A stretch of 64,000 bases of DNA from Sordariomycetes sp. S80-01Y (lineage: Eukaryota; Ascomycota; Sordariomycetes): positions 620,001 to 684,000 of the forward strand of contig JAXQJY010000021.1 in NCBI GenBank assembly GCA_037042185.1, written 5' to 3'. A model generated the notes under the pieces. That model ran no database searches, had not been told where the DNA came from, and saw only the letters and a list, made by a program, of their open reading frames with translations. Positions 1 through 64,000 of this stretch are shown here, one piece after another (within the stretch, counting starts at the first letter, position 1; each line of letters begins with the position of its first letter). Made by a program: the position numbers and the translations under genes.

Positions 1-962
1 AGCGAGATGCTAGCAGAATGCCAGCAGATGCCAGCAGATGCTAGCGTGCGCCATGACGTTGACGGCCAGATCCGCCGACACCGGAGCCAGAGTCCCTGCA
101 TATTACCTCTTTCGAGTATGTAGCTTTAACTCGTCTGCGCACGGCCATTGGCCGTATATATTTCGGAGCCTCTGCCCTCCAGCGCTCATCTCGACGAGGA
201 AAAGTAGCGCAACCGAGTAATATTCGTCTCATTTTCGTTGCTCCATTGCGCGCATAGTCTAACGAAGTGAGCAAGGCTCGGTAATAAGCAAGTCCGAGCG
301 TAGAGCGAGCTTGAGCTCGGCTGGACCTGATCGTCTTGAGCTCTTTAAAATCTCTTTGTCCCGCAACGCCGTCTCGAAGGACTTTGATGCCAGGGAGGGC
401 TGCCTCTCCGTGAACTCTGGATCTCTTCTCCCTTGCTTGGGGCCATTGCGCCAGAGAGTCCCGACGGTATGCCTGACAGTCCCTAGATGTTTCGTCGAAT
501 CGGACCAAGTCACATCGCAACAAGACATCTTGCGGCTCTGGTCGAGTATAGTGGAGTCGCCTGTGTGGCGTTTCCCAGCGCTACGCACATTGGCCAATAC
601 TTTATGTTGATTGCAATGCTCAAGAAAGGTGGTGGCGTAGGGACTTGACGTCCAGCCTTCCCCAGCATTTGGGTAATTCTGTCCCGTCGGCACTGCTGTG
701 CGCAGAATCTCTCCTGCTCTTGAGTTTGACGTCGCTCTAATGCATGCGGGTGACGAGATCGAACTGCATGTGTGACTGGTCATGCTTCCCGGACCCAGCT
801 GGGAGTCCAACTGCAAAGCTTTCATCTAATTTCGTTGTTTGCGGTATTAAGGGAACTGGATATTCCCAAATCTGATGTTGACCCGATTTGTGAGATGCTG
901 GGGGTTCTCTGCTATTGTCCAACTCGTCTTCCCTCATTAAAGTCCTATTCTCACTGTCCACC
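1..962. other. No supportable gene; short imperfect repeats at the edge
   Basis: The first ~50 bases hold three or four imperfect copies of an 11-base word (agatgctagc / agatgccagc). Two overlapping minus-strand open frames of 160 and 188 codons occur between 41 and 825, but they resemble no family I know, have no splice context and lie in different frames, so I do not call them genes. Confidence 0.4.
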
Positions 963-1921
963 TTAGAGAACAACCTCAACGGCCTCTCTCTTCAACGTAT
1001 CCTTCAATCCACCCACAACCGCCGCATTCACACACAGTGTCCTTCCCCTCCTCTCAAAACCCCCCAGAATCTGCGCGTTGAACCCACCGGCTCCATCCAC
1101 CTGGTACCTGAGCCCTGTCCCGATGCATAGCTTCAGCCACCCCCATCAGAACCTCAAGCCATTCATGACCCCACCGCGGGCAGTGACGATTGTTTCATAC
1201 AGCCACTGCAGCTCGTTGTAGTATAGCCACTCCTGCCCCTGCCCCTCATGGACGTGACCGAAGACGTGTAGCTTGGGCTTCACCCTCCACAGGCTGCTTA
1301 GGAGGTGTGCGCAGCCCAAGTTCGTGCAGTCCAGGTGTGCTCTCGGCGGGGTGTGAGTGACGGAACATCGATTCCATCGGGGATGCTCTTCCAGACGTTC
1401 TCACTTCTAGGGTACTGAAAGGCCCAATTTCCATTCTTCGGGCTCATCGGGCTTCCCCAAATCCGCACGCTCCTCCCGTTGTCAAACATGAGCGCCGTCT
1501 CCTCATTCTGTAAGTGAATCAGCCCTCCCTAATCCAGCCGCTGCCTGAGCTCTCCCTCGTTCCCTCCCCTATCGCACCTCTTATCAAGCAAGACATCGTG
1601 GTTCCCCGTCACCACAATCTTGTACGTGCACGGCTGCCGCTTCAGCCAATTCAACGCAGCCTGCAGCTCTTCATAAGTGCCGGATTGCGTGAGGTCGCCG
1701 GCGTGGATGAGGATGTCGCCTGGCGGAAGCCAAGGTTGGTAGTTGTGTGCGTCCGATACGCAGATCACGGTGACGGGATTCGCTGGGGATGGTGTGGGCT
1801 CGACTCGGACGTGGGCTGAACGGCAGTAGAGATATTTGGCGAGATGGAGAATGGGGGAGTGCATGAGATCTTGCCAAGGAGTGCGGGAGGGGCGTTGTAG
1901 GACCAGGTCGAGGGCGGCCAT
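963..1921 (-). pseudogene. Decayed calcineurin-like metallophosphoesterase gene
   Basis: The minus strand encodes a recognisable metallophosphoesterase of the small cytosolic fungal type. The start at 1921 reads MAALDLVLQRPSRTPWQ. The metal-binding motifs follow in order: VICVSDAHN, ILIHAGDLTQSG and VVTGNHD, and after interruptions VTHTPPRAHLDC and HVFGHVHEG. These are the classic D-x-H, GD, GNH(D) and GHxH blocks. The frame is broken by a TAG at 1529-1531, where relatives would be expected to have Trp (LDWGGLIH). Three frame changes follow, near 1358, near 1155 and near 1078. The last recognisable stretch ends at a stop at 963-965. There are no introns or splice signals that would bypass the breaks. 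I infer a formerly functional gene that is now dead. Assembly indels are the alternative for the frame changes but not for the stop. Confidence 0.8.
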
Positions 1922-2940
1922 GATGTAGACGGTGTGTCGTTTGGGGACAGCATTCGCAAGAGGATGGAAGAAAGAGGTTCCTTAGCTCATTCGATGTCTA
2001 TATCAACCCATGTATATCCGCTTGAACTCTAGCTTTAGATCGCTTGACGAAGAAGGCTAAATCAGAGAAGACCAGTGCATCTCGAGGCTTTAGCGTTTGG
2101 TGTAAAAGCTTGTCATGGACATTTCACCAGCAGCGCGACTGCCGAGATCCCCTACTTCCAGAGCAACTACCTGTCATTCGCCACGAGCCTGTGCATGCGG
2201 AAGCTATCGAGATAGAGTACTCCGTACGAGCCCTCGAAGCGGATCGGAGCCCCCGCGGCCCGCGTATGCACCAGTGCAGCCCTCGGTGTGGGATGAGGTA
2301 GGCGTTCACTGTCGTCGAAAAACTACAACCAGGCTTGCCGTCCGGAACGCTCTTGACTGGCCAGGTTTTAGTGTCACTCCGAGCTAACAAGCAAACCCCC
2401 ACGGGGCACAGGTCAAACCCCCCGCGCACGCTCACAAAACGACAGACACCACAAGGTCAATGATGTCTCGCACAAATTGGCCGACCAACAGCGGCCGTTA
2501 TAAGACGGCAGGCCCCCAGGTTCTGCCCTCTCCAAAATTGTTCATCTTGTCAATTGAAGCCTGAGGGCAGCCGCACATCCAGCACCTCCGTGCGGCACGC
2601 GACCGCCCGAATATGCTAATACCTTATGTACAAACCTTCATGATCCCTGAAATTCTCATCCCCCGGTTCCTTTGATCGTCTTTTCGATATCGTGATGGTT
2701 TGTTGAATCTGCACGACGGTGCCATTCGTATTGCCCTCCAAACTTTTCTTATGCCATATCCCCGAACGCCGAAATGAGTTCTCGCTTGTTTTGAAATGTC
2801 AAGAGTTTATCGTAATGCTGATGAGTAGACGTTTATGCTCACGATGGCGAATATTGTTGCTTCAATCGGGGAGGTGCGCGACCTTGTCGATTCCGTTCCA
2901 CGGCCGTACGGGCTGGATGGCGTGCGACATGTGACACAGA
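1922..2940. other. Intergenic, nothing recognised
   Basis: This stretch lies between the head of the decayed phosphoesterase gene and the 3' end of nmrA. Open frames here are short and lack family resemblance. It presumably holds the nmrA 3' UTR at its right end. Confidence 0.5.
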
Positions 2941-4368
2941 TCACGCCAGCCATTGTTCCTCATCTCGCTTACGACCGCGCATTACGAGACCTTCGTCCTC
3001 ATCATCTGCATCCTCGTCGTCGTCTTCGTCATCCTGGATGCGGAGCTGCTCGACCGACGTGGTCGTGTTCCGTACGCTCTCGTCCTCCTCGGTGACCTCG
3101 TCCTCTTCGTCGTCGAACATCCAGGTCAACCCGTTGGCTTCCTCCTCGAGCGGGAACATTTCCCGTGCATACTCCTCCAGACCCCGAGGACCTTCCCACA
3201 GTTCGAGAGCCTGAGAAGGGACGTTCTTCTCCAGCTCCACGTCGCCAAAGTATGGTGGTTGCTTCTTAGGGTCCTTCTCATCTACACGGAAGAGCTTCTC
3301 GAGGGCTTCCAATTGCGCCTGGTAGCCGGCCGGAATGCGGACCTTTACCTCGATAGGACCGCGAACGTATCGTACGGGACGACCGACGCCCCGCGCAAAG
3401 ACCTCGCATGCCTCCTTGGGCGACAAGTACTCGTACGCGAGCGCGATACGCTTGCCGTCCCATTTCGATACGCCGTCCTTGAATATTTGAAGGATTGCGG
3501 GACCAACATCATGCTCTGCGTCGAGCCATGGCAACTTGGCATCTTCGTGGAAAGGAGCTTGCCAGATGAAGGATCCGTCCTTCTGCAGCTCCATGCAAAA
3601 TAAGGGGTAGAGGAGCGATGTGAAATTGTTGTTGTAAATGCCGGTGTACACAAAAGTTGCTGGTAACCCCAGCTCTCGCACATAGTCCTCCACTTTGTGC
3701 TTGTCAGCCCAGAGCGGCAGGGACGGCCAATTCGGATCGTACGCGGCGTGGTCGGGCATGGAAGAGTAAATGTAGTGCTGGATGCCAGCCTTCTTTGCGG
3801 CGTCGGCAAAAGCCTTGCCGATGGCGAGCTCGTCGCCATAGAAAGTGGTGTTGATGAAGGCGAGCTGAGCGCCCCGGAAAAGACTCGATATCAGGTCGTG
3901 GTTGATACCGACACCGGAGATGGGTCCATTGCGAGTGACATCCTTGTTGTGCTCTGTCGGCTGGTGTCGCGTGTACAGCTCACCGACAAAAACGGTGACG
4001 TTGGGATTCGACGATACCTCGGTCGCGACGACACCTTCGAGGTTCCTCAGCTGGGCGCGAACATGGTATCCGACAGCCGTGGCGTTGCGGATCAGAGAGG
4101 CGGCTTGGCGGCCAGCTGCATTGATGATGGCGATGGTCTTGTCGGGGGAGGACATGAGCCGCTTTGGGGGGCGGAAAGTGACTGAATTGTTTCGCGAGGA
4201 TGCTAAGGGCGAGGATTCGGAGTAGGAGGATCGCGAATGCTTGTGTTGCTTGCGGTGTCCGTTGGTGTCGTTGGCGATGTGGATGGGGATGCTGCCCGTG
4301 ACGGAGCCGTTGAGTTGCGCTGGCATGGCTGCGGCCTGGCCTGGCTCGCGGAGGATGCGAACCGACAT
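2941..4368 (-). CDS. nmrA: Nitrogen metabolite repression regulator NmrA/Nmr1
   Basis: This single-exon 475-aa protein matches the NmrA/NMR1 family: an atypical short-chain dehydrogenase with a Rossmann fold that senses NAD(P) and restrains the GATA activator AreA/NIT2 under nitrogen-sufficient conditions. The dinucleotide-binding segment IAIINAAGRQAAS lies at about residues 79-91. It is followed by conserved stretches such as AFINTTFYGDELAIGK, HYIYSSMPDH, GIYNNNFTSLLYPLF and LPWLDAEHDVGPAILQIFKDG. The N-terminal ~70 residues are low-complexity and Ser-rich. A second in-frame ATG at 4155 (MSSPDK) sits just before the Rossmann fold, so the true start may be either. The C-terminal ~70 residues form a strongly acidic Asp/Glu tail that Aspergillus NmrA lacks, as I recall that protein. 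The long upstream region carries a cluster of GATA sites. Function is assigned from family; the identity is very likely. Confidence 0.95.
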   Translation of the reverse strand: MSVRILREPGQAAAMPAQLNGSVTGSIPIHIANDTNGHRKQHKHSRSSYSESSPLASSRNNSVTFRPPKRLMSSPDKTIAIINAAGRQAASLIRNATAVGYHVRAQLRNLEGVVATEVSSNPNVTVFVGELYTRHQPTEHNKDVTRNGPISGVGINHDLISSLFRGAQLAFINTTFYGDELAIGKAFADAAKKAGIQHYIYSSMPDHAAYDPNWPSLPLWADKHKVEDYVRELGLPATFVYTGIYNNNFTSLLYPLFCMELQKDGSFIWQAPFHEDAKLPWLDAEHDVGPAILQIFKDGVSKWDGKRIALAYEYLSPKEACEVFARGVGRPVRYVRGPIEVKVRIPAGYQAQLEALEKLFRVDEKDPKKQPPYFGDVELEKNVPSQALELWEGPRGLEEYAREMFPLEEEANGLTWMFDDEEDEVTEEDESVRNTTTSVEQLRIQDDEDDDEDADDEDEGLVMRGRKRDEEQWLA

Positions 4369-7300
4369 ATATACCAGCGGATGTGTCTCGCCCGAGGGGT
4401 GGTATTTGCCGTGGCGGACGCAGACGCAGAGACGAGGCCTTTATGCGGCGGGCGAGATTACCGTGTGCGATTGGTGTGGCCTGCCCGCCCTTTTGTTGGA
4501 GGTGCTCTCTTGGATTGAGAAGGCCTTTTCGGGGCGAGTGGACGTGGTGGGGAAGCGAAGGGCAGAAGCGGCCTGGATCAGCCCGTGAGTCGGCAAGTCA
4601 GTACGTAAAACGAATGTATGGCGGTGGACCGATGACGGCGCCAGCAAGACTTGACGGGGCGAGGACGAGACAGAAGACAATGGAAATGGGAGTGCGGGAA
4701 CAGAGCGCCGCCAGGCACACGTAGCGGCGATGGTTTGCCCAGAAGAGGGTATTCGCCCACGTTGCTCGTTGATCGCCCAACTGGAAGCGCCTCCGGGTGA
4801 GGTTGCAGGATCAGGGAACCAGGGCGAGGGCATTGATGAATGCCAACGGGAATCAAGAGAAGCTAATTTCCTCAGGACTCCCCCATTGACCCTTTGTGCT
4901 ACTTCTTCCTTAAGCCTAGCACCGGGAGCGCATCCGGTCGACGCCTCGGGGCCAGGTTTAGCCTACAGTAGCGACGTGGGCTGGTCCCATGGCGTGGAAG
5001 CGAATGGACAGCGAAACAACCTTGAGCGGCAGGTCGGTCTAGCTCTGGGCGTCTTGTGGCTGGGCAGTGGAACACCCCAGAGCACGCTCTTCGCTCTGGG
5101 CAGGCCGCAGGCAGCTCTGACGGGATAGGGAAATGCGACAGGGAAGAATGCGATGATGGAGGGGGAGGGGTCGACAGAATCTGGGGGTTGCGGAAGACGG
5201 TGCGTACCTTTTGGGTCGGCGTCCACGAGTTGTTGAGGGTCTTGTGGATATTTTGCAGGTTCAACTGGAAGACGTCGAGCGCAAAGACGGGTCTTGTTGT
5301 GCCAGAGATGCGCAATTCAACCGTAGACTCCCTTCACCGTTATCTCTCGAGACTGTCTGGCCAGCAGATTGCGAAATGCGATGGTTGCGACAGCGGGGCG
5401 GCCTAAGACGCTGGGTGAGGCTTCTTCGTCTGGTCCCGGGGTCGCGACGCCGCAGCGCACCGTGGTTGGCTGGCGATAAGGCGTCCGTTAGATGCACCCT
5501 GCTGAGAATTCTGCAGTCGCAAGTCGAGACGCGTTGTCGAGATGGTCTAGGCGTTGAGCGGTGAGGATGTGAAAGAGAAAGGTCAAGGTTCAGAAGGATG
5601 TCGAGATAAGGTGATCACGAGGTTGACGGAAAGTGCTATCGGGAATCTAAGAGATAACCTCGCCGTGACAGCATCCCATCCTCGAGAGAAGGTGCGACCA
5701 GCTTTTGCTCGATCTAACCGCACGCCTTGCTCCGTCCCAATCAGAGCCGCCGCTTTCTCTTAGACGACCCCTCTATCTGCCCCGCCACCCCTCGCCTCCG
5801 TAACCGGCACTTTGGTGAGCGAATACTCCAGACATTTCCATCGTGGCAGCGCTTACCGTTCGCATTGGCCCGTCGCTCGTTGCTGCCAATGGGGACGGTC
5901 TCTGCCTCCCATCCGCATTGACTCTCGAAGAATAAATGCCTATCTCTTGCCTACAGAATCTGGGGATGGCGCTGCTGGCGCTGCAAGTCTGCTAACAAGT
6001 GTGCCTGCTCTACGGAGTACATGGCGCTAATGGCGTGCAGGTAGCAGAATCTGGAGACGGAAAAGGAGTGGCCAAAGAGGTCCTCATCAAACATGTTGCA
6101 ACCCGTCGCCAAACTCAGTCCTCCCTTATCTCTTCCCTAGTTTTGTCGTTGTCGCCTAGCAGGACGTGTAGCAATGGCGATAATGGGGTGTCGAATTGCG
6201 GCATCGGAGTGCTCGCGCATCTCATTCGCCATGTCGCGATTTCCATTACTCGATGATTAACAACCCAGAAGGTGTCAGAGCAACTAAAACAGCCAATTCT
6301 AACCTCTTTTCAGACTTTTACGACATAGAGGAGCAGGCGAGCTCAGGACAGAGGCAGGGCAGGGCGGCCACGAGGGCGGCTGTTGAGTCCTTACCTAACA
6401 CATTGGCCCCGGCTGCCAGTCAGAAAATTTTGTCCAGTTCCCATTTCTCATCTCACTTACACCACCACCAATGACCTCAACTGCCATTTGCTCTTTTTCC
6501 GGGGCGCCTCTCGGATGGATCGAGCATGGCGTGGCGGGTTGTTCGTCAGATGACCTGCGCAGCGGACACTCCGAGATTGATGCGAGACCTTGCATCGGCA
6601 TCTGTTCTGTTGAGAGAGGCCTCTCGGTCCATGATACCCTCATTGCCTAGGCCAGGCCAGGCGAGGTCATGGGAAAGATGCTCGGCCGAGTCTTGATCCA
6701 CCGAGCAGATCCGTCAATCCGTCACCTAACGAAAACGTTGTAAGCTGTCGCCTCCTATTCGCAGCCTTTATTCCTAAAGACCCGCCTCCGTGGATCGTGA
6801 TTCGACTTCGTTTTTGACAGCCACCGGCTTGGCTGGCCCAACCCCACAGATCCGCGTCAAACGTCTCTTTCGCGCAGGAACTATCACATTTTGCTGTCCA
6901 CTTAATTACTTCAAATTTTCCCGCGGCAACCTTGAGAGTCTTCCCTTCCTGTGCGTCAATCCCGTACAATTACGTACAACCTCACACCTCGTGATGCCTT
7001 CGAGCACGGACGGAGCTGCACAGACAGACGTGCCCCGCGGGCCTTGAATTCAGCATCTCCGCGGAGGCTCAACTCTGGCTGCAAACGGCGCGGCTCTTGT
7101 GGCACCCCACCCTCGGGGTTGGCAGCACAAACACGCCCCTGGTTCATAGATTGACTTCAACCGCGTGCCGCCTGATATGCCTGCACATGCAGCATATGTA
7201 TTTCGGTCGCAGGATGGCAGATTTAGATTGTATCCGATACTACCTTGCTTCAGACGCTATTGTTTACGACATCCGACGTCATCCTTTCCAGGGCCGCAAG

Positions 7301-7548
7301 AGCCAGGGGCATGCGCTGAGGTGACGTTTATCGCACTGATTGCACGACGTTGCACTGCCTTCACCACAGCCTTATCATACTTTTTGGCAAGCATACAGAT
7401 GTCCTTTACATCTCAGGGTGCTTACACAGCTTCGATGCCGACGCCCCCCGCTCGATAAGCGCTATGCGGCCAGCCTTCCTGCCCATAATCACTGCAGCCC
7501 AGCGACCGCCGCAGCCGCAGCTACCTCTAGCAGACGAGGATCCAATGC
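4369..7548. other. Long non-coding stretch upstream of nmrA
   Basis: There are about 3.2 kb with no open frame that resembles a protein. The stretch contains the nmrA promoter and leader, and at its right end the 3' flank of the zinc-cluster regulator. GATA-type hexamers are concentrated between 5340 and 6131 (listed separately). Confidence 0.5.
5340..6131. promoter_or_regulatory. Cluster of GATA-factor-type sites upstream of nmrA
   Basis: Five copies of the GATAA core lie in about 800 bp: ttatct at 5340, gataag at 5475, agataag at 5604, agataa at 5652 and ttatct at 6126. Fungal nitrogen regulators AreA/NIT2 bind HGATAR sites, preferably paired, and NmrA is the partner that represses AreA. 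A feedback role is therefore plausible. The distance to the nmrA ATG (about 1-1.8 kb) makes the assignment inferential. Confidence 0.35.
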
Positions 7549-10046
7549 TTACATCCAGAGGTTCGAGTCCCCCATCCCCAGATCCACTCCTCGATCAACA
7601 TGACTGCGATCGGTAAACACTGGATCGTCGCCGTTGGCATTGGCCCCGGCTGTGTGACTATGCGCCAGTGAGATATCCAGATATCGCTGCAAGCACAATT
7701 AGCCGGAAATACTTTCCCACAGAGTAGAAACGTACCCAGTCCATGTCGCTGTCGGATGCTGGAAACCACGACGGATGGAAATCGAACGCGCTTGGCAGTT
7801 CATCTGGATGGTTGGGCTGTGGCTGTTGCTCCGGGATGCCGGGGAAAGACATTGTCTTCAACTCTTCGCGTCCATTTGAAAGGGTGAACGGGATTTGGTC
7901 GGTTCCGTGCAACGGGCCTTGGTTTACGTCAGTCTCTGACACGCCGGGGAGAGCAAGTGCTGGGGTACCATCGAAACTCATTGTCGACAGAGGATCGGTG
8001 CTCTGGAAGTTGCTGATCGAGGAGTGAGGCATGATACTCGACCCCGATCCTCCAAACGGACCCGATTCACTTCCAACAGTTTGAGTCGCGGGACTTCCAT
8101 CCATGGTAGAAACACTATTCTCATCGACAGGTAAGCCAAGCTTTGCCAGCATTACAGCCAATGTGTCCGCCGTCTTCCTCACTTCGGCAGTAGTCTGCGA
8201 AACCCTCAGCCAAATTTGGTGCGACCGTTTGATCATCTCTTTCAACTCATCCTTCGTAGGCGTCGGCGTCTGCCCAGTCGTCCATTCGATACCACTACTT
8301 GCATCACCGTAGTGTTCGTTCTGTATGATCAGGTACAGCACCATGGCCGCGAGCAGATAGTCATGCACCGAGAGCGAGGAGATGAACCATCCGTGGTGAG
8401 CTAAAGACCTTGCCGGTTGGCAGGCCTCCCATATCAGTCCTTGTGTCCTCATCAGGCTCACGGCTCCTTCAAGGCACTGCTGTCTAGAATAGTCGTGTTC
8501 CTTGTTGGGCGGGAACTCGGCGAGGTATCGCCTATGTAGCACGCAGCGACTCTTGTTATACAACGACCTCAGACCAAACCTTTGAATCAAAAGGGTGGGA
8601 GGATCGCCGACACATTCATCTAGGGGTCTGACCATCATGAAGTTCGGAACATTCTTCCACGTTTCTTGCAGCAAAGTATCCAGGCGGAGAACTTCGGAGT
8701 ACGGAGGTGGCGTAAGCCCATGTGCTTGGCGAGCAATCTGCCCAAAGACACGGACAATCTTGGTTTTGCTGACAGGGTATGTCATCGTCGTGTAGTCAGT
8801 CGGAGGCCGAGATGGCGGCAGTTCCAAGGTATCGGTGTCAAAATCCTCGTCCTTAAGGTTGCGCGGGACACTGGTGTCTGTTTCGATGGATTGCATCATG
8901 CTCGGGAGACCCATATGAAAAGAGACAATAGTCTCGATCTGTATGCCCATGTTCCACATCCGTCGTCTCATCTCACCTTCGAAAGCGCTCAGGCCGGCAA
9001 GTTTGCTGGGATCGCGATGCAAGCCCATCTTCAACATCAAGCGCACCAACACCCCCGACAATATGTAGCAGTTCATCTGGGCAGCTCTGTTAAACAGGAA
9101 GTGACTTTCAACATAGAGCATAAAAGCTGGCAGCGTTGTAGGGTTAGGCTGCGTGTACTTTCCCCACACCAACGCCCAACCCGCACATGACCGATAGTGT
9201 TTAATCCTATCCGAAGCAGGGACCGGTGAGTCACCTTCGATCTCATGCGGGGCCTGGAAGCTGTTGAAATGCACGCCTAGCGCAAGCATCATGAACAGCT
9301 GGGCAACCCAGTGGAGAGTGACCGAGGAAGGATCCTGATGGAATTGGGCGTAGGTTCTGGCGAATGTTGGGCGGTGCATGATATGCTGGGAAGGCGACAT
9401 GGAGGAAAAGTACCGGGTGATGAGACGGTCTGCTATCGCTCGCTCGGGGAGCTGTGCAAGGAGGTCAGCGCGGTTGAGGGGCGCGCCGCGGGAGAAGAGA
9501 AGGAGTCCGGGGCCGTCCATTTCATCGTTTACTACGTCTTCTTCGTCAGAGTCGGGGTCGTCGAAGTAGCACTTGAGGTCCTCGATCTGTATCCTGTCAG
9601 GGCTGCCTTCTGGAGCTTCCAACACGCCGCCAGGGAGAACTCACATCCTCCAACATGGCCATACAGTGGGTAGCCCCAACATAGCTGGTGGCTTCGCCCT
9701 TTCCCCTAACGACCTGTCCTTTGATAGCTCCGTTTTGACTGCCCCCTGCATCGCCTCTTTCAACCAGCCCGTCCGGCTGCGAAATCACATTCCCATCCTC
9801 GTCCATCATCCCTCTCACCATGCCCTCCAGCCTCTTTAGCCTCGCCGCCATGCTCTTCGGCGCCCTCTTTTTCTCCTGCTTCGGCGCATACTGGCACAGG
9901 TCCTCACGAGCCTTCTTGGTACATTGCAGACACGGTGTGCCGCGATCGCATTTCAGTTTGGAGAAGCGGCAGGGTGCGCAGGAGAGAAGGACGCGGGACC
10001 GTTTCTGGCGAGGCGGGTTGCTCAAGGCGGTTGGTTCAGTTTCCAT
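7549..10046 (-). CDS. Zn2Cys6 fungal transcription factor
   Basis: This is a three-exon gene: 10046-9645, 9586-7736 and 7686-7549. It encodes 796 aa. The N-terminal zinc cluster has Cys at residues 23, 26, 33, 39, 42 and 51 (C-x2-C-x6-C-x5-C-x2-C-x8-C), with a basic linker PKQEKKRAPK and a short coiled coil (AARLKRLEGMV). The first intron joins ...THCMAMLED to IEDLKCYF, a junction typical of this family. The middle holds the fungal-specific regulatory domain (HWVAQLFMMLALGVHF, ESHFLFNRAAQMNCY, LKMGLHRDP, MRRRMWNMGIQIE). The last intron (7687-7735) reads from DMDW into RYLDISLAH, giving a short hydrophilic tail. An upstream in-frame ATG at 10181 would add 45 residues; I prefer METEP because it starts directly before the zinc cluster. 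The target genes cannot be told from the sequence. Confidence 0.92.
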
Positions 10047-10870
10047 GTTCTTCTTTTCAATTATGGGTGCGATCGGCTGCTTAATAAGTTGAGGGGTTCG
10101 TAATTTAGTGTTGCACGCGAGAACGCGGAGATGTTTGAGTGAGAGACTTTTGTCAGCATGGATGACGGTCGTCAGACACATGCAGCCCTATATGCATGTC
10201 CCACCTCGCCAGTTGATATCTCCAGCTTCGGAGATAGGGCTCACACTCGCCTTCCTGGCGAAGACACGAAACAAAAGTTGGAGTCGCCATTCAAAAGCTA
10301 CAATGATAATGACGTAGTCGAAGAAGTAAGCTCAGGCTCTTTCAAACGGCTTATCAAGTCAATAATTCGTGATGGTTGAGGCTAAGCTTTATCTAGGATG
10401 CAGCGTGACAGATCAAGGGAGTGCCGAGAGTCTAAACGGACTGCAGATGGGGACGTGGCACCCAGGGCATTGGGGTGAAGTGACTGGTGAATTCTATCAT
10501 TGAGGTATCGTATCATAAGTTCAAGGTCCATATCAGCTCCTCGGCTACCGTGCAATCTCAGCGGAAGGAGTGCCAGTCTTGCGATTAGTCGTACTGCTCG
10601 AGGCCAAGGTGGCACTTCAGTCCAACGCAGCTACCGGCTGATTTCCATTTGTCAGAAATCCATGCTTCCAAATGATATACACGGCCAAGCTCTCACCAAG
10701 CCCATGTACGGCTTGACAGCTTGACAACGAGCGCAAACTAAGGCTGACAGAGCGCTGACCGAGTCAACGCAGCCTCCCCACGGTTGGGACAACCAATGTC
10801 GCGTTCTCCCGCAATTCGCTTGTCGCAATCAAAGAATCGTGGTCGCATTACTACTACTTTCATGGTATCA
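10047..10870. other. Intergenic, zinc-cluster regulator promoter side
   Basis: About 0.8 kb lie between the 5' end of the transcription factor gene and the 3' end of fcf1. No coding potential or RNA gene is recognisable. Confidence 0.5.
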
Positions 10871-11756
10871 TCATGAGTCAGGTGCGTTCGGCAGCTTTTC
10901 GACCGTGTACTTTCCTCTTCCAACAGCCATTACTGCGACCTCGTTAGCTGGTAAAGCTAAATAGAATATGCAAGAAATGCTTACTTGGCACGCCTGGAAT
11001 TTTTCTTAAGCGAATTCGTAAGTCCTTATCGTTAGTTGCAACGATATAAATCCGGTCCTTGGTGACCCGGTCTACTATGCAGTCATCCGCGTACACGCCT
11101 TTGTGATCACACTGTAGTCGGGTCCACCGTTCGTCTCGTGCAACTCGCAGGGCAAGGCGGTACTTGGGACCCAGCTTCTCCAACTCGGCCATCCTAGGGA
11201 ACGTCAGCCAGATTCGCTTGCCGGGATGGTTTGCACTTACACACAGGATGTGATGATGGGATTGCACTTGGCGTATAGACAGTCCATCATTGACTCTAAT
11301 AATGATAGCTTGCGCTGTACAGTGTGCGACAAGAAGTTGGTATCAACCAAGACACTGGTTAGGTTAGCCCATGAAGCCAGAACAGGCGCAAGGCAGGGGA
11401 TCTGGAGAGAATGTCGCCGCTGCTGCACGCCTAGATGTACGTGGTGGACGGTGACATTCTCCTCCAACCTGCGGCGTCGAGACTAACTTGTAGGGAGGAA
11501 CAAGAGCCTCGTTGTGTTTGAAGAACATGTGTGATGGCATCTGAGGCGCCTCGCGGATGAGCTCGCCGGTTATGGTCTTGCGCTTGTCGGCCTTTTCTTT
11601 CTGGAGTGCTTCATTCTTGGCGATATTTTCTTTCAATCGGCTGTCACGCTTTCCAAGGACTCGTTTGACCTGTTACATGTAAGCTGGGATTCAATCTCGG
11701 CTGTCGTCGATATTGCACACCTGTGCGAACTTTCGGGTTTTCTTCTGGACACCCAT
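10871..11756 (-). CDS. fcf1: rRNA-processing endonuclease Fcf1/Utp24
   Basis: This is a five-exon gene: 11756-11721, 11669-11488, 11354-11241, 11193-10985 and 10932-10871. It encodes 200 aa and starts [12 protein letters not shown]. Fcf1/Utp24 is the PIN-domain nuclease of the small-subunit processome that cleaves pre-rRNA around the 5' end of 18S. The family signature is near-complete: [34 protein letters not shown], then the PIN core [17 protein letters not shown] with the first acidic residue at D77. [18 protein letters not shown] carries further acidic positions. The final exon supplies the conserved end [15 protein letters not shown]. The exon lengths sum to 603 nt, which supports all four introns (51, 133, 47 and 52 nt). 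The gene is divergent from rfc4 with 356 bp between start codons. Confidence 0.96.
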
Positions 11757-12112
11757 GCTGGCGGTTGCGCTCGAAGGGTTTCGGGACTTCTGTTACGGTG
11801 CGGGAAGAGACCTTTTAGCTTGGCAATTCGAGTGTACGAAATAAGTAGAAGAGGTGAAAAGTTTCAGAGCGCGGGGTCGAAAATCCGGGTTTCCGAGGCA
11901 CGACGATGGACGCAGGTGGTGATGTCGAACATCAAAAAAGTTGGTGGAGGACGGAATTTTGCCGCTGCAACGGCCGGATCTTGAAGGCGGTGGGAGCTAG
12001 CGTGCACGGACTTAAAGTCTCGGCGGGGCATTTTAGCTGCACGTCGTTTCGACGCGTCTCTGGAGCGCGTAAAGTGATTCTGAGCATCACCAATTCAACA
12101 CCCGTCTGCACG
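11757..12112. promoter_or_regulatory. Shared divergent promoter of fcf1 and rfc4
   Basis: Only 356 bp separate the two opposing start codons, so the regulatory regions of a ribosome-biogenesis gene and a replication gene must overlap or abut here. No single motif stands out by eye. Confidence 0.5.
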
Positions 12113-13275
12113 ATGCCCGCCGCCAAAACCCCAGAAATGAAGGGCGAGTCGTCAACAGCTGCCTCAAAGGCAGCTATGGCCTCTTCATCAAACGGATCGA
12201 CGACTTATGAGCTGCCATGGTATGTTCTGTGGGCTTCCTGAGTGGGCGCTGCTAAAGTCTCGAAGGGTGGAAAAGTACCGGCCCGTCTTCCTCGACGACG
12301 TTGTTGGCAACGAAGAAACGATTGAACGGTTAAAGATTATTGCAAGAGAAGGCAACATGCCTCATGTAATCATCTCGGGTATGCCTGGTATAGGAAAGAC
12401 CACGAGCGTGCTGTGTCTAGCTAGACAACTGCTGGGCGACTCGTACAAGGAGGCCGTGCTGGAGCTCAACGCCAGTGACGAGCGAGGTAGGTCTGCACGC
12501 CATTGCTTGATAGGATTTACTGACAGCTCCAGGAATTGACGTCGTCCGAAACCGAATCAAGGGCTTCGCTCAAAAGAAGGTCACCCTCCCTGCCGGGCGG
12601 CACAAGCTCATTATCCTCGACGAAGCCGACAGCATGACCTCCGGAGCCCAGCAAGCCCTCCGTCGAACTATGGAGATCTATTCCAACACCACTCGGTTTG
12701 CGTTCGCATGCAACCAGTCCAATAAGATTATCGAACCACTCCAATCGAGATGCGCCATCCTCCGATACGGCAAGTTGACGGACCAGCAAGTGGTCAAGCG
12801 TTTGATGCAAATCATTGAGGCAGAAAAGGTTGAGTTCAGCGATGACGGGCTTGCGGCGTTGGTCTTCAGTGCGGAGGGTGACATGCGGCAAGCAATCAAT
12901 AACCTGCAGTCCACGTGGGCAGGTTTCGGCTTTGTGTCGGGAGACAATGTCTTCAAGGTCGTCGACTCGCCACATCCCATCAAGGTACAGGCCATGCTGA
13001 AGGCTTGCTACGAGGGTAATGTGGACGCGGCGCTGGACACGCTTCGCGAGCTTTGGCATCTTGGCTACTCAAGCCATGATATCATCAGCACCATGTTCAA
13101 GGTGACCAAGACCATACCGACGTTGAGCGAGCATTCGAAGCTAGAGTTCATCAAGGAGATTGGCTTCACGCACATGAAGATCTTGGAGGGAGTACAGACT
13201 CTGCTGCAGCTGAGCGGCTGCGTGGCGAGGTTGTGTAAGATCAACATGGATCCGAAGCGGTTCGAGACAGCATGA
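12113..13275 (+). CDS. rfc4: Replication factor C subunit 4 (Rfc4-type clamp loader)
   Basis: There are three exons: 12113-12219, 12266-12486 and 12533-13275. The protein has 356 aa. It is the AAA+ clamp-loader small subunit equivalent to yeast Rfc4 / human RFC2, which loads PCNA at primer termini. Residues 35-41 read LPWVEKY, the family start box. Walker A is GMPGIGKT (74-81), Walker B is the DEAD box at 139-142, and the SRC arginine-finger motif is at 181-183. [17 protein letters not shown] spans the second intron, and [17 protein letters not shown] plus VDSPHP match Rfc4 closely. A 34-residue Ala/Ser-rich N-terminal extension precedes the conserved core. The gene converges on the Rcf3-like gene with 120 bp between stop codons. 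Confidence 0.97.
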
Positions 13276-13395
13276 GCGAGCAGACAGTTACAGCATCTTT
13301 GGCGTTGGAGTTGGACGGACGTGTGGGATCTAAATTATGGAGGGATTTTGACAAATCCAGAGACAAGTTGATCGATACTTTTGATACGGGATCCT

Positions 13396-13772
13396 TTACT
13401 TTCGATTGCTCGTGATCTCTTCTTCGTATCGCTCCCACCTCGCCTTTTCCCTCATTGCCCTCCTTTGCATCCTGACGCGTGCCTCGTACGCCCGGAGTCG
13501 TCCGTCAGCATCAATCATCCCGCCAAAGACCATGCCGGACATCTGCAGATATCTGGCAATTTAGCCTAAGCCCGCGCTCGCTGTCGACGACCAGATACTC
13601 ACATCTTGAACTGAACGGTAGTCCCACGATACACGGGAGACCAGGCGTAGCCAAGGCCACCTAAGATAGCCGCTGCTGTTCCCCATTTCGCAGCCCCGAT
13701 GACAGCACCCTTGCCAGCTTCCCATGCGGCGGCATTGGCCTCCTCTGTTTTCATCATATCATGGCCGCTCAT
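13396..13772 (-). CDS. Rcf3-like small mitochondrial membrane protein
   Basis: There are two exons: 13772-13603 and 13552-13396. The protein has 108 aa and starts MSGHDMMKTEEANAAAW. One membrane segment covers about residues 22-41 (GAVIGAAKWGTAAAILGGLGYAW, interrupted by charged residues at its start). A second hydrophobic stretch, LQMSGMVFGGMIDAD, lies across the splice junction, followed by a basic helical tail (RVRMQRRAMREKARWERYEEE). The block SPVYRGTTVQFKIYLQMSGM...DADGRL resembles, from memory, yeast Rcf3 (SSVYRNVRTQVRVFYHCS...RADKQL), which associates with respiratory complexes III/IV. The family assignment is an inference from that one stretch; the gene model itself is solid (50-nt intron, frame kept). 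An in-frame ATG 13 codons upstream is possible. Confidence 0.75.
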
Positions 13773-14320
13773 TGTGCACCTACACAACTGAAGCTTCTGC
13801 GCTGTTAGCAACCTCCCCGAAACCCCAAATAGGGCACGTGTCGTGCAAAACGCGCTTACAGAACCCCAAAAAACTGCTCATAGAGATCAATTGAACCGAT
13901 GAGGGCGCTCCAATACCATTGTGAAGCGTTCAGCAGTTACAAGTACGCTTCCACGTGAGTTTGTTGTCGTTGATGTAGGGTATCTCGGCTGCCACGCGCT
14001 TCAGCTCCATGACGCAAAGCTTCGGCCCCGATTAGGAGCCCCACCCTCACTAATTGCATACTGCTGCCGCACCTACAGAAGCTGCTCGAATTCTTCCAGC
14101 TTTAAATCCTCTCTCAACCTTGCTCAAAGATGACACGACACCAGCATCAGCAATGACCGCGCGCCCATTGCAGCTCGCTGGTGCATTCTCACTTGGGTTT
14201 CTACCTCACTGAGTCTTCGACTGATATCCTCCAGTTGAATATCTTAGTTGACGCAGTCGTTCTGCATTGACAACGTTCCGTTTGCTAAGCTTTCCGGTGG
14301 TAGTTTGGATCATCGCGGCA
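13773..14320. other. Divergent intergenic region
   Basis: About 550 bp lie between the start codons of the Rcf3-like and Der1-like genes. It presumably contains both promoters; no other content is recognised. Confidence 0.5.
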
Positions 14321-15478
14321 ATGGACAACCTGAGTGCCGCCTTCTTTGCGGCGCCTCCCATTGCAAGGTAAGTCTTCGCAGTCTTCCACACTCCAGCGTT
14401 GAGCTAATTAGTTGTCAGGACTCTTGCTGCTGTCGTTCTCGTATCGTCTCTCGGGATCCAATTTGGACTCGTCAACGCCGGTCTCCTCGTGTTCCACTCG
14501 AGTTATCTTTGGCGTTTTCCTCCACAGATATGGCGATGCGCAACCTCATTCCTCATTGCCAGTAGCGGGATAAACCTCCTATTCGACACGTACTTCTTCT
14601 ACCACTACATGTGCCAACTTGAAGTTGGCCATCCTCGGTTCACTCGTAAAGCGGATCTGATTTGGTACATGATCTTCGTCGGCGGAACCATCTTGGTAAG
14701 TCTAGTTGCTTTCGTCTCGCCTACATCTTCCCACACCGTGAATTCTTGTTATACCCCTCATATATCTGCCCGGATAGTGGACTGCCTCTACAACTATCAC
14801 GGTTCCTGGAAATGAGGAAGATTACCCCTGCATGCTAGGTCGACCCATCATTCGCAATCCGGGCGACCTGGGGTGTAGGCATGGTGGGATGTCTTATGGA
14901 TGGCTCGAATGACTCTCTATTCATCTCGAGTGTGCTTTATGAGCTCCCTACATTTCAACACCTTTACAACGTGTTTCCTGTGCATCTTGGTTTGGCGCAA
15001 TGCTGACCATTTGCAGACCATTGACTCTTTCGTTGGACCGGGCTTCATGGTGTACCTCCGCGCGTTGCTTCTGGCCATGTCGTACACGGTCACCCAAGGC
15101 CAACGTGGCATGACGGCAAGCTTTTACTTCATCAACATCCCCGCACAGTTGACGCCCTACGCCATGATTGCCGTCAACCTGCTGTTTCCAGGTGGCGTGG
15201 CCAGCATGATCTTGCAGCTAGAGGGGCTGGTGGCTGCTCATCTGTTCGAGTTCCTGACCGTGATCTGGCCTCAATACGGTGGAACTGGCAACAGCCTCCT
15301 GCCAACACCACCTGTGCTCGTCAAGCTCGTCGATGCAATCAGCGGAGTTACCGAGAGAGTCGGCGCAGCTACGCAAGGCCGAGCGGCCGACAGCTCGGCA
15401 GGACGGTCGACCGGGTCGGATTCGGGACCCCTACCAGACTCGTGGAGAACGCGAGGGCGGGGCCAACGCTTGGGCTGA
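14321..15478 (+). CDS. Der1-like ER-associated degradation protein
   Basis: There are three exons: 14321-14367, 14419-14695 and 15017-15478. The protein has 261 aa. It belongs to the Der1/derlin family of rhomboid pseudoproteases, which act in retrotranslocation of misfolded ER proteins. Visible hallmarks are the N-terminal FFAAPPIAR, the derlin WR-type block WRFPPQIWRCATSFL, LLFDTYFFYHYMCQLE and the C-terminal IPAQLTPYAMIAVNLLFPGG. These are followed by GLVAAHLFEFLTVIWPQYGG. Several membrane helices are evident. The tail is hydrophilic and Arg/Ser-rich. The second intron is 321 nt, far longer than others in the window, and contains in-frame stops; a cryptic extra exon there cannot be excluded. 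Family members without a clear Der1/Dfm1 split exist in fungi, so I give no symbol. Confidence 0.88.
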
Positions 15479-15602
15479 AGAGCACCCATAGATAGCAACG
15501 AGAATATGATGAACGATTTATTATCAAGAAGCCTCCGAACCCAGTGACTCCTCGCTATAACTGAGCCCTGCCCTGAACGCCGATGAAGCTATCTACCCGT
15601 AA

Positions 15603-17322
15603 TCATCCGTACAATGTGCTCTTCCCACTGCGCATCGGTATCTCCTCATAAACGTGCCCGTCGTCCCTTTGCTCCAAGGGCTTGCCCTCCGTAGAGTAGA
15701 CCGTTCCGCCTTGCAACGGGCGGTCCTGGAACCTCGCCTCGTAGTTCATCACAGGCTGGGAAATTTGCATCTCACCCTGCTCGCCGGCGGCGTCGACCTG
15801 CGGAGGATTGTACTGCTTTGGCCTCCGCATCTTGCGGATCGACGGCATGGCGATCGACGGCGTCTTGCTGTGAGCCCTCGGAGGAGGACCCGGCGGCGGC
15901 GGAGGGACGGACGAGGTGTGGTCTACTGATGCTGCCCGCCTCGACGTTGGTGGCTCTCGAATGGTGGGCACCGGCGGGTTGTTGAGACGCGTGCTCTGTG
16001 ATGAGCCCGAGGAGCTCAGGCTCACTTGGACATTGGTCGAAGGGGTTGTGTGGGAGCGAGCGTGCCCCCTCGGCGGCGATGCGGTCCTCTGACTAGATCC
16101 GATGCTGTCGTCTGACCTGAGTCTCGAAACAGCCCGGGGGATATACGCTGTGTGAGCTGGCAGAGCGCTGTTGGGTCCTCTGCTCTTTGACCTTGGATCG
16201 AAGTTGTAGTTCACCCTCTGTCCCACGATCTCCTCCTCGAGCTTGTCGTAGTACTCTCCACTAGTCATGCTCGGCCCCTTGGAATGGTATCCTCCCTGGG
16301 GAGTGTAGCTCCTCAAGCTGGCGGTCATTTCATTCCCGCCGACTGGGAGTATCGGATCCGGCGTCCCAGCCAGACTACCCCCGCCGCTTCCTCTTCGGAA
16401 AGCGTCTGCCTTCTCGCTCCTGTCAAGCCGCTTTTGTTTCCTCCAGTACATGAAGAACAGCGCAACGCCGCCTACAAGGAAGAGGCCCACGCCCACGGCG
16501 ATGCCGACGATGGCGCCCGTGGTCAAGGTCGAGGAGCCTGCGCCGGACGGCTGGGATGTTATGTCGACGGGGGGTTCGGTGATGTTGATAGATGAGGTCG
16601 TAAAGATGGAGCCAGAGAGCGAGAGAACGGTTCCGGGAGAGGGCTTCTGCTCGCAGCCCGCTTGGAGGGCAATCATGACTGGTGCGGGTTAGCGATCTGG
16701 TCCGAAGGCAGGATGATGAGAAATGTACAATTTGAAAGATAGCTCTGCTCATTGCTGGCTTGAAGACAGCTGATACACGATGACAAGGACTTGCCCTCGA
16801 AAGAGCCTCCTGAAGCATCGCAGTAGCCATATGTGTCCGTGGCATTAGCATCGAGGTTGTCTTCCGTCAGGGGATCCTCGAGGGGTCGGCATGCATGGTC
16901 GATGACACAGGGCGAGTCGACTTGGCTATTCGAGCTTGGACCTGGCGTCGAGAAGAGACATGTGCTCAAAGCATATCGCAGGTTGTCTTTGCGGACTGGT
17001 CAGCGTTTCCCCTCAACACATGCTCGTGGCACTTACAGAGGTACCAATGTACATCTGATTCTTCCTCATAGACCCTCTTGCTCTTGCTCAAGCATTCCAG
17101 ACAGTTCTTGTACTTGATGCCCTTGTCCTTTGTCGAGAAATCGATATCTCGACATGTGATATCAGTCGAATTTGTTGATGAAGCACCAGCATCGAACGCG
17201 TCCGTCTCTCCGTCGTCGAGGCAGAATGTCGCACATGATGACCCCGGAGCGACCTCTAATGTTGAAGCTAGACCAGCAAAGGCCAGCAGAGCCAGTGTGA
17301 ATTTGTTGGATCGAGGAGCCAT
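15603..17322 (-). CDS. 12-cysteine single-pass membrane protein, family copy A
   Basis: There are three exons: 17322-17037, 16986-16729 and 16678-15603. The protein has 539 aa. A signal peptide (MAPRSNKFTLALLAFAGLASTLE) precedes an ectodomain with 12 cysteines in fixed order: SSCATFC, DITC, NCLEC, STCLF, SPC, HAC, GYC, SSCISC, AGC. One membrane helix spans about residues 236-259 (GAIVGIAVGVGLFLVGG...), followed by a basic stop-transfer stretch. The ~280-residue cytoplasmic tail is disordered and rich in Ser/Pro, has a poly-proline PPPPPGPPP stretch and ends HVYEEIPMRSGKSTLYG. Both introns are 50 nt in phase 1, at WYL-Y and YLSN-F, identical to copy C. Some automatic annotations of relatives use 'LPXTG-domain' (from memory), but I see no LPXTG. 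Topology suggests a wall or surface sensor; the function is unknown. Confidence 0.85.
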
Positions 17323-19376
17323 CGTGGGCTGTGTGAAGTCGTGGGCGTGGGGAGGCTATCGCTGGCTTCGCGTCTGCATGATGCTCCCAGCTTTCCCAGA
17401 ATAACAGCTGCAGCGAGGCGGTGATGCTATTCAAAGAACCGTTTCAAGATCGACGGAAGGGCCAAGAGGTAGGAAGAAGGCAGTGTTTCTGGGGAGCGCA
17501 ATCATGTTAAAAGGCGTCTGCGGCTCGCATCCCTCCCACAGAGAGGCGACAACGCTTCGGAAGGGCTGCATGTCGGCACCACCTTGGGCCAGCCGACATG
17601 CGCTCGACCCACGGGAGAACAAGGTTTAGCCTACATTCCTCGCAGATTCATGGGCTGAGAATAGATTTCGATGCCAGCATCCCATCTTGTTGCCGATGCT
17701 GGAGATGGGAGTCGACGAGCGAGCGACCAATGGGGGCTGATCTTGGCTTGCATGTAAGCCGCGTAGACGCCGGGACCCTGACTGTGGGCTCAAGGACGGC
17801 CAATGGTTGGGTTGTTTCGCAAGCGCCCGAGAAGTTTAAAAGCACTGGAGGGTGCAAGATGCCCTAGGGTGGTTCTCGAAGGAGGGGCGAGTTGAAACGC
17901 GAGGGAAGGGGTTGAGTGGTGCCCGTAGACGCCGGCCGTCGAGGCGGCCTTGTGGGCTTTCCGGTGCGACGTGGATGAGCCAGAGGATGATGCGGGATTG
18001 CAGTGGGAGAGGCCTCAGCCGTGCTCTCTTCGGGAGCCGAAACGAACTGTTTCTTGGACATAGAACATCCGCGTGGTCATGATGTAGCATCGAGGTTGTA
18101 AGGGCTGCCCCGTGACATTGGTCCGCAAGCACATTGGGAAGGACTTAGGAAGGAGTGTCTCCGAGGATTTTTGCGGCTCAAAGACACGTGAAGTTCATGT
18201 AGAGACATGTCGCTGTCTTACCGATGGACTTGTCTCCCAGCCCACTTCATCTCTCAGGCCGCTTCATCTTCCAACAGCGGCTTCGCAAGCGCGCGTGGTT
18301 GCATGCTAGCCGCGACGACGAGTGAAGGAGGCGTCTGACTCGCCGCGGAAAGCGTGAGCTGGGTAGAATAAGCGAGAAGGCGAGTGGTTGATGTCGCGAA
18401 AGGGTGTAGATGGGCGCTTCAGGCGCTTAGGATCTGAGATGTGAGGGTGAGATGGTATAAGAACCGACCATCCTCGAGCAACCTCCGCCTGGAACTTTCC
18501 AGGCGCACTTTGGCATCTGGGAATCTGGGCACGTTCAATGGAAACAGGACATTTCTGGCACACTCGTGACCTTGAGCCCGTTCATTGCATCAACCATCGA
18601 TTGCGAGGAGAATGGATTTATGGACTGCGCCTGCACCTCCAATTTCAGGATCAGACAACAGCGGAGATCATGATGCCGTATGAAGTAGCCAGAACGATGC
18701 TCAATATGGCATGTTGAGCAATCTCACAAAGCAGATGCCAGAATCAGGAGTCGGCGCCCAGGATCAAAGAGTGGACCAACCGGTGGACAGACGGCGTTGA
18801 TCTCTGGCTGGGCGCTTAGCGACTGCATTCGATTGGACCCCGTGCACTGTCAGTTTCGAGGAGCTGCATGTGTCGTGCGCGCAACTCGAACCAGCGCATC
18901 GTTCGGATTGTTCGTGCCGTTCTGACCGTCAGCCGGGACTTAGCTGTGCCCACCCTTGCCTTGGTCCAGGGTTGGCGGTTGATGATGGTCGCTGGCACCT
19001 GAGGGCCCAGGAGAGCAGAGGTGACAGGAAGCAGAGGACGTTCAGTTGATGACGGCTGGGGAGAGAACTAAAAGCGGGGGAATGGGAGTCCCCACCTCCT
19101 GGCACATGGCACTCACCTTGCATTTTGTTTCCGATTCTGTCCCTCGAGCGACACGACCAACAGCTTTTACCAAATCCGACAATTTCTGTTTATACCCTCT
19201 TGCTGTCTCCTTTTTACTTGCGAGAATGTATCGCCTTTGACGTGACGGTTGCCGTCAGCGACTGGAGGAGGACAGCGTAGTCCGCACCCCGCGACGCGCT
19301 CTGACTGAGGGGGAGATCGAGTCCACGGTGCTGCTGGCTGTTACTGCATCTGTCGCCGTCGGGCTGGAACGACAAG
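17323..19376. other. Divergent intergenic region between copy A and the amidase gene
   Basis: About 2 kb have no recognisable coding or RNA gene. The stretch holds the promoters of two divergent genes. Open frames of 60-100 codons here overlap each other in several frames and lack any family signal. Confidence 0.5.
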
Positions 19377-22333
19377 ATGAGAATCGGCTGTCTGCAATTT
19401 GCGCCACAGGTCGGGGATGTCAACAACAATCTGAACAGAGCGGATGCCGTTCTCAATCGCGCTGATCCAAAGGACCTCGATCTGCTTGTCCTCCCAGAGT
19501 TGGCCTTCACAGGTAACATCATCCCGCCACCTGCTTGGCTGCCCAATACTGATGCCCGGCTCTAGGGTACAACTTCAAGTCTCTGCGCGACATCTCAACA
19601 TTTTTAGAGCCTTCGGGGTCAGGCGTCAGCTCGCTATGGACAAGGACGACCGCTCTCAAGTACGACTGCACCGTCATCTCTGGCTACCCTGAGCGGGTCG
19701 ACGTCACTGATCGCTGGCCGGCCAACCCAGAGTATTACAATTCCGTAATTGGCGTGAACCGAGACGGAGAAACCGTGGTCAACTACCGGAAGTCACACCT
19801 GTACTATACCGACGAGACGTGGGCTTTGGAGGGCGATGGCTTCTTTGGCGGACGACTCCCGGATCTTGGGAGGACGGCTATCGGTATCTGCATGGATATC
19901 AACCCCTACAAGTTCCAGACTCCTTGGGAAGATTGCGAGTTCGCGCAACACGCACTTGGGTGCGGCGCGCGACTCATCATCTTATCCATGGCATGGCTGA
20001 CCAACGCCGACCCGAGGGAGTTCAGTCGGAGCCCTGGAGAGCCGGATCTAGAGACCCTGATGTACTGGATCGCCCGTCTCGACCCCATAGTCAAGATTCA
20101 TTCAAACCAGGAGGTCATCGTCGTCTTCGCCAACCGTACTGGCACAGAAGACGAAGCGACCTACGCTGGAACCAGCGCAGTGGTTGGTATCAAGGACGGA
20201 GAAGTCCTGGTGTATGGAATCCTCGGCCGTGGCGACAAGGAACTCTTGGTGGTTGACACGGAAGACAAGCCTTTTGCCAGGCTTGTACACCGCTCCGCAA
20301 ATGGTGTTCCAGCCGCTGATTCGGGAGACTCCTTGTCCGGCGAGGAGGCTGCTTCACCCGAAAGGGATACTACCAAACCCGAGCAACATCGTGGCGAACC
20401 GGAGCCTGCATCAGTCGAATATCCTGCAGTCGAGCCTGAAAGCGCGTCCGAGCTAATCGAGCGCCTCCGTGCTTTGGGCCCAACGGCTACGGATGGGATG
20501 TTTGAGCAGCCCGGAAACGACGATGGCTGGTACCGAGATGCCACAAACACCGAAAGCTGGATTTCGACGACAGTGGCCGAAAAGCACAACATGTCTCGGC
20601 GCGAGCACGCGACGCAGCTCAGAGGCCAGACAGAGTCCCAACCGCATTATGTTTCTCGCAACGACCCGGAGCTCTTTTGTGGTAGAGCGTCGGTACCAAC
20701 ACAAACTTTGAGCGGTTTGAAGACTCAGACTAGGAGATCATCCATCGACTCATCAGCCTCAGTCACATCATCCAAGATGTACTGGGCACCCAATTCGCAG
20801 ACCACTGGGGCCGATGAGACCACACAGTGGACCACCCCTGATAATGCCGACGCCGTCTCACCTACGGAACTCGGCGGAGATCAACGCCGTCAACATCGGC
20901 ACAGCTTGCGCTCGGACGTGTCAATCTGGAGCAATCAGCCTGGACGATCCCAAACTGTCGATGTGCAAAGGCACATGCACGACCCGCTAGCATCGCGTAG
21001 AGTTGAGGACTTCCTCCGAGATTCGATGAATAGGCCTGCTACTACAAACCAAGCCGACCTGGATCGCTTCTCGCAGCCCGGCGGCGGAGATCAGTTTAAA
21101 TCCAGGGACCGGCGCAGGACAACTGAGCGGTCGAACGCTGAGACGAAGGTCAATGGGCAGTCTCACGGCACACCAAGGCGACGTGAGTCGGACGCTCGAC
21201 GTCGCGTAGAAACGCCGCGCAGCAATGCTAAACAAGACAGAGAAGCTGTCGATCGAAGCGGCTCAACAATACACATGAATTACCGCGAGTCTGTGGCGTT
21301 GTTCTCTGCTTTGGGCCAGCGGGATGGAAACGAGTCGCGTGCGGGCGCAGTTTCGATACCTATTGCGATAGACGATGGAAGGTCAGGCTCGAGACTCGCT
21401 CACACACAGGCAGAGAGCTGGTCCCGGGACGATCCTCCGATTCTCAGGCCGGCATCGCAAAGTCGGCTGCGAGGCCGGAGCAGCCCCAATCGCGGGACAG
21501 AGTCCAGCCGCCCCTTGAAGTCTGAATCTCGATCACAACGCCAGCAGCATCGCACTACGACACCGGGGGCTCGAGACGACAGACAACTAAGCCGGGGCCG
21601 ACAGCGAACCTCGAGCACCGGCGGTGGCCACGAGCAACGTCCGTCGCGCAACCGACAGCGGCACGGATCGACTTCGAGCCGTCCACCGGAGGAGCAGATC
21701 GATCTATCGCAGTTCAATCTGATTGAGGAGTATCCATCCGCAAGCTGTCCAATGCATGGATCTAGATCGAACTCGGCAGCTCAAAATCGTACCGGCTCGC
21801 GACGAAGGGAATCTGCTTCCCGCCAACAAAGAACGGGAAGTAGGGATGTTCATAGGACTGCACAGGACTCGCCCGTTCCAGTCAACCGGGGGGAGTCGAG
21901 CGCTCGTCGACCATCGCATAAATCTTCGAACTCGGCTCTGAGAAGGAAACCATCGAAAGACACAGTCGCCGCTGCCGACTCTCCTAGACGAGCAAGCTCG
22001 AGGAATGCTCCCCGGGCTAATGCCAGCGCCAGCCCTACTCTCAAGAGAAAGCCGTCAAAAGGTAGAAGCGATGCGCTGCGACAGATGACACAGTCGGTTC
22101 AGGTCAGCGAGAGAGACCAGCGATATGGACTCGGCACGGACAAGATCAAGCATCAGCAAGTCGAGGTGAAGGAGTGCTCGCCTTTGGATCTCAAGTATGG
22201 ACCCAAAACCCCAGTGGCCATGGTCTTGATGAGCGAGCAGGAAAAGACCACCGGTGAAGGAATCTCCGTGCGATCGGATGGACTGGCCATAAGTGGAATG
22301 AACACTGCTAGGCCTAGGAGTGTGGTTTGGTAA
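19377..22333 (+). CDS. Nta1-type protein N-terminal amidase with long disordered tail
   Basis: There are two exons: 19377-19512 and 19566-22333. The protein has 967 aa. The first ~300 residues are a nitrilase-superfamily domain close to yeast Nta1, which deamidates N-terminal Asn/Gln to create degrons for the Arg/N-degron pathway. The Glu-Lys-Cys triad is visible: E41 in LVLPELAFTGYNF, K121 in YRKSHLYYTDETWALEG and C154 in IGICMDINPYKF. AMAWLT-type and YAGTSAVVGI-type blocks follow. After about residue 300 the protein becomes a ~650-residue Ser/Arg/Gln-rich disordered region with Lys/Arg-Pro-Ser repeats (LRRKPSKD, LKRKPSKG) near the end. Yeast Nta1 is about half this length. The catalytic assignment is strong; what the tail does is unknown. 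Confidence 0.9.
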
Positions 22334-23522
22334 CGGCGTTAGCGGCTTCGACTACCGGATGGAGGACAAGAGGTTAGAGCGAAGGTTCTGCCGAGCTGTT
22401 CACGTTAGACACGGACATATTCACTTCATGGGCCTCAAGGTCGCGTAGCGGGCGTTTTCTTTTTACTTTACGAATGACGGGTTAACTCGGGGGAAAAGGG
22501 AGGATTTTTGGGCCGCCTGCACATATTACGGGTTCTCGCGGTGCGCTGGGTTTTGAGCGGCATAGTCATCGATATTTTGAATCATCCAACTTGCACCTTT
22601 CACTCCTGACATGTTCAATTCAACTTTCCCCTCTAAGTCGCTAAGAGCCGAAGCGGGCGTTGAGCGGGACAGGGGCCGTGCTCGGGCCACCCGGCCGGCT
22701 GATGGCCCCGGACGACATCCCCACGGTCCTCATCCCCTCCTGACTCAACACCATCCTGTCAGTCTTCCACAACCTCACCGTCAAAGCTCCATCTCCCGCT
22801 GCAGCGCATCACCAACAGGACAGCAATCAACGCTCCTTCGAGAGGACATCCCGCCCACTTCCCTCGACGCAAACAGCCACCGCATTTCTGCCCGCCAATC
22901 ACTTTCGAGAAGCACGATGCGACGTGTGAAGGCAGCAGGGGTGCCTGCATATCAGCGGCCCGATACCGCTGGTGAATGGTCGGACAGGGCTCCATTTCCC
23001 TGAAGTCCCCGCATCAACGACCTTGTTAGCCGCCCGGGACCAGCCCCTCGTAGCCAGTCAAAGCGACAGCGTTGATCACGGAAGATCAGGGCGGGAGAAG
23101 GCTCGCCAGAGCTGGGGGCCAGTCAAGCGCCCGTGGATGTGATGCCGGCCAACTTCACAAACATCACAGCAGTCACCAACACGAACCCTTCAGATCCTGC
23201 GACGCGAAACCCCACGGCAGCGCAGGAGCAAGACCGAAGGCTGAACAGCGACATACATATCCGCGCCTCCTCCTCAAACGAAGTGACCGTCTGTCGGACG
23301 AGCTGAGCCAACGCATATCTACAGGTCTATCTTTAGACAGCATCGCCACCTCCGCAGCCTCGCTCGCCTCTTTTGCACTCCTGCTCTTGCCCAGAACTGG
23401 CTGGCTGAACTCTTGATGGTCATGTAACACGAAACTCTCGTAACTTGCGAGACATCAAACGTTTCTCCCCGCGCCTTATCTAAGAGAGGAAGAGCTGTTG
23501 CGCAACAAGAAAGGTCGCGGCA
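22334..23522. other. Intergenic between the amidase gene and copy B
   Basis: About 1.2 kb contain the amidase 3' UTR and the promoter of copy B. No supportable gene is seen. Confidence 0.5.
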
Positions 23523-24595
23523 ATGCGGCCCATCCTGACCCTCGTTACGGTCGCAGGTGTCGCCAGCGCCATGCTCGTCACGGAAGGCTCGCCTTGCTCG
23601 ACAAGCTGCGGCAATGTCCTGACGTCGACCGATCCGGAGGACATCGTCTGCGATCAGAGCCTGTACGATGAAACGGACGGCGAGCTATTCAAGACTTGCG
23701 TCGAGTGCGAGTTGACCAGTGACTATGCCGCGGACGGTCAATCAGACGCGCAATGGATGCTTTGTGAGCTCTCCCGACTCTGTGACGTTACCAACCTGCT
23801 GACCTGAGCTAGATAACTTGCGATACGCTGTATCGTACTGCGTCTTCGGCTTCCCCGAGAATAAAGATCTCGAGAACACGCCCTGTCGGACGTCCGAAGC
23901 CTGCGGGCCTTTCCAGGAAGCCATCCGCCACGAGAACCTTACCACTGACGACGTGGATAAGTACGACTACTGCGCTACGTGGCCTGTCACGGATCTGGAG
24001 CATGTTGAGGCTTGCCGTACGTGCTTGGAGCTTGACGAGCAGGAGTACCTCGCCAACTTTGTCACCACCCTCCAAGCGGGGTGCGAACAGCAACCTGCAG
24101 ACGGCGTGACGGTTGCCATCGAAGGAAACGTCTTCTCCACCGAAACCGTCACCGTAGCTGACCCGAGCTCGCAAGCGAAGATTGACCCGGCGTGGTTTGA
24201 CAACGGCCCTCTAAATGTTGGCGCCAAAGCCGGCATTGCGGCCGGTGGCGTAGTTGTCATCCTCTTTATCGCCGGATGCTGCATAGTTTGGCGCGGAAAG
24301 AGGAAGCGCCGGGCGTTTTTGAGAAACTACGAGGCGAAACAGGGTCGGAGCAAAGGCTGGCCTAGTCCGATCCAAACACAGGGGATGAAGGAAGTCAGCG
24401 ACACGCCACTCAGCCAGCGTCCTCTGCGGGCCTGGGATGACAGTCCCATGTCCCAGCAGAGCATGGGGGAGTTCCCCGGTCGATATTTCTCACCCTACTC
24501 GAGCCAGTACAACAGCCCCGTGTCCGCGAGCGATGCGGTCCTCATGGGGCAGCAGTGGCCTGCAGCCGCGTACCCGCAACCCCAACAACACCAGT

Positions 24596-24629
<34 letters not shown>

Positions 24630-24894
24630 CATCGGGCTCGCTCTCGGGGGCGTCGATACCGGCTCCGAGGGCAAAGGGAAGACCGCGGCGGAGGAGTACG
24701 AGATGCAGTTCGTGGACAACGGCTACCATGACCACAATGGGGTGAGCCCCGTGGGAGCTGGCGAGCAGAGGGAGGATTACTTCACCCATCGACAGCATGA
24801 GCGGTCCTACAGCGGGAGCTACAGGAACTTCAGTGCTGGGTCGATGAGGGGGGCGAACGGACCCGGAGATGGGGATCAGGGGTTGACAAGGTGA
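23523..24894 (+). CDS. 12-cysteine single-pass membrane protein, family copy B
   Basis: There are two exons: 23523-23763 and 23813-24894. The protein has 440 aa. A signal peptide (MRPILTLVTVAGVASAML) is followed by the same 12-cysteine ectodomain as copies A and C: SPCSTSC, DIVC, TCVEC, YCVFGF, TPC, EAC, YDYC, EACRTC, AGC. The membrane helix is at about residues 220-240 (AGIAAGGVVVILFIAGCCIVW), with a KRKRR stop-transfer stretch. The cytoplasmic tail carries Gln-rich sequence with ten consecutive CAG codons at 24598-24627. The first intron (49 nt, phase 1, at WML-Y) matches copies A and C; the second intron of those copies is absent, because YLANFVTTLQAGCEQ is read through. It is head-to-tail with thymidylate synthase. 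The function is unknown. Confidence 0.85.
24598..24627 (+). repeat. (CAG)10 microsatellite inside copy B
   Basis: Ten uninterrupted CAG triplets encode polyglutamine in the cytoplasmic tail. Flanking CAA/CAG codons extend the Gln-rich stretch. Pure triplet tracts of this kind are length-variable between isolates. Confidence 0.95.
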
Positions 24895-25362
24895 TGACTT
24901 TCGAGAGATACCAGCACGGAGTTTCGGATTCGGAAAGAATTATATACCTAAGGGTGCCTTTGAGCGCGGACTTCTTTCGCTAGCGATGACACTGCCAAAC
25001 CGGCAAATTTACATACCTTTCATGTCTTCAACTGCTTGGCCTCTTTACGTTGCTGACCCGACTTACATCCTGCAGCGTGTTCACCGCTGGGAGGTTCGAC
25101 GGCCAAGACCAGCCTCGCTACTCGGCGATTAGCGGCACGGACCCGGATCATGAGTGTACATTGGAAAGGAAAGAGGCAAATAATGCGCAAAGCGTCGAGC
25201 ACCCATGCGTCCCCAGCCACGTGATGTTCATGCTGGGCGATGGGTGACGATGTCGGGAGGAAATCTCGACGCGTCCCTCTGGCGGGGCACCACTTTACGC
25301 GCCTCACCCGCGTCGCCCTCCCAACCATCTTCCCGCAACAACACCACGAACAACCCCTCAAA
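24895..25362. promoter_or_regulatory. Region between copy B and the thymidylate synthase gene
   Basis: The ~470 bp presumably hold the 3' end of copy B and the promoter and leader of the thymidylate synthase gene. Two ACGCGt-like MCB words (acgcgt at 25269 and acgcgc at 25296) lie 70-100 bp before the start codon. MCB elements drive S-phase expression of such genes in yeasts; the role here is inferred. Confidence 0.4.
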
Positions 25363-26394
25363 ATGTCCTCAGCACAGCCCCTGTCGACCCTGAACGGATC
25401 GACTCCCGTGCAGAAGCCGCATGAGGAACTTCAGTACCTCGACCTCGTCAGGGAGATCCTCGACAATGGCGAACACCGTCCGGATCGGTGAGCCCCTCCA
25501 CGCGCCCTCCCGCCCATTCCATTCTAACTTCTGCAAAGGACAGGGACAGGCACATACTCCATCTTCGCCCCCCGACCGCTGAAATTTTCCCTGAACAAAA
25601 ACGGATCTCCGATCTTGCCGCTGCTCACGACGAAGCGCGTCTTCACAAAAGCCGTCATCGGCGAGCTCCTCTGGTTCGTCGAGGGCAACACATCCTCCCT
25701 CGCGCTGAACGAGGCGGGCATCAAGATCTGGGACGGCAATGGCTCTCGCGAGTTTCTGGACAGCGTGGGCCTGTCCCACCGCGAGGTTGGCGACCTGGGG
25801 CCCGTCTACGGATTCCAATGGCGACACTTTGGCGCCGAGTACGTCGACGCCAAGGCAGATTACACAGGGCAAGGCGTGGATCAGCTGGCAGAGGTGATTC
25901 ACAAGCTGAAGACCAACCCTTATGACAGGCGGATCATTCTCTCGGCGTGGAATCCTGCGGACCTGAAGAAGATGGCCCTGCCGCCGTGCCACATGTTTGC
26001 GCAGTTCTACGTTTCGTACCCCCGGAGCAAAAACGATCAGAGCAACGGCGGAGACAAGCCGAAAGGACACCTGCACTGCCAGCTGTACCAACGGTCCTGC
26101 GACATGGGTCTCGGGGTCCCCTTCAACATTGCAAGCTACGCGCTGCTGACGCACATGATTGCCCACGTGTGCGAGCTCGTACCGGGAAGCTTGACGCACG
26201 TTATGGGGGATGCGCACGTATACTGCGACCACGTCGAGGCTTTGAAGACGCAGCTCGAGAGGGAACCGAAGGAGTTCCCCAGCCTGGAGATTGGGAGGGA
26301 AGCCGGGGGCAGCATTGACGGGTGGAAGGTGGAGGACTTTGGGATCAAGGGGTATGAGCCGCACAAGAGCATAGCGATGAAGATGTCAGTGTAG
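25363..26394 (+). CDS. Thymidylate synthase
   Basis: There are two exons: 25363-25487 and 25539-26394. The protein has 326 aa and catalyses dUMP to dTMP with methylene-tetrahydrofolate (EC 2.1.1.45). Phosphate-binding Arg lies in [13 protein letters not shown] (junction of the exons). The catalytic cysteine is C192 in [12 protein letters not shown], preceded by [15 protein letters not shown]. The dUMP-binding [20 protein letters not shown] and [14 protein letters not shown] blocks are intact, and the protein ends in KMSV close to the classic terminal KM-A-V. A short fungal insert ([14 protein letters not shown]) lies between the catalytic cysteine and the QRS motif. All family-essential positions seem present. 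Confidence 0.97.
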
Positions 26395-26987
26395 AGGGCA
26401 ATGCTTGACGGAGCAGGGATTTGCTCAACGTGGTATACAATGTGGGCACATATGATAGACACGAGGATTCTGGACCGTTCGGTGTATCTGATGATTATGA
26501 AGGATATTCAACCTTGGACCAACTCCAACTCAGAGCACGGACTTTAAGGAATCGCGAATGAGGTGATTGGTAGTACGACAACAGGGTTGAAACAATGGTC
26601 ATGTCGCTCAATCGCAGTCTGGACCTCCTGCAACGTTTTCATTTGCCATATCAGACTCGCTGAGAATCGAGCTATGACGGAGTTCGAGACTGTCGACTCC
26701 ACTCGGCCGGCACGACGAATGTGGCGCGAGTGCTGTGGCTGCCGGACTTCCACCGACTGACGTGTCGTTGATTGGCTGGCGCCACACACGACGCCTGCCC
26801 CACACACAGAAGGCTCTCCCAGGGAAAAAAAAATTTGGAGGCTGTCCCTCGACCACCGTCAAACCTCACCGACGCATACCGATCGCACTTTTCCCTACGA
26901 CGCCATTGCGACTCCCATTCGAGCGCGTCGTATCTGCCGATCGGTCAGATCAACACATTTCCAGCAACGACCGAACCCGCCGCCACG

Positions 26988-28540
26988 ATGACGATGGACG
27001 TGGTCAAGAAGGTGGAGGAAGAGGAGTACTCCATCAAGCCCCAGGCCGTGACACCTACCATTGACACGAGCTCGTGGCCGCTGCTCCTCAAGAACTATGA
27101 CCAGCGTACGTAGCAGTGCTCGAAGGATGTGGCAAGATGGCTAACAATCGATTGCAGTGCTGGTGCGGACCGGCCACTTCACCCCGATCCCCAATGGCTG
27201 CTCGCCGTTGAAGCGCGACATCAAGTCGTACATCAGCTCCGGTGTTATCAACCTCGACAAGCCCTCCAACCCCTCCAGTCACGAGGTCGTCGCCTGGGTC
27301 AAGCGCATGCTCCGCGTCGAGAAGACCGGTCACAGCGGAACCCTCGATCCCAAAGTCACGGGCTGCCTGATCGTCTGCATCGACCGCGCCACCCGCCTCG
27401 TCAAGTCTCAGCAGGGAGCCGGAAAGGAGTACGTGGCTGTCATCCGTCTGCACGACAAGGTGCCCGGCGGCCAGCCCCAGTTCGCCAAGGCCCTCGAGCA
27501 GCTCACCGGTGCCCTCTTCCAGCGGCCCCCTCTGATCTCGGCCGTCAAGCGCCAGCTCCGTATCCGTACCGTCTTCGAGACCAAGCTCATCGAGTTTGAC
27601 AACGACCGCCACCTCGGTGTCTTCTGGGTCAGCTGCGAGGCCGGAACCTACATCCGTACGCTCTGCGTGCACCTGGGTCTGCTGCTCGGCGTCGGCGCCC
27701 ACATGCAGGAGCTGCGTCGCGTGAGGAGCGGTGCCATGGACGAGACGAAGCAGCTGGTCACCCTGCATGATGTGCTGGACGCGCAGTGGACGATGGACAA
27801 CACCCGCGACGAGTCGTACCTGCGCAAGGTCATCTCGCCCCTGGAGACGCTCTTGACCTCGTACAAGCGCGTCGTTGTCAAGGATAGCGCTGTCAACGCT
27901 GTGTGCTACGGTGCCAAGCTTATGCTGCCAGGTCTGCTCCGATACGGTATGTTCCCTGGTGTCACGGCGTGAGGAGAAGAGCTAACGTGTCACAGAGTCG
28001 GGCATTGAGCACCACGAGGAGGTTGTGCTGATGACCACCAAGGGCGAGGCCATCGCCCTCGGCATCGCCCAGATGTCCACCGTCGAGATGTCGACGTGCG
28101 ACCACGGCGTCGTCGCCAAGGTCAAGCGCTGCATCATGGAGCGCGACCTGTACCCCCGCCGCTGGGGACTCGGCCCCGTCGCCCAGGAGAAGAAGAAGCT
28201 CAAGTCCGACGGCAAGCTCGACAAGTTCGGCCGTCCCAACGAGTCCACCCCCTCCAAGTGGACGTCAGGATACAAGGACTACAGCGCCCCTGCCTCGACC
28301 GACGAGGTTGCCGCGGCCGCCGCGGCCTCGATGCCCGAGCCCAAGGCCCAGGAGACGGTCGTCTCGACCAAGATGGAGATCGAGCCCGCGGAGGAGCCCG
28401 ACAGCAAGAAGCGGAAGAAGGACAAGCACGACGGCGAGACGCCCGAGGAGCGCGCGGAGCGGAAAAAGCGGAAGGCAGAGAAGAAGGCCAAGAAGGAGGC
28501 CAAGAAGGGCAAGGCCGCGGCCGACTCGGATAGCGACTAG
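26988..28540 (+). CDS. cbf5: Cbf5/dyskerin H/ACA snoRNP pseudouridine synthase
   Basis: There are three exons: 26988-27105, 27158-27946 and 27996-28540. The protein has 483 aa. Cbf5 is the catalytic subunit of H/ACA snoRNPs that pseudouridylate rRNA. The N-terminal extension is followed by [15 protein letters not shown] and the TruB catalytic loop [14 protein letters not shown], with catalytic D103. [16 protein letters not shown] and [14 protein letters not shown] follow, then the PUA domain ([26 protein letters not shown], split by the second intron). The C-terminal ~90 residues are a Lys/Glu-rich tail with KKRKK clusters, typical of fungal Cbf5. Codon use is strongly biased to C-ending codons, as expected of a highly expressed gene. 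Confidence 0.97.
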
Positions 28541-29792
28541 GAACGTCGTGCCTTGCTCGAAGCCGTGCTGAAGAACTACAGGAAGGGGTTGCGATGATGC
28601 CTGCTCGGTAGTTGGGCGGTCGGTGTTCTCTCGTTGTCTGGTTCGTGCTCTGCTGTACCATATTAGTGTGGCACCCGGCGTTTTATGGCTGATGTTTTCC
28701 TGATGGGTGGTTTTGCGAATAGTCTTTGGGAATCACGAATTCGAATCTTTGTGGAACAGAACAACGGAAGCTTTCCCCTTCCCTGCCCCTTGCTCGTGTG
28801 ATCCGAGAGAAGCAGCACGGCCTGCTGCTTGCGGGAGGTGTCGCGGAGGAGGCGTCAGCCTCGGTAACGCACGATGCTCGTACGTGACGCTCGTCCACGT
28901 TGCGCAGACACGTTCCAGTAGCACGCCGTCTCGTGTCTCGGCCGCAGGTACCGGCGAGATGGACGTGGCCGTGCCAAGATTGCGAGTTGAGACAGCCCCT
29001 GCCCATCGTCATTCGGAGGTTTGGCGGCGGGGGTCTCGGCAAAGCGACGTGCTGCGTCAAGCAGCGCATACGGCACTGCGGGAGCGTGTCTGCCGCGTCG
29101 GACTGGCTAACAGTGGGTATCCAGACTCTCGGGAAGATCCCTTGCGTCACGTCAGGGCGATCTACATGAGCGGGAGACACTTGTTTCTCTCCAGCCTCGT
29201 ACACCGAAGACAGCGACGATAAGGTACCAGCATCAATCGATGACACGTCAAGTCCTCGAGATAGCAGTTGTAATCCTGTGCTTCGCATGCGATGTGGTGT
29301 GGTCCTGATTTCAAGGAAGACGATGCCCTGGTAGCCGTGGATTGAGCTTTGGTTGGCACCACGTCACAGATTGACTTACATCACCGGAATCAATGCAACT
29401 AACCCATCGTCCCTCTTACACAAGCACACGCAAGCCCTCAAGCCCCCAAAACTCCAAGCCCTAGGTTATTCCCGTCAGCCCCCGTTTCACAGTATGCATC
29501 AGTCCTGGAGCTTAACTCGGATGCGGCCATGATTCAGACGCTCTGGGAACCTGGCTCCCCAATGACGACCACCAGTCTCTACCTCTGCCCGCTGCATCTA
29601 CCCACCCGCTGTCTCTCTTATCGCCTGCGGCCGACCTGTCGTCGTTGTGAGACTGCATGAAGGGCATGGCTGTCTAATAATCTTGATCTGGGCGTCGTAA
29701 CACCTGCTCCATTCTTGGAAATCTCCTGGGGCGCCGACCTGTTGCCGGGAGGCCTGGTGAGCCACGTCTCGGATTTTTCTTAGGCTGTCGAG
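28541..29792. other. Intergenic between cbf5 and the GH43 gene
   Basis: About 1.25 kb have no supportable gene. Minus-strand open frames up to 201 codons exist at 28683-29288 but overlap open frames on the other strand and carry no family signal. Confidence 0.45.
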
Positions 29793-30959
29793 ATGGCAGA
29801 CAGAGGTATATCTTCAGAGAGAACGCCGCTCCTCGATGGGGGGGCGGTGGTCGAGCATAGAGAGCGAGTCGTGGACGCAGAAGAGCGCTGTTCGCACAGA
29901 AGACGGCTTCCTGCTACGTTCAAGACACGACGCTTTCAATATTTCTTCAGGATGAGCATCTTCTCGCTCGTCGTGCTCTTCGCGACCTATGTGGTCTACA
30001 CAGCCGCTGCCCCCCCGCTGGAAACCCGCCATCGACATGGACTGAGACTAGACGTCCTTCACGCTGAAGTGCCGATGCAGCCTGTGCTGCCGATGGACTT
30101 CCCCGACCCAACAATCATCCAGGATGAGGACGGCACCTGGCACGCTTTTTCTACCAACTCGGCCGGGAAGAACATTCAAGTCGCCAAAGCCAACGGCTTC
30201 GGTCCCCTCGGGGCATGGACGAGGCTCGACATTGATGCGCTGCCGGACAAATCCTGGACCAGCGGCAGAAACACCTGGGCGCCGGACGTCAAGCGCCTAG
30301 ACGACGGATCGTACATCATGTACTTCTCCGGTGAGCTGCCGGACAGCCACCAGCACTGCATTGGCGTCGCTCGCTCAGACAGCATTGCCGGCCCTTACGA
30401 GCCGTTGCCCGAGCCGTGGGCCTGCCCCCTTGAAGAGGGCGGCGCCATCGACGCAGCGGGCTTCTACGACGAAGACACCGGCAGACGATACGTCGTCTAC
30501 AAGATCGACGGCAACTCAAAGAGTGGCTTCTCGCCCTGCGGCACCGGTGTCGACGACCCTGACCTGAAGACGCCCCTCATGCTTCAAGAAGTTGAATCCG
30601 ACGGAATCACAAAGATCGGGAAACCGGTGGAAATCATGAACCGCATCGCCGCCGAGGATGGGGCCTTGGTAGAAGCACCCGAGCTCACGAAGCGGGATGA
30701 CGGCACGTATGTCCTGTTCTTCAGCAGCCATTGCTTCCAAGACCCCAGGTACGACATCAAGTACGCGTGGAGTAAACACATCCACGGGCCGTACGTGCGC
30801 GGGTCAGAGGCGCTGCTCAAGACCCCGGATTTCCAGCTGAATGGGCCTGGCGGTATGAGCTCGGGACGCACAAACAAGGGTGACGAGATCACGGCTTTTC
30901 ATGCCTATTGCCAGGACAAGGCTAGGTGTTTGTATATTACGAGGTACGGGGCGGCGTGA
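29793..30959 (+). CDS. Membrane-anchored glycoside hydrolase family 43 protein
   Basis: This single exon encodes 388 aa. The GH43 five-bladed propeller is shown by the catalytic base D105 in MDFPDPTII, WAPDVKRL, the pKa-modulating Asp D220 in GGAIDAAGFYDEDTG and the general acid E294 in LVEAPELTK. GH43 enzymes cleave arabinan, arabinoxylan or xylo-oligosaccharides. Instead of a cleavable signal peptide there is a ~50-residue hydrophilic basic N-terminus containing an ERTPLL dileucine-type motif, then one membrane helix at about 54-72. The predicted orientation is therefore type II, with the enzyme lumenal or extracellular. Substrate and subfamily cannot be fixed from sequence alone. Confidence 0.9.
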   Translation: MADRGISSERTPLLDGGAVVEHRERVVDAEERCSHRRRLPATFKTRRFQYFFRMSIFSLVVLFATYVVYTAAAPPLETRHRHGLRLDVLHAEVPMQPVLPMDFPDPTIIQDEDGTWHAFSTNSAGKNIQVAKANGFGPLGAWTRLDIDALPDKSWTSGRNTWAPDVKRLDDGSYIMYFSGELPDSHQHCIGVARSDSIAGPYEPLPEPWACPLEEGGAIDAAGFYDEDTGRRYVVYKIDGNSKSGFSPCGTGVDDPDLKTPLMLQEVESDGITKIGKPVEIMNRIAAEDGALVEAPELTKRDDGTYVLFFSSHCFQDPRYDIKYAWSKHIHGPYVRGSEALLKTPDFQLNGPGGMSSGRTNKGDEITAFHAYCQDKARCLYITRYGAA

Positions 30960-31672
30960 AAAGGGGCGGGTTTGGATGGAAAGCGCCTTGCCGCATTGTA
31001 TCTACCAATTTGTGCTTTCGAATGTCCATATTTGAAGAAATTAAAGTATAGCCATCCTCTGTGTGGAATCCGGGAAACGTAGCAATGTTCACAGAGGCGC
31101 CGCGATCTCGTCTGGGCGTTCGTGAGGTTGCATCCCAGACATCGCGACCTAAGCGCCCACCCCTGTCGCGGCGTTGAGGCAGTCCAACCACTGTAAGCGC
31201 CCACATCGCCTGTCCTCGTCGAGGCTCGACGTACGCCGCGCCATTGGCCGCACGCAAAACCAAACAACCGCCCGATGGCAATTCGGATTTCCCACAGTCC
31301 GTCGCACGAGACTGCCGAGATGTGATCGGGATCAAATGGGTAAGGCTTCGGCGTCTGTGCTGTGCTTCGGGTGCAGAAGCGCGGTCGCACCTCGAGATAT
31401 CGCGATCCCGTGTGGGGGAGACGACGCAGATATAGACCGAGTCCGCTCCTCGGATCTCATCTGCATTTTGCTTCTTGCTGTCGTCGTCTTTCTCGCCTCT
31501 TTCTTCATTCACTTCTCTGATCTGTGGCCTGGTTGCCATCCTGTCATTCATTCAACGGTGTCTGGACACTTATCGTTACTGCTGTACTAATTTTAATCTG
31601 ACAAACTCGCGTGTCAAGCTTTGAAACGACGATCTGCGTCATACTATACCCCATTCACTCTTTAAGATCATC
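30960..31672. other. Intergenic between the GH43 gene and copy C
   Basis: The 0.7 kb hold the GH43 3' UTR and the copy C promoter. Overlapping open frames on both strands (30905-31590) look like by-products of GC-rich composition. Confidence 0.45.
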
Positions 31673-33191
31673 ATGGCCGCCCGGATGTTGCTGGCCTCGG
31701 TGTGGGCGACCCTCTTACTCCAGGTCGTCTCAGCCCTGCAGGTCACACCCGGATCACCATGCTCGTCGTTCTGCATCGACGCACCCGAACTTGACGAAGA
31801 AGACCCCGAGTCCTCCAACACGGAGCCCGAGGACATTACCTGCCGAGACGACGACTACGCCAAGGAGGAGGCTGGGCAGAAGTTTCAGAGGTGCTTGACC
31901 TGCCTGCAGGACAGCGAATTCTCTCACGGCCACGAGAGCGACCAGCAATGGTTCTTCTGTAAGTGTTTGCTTCTTAACGCAAGAATCTTTCTGACTTTGA
32001 TGTAGACAACCTTCGGTACACTGTTGATTATTGCGTGCTCGGCTTCCCCAACGCCACGGATGTCGAGGTCGGCGGCCCTTGCGCGACGTCCGAGTCCTGC
32101 GGTGCGCTGGAAAAGGCTCTCAAAAATGGCATAATTGACCCAGCCTACTCCGAGCCTTACGACTATTGCGACGAGGACGATGGTGTCCTGCTTTCGGACT
32201 ACATGGACAACTGCCTCTCATGTGTCGGCGCCAGCAGCGGACACGCCTACCTCTCCAACTGTAAGCCACTCCCCTTTTCCGCAACGTGTTTTTGCTGAAA
32301 CGAGCAGTCCTTATCGCCATACAAGCTGGATGCGAGCAGCAGCCTGCCAACGGCATCATTGTCGGCCTCAACGACACGGTCTTCACGACTTCCACCGTCC
32401 AGATCGTCGATCCTTCGTCGATATCCGCATCCTCATCCGGTGATGCGTCCAACCTCTCCCCTCCCATCATTGCAGGCATTGTAATCGGCTCCCTAGTCGT
32501 TGTTCTGCTCGCGATGGGTTGCGGCTACATGCATTTCCGCAAGCGTAAGAACCGCGAGGCCAGGGCGCGAAGGGCGTCGCCCCTGAGCTTCCGATGCCAG
32601 ACTCACATAACCCCCAGAACGGCGACCTTTCCGCCGGGCGCCGAGGACCTTAACGAGAAACCCTTTGTTGATCCCGCGGCGGCCCTAAGCTCGAACCCGG
32701 TGAGGATGAGCGGCGCACAGGGGACCGGGGCCAGCGTCAGGACGGACGTGATCTCCACGCCGCAGATGGTTCACTCGCCAGGACAGTTTGCGGCACCTCC
32801 GGGGGCCCTCACGCGATCACCCGAGATGGATTTTACGACTCCTACTTCGACGACCTCTGTTAGATCGAATGCCCCTTTGCTGGCAACTTCGTACAGGCCC
32901 TACGTCCCTTCCGACTACGGCGTTCACGGCAATGGGCTTCCGGGCCTGGCAATTACCACGAACGAGGGCCTTCAGGAATCGCAGAACAGGGTCTTCTCGG
33001 GGTCGTCACCGTCTTCGACTGGCGGGCAGCAGAAGCTGAGGGTTGACACCCGGAGTCCATTATGGGAACGCCCTGGGGCGCAGCAGGCTACGCGGGATCT
33101 GACCAAGAAGAGAGCCTCGCCTGTGGGAATGCCGGTGTCGTGTCATAGTCTTCAGATGGAGTTTCCTCCGCCTCCTAGTTCGAGGCGTTGA
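31673..33191 (+). CDS. 12-cysteine single-pass membrane protein, family copy C
   Basis: There are three exons: 31673-31958, 32006-32260 and 32308-33191. The protein has 474 aa. A signal peptide (MAARMLLASVWATLLLQVVSA) is followed by LQVTPGSPCSSFC and the shared 12-cysteine pattern (DITC, RCLTC, DYCVLGF, GPC, ESC, YDYC, NCLSC, AGC). The membrane helix is at about 234-255 (IIAGIVIGSLVVVLLAMGCGYM), followed by RKRKNR. The tail is Ser/Thr/Pro-rich and predicted disordered. Exon 1 is exactly 286 nt, the same as in copy A, and both phase-1 introns (47 nt each, at WFF-Y and YLSN-F) match copy A. The ectodomain is closest to copy B in stretches such as GFPNATD/GFPENKD. The function is unknown. Confidence 0.85.
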
Positions 33192-34260
33192 GATACGGGT
33201 GGTTTCCGTGGATGCAGATATCCTGTTTGAGACGATAATACAGATGAATCCATGATCATGAGGCACACAAGCTATGTTATTTGACTCTTTTCTTATGAAT
33301 GACTGTGGCTCTTGCTCTCTCCTTACTCAAGCCTTGGAAAAGCGCTTGTATGTTGTAAGAAGCACCTATGTATGTGCTCATATATGCCAATCGAACCTTC
33401 ATGTTGACGTATACATTCAAACAGAAGTTATCCTCACGCGGCAGCTACCTACAACATATCTGAATTCGGCACTCTGGAGGTCATTTACGGCACGGCATTG
33501 AACAATCACTTCAGCAGAAGGTTGCGCCACGTTTCACGGTTGTTGAACCGGGGGTATGTGTGACCCTCTCGCGAACGGATCGAGAATCGTACCTGCCCAG
33601 ACCACCCTTGTTCAGAACTTCACTATTTCGGAATTTGAAAGCCTATTAGGGTTCAAAAGCCAGCGTGTGTATCTCTTTGCCCCCTGATACGGCGTGACGT
33701 GCATGAGCGGCCAGGCGGTTGAGCCCCTGAAAGATCGCGCCCAGGGGGTTAGGAATCTATCCACCTACCTAGGTATGGGCATGACTTTTCGTCCCTTCTA
33801 TTATGTTCTAGGTCACATGATTCCCCTTAAATCGCTTCACCACAAGAAGAAACTGCTTCAGTGTTTGCACAAAAATCCCTCCCCAGCTTCTCACCTCTTT
33901 CTTCACAACACCGCACCTCTTCTTCACCACACCTCCACCTCCTCACTACATACGCCTTCCCCGTCCCCAAATCTGCAAAGCCTTGCTGCAAAACAAACGC
34001 ATAAGTACGCAGTACTTTTTTATTAAGAAAGTTGACTTGCAGCTCTGAAAGCCACGCGCAATCGCTACTGGCAGCTCTGAAGCGATCGGTCTCCTTGCCT
34101 TGCAACGCACTCACAGCACAACACCACGTACACAGCAGTGAGTGTTTGATAATGTTTCATACGTCCAAAGATGCTTTAGCTTATAGAACGCGATAGAGAC
34201 CGAAATTTTGCACCGTAGGAGTGGCGAGCCACTCCTTACCCAGGCACAACAGACCTAGCT
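33192..34260. other. Intergenic, start of the gene-poor block
   Basis: About 1 kb, AT-richer than the DNA to its left. No protein family or RNA gene is recognised. The right end is probably promoter of the helicase-like gene. Confidence 0.45.
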
Positions 34261-34314
34261 GTAAGCCACAATTCTTGACTTAACAACATCCCCTGACCAT
34301 TTCTACAGACCAAG

Positions 34315-37300
34315 ATGTCATCCAAGGCCACTGTCGAGGCTGACGACACCTCCGAGAATGTTAACGAGATCGCTGAACGACCTGGTACCCCGGCTGTCTC
34401 CTACGAGAAGCAACACCAGCGCTCTGCTGATAACCGGTCCCACGAGTCGAGAGTCAGCGCTCTTGTTGAGCTTGATGGCAAATTTCTGCCATACTCGTCC
34501 GACTGCTTTCGTCGTCTCGATAGCGGTATTTCCAAAGGCATCCGTACCATCGTTAGACTAGAATGTGGGGTCGGTCGCCCGCAGAGGATCCAAGTCGAGT
34601 ACGAAGTCAAGCAAGACGAAAACTACCATCAAATGGCCACCACTCACATCGATCTCAACCAAGTCATTGATTTTAGAGAAACGATCATTGGCCCGCTTCA
34701 TCCGGAACGCCTGAACGCACTTCGTCAGCTTCTCCCGGATGAAGCCCCTGCGTGTGACAGAATTTATAGCAAGATTGGCGTGAGGAATGAGCTACCACCA
34801 GGTCGACGTCTCAGCAGGAATCCCGAGCTTTGGCTAAAACCTAAAAAACCCTTCCAGAAGATTGCATCCACGCTGAGCTTCCCGGAGGCGGCTATGCTTC
34901 TTGATCAGAGCATCAAGTTCCTGACGATGAGCGTCACATCGACATCTTTTCTCTGGACCCCCAGCAAGATGGCCAATCAGCTGGGGCCGCACGAGAGGAA
35001 GCTCCTCGAGAAAACCATCAATACGATAAAGGAAGTTTGCAACAAAGAGAGATTCGAAATCCGAATCATCAGCATTTTCTCAGACTCCGAGATACGAGAC
35101 CCAGATAACACCATATCGCACCACACCTCGATTGCCCAACCATTCGCTGAGTTCTTCAGCAAGGCTTACCAAGGGCGCAAGGGCAACCCTTCAGATCTCA
35201 AATTTTCCAATCTCGTCGTCAACCCCAGCAGGCGTCCTCTAGATAACGGACCACCACCGCCACCAGATACCGACTTCATCTCCGATGAACATCGAACGGC
35301 TGTACTCATCACGAGCGCCGCCGAGGAGGCCTACTACGATAAATGGCGCCATGTCCGTTGCGACGGGCATTCTTTCAAATGCACGCTGATACCACTAGCT
35401 GGAAACGAATGGAAAGATGAACCCAATGCCGACTATGGCATCCAACCGAATGGCCAGCCAAAGTCCTGCATCCTCATAGTTGGCATGGATGAGTATCAAA
35501 ACTCTCTTCCAAACGTTGGCACTGAAGTACAAGTACAATTCAACACAAATATGCGGCTTCATCCCTACCCACAGATAGCGCTGACACAAGAACAAGTCAT
35601 CAAAGCGGCAAACGATGCTATTGATATTCTTGACAGAGCGCAGAGCGATGCCTTCAGTGAAGCATACAACCATAGCCTTTGGACTCTCAAATATGGCAAC
35701 CTCAAAGAAGACTCTTCCGAGGGCGCCACATCCGCCTGCCATGATGCACACAAAGAAGCGCTTGGACGGCGATTGAGTCCGTTCCTGAACCCCTTGTTTG
35801 ATGGCCCTTCCGACATGACATGGAAGCAGTTTCAACACCGGCTAAATGAGCGCTCGGTTGAGGTGGGAAGAAAATTGACGAGAGAAATCAACGAGGAACC
35901 TGACGATCATCGCGAGCGCATTGTCAACTGGGTTCGCGAGAATGGCGCTGCTTTGCGCAACGTGCAAAAGAGAGATAGCGAATTTCCTACTATGTGGTCA
36001 GGCTATCGCTTGAAACTTCCAGACGGTGTTACCTCGGACAAAGCTATATTTGAGGTCGAAGTCCCACTTCAGCCAATGTGGCCGGCACCGTTCACAGCTC
36101 CTCCCATCATGGTAGACATACCACAGCTACCAAAAGGTCGGCTTCGCACCGGCCAAGACGTCTTGGAGAGCGTCGAATCAGAAGAGCCTCCATTGAGGTG
36201 CCTTATAACTTGGCGATCTACCTCTATCAGTGCCACTCTCGAATGCGATGCCATCAGCCGCTTCAATGCCTCGAATGAAGACAAGGAGACGAATCCAGAC
36301 TAGGTGTACTGGAAGTCTTTCAACATTCGCGAGCGACCAGGCAAGATCGACATGCTGTCCCGCTTCCCAATGTTGAAGCAGCGCCTAAGCGATGGCAAGT
36401 ATGAGGGACAGCACAAACGTGCTATTGCGCAACTTGGCAGCAATTTTGGCACCTTCACCTTCATTGCGGGATCTCCTAGCTCTGGCAAATCGACTCTAAG
36501 CCGCAAGATCGCCTCTGCTGTGATGGATTCAACCAAAGCCGACGATGACGCTGCCGTGCCAAAAGTCCCGATTCCAAGAAAGGGGGGGCTTGTACTATGG
36601 GCTGCTCCTTCTCATCAGTTAATTGAAGAAGCCCTCGAACATCTGCGTGCAGAAAACCGCACGAAGACCGTGGTGCGGATGTACTCCATGGTTCACGAGA
36701 TTGACAACCTTCTTCGGCCATCACCTGAGGTTCCCAATGAGATTCATCTGCCCAAAGCCGGCGAATACGCTGGTAGACCTGGTCTTCGTGATTTCACTTT
36801 GTCGCGGAATGAGCAGGTCCTCGAGATGCACTCAAACACCGCGGCTAGCCATGTCGATAGCGTGTCAGCATACATTAGGCGGGGAATGGTCTCGATTGCC
36901 AATTTGTATCCCGTGCTTCGCGAATCTCAGAAGCTCTACGACTCTGACCCTGGATCCTGGGAAAGGGGGAAGAGGAGATACGAACAGGCTGCGCGCAACG
37001 CCATCGTCTATGTTCTCTTGCACAGGGCCGATGCCGTCATAGGCACGCCGCACGCACTGAGCGAAGCTGCAATCCACTTCCCTCCCAACAGCAACCGTCC
37101 TGACCTCATAGTCGTAGATGAGTGCACACAACTGTCTGAAGGGGAGTCGCTGATGGTATCATCTCACTTCATAGGCACGTGGACCCTGCAAGTTGGCGAT
37201 CCTCAGCATGTTGGAGCTGTCTGCAAGCCATTAGGCGATCCAGAATTCCCTAACATGTTCGGGAAGCAACGCAGCATGTCTCTACTCAAGCGTGCCGTCA

Positions 37301-37374
37301 TATGTGGTGCCGCAGTCATCGAGCTCAAGAACGATCAGCCCGATGAGGGGTTTCCACGCCGACGACTATGGTGA
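34315..37374 (+). pseudogene. UPF1-like superfamily 1 helicase gene, interrupted and truncated
   Basis: An open frame from ATG 34315 runs 662 codons to a TAG at 36301-36303 and continues in the same frame for 356 codons to 37374. The second part carries Walker A GSPSSGKST, Walker B LIVVDECTQ and motif III QVGDPQHVGAV of UPF1-like SF1 helicases. The first part ends in a region that relatives join to the helicase core. Motifs IV-VI, which make up the second RecA-like domain, are missing because the frame ends at EGFPRRRLW. A plausible 5' UTR intron (34261-34308, gtaagc...tctacag) precedes the start. The TAG fits a C-to-T change in a CpA context, as repeat-induced point mutation makes, but one event proves nothing. 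Alternatives: two separate small genes (second start at 36352), or an intact 662-aa protein of its own. Confidence 0.6.
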
Positions 37375-37528
37375 CGGCAAAGATTGCAGAGAACAATTCT
37401 CGGCTCGGCTTGGGGGGGCGCGAATGCTTGTGGTGACTAGTCTAGCTGGATGATATGTGATAATAAAGTGTCAAGTTTACCTGTAAAGCAATTGCCAACC
37501 CTGTATGCAGGTAAGCATCGAGTCTCCG

Positions 37529-38079
37529 GGTGATAGCTTGTAGTAGACTTGGTGATGGGTTGCGAATAAAGTCGGTGATTACTCGCAGTCAGGGTTGATG
37601 ATGCCTTGTGGGTAGAGTTCGTGATGACTTGTGGGTAGAGTTCGTGATGACTTGCGAGTAGAGTTCTTGATGACCTGTAGATAAAGTGTGTGATGAGTTG
37701 TAGGTAGGGTCTGTGATCATTTGCAGATTTCGGATATGATGGCTTGTAGGTCGAGTTAATGATGAGTTGTAGTTGGATGAATGATGGGTTGTAGGTAGGA
37801 CGAGGGATGGATGGCAGGGAGGGTGAGTGTTGGGTTACAGATAGGGTCGATGATCACTTGCGATTTGGGTTACTGATATGTTGTAAGTATGAGCTATGAT
37901 GGCTTGTAGGGCGAGTTGGTGATGAGCTGTAGGTAAGAGTAGTGATAGGTGGCAGGCAGGGTCAATGATCACTTGTAAGTAGGGTCAGTGATAGTTTGTA
38001 CATAGGGTTATTGATAGGGTGTGAGTATGGTGAGTGATGGCTTGGAGATACAGTAAATGATGGCTTTTAGATAGAGGTA
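37529..38079. repeat. Degenerate 23-bp minisatellite, about 24 units
   Basis: Units repeat every 23 bp, most clearly at 37621, 37644 and 37667. Each opens with gtgatg or atgatg, continues with cttgtaggtag and closes with a pyrimidine-poor ggtt/agttc. The units diverge increasingly to the right but keep the period to about 38079. The period is not a multiple of three, and stops occur in all frames, so the array is not coding. It lies in the gap between the truncated helicase frame and the convergent DXO-like gene. Confidence 0.9.
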
Positions 38080-38252
38080 GCGGTCGTGTTCAGGCAGATT
38101 GGACAGTCTTACGACGATGAACATATTCAATGTGAATCACTATGGACACCCAGATATCCCCAATGGTTCTCAGCCCCTGGATTCCAGCTTCAAGATTCAT
38201 CAGTCACCTTTGTACCCCTATCGATTGCTTTCCAAGTCATGTTGCCCTCTGT

Positions 38253-39416
38253 TTAGACCTCGTGGGTGGTGTTAACCTCGTTGAGACTTCGGTCCCTTGT
38301 GCTCACATCACCCCATTTTGCATAGAGGTCTTTCGGCAATAGCTCAGGTAAGTCAGCGTTTCTTCGAACTGTCAAACGATCCCTTGAGACATCGAATGTT
38401 ACCATCGCCTTCCCGCCGAGCTTCTTCGCTGTTGCAACAATGTGCCGGATCAGCCCTCCTAGCTTCCGCAGATCGGCTTGGCTTTCTGCTTCCCAGGCTT
38501 GAATCATGCGAGAGACATCCTCGACCTTTGGCTCTGCGAAAACTCCCCTTTCGTGGTAGGCTCGAACAAGTTTTGGGGTCTGTGACACCCAAAGCTGTGG
38601 CGCTGCTTCATCGAAGCCAAGGGGCCTTCTGATGGTTCGCGTCTTGATCTCGAGTGTGGAGTCCATTGAAATGGGATGTCCGCCGGTTTTAGCCCTCAGC
38701 TTCGAGTCGGGAAAGCTTATGTACTTCTCTTTGGCTTTCGATCCCAGCGTCATGCTGCCCAATACTTCAGCGAGGCTATCGCCTGCCGTCTTGTTGGTAG
38801 CGCTGAGGTAGCCGTCCGTTTCGTGGCGCACAATGAAGCTCATACCAGCGAAGCAATACGACAGAACACGGTGATGACCTGTAGCTCCGCTGATCTCGGA
38901 AATGGTATACTCCTTCTCGAAATTGTGGCCGAAGCCACGGAAGTCGCGCGGTCCGATGAATTCGGTGGTCGCTGCCTGGGTCCGAGCCAGGATGGCGGTG
39001 TTCTTGGTGACTTCGACGTTGATGGTGAAGGGCTCGAGCTTGTGGCTGTCGCGGCCAGGGTTGACGAATTGTAAAAGCTTGCGTATATTGTTGCGATCTG
39101 AAATGACATCGACTGAATGAACGTCGAAGTCTGGATTCTCCATGAAGAGGGACCGAAAGAGTGGCTCGACAGGGCTTTGCGGATGGCGTGCCGCGTTCTG
39201 AGCACAGAAGACCAACCCGAAGTCTTTCTGCAACCTCTGGGGTCCAGCCAGGGGTGTCCAGAGAGGCGGAAGGCCTGGTACGACGATCGTTGGGGTGTCG
39301 CCTTCGACCCAGCAGTATGAAGCGAGGTGTTTGACGTTGGTGATGGTTGCAGCATCTGGCGTGCTAAGACGCTGAAGATCCACGCGGGAAATCTTGAATG
39401 TCGTAGCTGGCTCCAT
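38253..39416 (-). CDS. Fungal protein with DXO/RAI1-like nuclease motifs
   Basis: This is a single exon of 387 aa starting MEPATTFKISRVDLQRL. Similar fungal proteins are often labelled 'geranylgeranyl pyrophosphate synthetase', which the sequence does not support: there are no DDxxD motifs. In order I see GHNFE (163-167), the acidic pair E199-T-D201 in VRHETDGY, E256-I-K258 in LEIKTR, and Q279 in WVSQTPKL. This order and spacing match motifs II-V (GxxxE, E-x-D, E-x-K, Q) of DXO/RAI1 decapping exonucleases. A further conserved block, TDRNN-IRKLL type (SDRNNIRKLLQF), precedes them. The nuclease assignment is my inference from motif order. The gene is convergent with the helicase-like gene. Confidence 0.8.
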   Translation of the reverse strand: MEPATTFKISRVDLQRLSTPDAATITNVKHLASYCWVEGDTPTIVVPGLPPLWTPLAGPQRLQKDFGLVFCAQNAARHPQSPVEPLFRSLFMENPDFDVHSVDVISDRNNIRKLLQFVNPGRDSHKLEPFTINVEVTKNTAILARTQAATTEFIGPRDFRGFGHNFEKEYTISEISGATGHHRVLSYCFAGMSFIVRHETDGYLSATNKTAGDSLAEVLGSMTLGSKAKEKYISFPDSKLRAKTGGHPISMDSTLEIKTRTIRRPLGFDEAAPQLWVSQTPKLVRAYHERGVFAEPKVEDVSRMIQAWEAESQADLRKLGGLIRHIVATAKKLGGKAMVTFDVSRDRLTVRRNADLPELLPKDLYAKWGDVSTRDRSLNEVNTTHEV

Positions 39417-42400
39417 TGTTGATTGTGTCTCAGTGTATGTGTGTATGAGGGAGAGAGAGAGATTGAAGAGTGATATTGAAGATGCTGATGATACAGTAAG
39501 CAGCGCGTGTTTGCGGCAGGTGATGAATGCCTCACAGATGAAGAAGCGCTTTCTCAGCCAAACTCATAACGTCTAATGCATGTAGGGCCTTTATATGCTA
39601 CCATCAAAGCACGCTGCCCTATAGTCGGTCCATGCTTGGGGACCTAGTGGCGCAGCGGCGTCGTCACGTTGAGGTTGGACGCCTTGCGGCCCGGTTGACT
39701 CCTGGGCCAAAGGAGGATCCCAGAAGTCCTACCTAAGTGCCCATTCTGATACATTTTCAAGTTGGCTTCACACCAATAGCCTCGGACAATAGCCAACATC
39801 ACTAGGTTGACAGGTATGAGGACCAAGACACAACGGGCACCGTTGTCTGCAGCCCTCCCACTTGGGTGGCTGGGCTCCCATACCTCGTAAAGTCGAAAAA
39901 GATCTAATGCTTGTTAAAAACCGCTGAGACACTTTAAATTGACGGAAAATGTTTGTTATTCAATTGCAGTTTGGGCTGCGACTAAATGTATTGGGTTGCC
40001 TGTCTGCCTTGCGTGCTGGCTGCGGCCAGGCTGCACATGCAAGTTGGCCAACATGCAGAAGACGCCGAGTGCATGGGGGGAACAGAAAGACATGCTAGAT
40101 TTCCCCTTGTGGCAATCTATCCATTTTTGGAAATGAGACTTCAATGAGTCCGACTCAAGTACTTTTGACTTTGGGAAGGCGCGTGGTCGTGGATCGCAGC
40201 TGCCCTATGTTGGTGAAAAGGGGATAGATCGCAACCTGGTACAGTGCACATCTGTGGCTCTCGCGCTGACATAGAACTATCCGCATGCCCACATGTTCTC
40301 CAAAAATGTAGTGGACCGGAGCAGTAATGATTTACAGAGATCCAAATAGGTTTCATCAGTAGTAGCAGCGTACAACTGACGGCCTCCATATCATAGCTCT
40401 TGGAGAAGATCTAATACTGAGGCGAGTTGAGAAGCTTCGTCCGGCCTTCCTTTACTGACGGAATTCGAGGTTGTGTTGGGGCTTTTGAGCTTCTGGCGTA
40501 TTCCGATTGAATTGCAATGCGACCTCTAGTTTATCTCTAGATCTTTGCAAAGGTGTATCTTTAGGTTAACTGAGGTGGTACCTACCAAACACACAATAGA
40601 TTCAGAGCATGTTCGGTGGGTGTTCACTTTGTGAAATGGTATGTGGTAGCATGTATAACATGGTGGGTGTTCACTGTGTGATATGGTATGTGGTGGCATG
40701 TATAATATGGTGTGTGTTTGCGCGTATGATATGGCGTGTGTCGGCCCGCATGTTATGGTATGGGTTGGCGTGTTGACGATAACAGACAATGTCCAAGGGT
40801 GGTATTGCTGAGTGGGTTGGTATCAAAGCTGATCTTGAAGAGTTTCGCCTTCTGGCATAATTAGTTCTTACCGTTGGTGATTGAACGAGCTCAAGTTCTT
40901 GAGACGAGACTCCAATCCTGCCAAGATACCCCTGGCTCCAAGGAGCAGAAGTAGCCGAAAAGTGGCTGTACGCGTTCATTCTATAAGGTCTGGACAGCAG
41001 CCTGGACTGAATCGTCATCGATCCAACGCCCACATCCCGAACTACCAAGACAGAAACGACAGCCAGCTGATAAGAGCTGGTGTCATCTTACTTTATTTAA
41101 GTACGCCAGCGCTTGAAGTTCGCCTCTGGAGGCAATGCTTGTCAATGGAAAGCGCATTGCCGATCGCCAGCTGGTTTTACCCAAGCTTAGAATGGCAGCA
41201 AATCGAGGTCGCCGTTTGGTAATGAAATCTCGGATCTCGCGTGCCAAGTGTTGGTCGCGTGTTCTCGATCATCGGACTGTCCTCTCGCGACCGAGTCCCG
41301 TTGCGTCAGCCCGACTCGTCTTTCTTGCCCCCAACGACTAGAGATAAGCGGTAGACAGCCACACTCCAAAAGCATCAACTGCGCTCTTTTCACACGGACC
41401 TGACCAACACCAGCAGAGCAACAGCAACATCTTTGAGGGCAGCTTTCGCTTGTCATCGCCATGCCACCCACGCACCCACCCACCTGAGGCGGGCCGGAAA
41501 ATTAAGCAGCAAAAGAGAGTTTGTCGCGACAGCTGCGCCGTGGGCGCTTGGAAGCCCGTGCGAAAGTTCTAGCGCCGGTGGCTAGTCCCAAAGGGGCAAA
41601 TAGCCAAGGAGGGCTCTTTGCCGCCAAGATGGGGGATTTGCGGCGGGCGCTGAGGCGCTGAGGCGCTGATTGGGGGCGTTGCAATTTACTGGAGCATGTG
41701 CCGGGACCAGGCGCGCCAGAAGACGCTGCCGGAGGCGAAGAGACGAGGTGGCTTGCAGGTCAGCAGCCGTCTGCCGCGGGTGCAAGACACCAGCCGAGAT
41801 GAGGTACGATCGTCAGAGGAGAAGTGGCTCTCCACGGGCTGATATCCTCGACGAGGTTTGGTCACGGCTGGATCTAAAACTGAGGGCTGCCGCCGCTAGT
41901 CTCATGCGAGAGGCGATTTCCTCGCTTGGTTCCGGACGGCGATGAGGCCTCAAGAGTCGCGGCAACGTGAAGCACAGCGAGTGATACCTGACGGGCGGTG
42001 AAAGTGGGACCATCTTTGTGCTTACCCCACACTGCCAACCCTTATCTTACCTAAAAAGCCAATTAAACTGAGGGGGGGTCGGCTCTACTTGTTAGTGCAG
42101 TGGGGCGCATTCAAAAAGAGGTCAATCCCGACGACGAGCAGTCGGGTGTCAAGATAACGAAGGGGTACCGCCAGCGCTGGGAGGTGCTGTGCCTCTGCTG
42201 CTGTAAGCATTGCTTGAATACTACAGTGCTGCACTTTCTATAGCCGCGCAAGAAGTGTAGTCGACACATTGGATGCGGAACGATGGCCCGTCTTGACTTG
42301 CGTAAAACCAGCAGCAGTGCCGTCGGCTTGGTTCCCAACCAACCAACCAACAAGGCCGGCCCAAGGACGAAGGAGCTCGTAAAAGCCATCCATGAGAAAG

Positions 42401-43106
42401 CCAAAGTGTGCTGTCTCACAAGATTTGGCTCTTGAACGAGTTCTCTCATCGTTATCTGGAATAAGGAGGCAAGCACAGTGGGCTGACCTTGATAACCATC
42501 CATGAGCTCAGAGGCTCATCACATTCCAGGTCTTGGCCCACGACGCCGAGTCCGAGCACGTTTCTACCTCCAATAGCCGACGCTGGCCTGTCAAGCCTGG
42601 TCTGCTGGCCACCTCAGGAATGAAAATGGAAGTGGGCGAAACGTCGATGTTACCTGTGGGAGCGTTAGGGACCTTTGTAAATTGTCACCCCCAGACGCCA
42701 CCGATAACCCTGCGTTTGCCGCCGCAGCCAATCACATTAGACGCGTTTCCTAGCCCTCTACCTCTACGGCCGATCCCTACCTGCCCCTCCTGGGCCTGGC
42801 TCTGCTGCAGTTCGCGTCGTGCAGGGCAAAGAGCGGCAGCCCAGCGCCTTCGATCGCGTTACTAGGGGGGTCAAGGCCGCTGCTTGGCTTGTTCTTGGCT
42901 GCCATGATGGGCTGGTCCAACGACATGGGATGCCCCAAGGTTACATCCACGGCTGCGACTTGCAGAACCTCGTCGGATGCCCTCCCCCGTTTTTTGACTT
43001 ATTTTAAAGCTGTCGCCTTCCCGCGCCTCGTCGCTTCCGCATCGACCTCGGCCACTCGTATCACACCGGAGCATACACCAAGCTCTCCCTACCACGACGT
43101 AACAAG
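39417..43106. other. Gene-poor stretch of 3.7 kb
   Basis: No open frame here resembles a protein family. Contents that can be pointed to are a tRNA-like segment near 39645-39720, a 47-bp tandem repeat at 40615-40785, and a small gcgctgag triplet repeat near 41647. The right end holds the peptide transporter promoter. Confidence 0.5.
40615..40785. repeat. 47-bp tandem repeat, about 3.6 units
   Basis: Units begin at 40615, 40662, 40709 and 40757 with ggtgggtgttcac or variants, and contain atggtatgtggt and gcatgtataa. The first two copies are almost identical; the third and fourth are diverged. A half-unit resemblance (atggtatgtgg / ggtgggtgt) suggests an older ~24-bp period. The array has no coding meaning that I can see. 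Confidence 0.9.
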
Positions 43107-45377
43107 ATGCCGACCGGTGACGCCCTCGAGGCCGTTGGTGGCGCTGAGCTGCACAGCGAAGCCGTTGACCAGAAGCGCAACTCTGTTGCCGCCGGCGACA
43201 CCCACCAGCGCGCAGCCTCCCTCGCTGCCTCTGGTGTCAGCTATGAGGATACCCCTACCGCGGAGGATATGGTCACTCTGCGCCGTGTCCCGACCAAGAT
43301 CCCCGCTAAGCTGTTGACCATTGCCTTTGTCGAGCTTTGCGAGCGCTTCTCGTACTACGGAACCACGGTCGTCTTCACCAACTTCATCCAGTACCCGCTC
43401 CCCGAGGGCTCCAACACTGGCGCCGACCTGACCCAGCCTGGTGGTAAGTACTGACTTCATCGAGCGTTCTCCGACATAGCTTCCAAGACTTTTCTTGCGA
43501 CTCAATAGAAATTTGAACAGATACTAACTTGGCGTGCAGTGCTCGGCATGGGACAGAATGCTGCCTTCGGAATCACGACCTTCAACCAGTTCTGGCAATA
43601 CCTGGTGCGCAATCAATAACTCCGCACGACTCGACCACAAATGCTAATGGGATCCAGATGCCGCTCTTTGGTGCCTATGTTGCCGATCAGTACTGGGGTC
43701 GTTACAAGACCATCAACTTTGCCCTTGGTGTCGACATCATCGGCCACATCATCCTGACCATGTCCGCCGTTCCCTCCGTCATTCCCAACCGCTCTGGCTC
43801 TATTGCCTGCATGATTCTCGGTATCCTCGTCATTGGTTTCGGTACTGGTGGTTTCAAGCCCAATGTCAATCCTGTAAGTGCTCCACCCCACTCAATCCGG
43901 GAACCATCCCCCTTTTCAACCACCGACGAAGCCGTTGGAATACTTTCGCTCTGGAAAGATGAAAAAATGACTAACATTTTGCTAGCTGATTGTTGAGCAA
44001 CTGGGAGACCAGCATTTGCACGTTAAGACTTTGAAGAGCGGCGAGCGTGTCGTGGTGGACCCGGCCCTCACCACCGAGCGCATCTACCTCTGGTTCTACT
44101 TCTTCATCAACGTCGGTGCCCTCGCCGGTCAGATCTCTATGGTCTGGGCCGAGAAATACGTTGGATTCTGGCTCTCATACACTCTGCCAACGTGCATGCT
44201 CTGCCTCTGCCCCGCCATCATGATCTGGGGCCGCAAGCGCTACAACCGCCGCGAGCCCGGCGGCTCTGTCCTTGGCCCAGCCTTCAAGACCTTTTTCCTC
44301 GCTCAGAAGGGTCGCTGGTCTATCAATCCTTTTGCTACCTGGAAGAACATGCACGATGGTACCTTCTGGGACAGCGTCAAGCCTTCCCGCTTCACCGACG
44401 AGACTCGCCCCAAGTGGATGACCTTCGACGACGCTTGGGTTGACGAACTTCGCCGTGGATTCTCTGCATGCGCTGTATTCTGCTGGTACCCACTTTTCTG
44501 GCTTTGTTACAAGTGAATCCCACCCTTTCCCTGCTTTAAAATGCTTTGAAGCTGACCTGTATAGCCAAACCAACAACAACCTGGTCTCCCAAGCCGCTGT
44601 CATGAAACGGTACGTTCCGCTCACCAAACACCCCACTCACTACCTTCGAATTAAATTAAAGCTAATTACTCTCTTAGTCATGGTGTTCCCAACGATGTGA
44701 TTACGAACTTGAACCCGTTCTCGCTGCTCATCTTCATCCCCCTCAATGACTTGTTCATCTACCCCACTCTCCGCAAGTTCGGCATCCGCTTCACTCCCAT
44801 CAAGAAGATTGCTTGCGGTTTCTTTGCTGGTTGCTCCGCCATGATCTGGTCCGCCGTCGTCCAGCACTACATCTACAAGTACTCTCCCTGCGGCACCAAC
44901 GCCGCGGGCACCTGGATCAGCCCCGAGACTGGCGAGGAGGAGCGCTGCCCACCCGCCGACATCAACGTCTGGGCTCAGACCGGCTCATACGTCCTCGTTG
45001 CGCTCTCCGAAGTCTTCGCTTCCATCACCTCCCTCGAGTACGCCTACACCAAGGCCCCCAAGAACATGCGTTCCATGGTTCAGGCTTTCGCTCTGTTCAT
45101 GACGGCTTTCGCCGCCGCTCTTGGCCAGGCACTCGTTCCTCTCGCCGGAGACCCACTGCTTGTCTGGAACTACACTGTTGTTGCTGCCTTGGCCTTCGTT
45201 GGTGGTAGCTGCTTCTACCTGCAGTTCCGTCACCTGGATATCAAGGAGGATGAACTCAACCTGCTTCCCGAGGGTCTCGTTGCCAACAAGGCCACTGATA
45301 TCGAGATGCCTCCTCCCAAGCGTGTCTCCAACGCTGGTGCTGAGGACATCCCACCTGGTGGTGAGAAGGTCCAGTAG
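43107..45377 (+). CDS. ptr2: Peptide transporter of the POT/PTR2 family
   Basis: There are six exons: 43107-43443, 43540-43604, 43658-43873, 43986-44512, 44565-44609 and 44678-45377. The protein has 629 aa. It is a proton-coupled di-/tripeptide importer of the plasma membrane. The diagnostic VELCERFSYYG block (ExxERFxYYG) opens helix 1. MPLFGAYVADQYWGRYKTI corresponds to the second POT motif, and ERIYLWFYFFINVGALAG to the third. Around 12 membrane segments are evident. The long hydrophilic loop after PAIMIWGRKRYNRREPGG is usual for fungal PTR2. The C-terminal helices include QTGSYVLVALSEVFASITSLEYAYTKAP, with the conserved SLEYAYT. Exon 5 is only 45 nt. The family is commonly under nitrogen control; I see no decisive site. 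Confidence 0.95.
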
Positions 45378-46406
45378 ATAGAGCGCTTCATTGAATGATA
45401 GCAATGGGGACGGACGAGAGGTTTGGGTTGTTGGTTGTATGAGTGGAGGAAGGGATTGTTGACAGATTAAGCTTACCTATGATACCAATTGATTATTGAG
45501 TTGCAGTGTGCAATGGTTTTATATCTTCAAATTTCATGTGTTGGTAGCGCTCTGGGACGTCCATGTGTTTAAGTGGGTCTAGGAAAAGGGGTTACCCCCC
45601 AAAACCGGAAATCGGCTGAGGATTCATCTCGTGTCGGAACATGAGGTTCGCAGAGGATAGGCTGATCTCGATTGCAACGGTAACTTGATCCTAAAATATA
45701 TGGACGATGTCAGTACCGCAGCGTACAAGTCAAGATGGTGATCGCACAACCATCAGCTTCTAAACACCACTGTCAACAACTGACTATTCATAGACTGAAC
45801 ACATCAGGCAATTGACAAGTCTCGTGAGTTCATATTCTCGTGTTTCTGGCATTACCACGAGTGGTAGTCTTAGGGTCGACTTTGACAGTCTAACCAGGCT
45901 AAAGCCACTCCGCGCCACGAGCAGTCACTGATCTTCTCAGTGAAGTCCTCGGTGTAGTCGACCTCCTAGAGGAGCTATCGGTGTCTGACTCATCTAGTTA
46001 AAACTTCCTTGCTGAGGAGCCTCAGTGTCGAGGATCTGGAGCCCGTCACGCTTTCCGCCTAACGTAGGGGAGCAGTTGCTCTTAGTCCTAGTCTAATGTC
46101 TATCACTGTGAGAGCCTCCAATGAGACTGACTCGGAGGCTAAAGTTTACGGCTATGGAGCTGCGCACAGACCAAAACTGAGCAATATAAGTTCGTTCAAG
46201 AACGACATGTTCCGGGAAAACACGATACCTATCTTGTTCGCCTCATGGTCCGCCCCTCGTCTGTCGCGCAACAAGTCTCAATAGGAGGGAGCGAGCTAGA
46301 GAATTAATAGTTTAAGGATTATGTCCAATTCCAACGCCTCATAAGAATCATGTACAACCAGTCAATACTCCATGTACAGTCAACTCCTCATTCTCAAGAC
46401 AACACT
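45378..46406. other. Convergent intergenic region
   Basis: About 1 kb lie between the 3' ends of the transporter gene and pom34. Only short open frames are present; nothing is recognised. Confidence 0.5.
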
Positions 46407-47222
46407 TCAACGGGACCAATTCCCACCCGAGGAGCGCCGGCCCCTTTCGTACAGCCACTTGCTATTCAGCCCTACACTTGTGCGCTTACCACCTGGGCTT
46501 GGCGAGCCTGGCTCTGCGAAAACATTGTGCGAGGTGCTCGCGCCAAAGGGGCTTCCACCACCGACGGAGCTCCTTCGCCCATTACCAGCAACATCTAGTC
46601 CCTTGTTGTAGATTGGGCTCCCCAGGGGCGAATAAGGCGACCCTGGCTGTCCTTGCACAGCTGGGCTACCGCGACCAGACAGCGGTGAGCTTGTGTAGCT
46701 GCGTTGGCTGCCAACGGAGCCTGCGATCGAGGGAGAACGTGATAGTCGAGGCGGTGTGCTGTACTTGGCATCAGGCGTAGGCGGCGCAGATGCGGGAGGT
46801 AGGCCCAGAAGCTTGCGCTGTGCTGGCGTCAAAGGGATGTCGGCAAGATCGTCCTCGCGCCGTATCAACGGAAGACACGCCGACAGAATGTTCAGAGCGG
46901 GCATCAGTTGCACAACGATCCAGGCCCAGTCAGTCCATACTTTGCCAGAATCAGGCACACTGCGGGTATGTCAGCTTCTGTTTGTTGAAATGATCCTTGC
47001 AACATACATATTGGGACCGAAACTTCGGAGAACAGCACGCAGTAGCCAAATGGATATTAAGCCAGCGGCGCCGTAAACGATCTGGCGTACGTTCTTCTCG
47101 GAAAAAGTGGTCGCGTTGCGCCGTCTTGTGATCTCATTGAGTCGAGGGTGTCGCCAGGTACCAGGACTGTCATTTATTGGGGCTGGCGACGCGAGCGCCG
47201 TCTTGATGGGTGTAGAGGGCAT
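46407..47222 (-). CDS. pom34: Pore membrane nucleoporin Pom34
   Basis: There are two exons: 47222-47008 and 46959-46407. The protein has 255 aa. Pom34 anchors the nuclear pore complex in the nuclear envelope together with Pom152 and Ndc1. The fungal family signature is clear: SPGTWRHPRLNEITRR, then TFSEKNVRQIVYGAAGLISIW with the first membrane helix. A second helix follows in WAWIVVQLMPALNILSACLPLI, then DDLADIPLTPAQRKLLGLPP. The C-terminus is Ser/Gly/Pro-rich and ends NSKWLYERGRRSSGGNWSR, also typical. I choose MPSTPIKTALASP as the start; the upstream in-frame ATG at 47327 would add 35 residues unlike the family. The intron is 48 nt. Confidence 0.92.
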
Positions 47223-47971
47223 GATGTCGTCGCGGACAATCTGGCTGTCTAGACAGGCTGAGCTCGAGGTCTCGGGAGCTGGAACACGGTGGCAGCGACT
47301 TACGCCGAGGCGGGACCCAAGGCTCACTGGGGAGAATTGGCGAAGGCTGCTGGTAACTGTGGGTTAGTAAGATCCTAGAAAGGCCGCAGCCGTCGTCGCA
47401 CGGGCTGTTGGCGCTTCGTCGCTTTGTTGTTGATGTTGGAACTCGGCGGTCCACGACGAAAACATTCAGCCTGATGCAGCAACCGTGACCACCAGAAGGT
47501 GGAGCAGTCGCTGCAGGGAGGTGCAGACACTGTGGCGACGCACGGACCATCTCATCCCACCGGCCTCTCGCTGTTAACGCATCATGACAGTGACGCGCTC
47601 GCGCTGCGACGCTCCCGACTGGTGAGGCTTCAAGTTTCTGCGCAGCCTCACGCTCCCTTCTCGTGAATTTACCCCTTGGACCATCTTGCCCCCCCCCCTC
47701 ACCACCCGACTTACTCGCGAACTCTGACCAATTTCCGTCTGACGAACCACCACTATTATCCAGCAGCCTGCGTCAATTCAATCGATGATGGACTGCTGAG
47801 CGCAACCCTGTTCATCGCGAGCTGCCGCCATTGGTGACGCAAAGTCAGAGCCAGCTTTTACCCCCAAGAACGCACCTGCACCTGTCGCGCCCGATCGCAC
47901 ACCAGCCTGTGACATTGCCTCCAACTCTCGTCGCACACGGTCGCCCTCGAGCCAAGCACTCGACCTTCAAG
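47223..47971. other. Divergent promoter region of pom34 and ies1
   Basis: The 750 bp between two opposing start codons contain pyrimidine-rich tracts (including a run of nine C near 47691) as in fungal core promoters. No separate gene is supported. Confidence 0.45.
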
Positions 47972-49920
47972 ATGTCTGCACCGCCGGACTCCCCTTCACA
48001 GGCCGACACGGCCCCCCAAAGCCCGATGAGCCCTCAGTCCGACGTCGCCCCTAGCTCGCCTGCCCGTATCGATGGCCCATCATTTGTGTCCCGCGCGGGT
48101 GACGACACCGACGCTGCCGAAGACCCGGTCGAGAAGACATCACGGCGGGAAAAGAAGAAGGACAAAGAGGGCGGTGGCGCGCACGTTGGCAAGATCAGGC
48201 ATCTGAAAAAGGATGATGGCGAACCCCTATGGAGGACTGATATCCAGCACGACTTCCTCAAGGCCGTTTTCGATGACGAGAAGCCTGTTTTCACCAACTC
48301 TTACGATCCAAGTCTCCCGAAGCAGAACTTTGCCGACCTGTACATAGACACCATGTCACGAAGCTCCAAGACGAGCAAGGTGCTGCGGGACAAGCTCATG
48401 AGCGACCGAGAAGCCGCAAAAGGCATGGCCATGGTGTGTTTGCTCGTCAACATGGGACGCATGAACACCACCCTGAATTGTAAGCCCTCCATCCTGACAT
48501 CCATAGGCTTGAGCTGACGATGGAAGTCTTTCCCGAAATGCGAGCACAGCTGCGAACATACCACGCAATCCCCTCATTGCAGGCTCACCAGGACCCTCAT
48601 GCATACAAACAATTGCAGGACGCGCCCCGCCTCAAGTCGATCCTCAAAGGAGGCGCCGAAGACCGTGACGAGCCAACTACGCTGGACAAGATCAAGCAGA
48701 GGGATGTTCCGCGCACGAATCCTGTCAACCTCATCTTTGTCATGTGTAGCACAGCTCTGAAGATTGCCGAGCTGCACTTCCCAAAGAGGCACGAATTCCA
48801 CGATCTCATCATGAAGAAGGAAATGACGAGCATGTCACGAGCTCGGGCGTTTCTGTGGCTCATGTGGTTCCATTTGGAGTCAGACTTCACCGAAGAAGGA
48901 TGCGAGGAAAATCCGTTCGGACCGGGCGTGGACTACAGCCTGGGCGTTGCCAACCAAGGAATTCCCGAGCTTCTGCCCCTGAATCCTGATGATGCGCCTG
49001 AGAACGTGGACTCGCCAGAGGAGGTGGAATATGGTCTCGACAAGAAGAAGACAAGGGCCAGGATTCTCGAGATGGACCAGGCCTACCTCAATGAAAGGGA
49101 GAACCGGCGTGGCAAGACGCGCGTGCCCACCCAAGATGACGGTCCCGCCATTTTGCCTCGGATAAGGCCTTCCAAGCACGAGTCAGATATCGATAGTACG
49201 AGGTCGACCCCCCCGCCAAAGGCTACAGCCAAGACAGGCCATGGCGCTTCCAACAGGCGTGGGGCGCCGCTGAAATATCAGATCTACGAAGGATCCTCGC
49301 CGGCCCGGCAAGGAAACGAGGGTATTGTTGCGCGTAAGCCGCGCCCGCCAACCGCACACCAATTAGCGGTCGAGCGCAACCGTCATGAGCGCGTCGAGTA
49401 TATTCTGGATCGTGGTTTGAGAAAGCAGCACCGGAGGAGCCGCAGGCAGCGTAAGCAGGACGGCGCAGTCTTCAGGGCATACAAGCGTGTCGCAGAGGAC
49501 GATGCGACGTTAGATGACAGCGAGGGTGAAGAATTTGGCAACTTATGGCCCGACCGTAACGGCGGGGGGTCGAAGTTCCTGGAGAAGGGCATTGGCGGGC
49601 TGCGTGTCCTGACGGCAGAAAAAGATGACTACGGCGAAGAGGTAGCTGCCTACGCCGCGGCACTGCGACGAGCAGCTAGGCGACTACAGCGCTGGGAAGG
49701 CCGAGGCGACAGCGAAGTTGTCAAACCTATCAAGAAACAACCCACCGCCGCAGAAAAGGCCGCAGCTCAGCCGACCGACCACAATGGTGACGCAACCCTC
49801 GGGCTGGACGAGGACGTTGAGATGGAGGAAGCTGACCAAACAGCCATTCTTGGCGACGACGAGCGTGCGGACGATGACAGGACCGAGGTGTTGGGCGATT
49901 CAGATGGTGAGATGGCTTAA
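47972..49920 (+). CDS. ies1: Ies1-like INO80 chromatin remodelling subunit
   Basis: There are two exons: 47972-48479 and 48527-49920. The protein has 633 aa. It matches the filamentous-fungal Ies1 (INO eighty subunit 1) pattern as I remember it: GKIRHLKKDDGEPLWR, FDDEKPVFTNSYDPS, FADLYIDTMSRSSKTSKVLR and DREAAKGMAMVCLLVNMGR. Across the intron it reads NTTLNFFPEMRAQLRTYH, then QDAPRLKSILKGGAEDR, SRARAFLWLMWFHLESDF and GPAILPRIRPSKHESDIDSTRS. Ies1 is a fungal-specific subunit of the INO80 nucleosome remodeler. The N-terminal 60 residues and the C-terminal ~250 are low complexity, the end being acidic. An upstream in-frame start at 47831 exists, but the leader is unlike the family. Confidence 0.85.
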
Positions 49921-50346
49921 TAGCTTGAGCTTCTTGCTCATGCCGGAGGCCAGACGGCCGATTTGTACTAGTTTGGCTACGATCATGGATAGGATGTTTG
50001 GAACGGAATCCGAGGAGGATGCTAGATACACCACGGCTCTCGGCGTTTAGTGGGGGAATCAACCAATTGAAGCACTGGAATTGCAAACATCGCGTGATTC
50101 CCCGGCTTTGAGAGTGTCTTTGCGGCCTTGTGGTCCCTGGTGGTGATTTCGGGGGTTGGTCCATCCGTATCAGACCACTCCGGGCTCGGCCTGTCCGGAC
50201 ACCGAAATGCCGGATGGTACGCGCCCCCAAGGTGTTCAGTTCAATAAAGGGGCACAACGTCAACACTGAATAAACCCTCCCACTAACAACTTCCCTGCAG
50301 TCTAGATTTTTTTTTTCCAATTCTTCTTCTCAGTCACTCCTTCAAC
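49921..50346. other. Intergenic between ies1 and erg2
   Basis: About 430 bp hold the ies1 3' UTR and the erg2 promoter, with a ctagattttttttt tract about 40-50 bp before the erg2 start. Confidence 0.5.
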
Positions 50347-51115
50347 ATGCCATCTAGTCGAGCTAATAGAGCAAAAAACCCTCGCGAGGGCACCGTCAGT
50401 CTTACCTCGATTCTCACCCTCTTCGCTGCTCTCCTCGCCAGTCTTGTGTACCTTGCAAATCACAATCTCGAGAAGCTTTACATTTTCGATACGGATCATC
50501 TCCACAACCTCGCCAAACGCAGCATCGCTCAGCATGGCAACGACACGAAAAGCGCCGTGCAATACATCGTCGACGAGTTAACTCAGACACATGGGTCTTA
50601 TGTTAACCTGGATGAGGAGTGGATGTTCAACAATCACGGCGGTGCTATGGGAGCGATGTACATCATCCACGCCAGTCGGTCTCACTCTTTTGCCTTTGCT
50701 CTCGTCTTGCTAGGTTTACCAGATTTGTCCAACCCACTAACGTGACGCAGGCATCACTGAGTATCTGATCATATATGGCACTGCTATTGGAACCTCGGGT
50801 CACACAGGACGCCACACCGCTGACGACTACTTTCACATCCTCTCGGGCGAAGAACATGCCTATGTTGCGGGCTCCTACGAAGCGGAGATCTACCCACCCG
50901 GCTCAGTCCATCTTTTGAAGGCAGGCCAAGTGAAGCAGTACAAGATGCTGGAAGGGAGCTTTGCTCTGGAGTATGCTAGGGGCTGGATTCCACCCATGCT
51001 TGCGTTCGGGTTCGCCGATGGAGTCTTTAGTACGGTTGACTTGCCAACGATGTGGAGGACAGTAGCTGTTACGGGTAGGCTGATGGCTGGGAACTTGTTC
51101 AAGGGGAAGATTTAG
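50347..51115 (+). CDS. erg2: C-8 sterol isomerase Erg2
   Basis: There are two exons: 50347-50674 and 50751-51115. The protein has 230 aa. Erg2 is the ER membrane enzyme that converts fecosterol to episterol (delta-8 to delta-7 isomerisation) in ergosterol synthesis and is a target of morpholine fungicides. An N-terminal membrane helix (SILTLFAALLASLVYLA) precedes the EBP/sigma-1-receptor-type fold: WMFNNHGGAMGAMYIIHAS, then ITEYLIIYGTAIGTSGHTGRH, DDYFHILSGEEHAY and YPPGSVHLLKAGQVKQY. Acidic residues in DDYFHILSGE are the family's active-site region. The 76-nt intron splits the codon for Ser in IIHA-S-ITEYL. Confidence 0.97.
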
Positions 51116-52054
51116 GGTCATTGGCAGTCTGTGGAAGGTAGATGTACGGAGTACGGAGTTTGGAATGAAGGGGCACCCATAGGCAGTGAGCACAGATCCT
51201 TCATGTAGTGACTACAGTCCTTTAGCGCATCATACGTACCCCGTGTCAGACCAATGTCTAGCAGCTAATTCTTTTCAACAAGTATCCCCCCGAGCAGATG
51301 CGGCATTGCCCAAAAAAATTATCCAGCCAAAGCGGACTCCTTTCCGAGTACAGAGAAGCAGCGAAACACAGCCATTTCTGGTAGCTCAGGCCTGTCAACC
51401 CTGATCGTGCCATGCCGGATACCAACTAATTGTTCGAGAATGGGCAATCCGACCTGCGATCAGGCTCCTGTGCTGCCGGTAAACATGAGAGCGGTCCTTA
51501 GTAAGCGCCATCGGCTAATCTCGAGACTCGTCAACTCAACCTGCCACTTTTCCAATCAAAAGTCCCCTCGTCCACCGTTTTCCGCAGCGAAACCCGCAAC
51601 GCTCATCACCAAAGATTAGCATCGGGATCCCTTCCGAGCCACACCAAAAGCCGTTGCGATGCCCGGGACATCTTTGTAACGACGCGCCGCTTGCCCCGCA
51701 TAAAGACCAGATGACCCCTAGGCCGCTCACTTACTTCACGGGTTCGGCTCGAATGAATCCGGGGGAAAAGGCACGATGGAACGTCGACCCTTGGCTGGCG
51801 GATTGAGGACAGGGTTCAAGCGACATGTTATCATGCGCACCAGTCGGTCGGCTGCCGGTCGAACCCCTCATGGTTCCCCTCATCGCCTATCGCGTACTTT
51901 TGGGGGAGCGATGATACGTGCCAATGCAGATGGGTTCGCCAAAGTCTGATGGAACTTAAGAGTATTTCAAGGGCCGGCTCTCTAAATCCAACTGAAGGCA
52001 GACAACTTGGGCTTCTTTCCCTTTGGAAAATTAATTTGGACACGGCTAGAGACA
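51116..52054. other. Intergenic between erg2 and the GH127 gene
   Basis: About 0.94 kb without a recognisable gene. It contains a tandem acggagt doublet at about 51145-51160. Confidence 0.5.
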
Positions 52055-55000
52055 ATGGGCCATTCAAAAAAGCCCCGAAGGCTTCTCCAGACCTTGGCGT
52101 TTGGGGTCGGCCTCTTCGCCATGAGCGCCACTGCAGATGTACCTGGTGATCCAGGTCCTGGTGGAACCGCTCCCGTGCGCCCCTTTCGCCTCGACCAGGT
52201 CGAACTAGGCGATGGCTTGTTGCAGGAGAAGCGTGACCTGGTCAAGAACTTCCTCCAGGAGTACGATGAGAGACGCTTCTTGATGCTCTTCAACGATCAA
52301 GCTGGTCGGCCTAATCCTGAAGACATCCAGGTGCCCGGTGGTTGGGAAGATGGTGGGTTGTTGAGCGGCCATTGGGCTGGTCACTTCATGACAGCTCTTT
52401 CACAAGCATATGCGGACCAAGGGGAGGAACTCTACAAGGAGAAGCTCGACTGGATGGTAACTGAGCTTGCTGCTTGTCAAGAGGCTATCACAGATCGAAT
52501 GGACAACGAAGATCCAGGAGAGGGACCTGGTGATGGGCCCGAGGAGATCGGTCGTGTAGATGGCAAGTTTGGAAACGCCTTGAAGCTGGAAGAGGGAAGC
52601 TCCGCTCAGTACGTCACGTTGCCTCAGGAAACCATCAATCAGCTCAAAAGCTTCACAATTGCTGCGTGGGTCAACTTGGATTCCACGGAAACGGGCGGCA
52701 GACTGTTCGACTTTGGCTCCAATGAGGATATCAACATGTTCCTCACGCCACGCGCCGACTCTTCTGAGAATGGCCCACGGTTTGCCATCACCACCGGTGG
52801 ATCTGAGCAACAAGAGGAAATCAACGGTGATAAAGCACTTGCACAGAATGAGTGGGCGCATCTTGCCGTCACCCTAGGAGGGGGCACCGGTACGCTCTAT
52901 GTCGATGGCTCAGTTGCTGGGACAAGCGATATCTCGCTAGGCCCAGCCGATCTAAACAGCCCGTCTAACAGGTGGATTGGCCGCTCCCAGTCCGATGTCT
53001 ATCTCAACGCCACGATCGACGAGTTTCACATCTTCGACCGAGTACTGGACAAAGAGGAAATCATGTCTATGCAAGACGGTGCAGAGGGCTCAACCAATGG
53101 TGGCAATATCGCTTGGTACCGTTGTAATGAAGAAAGCGGCACGACTCTCAAGGACTCTTCTCCTAACGGCAGAGACGCTGGAATCGTTGGCGAGGAAGGC
53201 TCCGGAGGCAGTGATTGGATTCCCACGCATCCAGGCTATCTCGGGGCCTTGCCTGAGGACACGGTCCTCCGCCTGGGTCCCCCCCGCTGGGCAGTTTATG
53301 GAGGCGATGCCAGCAACAACACGTGGGCACCGTGGTACACGCAGCACAAAATCATGCGTGGTCTTCTGGATGCTTACTACAACACCAACAACTCAGAGGC
53401 TCTTGATGTTGTGACTAAAATGGCCGACTGGGCATACCTGGCGCTGACAATTGGTGACAAGAATCACCCTGACTACCAAGGCAACCTGACCAGAGATGAC
53501 CTCAACTACATGTGGGATCTCTATATCGCCGGAGAGTTCGGCGGCGCCAATGAGGTTTTCCCTGAGATCGCCCAATTGACCGGCGATGACAAGCATTTGG
53601 AAACAGCCAAGGCCTTCGACAATCGGGAATCATTATTCGGAGCGGCAGTAGACGATGATGATATTCTGGTAGTCCCGGCGGACGAGGTTCCCGGTCGCCG
53701 TCGTCCTCCACGTCTCCATGCCAACACCCACGTCCCCCAGTTCATTGGCTACCTCAGCGTCTTCGAACACAGCGGCGATCAAGAATACTACGATGCAGCC
53801 AAGAACTTCTACGGATGGGTGGTGCCCCATCGTGAGTTCGCCAGTGGCGGCACGGGGGGCAACTACCCCGGCTCCAACGACAACACCGAGTTGTTCCAGA
53901 ACAGGGACAATATTGCCAACGCGATCGGTGACTCTGGTGCTGAAACATGTACAGCTTACAACATGCTCAAGCTCGCTCGCTACCTCTTCTTCCACGAGCA
54001 CGATGCAAGTTTCATGGACAACTATGAGCGTGGTCTTTTCAACATGATCACCGGTTCACGCAGTGACGAATCAAGTGACACTGATCCCATGCTCACGTAC
54101 TTCCAACCGCTGAGTCCTGGATCACGCCGTGACTACGGAAATACCGGCACATGTTGCGGTGGCACTGGTCTTGAGTCCCACACCAAGTATCAGGAGACCG
54201 TCTACTTCCGCTCTGCTGATGGGTCCGCCCTTTGGGTCAATCTCTATGTTCCCTCAACTCTGACCTGGAAGGATCAAAACTTCCAACTCAAGCAAGAAAC
54301 AGAATTCCCTCGCAAAGACACTGCCAAGTTCACCGTTCAGCAAGGTGGTCAGCTTGACATCAAGCTGCGTGTGCCGGCTTGGGTCGAGAAGGGATTCACC
54401 GTCACCGTCAATGGGGAGAAGTACCAGGACGAAAAGGCCGAGCCCGGAACATATCTTACACTGAGTCGTACCTGGAAGACTGACGATGTCATTGAAGTCC
54501 ACATGCCCTTCACGATCCGCATCGAGCGAGCCCTCGACCGTCCGGACACCCAAGCCATCATGTGGGGGCCAATACTTCTCCAACTTGTTGGATCTCCGAA
54601 AGCTGAAAGCGGATTCCACGAGCTTTCCCTCTATCACCATCTCAAGCTTGACGGTGACTACTCAAGGGCTGCTGTCCGAAAGAAGGAGACAAATGCGAAA
54701 GGCGATTCCATATTCGCGACGGGCTGCAACGTGAAGGCTAGACCGTACTACATCAGCGACGCTAGCGCTGTGTCTTCCTACTTCCGCCGTGTGGAGCGCA
54801 AAGTTGTTTTCGGGAGTATCGATACTTCTGTCCCGAACCGCAAGCGAGATGAAGGCCTGCCGAAGTATGATGTACCCGTTGAGGGCATTGAATCACCAGG
54901 AAACGATGGGCCGACGTTCCTAGACTTACTGTGGGACCAATCCCCCTTCAAGACACACGAGGACTTCGTCGATGCTGTGACTAAACTCGCAGAAAACTTC

Positions 55001-55114
55001 GTCGATGAAGGGGTCTACTCTGATGAGGAGAAGGCTGATATCATCACGGGCGCCAAGGAATCCGAGGAGGACCTAGCTGTTGCGAGCTCTGGGGATTCGG
55101 CGATGGAGTCTTGA
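52055..55114 (+). CDS. Secreted GH127 (DUF1680) arabinofuranosidase-like enzyme with inserted LamG domain
   Basis: This is one exon of 1019 aa. The first ATG of the frame is 52055 and gives a good signal peptide (MGHSKKPRRLLQTLAFGVGLF..., cleavage near SATA-DVPG). GH127 enzymes hydrolyse beta-L-arabinofuranosides. The zinc/cysteine active site is visible: E630-T-C632 (GAETCTAYNML) and C700-C701 (GNTGTCCGGTGLESHTKY), matching Glu338/Cys340/Cys417/Cys418 of Bifidobacterium HypBA1 as I recall it. HANTHVPQ lies upstream. A LamG/concanavalin-like domain (about residues 167-340; SFTIAAWVNLD, RWIGRSQSDVYLNATIDEFHIFDR) is inserted between ELAACQ and PGYLGALPED of the catalytic fold. The same insertion is common in actinobacterial homologues. 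With no introns in 3.1 kb, bacterial ancestry is likely but inferred. Confidence 0.92.
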   Translation: MGHSKKPRRLLQTLAFGVGLFAMSATADVPGDPGPGGTAPVRPFRLDQVELGDGLLQEKRDLVKNFLQEYDERRFLMLFNDQAGRPNPEDIQVPGGWEDGGLLSGHWAGHFMTALSQAYADQGEELYKEKLDWMVTELAACQEAITDRMDNEDPGEGPGDGPEEIGRVDGKFGNALKLEEGSSAQYVTLPQETINQLKSFTIAAWVNLDSTETGGRLFDFGSNEDINMFLTPRADSSENGPRFAITTGGSEQQEEINGDKALAQNEWAHLAVTLGGGTGTLYVDGSVAGTSDISLGPADLNSPSNRWIGRSQSDVYLNATIDEFHIFDRVLDKEEIMSMQDGAEGSTNGGNIAWYRCNEESGTTLKDSSPNGRDAGIVGEEGSGGSDWIPTHPGYLGALPEDTVLRLGPPRWAVYGGDASNNTWAPWYTQHKIMRGLLDAYYNTNNSEALDVVTKMADWAYLALTIGDKNHPDYQGNLTRDDLNYMWDLYIAGEFGGANEVFPEIAQLTGDDKHLETAKAFDNRESLFGAAVDDDDILVVPADEVPGRRRPPRLHANTHVPQFIGYLSVFEHSGDQEYYDAAKNFYGWVVPHREFASGGTGGNYPGSNDNTELFQNRDNIANAIGDSGAETCTAYNMLKLARYLFFHEHDASFMDNYERGLFNMITGSRSDESSDTDPMLTYFQPLSPGSRRDYGNTGTCCGGTGLESHTKYQETVYFRSADGSALWVNLYVPSTLTWKDQNFQLKQETEFPRKDTAKFTVQQGGQLDIKLRVPAWVEKGFTVTVNGEKYQDEKAEPGTYLTLSRTWKTDDVIEVHMPFTIRIERALDRPDTQAIMWGPILLQLVGSPKAESGFHELSLYHHLKLDGDYSRAAVRKKETNAKGDSIFATGCNVKARPYYISDASAVSSYFRRVERKVVFGSIDTSVPNRKRDEGLPKYDVPVEGIESPGNDGPTFLDLLWDQSPFKTHEDFVDAVTKLAENFVDEGVYSDEEKADIITGAKESEEDLAVASSGDSAMES

Positions 55115-55634
55115 CTATCTTTCTATTCTTCCTCCAACTGGAACATACTTGGACTGAGAAAGCAATATTGAGCCAGATCAACCCGTCTGCAACCGTTCGG
55201 TTGCGTTTCCCCTGAACACAGTACTGAGATAGGATCTGCCATTCATAGCGTCCGTAGACCAAATCAAGATTGCTTCCCAGCAGAACAAATCTCTTTGAAC
55301 ATGCTCTAAACAGTACCGAAAAAGAATAGAAATGTCAGCTTGTATCTTTATGCAAGATCCCTTGGCAATTGACGTCGAAGGCGAATTACCCCTGTCCTGT
55401 CCCCCTCTCCGCAGTCACGTGCACCCCACTACACCCGTCCACTCTCACCGGAGCATTCAATCCTCACTGCATAACCATTCACAACGTGTCATTGTCCGTT
55501 CCCTCTTATAGCCGAATCTCACACCAACGCCATCGCATCTCATCATTTTGATTCTGCCTGCATTCAGCCTCATATGCGGCTGACCCGCCACCACCTCGCT
55601 CTTCGCCTCGCAATCTGTCCGCTGCCCCAACACC
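55115..55634. other. Intergenic between the GH127 gene and ric8
   Basis: About 520 bp with the ric8 promoter at the right. No gene is supported. Confidence 0.5.
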
Positions 55635-57266
55635 ATGGCAGCCATCGACGGACCTAGTTAGTTACCCGATCCTTTGGCAACCCCACTTCGAAATGATCAG
55701 CGACATTGAAACCTGACCGACATGCAGGGTCCAAGGCCGATGTCGAGAGTATCCTCGATACGCTGGACAGGGCGAATGACCAGAGTGAGAATGCAGGTAC
55801 TGCACGGCCCAGTCTGCTGGCCAGTCGGCAGCGTGCTAACAGATGAGCAGAACTCGACAATCTTTTGAAACAGCTTCACGCATCGACTCGTGTACTTCCC
55901 GACGGTGCGCTGGAGCCTCTGTACTCAAAACGCGGTGTACGCACAATTGGGCGCCATGCCTTTCAGCAACCGCCAACACCGGCGCATCTGCCAGCCTTGA
56001 GATGTCTCAACAATATCCTAGTCCGATCAGTTGACTCGAGGAAACACCTGGCCTCTGAAATTGGACCTCAGAAGATCGTTGCGGCTTTGAAGGTAGGGCG
56101 AGACGCCAGACTGTGCTACCTCACAGCTGACTGTTGCAGCGCGATGATCCGGAGGACGAGCTGGCGCTCGCGAACATCATTATTTTCTCATGTCACGGAA
56201 CGAGCCTAGACTTCACTTCTTCGTTTGAGAATGACGAGCTGGCCGAGACCATAAACTCAGTACGTACACTAGATAGGGCAACGGGGCTGTGGCTGACAGA
56301 CTCAGATTATCGCCCGACATGCTGAAAAGGGACCGCTGCCCACTGCCGAGCCAACATCAGCATGTGCAGCCAGCTTGCGTCTCCTTTCGACCTTAGCTGC
56401 ACGATATGAGTCCCAAGCCCACCGGTTCCTCAAAGCAGTCGACCCTGCGCTGGAAATGCTGTCCAAGATGACGATACTCACGCCTCCTTTACAACCACCC
56501 GTCTCCATCATGGTCAATTGTCTCCCGGTCATTCCTCTCCAACGCGCGAGGCACATTGAGGTCAGCGCAGTGGACAAACTCGTGGAGATCCTCAAAGACT
56601 GCATCAACTTCTACGGGACGCAGGACAAGGAATCTGAGTTCCTGCCACTGCTGCTCGCACTCATGGCCATGGCTCAATCCGAGGCCACGGAGGCGAAGGG
56701 TCGACTGCAAGAGAGCTTCATTCCTTCTGAAGAGGACCGGAAGGAGGCGCTTGGGAAAGGCAACACGCTACCGCACAAGCTCCTGCACATGTCAAACCAG
56801 TCGATGTTCCCCGAGGTGCGGGAAGTTATCATGACCCTGTTCTTCGAGCTCTCGGGAAAAGACCCGTCTCGCTTTGTACACAACGTGGGCTTCGGAAACG
56901 CCGCGGGCTATCTGTCGACGAAGGGTATTCAGATCACCCAGAAAGACCTGGGCGATGCTGTCAGCGCCGATGTGAACCCCATAACCGGGCAGCGTATAGA
57001 TGCCGAATCCCAGCCAGACCTGCCCGAGATGACGCAGGAGGAGAAAGAGCGGGAGGCCGAGCGCTTATTTGTGCTATTTGAAAGGTAAGCAGCTGCTTCT
57101 TCTGTTCCTAGTGACTTACTGACAGTCATCGCACAGACTCAAAGCTACTGGCGTCGTCGACGTTGAGAACCCGGTCACTGCCGCAGCACAATCGGGCAGG
57201 ATACAGGAGCTGCCCGACTCAGATGACGACGATGATGATGACGATGGCGGCGGGAAGAAAACCTGA
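55635..57266 (+). CDS. ric8: Ric8/synembryn G-alpha chaperone and exchange factor
   Basis: There are six exons: 55635-55656, 55728-55796, 55851-56092, 56140-56259, 56306-57084 and 57137-57266. The protein has 453 aa. Ric8 is a cytosolic armadillo-like protein that acts as guanine-nucleotide exchange factor and chaperone for heterotrimeric G-alpha subunits; in filamentous fungi it is needed for growth and development. The recognisable parts are PALRCLNNILVRS (helical repeat), the C-terminal GFGNAAGYLSTKGI and NPITGQ, and EEKEREAERLFVLFERLKATGVV. The tail ends in an Asp run (SDDDDDDDD). The first exon is only 22 nt (MAAIDGP), chosen because it gives the only ATG in frame with good splice sites. 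All five introns keep frame (71, 54, 47, 46 and 52 nt). Confidence 0.88.
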
Positions 57267-59984
57267 TTGTCAAGTTGAATATGGGCTGGAGCAATTCAGA
57301 GTGGTATAGAAGCGCAGATCGGGTGGTTTGCGGCGTGATAGAGTGCAAATTCTTGTGCCTCACCATTCCCAGCTTTGAACCTCCATAGGCCGCTCTCTGT
57401 GCCGATACAAATGTGTCGGGTAGGGATAGTTGCGTCTTGCCGAAGTGTTGTCACTTTCTCTTGAGCATTGTCTTTTGTGCTATTTGCTCGCGTGCGTTCG
57501 TCTAATGCGGCGTTGAGCTCTGAACAATGGCTGTTGTCATTGAGCGACATGTTTTGGTTTGACGGGCAATAGGTACCTCAAGGGGAGTCGTGGGCAACTC
57601 CCGAACACGCTGTCTCAATGTCGCTAGACTGCGAAATGTTACATACTAGGACTTTGGCGTCTCTCCGTTTGAGTGGTGTTTTATGCCAGTGTTTGGACAT
57701 ACTTGATGTGTCTAACCCCTAGCGAGGCTGTCTGGACAGGCACTCCTCGACAGCTAACGACCTTCGATCAAAAAAGACCTCCCTAGAAAAGTCTCTACAA
57801 GATAGTACCGTACTTTTTCTGTCGTTGGCAACACCACATTACCCGTATGTGATGAATGAAGCCACCTCCACCTTCCTCGCATCATCACCATGATGTGCCT
57901 GAAGTGGGTCCTAAAAAGGGGCAGTACTAGTGCTCGTTCGCTACTTAGTGAGTGAAACCGTAATCAAGATATCAAAGCTCTCATCCGAGTTCTGCATGAC
58001 TGTAAGATCACGTAGAGTCTTATCTCCAAACTGCCTCCGCAATATCTAGGCATGGATACAGGATCAGCTTATGTAGCAGCTGGCTCTCTTTCTGTCGTCG
58101 CTATCCTTCGATCTTGTAGCGGGACCAGCGAACGAAAAGCGAGAAGGTGGCAGAAGCGACATAGACTTCTCCTAGCCAGCATGACGTAAGTAGAAGGAGG
58201 CACTAGAGAAGGAGCTCCGAGGCCCCCCCCCCCCTTTCCCTAGAAGCGCGAGCGTACAGCAGCAGACTGGCCCAACCATCCCAACTGCCAACCACTGTGC
58301 CCTGGCAGGTGCACACTACAGAGGGCCCCATTTCGAACACACTGAAATCTAAAGACGGAGTTGGGGCGCTCATTCAGGCACCACGTGCGTGATGCGGGTG
58401 GGATGCCCTTGATCTTGTGCTGGGGCACCACAACTTAACGGCAGCAGCCTGCAATCTCGAGGCCCGCTCGTACCTTCCTCCAACTTCAGCTCACCTCGTG
58501 CAGACTTTTCAACCACCCGCATCCTTACCAGAAGTATCATCACGATATCTTTACTCTGTGTCTCAACTTTCATGCGCCTGCTACTCAGCAATCTTCCACC
58601 TTCTACTCCTCCTACTTAATGCTTTTAACCCGCTCCTCTCCTATAGTTACACGCAAGACTTGCACACCTTTCCTATTCCGCATTCATCTAAGCGGACTCA
58701 ATGCGTTATCAGCGCCCAGGCAAACTCCAGACTTTCGTTACATTTCGGTATTTTGCGCCCATTTCCTTCAATGAGGGCGAGACTTTCCCCTGTTTCCAGG
58801 GAGGCTTTCCACGCACATTCGAGGAACCAAAGCAAGAAGTGAGGCACCCAGTCAAGCTGTATCCGGGATAGTGCTAATATAACATCAGTTACTCATCACT
58901 GCCCCAATAAGACATATCTCACCCCCGACTGCGGACAAATTTCCCGCAATTACAAGCATCTCGACAATGCCGCAGTAATCACTTCACACGACGACGACGC
59001 CGCCCAGCTTAAGAGCATCTTCTCTGGACGACGCTGTCATCTTCTTCTTACCTTTGACCACCCCGACGCTCATTCCCTCGCCACGTTCGTCTGATCTCCG
59101 CTTGATCCCATCTTTCAGGATGTTAATCATCTAGTCAGGCGCGACCTACCCGTGGATCCAACTTGACGAGGCTTGGAATGAAGATGAGGTTCAACAGCGC
59201 TTCTCCTTTTCCTGAAGGCTCTCGTCTCAGCCCCATCGTGCACTTGCTGGCTGCTGTTAGAATCACCAACAATCGTTCAGCAGCCTCGACAAATGTCCAG
59301 CAAACATTTGCCTCATGGAGTCAGGGTCGACATCGACGAGTCACATTCTGCTCGTGGACTTTGCTGTCGAGGTGATGGGACAACAACTGGCTCGAGGCGT
59401 CGTTTATGACACTGCAGGTCGCTGGTGCGGGCAGCTGTGAAGCGACTTCGGCCAAGGAGGCAAGCTTTTGGGATCTGAGGAACACGGGACTGGAAATAGA
59501 TTGCAATCATAATTCCTTTTTCATCCGTGCTGATTGCGTGCTTGTTACGTGTTCTTCTTTTAGAATGGCAGTGCGAGTGTCGGCTACATGAGTAGAGATA
59601 CACGAAGTCCGCAGAGCTTGGGCTTGTTTAGAGGCAAAACGCACTCGGGGGATGGATAGTAATCTACTTCTCCTACCTCCACTTTGATGCCATTATTGCT
59701 TCGCGAGGCTTGACAAGTGACAGGGGACAAACACCACGCCTCATGGACAGACATGCAGCAAACCAGTTCAGCAGCTGGAATTGAGAAGGCAGCGTTTACC
59801 ACCGATGGATCACTGACGAAAACGTGTTGTTTGTTGGGTGGTTTGTTACGTTCACTGTCGCGGTGATTGTTGTGTTGTCTGTTGTGTTAAGTCTTGTATT
59901 GTTTCTCGTCTTGTTTGTCACGGAGAAGGCTCACCCACGGTGCAAAAAGAAGAAAAGTGCAAAAAAGGAGGTTCAGAAACAGGT
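57267..59984. other. Gene-poor stretch of 2.7 kb
   Basis: No coding frame of the ~60-140 codon open frames here has family resemblance or splice context. A run of 13 C lies at about 58226. Right of 59800 the DNA is T/G-rich and then A-rich up to the tRNA gene. Confidence 0.5.
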
Positions 59985-60069
59985 TGCACCTGCCGGGACT
60001 CGAACCCGGGTAACTCGCTGTTCTCATTGGAATGGGAAGCGAGCGTACTAACCACTATACTACAAGTGC
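59985..60069 (-). tRNA. tRNA-Gly (anticodon CCC) with 13-nt intron
   Basis: On the minus strand the gene reads from gcacttg to the 3' end caggtgc plus discriminator a. The acceptor stem GCACTTG pairs with CAGGTGC (one G-U). The A box is TAGTATAGTGG. The anticodon stem CTCGC/GCGAG encloses TTCCCA, then ttccaatgagaac (13 nt), then A. The excess over a 7-nt loop sits after position 37, the canonical tRNA intron site. The T arm CCGGG-TTCGAGT-CCCGG is perfect. The mature tRNA is 72 nt. CCC decodes the Gly codon GGG. Confidence 0.95.
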
Positions 60070-60348
60070 GATCCACTTTTAACGATACTGAGCGAGAATT
60101 GCGGTATATAACCGTATTACAAAATCTGATTGAAGCGGGCCCACCAGCACCTTTCATTGGGCCCTTTCAGTCGTAGCGGGGCACTGATCACAACCCGGGC
60201 AGGACCTGTGATGGTGGGGAGCTTCCACCAAGTTCCTCGTCATCGCCTCCGCCAGATTCTCGTCACCGACGACAAGAGACTCAGAAGTGGTAGTCCCCAA
60301 CACCCTCTCTCTTTTCAAAGCTCAGAAAGACAGATTCGAGCCTCAAAA

Positions 60349-61384
60349 ATGGCTTCCAAGGTCGACCGCATCGTTGAGCGCCTCAGAGCTAAGATCGTCG
60401 ACGGCGACTACTACGAAGCTCAGCAACAAACCCGCGTCGTAGCTTCCCGCTACATCAAGCAGAAGAACTGGGACGCTGCCATCGACATACTCAACAATGT
60501 GGCTCAATCGTTGCTCAAGGCGGGTCAGGGTGGCAGCGGAGGAGATCTGTGCAACATGATGGTGGACGTGTACAAGCAGGCCGAGCTCAAGCCCGATGCC
60601 ACATCCAAGGGAAGGCTCTTGACCTGCTTACGGCTGTTTGATGGGCAAGAGCCCACACGGAAGACATTCATCAACGAAATCATGGCGTAAGTCTTCTGGT
60701 TCGCGATCTTAAGGCTTGCTAACGGGCTCTAGGTGGTCCTCCAAATTCGGCGAGTACCCCGCTGGCGACCCCGAACTGCACCACGTCGCCGGGTCTCTCT
60801 ACGCCGAAGAACACGAGCCGTACGAGGCAGAGCGTCACCTCGTCATCGGAACCAAGGACTCGGCCGAAGTTCTCGCAAAGATGGAGTACACATGGTACCG
60901 AGAGGGAGACGCTCACCTCGCACCCCACTTCGCCGCCCGCGCCATCCTCCCGTACCTCCTTGTCGGAAACGTGCGCGCAGCGAATACCTCGTATCGTCTG
61001 TTCACCAGCTCCTTGAGCAGCGACAACGCCGGCCTGAACGTCCAGGACGTCTCGAGTGCGAATTCCGACATCCGCGTGTTCCCCAGCCTGCCCCTGCTGA
61101 ACTTCCTCGGCTTGCTGTTGTTGGCGGTACAAAGAGGCGCTCCGGAGGTCTTCAAAGGACTAGTGTCCAAGTACGCGACCCAGATCAACGAGACCGAGGC
61201 CTGGGCGGAGCCGTTAGAAATGATTGGCGAAATGTACTTCAACATCCAGAAGCCGAGGCAGAGCAACCCGTTGATGGACATGATGAGCAGTATGTTCGGC
61301 GGTGGTGCGGGAGGGGCGCCGCCGCAGCAAAGGAGGCCAGGAATCCGGTCGAACGATTCGCCTGCGCCGGCAGGGTTGGACTAG
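60349..61384 (+). CDS. get4: Get4, tail-anchored protein insertion factor
   Basis: There are two exons: 60349-60686 and 60733-61384. The protein has 329 aa. Get4 with Get5 hands tail-anchored proteins from Sgt2 to the ATPase Get3 for ER insertion. The alpha-solenoid family pattern is visible: GDYYEAQQQTRVVASRY, DAAIDILNNVAQSLLKAGQ, GGDLCNMMVDVYKQ, then across the 46-nt intron INEIMA-WSSKFGEYPAGDPELHH. GSLYAEEHEPYEAERHLVIG and FLGLLLLAVQRGAPEVFKGL follow. The C-terminus has the NPLMDMMSSMFGGG stretch and a Pro/Gln-rich end. The start was chosen at MASKVDRIVERLR; the upstream in-frame region runs into the tRNA flank and is leader. Confidence 0.95.
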
Positions 61385-61452
61385 GCACAATGCCTGGGCC
61401 ACGGTATAGCTACCAAGACAGCATAGATAGCAGGCGTTTAGAAAACGAAGGC

Positions 61453-62040
61453 TCATGACCCGCGCGTATTGCCTTCTGTTTCGTACATCCAACTGTCCTC
61501 AGATAGTGCAGCAACTTTGGCTCGTAGACTCGCACGGACAGCTTCAAGGAGTTCTACTCCAGTCAGCTCAGGTCATACGTACTTCCCCTGCTCGCTTACC
61601 CTCAGGCTGGTCTGGCACCGCCGTGCTGTTATCCTGATGCTGCTTGACAGCCTCGGACAACCTCTGCCGCTCCTCTATGACTCGTTAGAGTGATCGTGGC
61701 TTGTGAGATGTGAAGACGTACGCTCCATCTCCTGCTTGCCCTCCTCGTCCTCCTCGCACTCCTCATCCAAATCAGGCGTTGGCGGATCGCCAATCTCAAC
61801 CTCACCGTGCCGATCCCTCACGACAATCTCGGAAGAGTCAGAGCCGGGGTGCTCGACATCCAAGACCGTCTCTGCGGAATTGACCGAGGCGGCTGCTGGA
61901 CGACGAGCGGCGCGCGCGTTGGGCCCGCCACCGCTCTGGAACAGGTTGCGACGCGCGGGAGCTGGTTGTTGGGACTGAGGGGCCGCGGTGCGATTGCGCG
62001 ATTGCGCCGGAGGGTTGACGGAACGGAAGCGATCTGACAT
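61453..62040 (-). CDS. Small conserved hydrophilic protein of unknown function
   Basis: There are three exons: 62040-61722, 61680-61600 and 61556-61453. The protein has 167 aa and starts MSDRFRSVNPPAQSRNR. The N-terminal half is Ala/Pro/Arg-rich and disordered, with RRNLFQSG; a central acidic stretch (PDLDEECEEDEE) follows. The C-terminal third is a likely helix (MELIEERQRLSEAVKQHQ) and ends with EAVRASLRAKVAALSEDNWMYE, which looks conserved in related fungi from memory. Both introns are very short (41 and 43 nt) yet keep the frame and join convincing sequence. It converges on get4 with 68 bp between stop codons. I do not recognise a function. Confidence 0.7.
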
Positions 62041-62438
62041 ACTCAATAAAGATAATTCCCTTCTGGGGAGTTCAGGTTCGCGGTGATTATTGTATGACAA
62101 GGTGTTGATGAAGAGTCGTTGTTTACTATGCTGGATTGGGTGAGATCCGACGTGTGGGGTTATTCACCCTTCTCATGCAGATGCGAGCATTGAACGAGAA
62201 TGGTTTGTCGCAGTCTACGGCCGAACCTGCCTCGCAATGTCTTTTCATTTGCAAATTGATGGAATTGCCAAGACAGAGTCAAACATGGATCCAGGAAAAG
62301 GAATATAATTTCATCTTGGCCCAAAAAGCATGCTCCCCCAAGCTATGTGTACACTTGAAACTCCCAAGCTTACAACTTCGTACTCCCCATGAAACCCCAG
62401 CGAGCGCCCTTCATATAACCCTTTCAGTCCGCAGATCC

Positions 62439-63052
62439 TCAAAGCGACAGGTTGTACGAGTACTCATCCTCCATGTTCTGGCTCACCCAGAGAACGACGG
62501 TGCTGACGCCAACGAGCGCATTGCTGACCACGTTCTCAACGCCCATGCCCAGCGCCGGCATCTCAACGCTCGGCACCACGAACTTCAGCACGAACACCGT
62601 GACCCCACCGGCCATGCCGCCCGCCAGCATGGCGAAGCCGAGGAACAGCACCACCCGAGCCTTCCAGGCTACGCCAGAGCCACTATAGCTGAACGAATCG
62701 GCACTCAGACGCTGCTTCTCGACCGAGTTGATGATGAGCATGCCCAGCGAACTGAAGATGAGGGGCAGCCAGTCGACGAATTTGACGTGGACGTCGGAGG
62801 CGTTGTGGGAGGACTTGGACCACACGGCGGAGTCGAGCATGACGTAGAAGGCGATGGAGAACTGTGGAGAGTGTCGTCAGTACTGTCATGTGCTGAAAGT
62901 AGCAGAGGCAGTCGTAAAGATCGGGACAACCGCATTTGCGCAGTGCATCAACGTACCAGAGCTCCCGCGCCGTAGACGCCGCTGTTGCGCGCCCAAGCGC
63001 TGTTCATCCACTCGGGCTTCCTGAACTTCCAGAGTCTGTCGCCTTCGTCCAT
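62439..63052 (-). CDS. vps68: Vps68/TMEM50-type (UPF0220) membrane protein
   Basis: There are two exons: 63052-62957 and 62861-62439. The protein has 172 aa. It belongs to the Vps68/TMEM50 family of small four-helix membrane proteins acting in endosomal and vacuolar sorting (Vps68 works with Vps55 in yeast). Helices are visible in WARNSGVYGAGAL-FSIAFYVMLDSAVW (split by the 95-nt intron), WLPLIFSSLGMLIINSV, ARVVLFLGFAMLAGGMAGG and NALVGVSTVVLWVSQN. The conserved DWLPLIFSSLGMLIINSVEK block with the following ARVVLFLGF is the best family marker. The C-terminus ends EDEYSYNLSL. Confidence 0.93.
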
Positions 63053-63812
63053 GTTGGCGGCGTGTATCCGTATCCAGTACAAATCGCGGGTAGTAGGTGG
63101 ATCACGTCTTTGGCGAGGTTGGCGGAATGTCGACTGGGAGTAAACGGAGGTTGGATCGTCGCAAGCTGCCGCTGGTCGGGATATGACGAGGCGGGAGGCT
63201 TGGCGTTTCCAAGTCACGTGGCGCCTTGTATAACCACCATGGCCACCGCCTTACTGTGCAGAACGTCAACAGCGCATTTCGTCTTTGGCCAAGATACAGA
63301 TCAAAAGGTTTAAAAGCACTGTAGCCGAATTTCACCGCCGCCATTATGAATTGCTAGCAGCCAGCCTCGGGTAGAGACTGAAGGGGAAAAAGCGTGAAGT
63401 CGTTGTGCAAGGGGTCACGTTGCCAGGCAAGATTCTAAGATCTCTTCATGATGACAAGCGGGCCACAAATAATAGAGATCTCAAATCAGCATTGGCGTGA
63501 CTATATCGGAGAGTTTTTGCAAGCACATATTGCTCCCGGAGGAGAAGCGTCTTATTGTCTACGAAGGCTGTGGACATGACAGCCTGCGCGCGCTGCTTGG
63601 AAATCTTTGAAATAAGTACGTTTGAGTTTCGATTACTCGTTGGTCAGTTCACGCGGTATGACCAAGGGCTGGCTGATCTTCAGTGCGTCAGGTGTAAGCC
63701 AGCTGGCCCCAACGTGACCATCGTAAGTCGAGCTCCCTCCTTCGTACGCTTGACAAAGTCCACAGTTCTACCTCATTGGCAGCTAATTTTCATCTATGCA
63801 TTGTCGCTGTGT
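63053..63812. other. Intergenic between vps68 and the partial gene at the edge
   Basis: About 760 bp contain the vps68 promoter and the 3' flank of the next minus-strand gene. A plus-strand ATG near 63578 opens only 13 codons before a possible donor; not called. Confidence 0.4.
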
Positions 63813-64000
63813 TTATTTCTTGATTCCCACAACGACCAAGTTCCGGGGGCTTTGCTTGAAGTCAAACACCGGCTCGACCCACGCCGTGTCAACCTCGTCT
63901 TGCTCCTTCAGCCAAGTCCACCGGTCCGTCACAATCAGGCTCTCAACAACGATAGCGCTGAAAGCCATCATGCTCCAAACCACGCACAGCTCCTTGCGCC
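63813..64000 (-). CDS. C-terminal end of a methyltransferase-like protein (partial)
   Basis: The minus-strand frame is open from the window edge to a TAA at 63813-63815, giving 61 residues. It contains AIVVESLIVTDRWTWLKEQ, then VEPVFDFKQ and SPRNLVVVGIKK at the end. The last block resembles the final strands of class I SAM-dependent methyltransferases (SPRN-hydrophobic run). The start and most of the domain lie outside the window, so the family is a guess; that it is coding is more certain. Confidence 0.55.
   Translation of the reverse strand, partial: RKELCVVWSMMAFSAIVVESLIVTDRWTWLKEQDEVDTAWVEPVFDFKQSPRNLVVVGIKK

What the first reader, a model, noticed from the sequence alone, without database searches (positions are those of the whole stretch)
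38253..39416. A fungal family mislabelled as prenyl synthase carries DXO/RAI1 decapping-nuclease motifs
The protein has, in order and with DXO-like spacing, GHNFE, E-T-D within VRHETDGY, E-I-K within LEIKTR, and a following WVSQ. In DXO/RAI1 these correspond to the GxxxE, E-x-D, E-x-K and Q motifs that bind the metals and RNA. Proteins of this type are frequent and multicopy in ascomycetes, as far as I recall, and usually named geranylgeranyl pyrophosphate synthetase. No DDxxD motif is present. If true, it is an expanded fungal branch of RNA 5'-end nucleases.
Basis: partly seen in the sequence, partly recalled or inferred. Interest (0 to 1): 0.75.

Follow-up and report, generated by a model that had tools for sequence, protein, structure and literature searches.

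The report
Unrecognised fungal cousin of RNA-decapping nucleases
A gene family found across mould-type fungi, filed in databases under the name of a terpene enzyme, is predicted to fold like the DXO/Rai1 enzymes that strip faulty caps from RNA and keeps their metal-binding residues, so it is probably an overlooked group of RNA-end-processing enzymes.

The parts
38253..39416 (-). Single-exon gene for a 387-aa DXO/RAI1-fold protein (P0001)
   Evidence: Open frame ATG to stop; 797 homologues at E<=1; AF2 model matches Rai1/DXO over residues 4-372
39093..39095 (-). Motif I Arg (R108), first residue of a helix
   Evidence: R in 200 of 202 sequences, gaps in the other 2; aligns with R100 of the RAI1 reference P0122 and in 9 of 9 subsampled alignments; helix 108-118 in model
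38916..38930 (-). Motif II G163-H-N-F-E167 (metal ligand E167) in a helix
   Evidence: G 202/202, E 198/202; helix 163-170; in register with RAI1 G165/E169 and in 9 of 9 subsampled alignments
38814..38822 (-). Motif III E199-T-D201 (metal ligands)
   Evidence: E 200/202, D 202/202; end of strand 192-200 plus next residue; aligned with RAI1 E218/D220, but not in any of the 9 runs
38643..38651 (-). Motif IV E256-I-K258 (metal ligand and Lys), followed by T259
   Evidence: E 198/202, K 201/202; strand 254-261; register with RAI1 E238/K240 not recovered by MAFFT
38580..38591 (-). Motif V remnant W276-V-S-Q279: Gln kept, Lys absent
   Evidence: Q279 201/202; the position where Lys is expected (272) is A, L, V, I or M in 200 of 202, the other 2 not listed; just after helix 268-278
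38553..38561 (-). Motif VI replaced: A286-Y-H288 where RAI1 has G-h-R/K
   Evidence: A 201/202, H 202/202; strand 282-289

Best explanation
The gene encodes an active, metal-dependent hydrolase of the DXO/Rai1 fold that acts on RNA 5' ends. By analogy with DXO/Rai1, acidic residues E167, E199/D201 and E256 would hold two divalent metal ions, K258 completes the EhK motif, and R108 with Q279 would recognise the 5' phosphate or cap side. The enzyme would cleave the first phosphodiester and release a cap, nucleotide or dinucleotide and 5'-P RNA. Because the motif V Lys and motif VI Arg that hold the RNA body in Rai1 are replaced, it probably holds the RNA body differently and may favour 5'-end removal over exonucleolytic decay. 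Shown here: sequence, conservation, predicted fold. Inferred: residue clustering, metal binding, RNA substrate, activity.
Against: No activity data. No coordinates were available, so clustering of the residues was not measured. Motif V Lys and motif VI G-h-R are missing; motif III has mostly Thr for the hydrophobic residue. Profile-profile comparison with Hypocreales-centred RAI1 (50 of the 120 RAI1 rows) found nothing. HMMs in both directions gave no significant hit, and reversed decoys scored higher than true members in one direction. Unguided MAFFT put motifs I and II in register in 9 of 9 runs but gave only 14-21 identical conserved columns against 10-17 for reversed RAI1, and missed motifs III and IV. 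A profile search of the PDB found nothing, and the window protein itself has no Pfam match. Foldseek rmsd values for DXO/Rai1 are large (6.4-9.3 A) with query TM-scores of 0.49-0.60.
Confidence: 0.68

Rival explanations
1. Active DXO-fold phosphodiesterase with a different substrate: free nucleotide metabolites, short oligonucleotides or DNA. Loss of the RNA-body ligands reflects a change of substrate.
Against: The whole-chain match is to RNA 5'-end enzymes, not DNA nucleases; R108 and Q279, the counterparts of the 5'-phosphate ligands, are kept.
Confidence: 0.17
2. Non-catalytic RNA-end or cap-binding protein, as eIF3d is on the same fold.
Against: Acidic metal ligands and the Lys are kept in nearly all sequences (192 of 202 for the full set), which a pure binder would not need; structural similarity to Rai1/DXO is clearly greater than to eIF3d.
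Confidence: 0.1
3. A prenyl (geranylgeranyl) synthase, as the database name says.
For: Name on at least 30 of 120 rows.
Against: No PF00348 in 47 of 48 members scanned; the one exception, P0258, has a 53-residue N-terminal piece of it at 787-839, behind a complete member of this family. The predicted fold is alpha/beta DXO, not the all-alpha prenyl synthase fold (recalled). No DDxxD in the window protein.
Confidence: 0.01

Closest known systems
RAI1/DXO/Dxo1 (Pfam PF08652)
   Different: About 11% identity to Rai1; below the Pfam cut-off; no motif V Lys; A-Y-H in place of motif VI G-h-R/K; long, partly low-confidence insert between motifs III and IV; 66 of 202 sequences are at least 560 aa, and the long-form model examined (P0103) has an extra C-terminal region
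eIF3d cap-binding domain
   Different: Weaker match; the family here keeps catalytic-type residues, eIF3d is a translation factor (recalled as non-catalytic)
Pet127 (PF08634), mitochondrial 5'-3' exoribonuclease
   Same: Assigned to the same PD-(D/E)XK superfamily, acidic residues equated with those of DXO (PMC9014873 passages)
   Different: No PF08634 match in the 48 members scanned; its core reads E...QxD...DLK; a separate Pet127 gene is present in this genome
Geranylgeranyl pyrophosphate synthase (PF00348)
   Same: Only the database name
   Different: Different predicted fold; no PF00348 in the members scanned except one apparently fused gene model

Membership tests
DXO/RAI1 | DXO/Rai1 fold over the whole chain | tested here: met
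DXO/RAI1 | Motif I Arg | tested here: met
   R108: 200 of 202, 2 gaps; start of helix
DXO/RAI1 | Motif II G-Phi-X-Phi-E | tested here: met
   G-H-x-F-E; G 202/202, F 201/202, E 198/202; the first Phi is His (198) or Arg (4), so that position is only loosely met
DXO/RAI1 | Motif III E-h-D | tested here: met
   Metal ligands E 200/202 and D 202/202; the middle residue is Thr in 188, Ala in 9, so the hydrophobic part of the consensus is mostly not kept
DXO/RAI1 | Motif IV E-h-K | tested here: met
   E 198/202, I/L/V 202/202, K 201/202
DXO/RAI1 | Motif V K-X4-Phi-h-Q | tested here: not met
   Q279 201/202 but the Lys position is A, L, V, I or M in 200 of 202; register against RAI1 uncertain by one residue
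DXO/RAI1 | Motif VI G-h-R (G-h-K in yeast Rai1) | tested here: not met
   A286-Y-H288: A 201/202, H 202/202; placed by sequence register and strand, not by coordinates
DXO/RAI1 | Pfam PF08652 above its gathering score (26.8 bits) | tested here: not met
   12 of 48 members match, best E 2.7e-4 at 20.8 bits; all 9 whose scores I saw are below the cut-off and the other 3 have E no better than 0.0043; the window protein has no match
DXO/RAI1 | Catalytic residues cluster around two metal ions | not testable with these tools
   Model coordinates not returned
DXO/RAI1 | RNA 5'-end hydrolase activity | not testable with these tools
   Needs a biochemical assay
Pet127 | PF08634 match | tested here: not met
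   No match at E<=10 (38 members) or E<=1 (10 members)
eIF3d | eIF3d closer in fold than DXO/Rai1 | tested here: not met
Prenyl synthase | PF00348 domain and DDxxD | tested here: not met
   PF00348 absent in 47 of 48 members; present only as a trailing fragment in P0258; no DDxxD in the window protein

The most novel reading that the evidence does not exclude
This is a separate, Pezizomycotina-wide class of DXO-fold RNA 5'-end enzymes beside Rai1, Dxo1, Pet127 and eIF3d, with its own way of holding RNA (A-Y-H in place of motif VI). It would stand in for the cytoplasmic Dxo1 of budding yeast (this genome shows only one PF08652 locus), clearing RNAs with aberrant or metabolite caps or foreign (mycoviral) 5' ends.
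Probability: 0.35. Interest if true: 0.72.

Novelty: new variant of a known kind. Interest (0 to 1): 0.55.

Why it matters
A large fungal protein family without a Pfam model in the copy searched, carried in databases under a terpene-enzyme name, appears to be a catalytically intact branch of the RNA decapping/5'-end quality-control enzymes. If so, filamentous ascomycetes have an additional RNA 5'-end activity that a study of decapping would hardly look for under its present name. The altered RNA-body motifs make it a natural experiment on what sets the activity profile of each DXO/Rai1 enzyme, which a review calls poorly understood (PMC9283932 passages). It also corrects a misleading annotation in terpene-pathway inventories.

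Tried and rejected
Profile-profile comparison with a Hypocreales-centred RAI1 alignment (50 of 120 rows; hhalign): no match (probability below 1%). Both profiles are shallow (Neff 2.3-2.4), so this neither supports nor excludes homology.

Single and profile sequence searches of the PDB: no relevant match. HMMs built from each family and run against the other: no significant hit; best true score E 5.7 against 0.62 for a reversed decoy in one direction, 1.7 against 2.9 in the other. Unguided MAFFT: motifs I and II fall in register, motif III only, motif IV in neither. The count of identical conserved columns barely exceeds reversed controls, so I do not count alignment as proof. The fold carries the argument.

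Viral and prokaryotic relatives: none confirmed with two short peptide patterns each in IMG/VR and GTDB; Foldseek in BFVD gave nothing at E<=0.001. These are limited scans.

Prenyl synthase identity was rejected. The position of the true prenyl synthase in this genome, long-form paralogues, and other copies of the neighbouring helicase could not be searched because the genome tool was busy.

Literature: no paper in the listings links this name to RAI1 or a decapping nuclease (searches; open-licence PMC only). The PD-(D/E)XK survey by Steczkiewicz et al. 2012 is not held, so a prior mention there cannot be excluded.

Full report
WHAT IS THERE. The reverse strand of window 38253-39416 is an intact single-exon reading frame for a 387-aa protein. 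The window lies at contig 4, 620001-684000, of a 30.9-Mb genome in 16 contigs. Its nearest named relatives are Stylonectria, Tolypocladium and Clonostachys proteins and, for the genome's RAI1, Fusarium, Thelonectria and other Hypocreales, so the organism is most likely a hypocrealean ascomycete (inference; placements recalled). The window protein has no Pfam or NCBIfam match. An unnamed relative of the same length, P0002, is 85% identical over its whole length, so the frame is conserved and the short form is not a truncation peculiar to this assembly.

FAMILY. The homology search found 797 proteins at E<=1, of which 120 were listed. A second search from a long-form member (P0103, Amylocarpus) found 804 at E<=0.001, 120 listed. 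The species I could read are all Pezizomycotina (placement recalled): Sordariomycetes, Leotiomycetes, Dothideomycetes, Eurotiomycetes and lichen fungi. None of the listed rows of the two calls except P0258 carries a precomputed Pfam domain. Over 202 aligned sequences, the window protein included (203 held; the partial P0003 dropped), 192 keep all seven of R108, E167, E199, D201, E256, K258 and Q279; of the ten exceptions two involve gaps and eight are substitutions only. Lengths vary (66 of 202 are at least 560 aa); the long-form member modelled has an extra C-terminal region that the window gene lacks and whose fold I could not name.

ACTIVE SITE. Wang et al. 2015 (PMC4513879; passages read) define six motifs and place them, in C. 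albicans Rai1, on alphaB (I), alphaD (II), beta10 and the next loop (III), beta12 (IV), alphaF (V) and beta13 (VI). In the window model R108 opens helix 108-118, E167 is in helix 163-170, E199 is near the end of strand 192-200 with D201 just after it, E256 and K258 are in strand 254-261, Q279 follows helix 268-278, and A286-Y-H288 is in strand 282-289. So each motif sits on or beside the expected kind of element in the expected order. Motifs I, II, III (metal ligands) and IV are kept. Motif V keeps its Gln but has no Lys, and motif VI reads A-Y-H for G-h-R/K. In CaRai1 the motif V Lys and motif VI Arg hold phosphates of the RNA body, while motif I Arg and motif V Gln are near the 5' phosphate. 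The family thus keeps the catalytic and 5'-phosphate residues and changes the RNA-body grip. I could not measure distances, because no coordinates were returned.

SEQUENCE EVIDENCE, FOR AND AGAINST. Pfam RAI1 is found below threshold in 12 of 48 members scanned (10 of 38; 2 of 10), best 20.8 bits and E 2.7e-4, with matches over the stretch that holds motifs I and II in the nine whose positions I saw. On the other side, profile-profile comparison with a Hypocreales-centred RAI1 alignment found nothing, HMMs in both directions gave no significant hit, a profile search of the PDB found nothing, and unguided alignment placed motifs I and II in register in 9 of 9 runs without a convincing excess of matching conserved columns over reversed controls, and without motifs III and IV. 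The homology claim therefore rests on the fold together with the conserved residues in the right places.

THE NAME. At least 30 of 120 rows (hand count; names are cut off) and 6 of 120 carry 'geranylgeranyl pyrophosphate synthetase'. Of 48 members scanned only P0258 (Uncinocarpus reesii, 839 aa) has a polyprenyl synthetase match. It is a 53-residue N-terminal piece at 787-839, behind a complete family member at 1-607. The simplest reading is a gene model that runs two neighbouring genes together; such a model could pass the enzyme name to relatives of its first half. That this particular model is the historical source is inference.

THE REST OF THE GENOME. The genome has one PF08652 locus, a canonical multi-exon RAI1 at C4:920018-921413, and one Pet127 (C5:62946-63773). 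The window gene has one detected copy. Counts from that tool are lower bounds. The family is therefore additional to Rai1 and Pet127 here, not a substitute for them. 'Expanded and multicopy' is not supported in this genome and was not tested in others; two Botrytis cinerea proteins 78.5% identical over 652 columns (P0242, P0247) may be two genes or two alleles.

VERDICT. Best reading: a divergent, probably catalytically active branch of the DXO/Rai1 fold acting on RNA 5' ends (about 0.68). Because motif V Lys, motif VI and the Pfam threshold were tested and not met, I do not file it as a member of the RAI1/DXO family proper: it probably works like one and shares its fold, as a new variant. I found no paper describing it in the listings of searches (open-licence PMC only); the 2012 PD-(D/E)XK survey could not be read.

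Noticed in passing
window 34297-37374 (+): Helicase-like frame (PF13086 AAA_11, E 8.8e-7 for the second part) with a Walker A-like and a DECTQ box, interrupted by an in-frame TAG at 36301-36303 and with no second RecA-like half recognised by eye; tail-to-tail with the DXO-like gene. Pseudogene or unrecognised intron.
   Followed up: partly
window 37599-37796 and 40615-40718: Short tandem repeats of about 21-23 bp and 47 bp units flanking the gene on either side.
   Followed up: no
P0258 residues 787-839: Uncinocarpus reesii gene model joining a complete DXO-like protein to an N-terminal piece of a polyprenyl synthetase: likely source of the misleading family name.
   Followed up: partly
P0103 residues about 405-610: Extra C-terminal region of a long form, no confident fold match.
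   Followed up: partly
window 51986-55114 (+) and 29784-30959 (+): GH127 beta-L-arabinofuranosidase with a laminin-G-like domain, and a GH43 glycosidase: two likely plant-cell-wall enzymes in one window.
   Followed up: no
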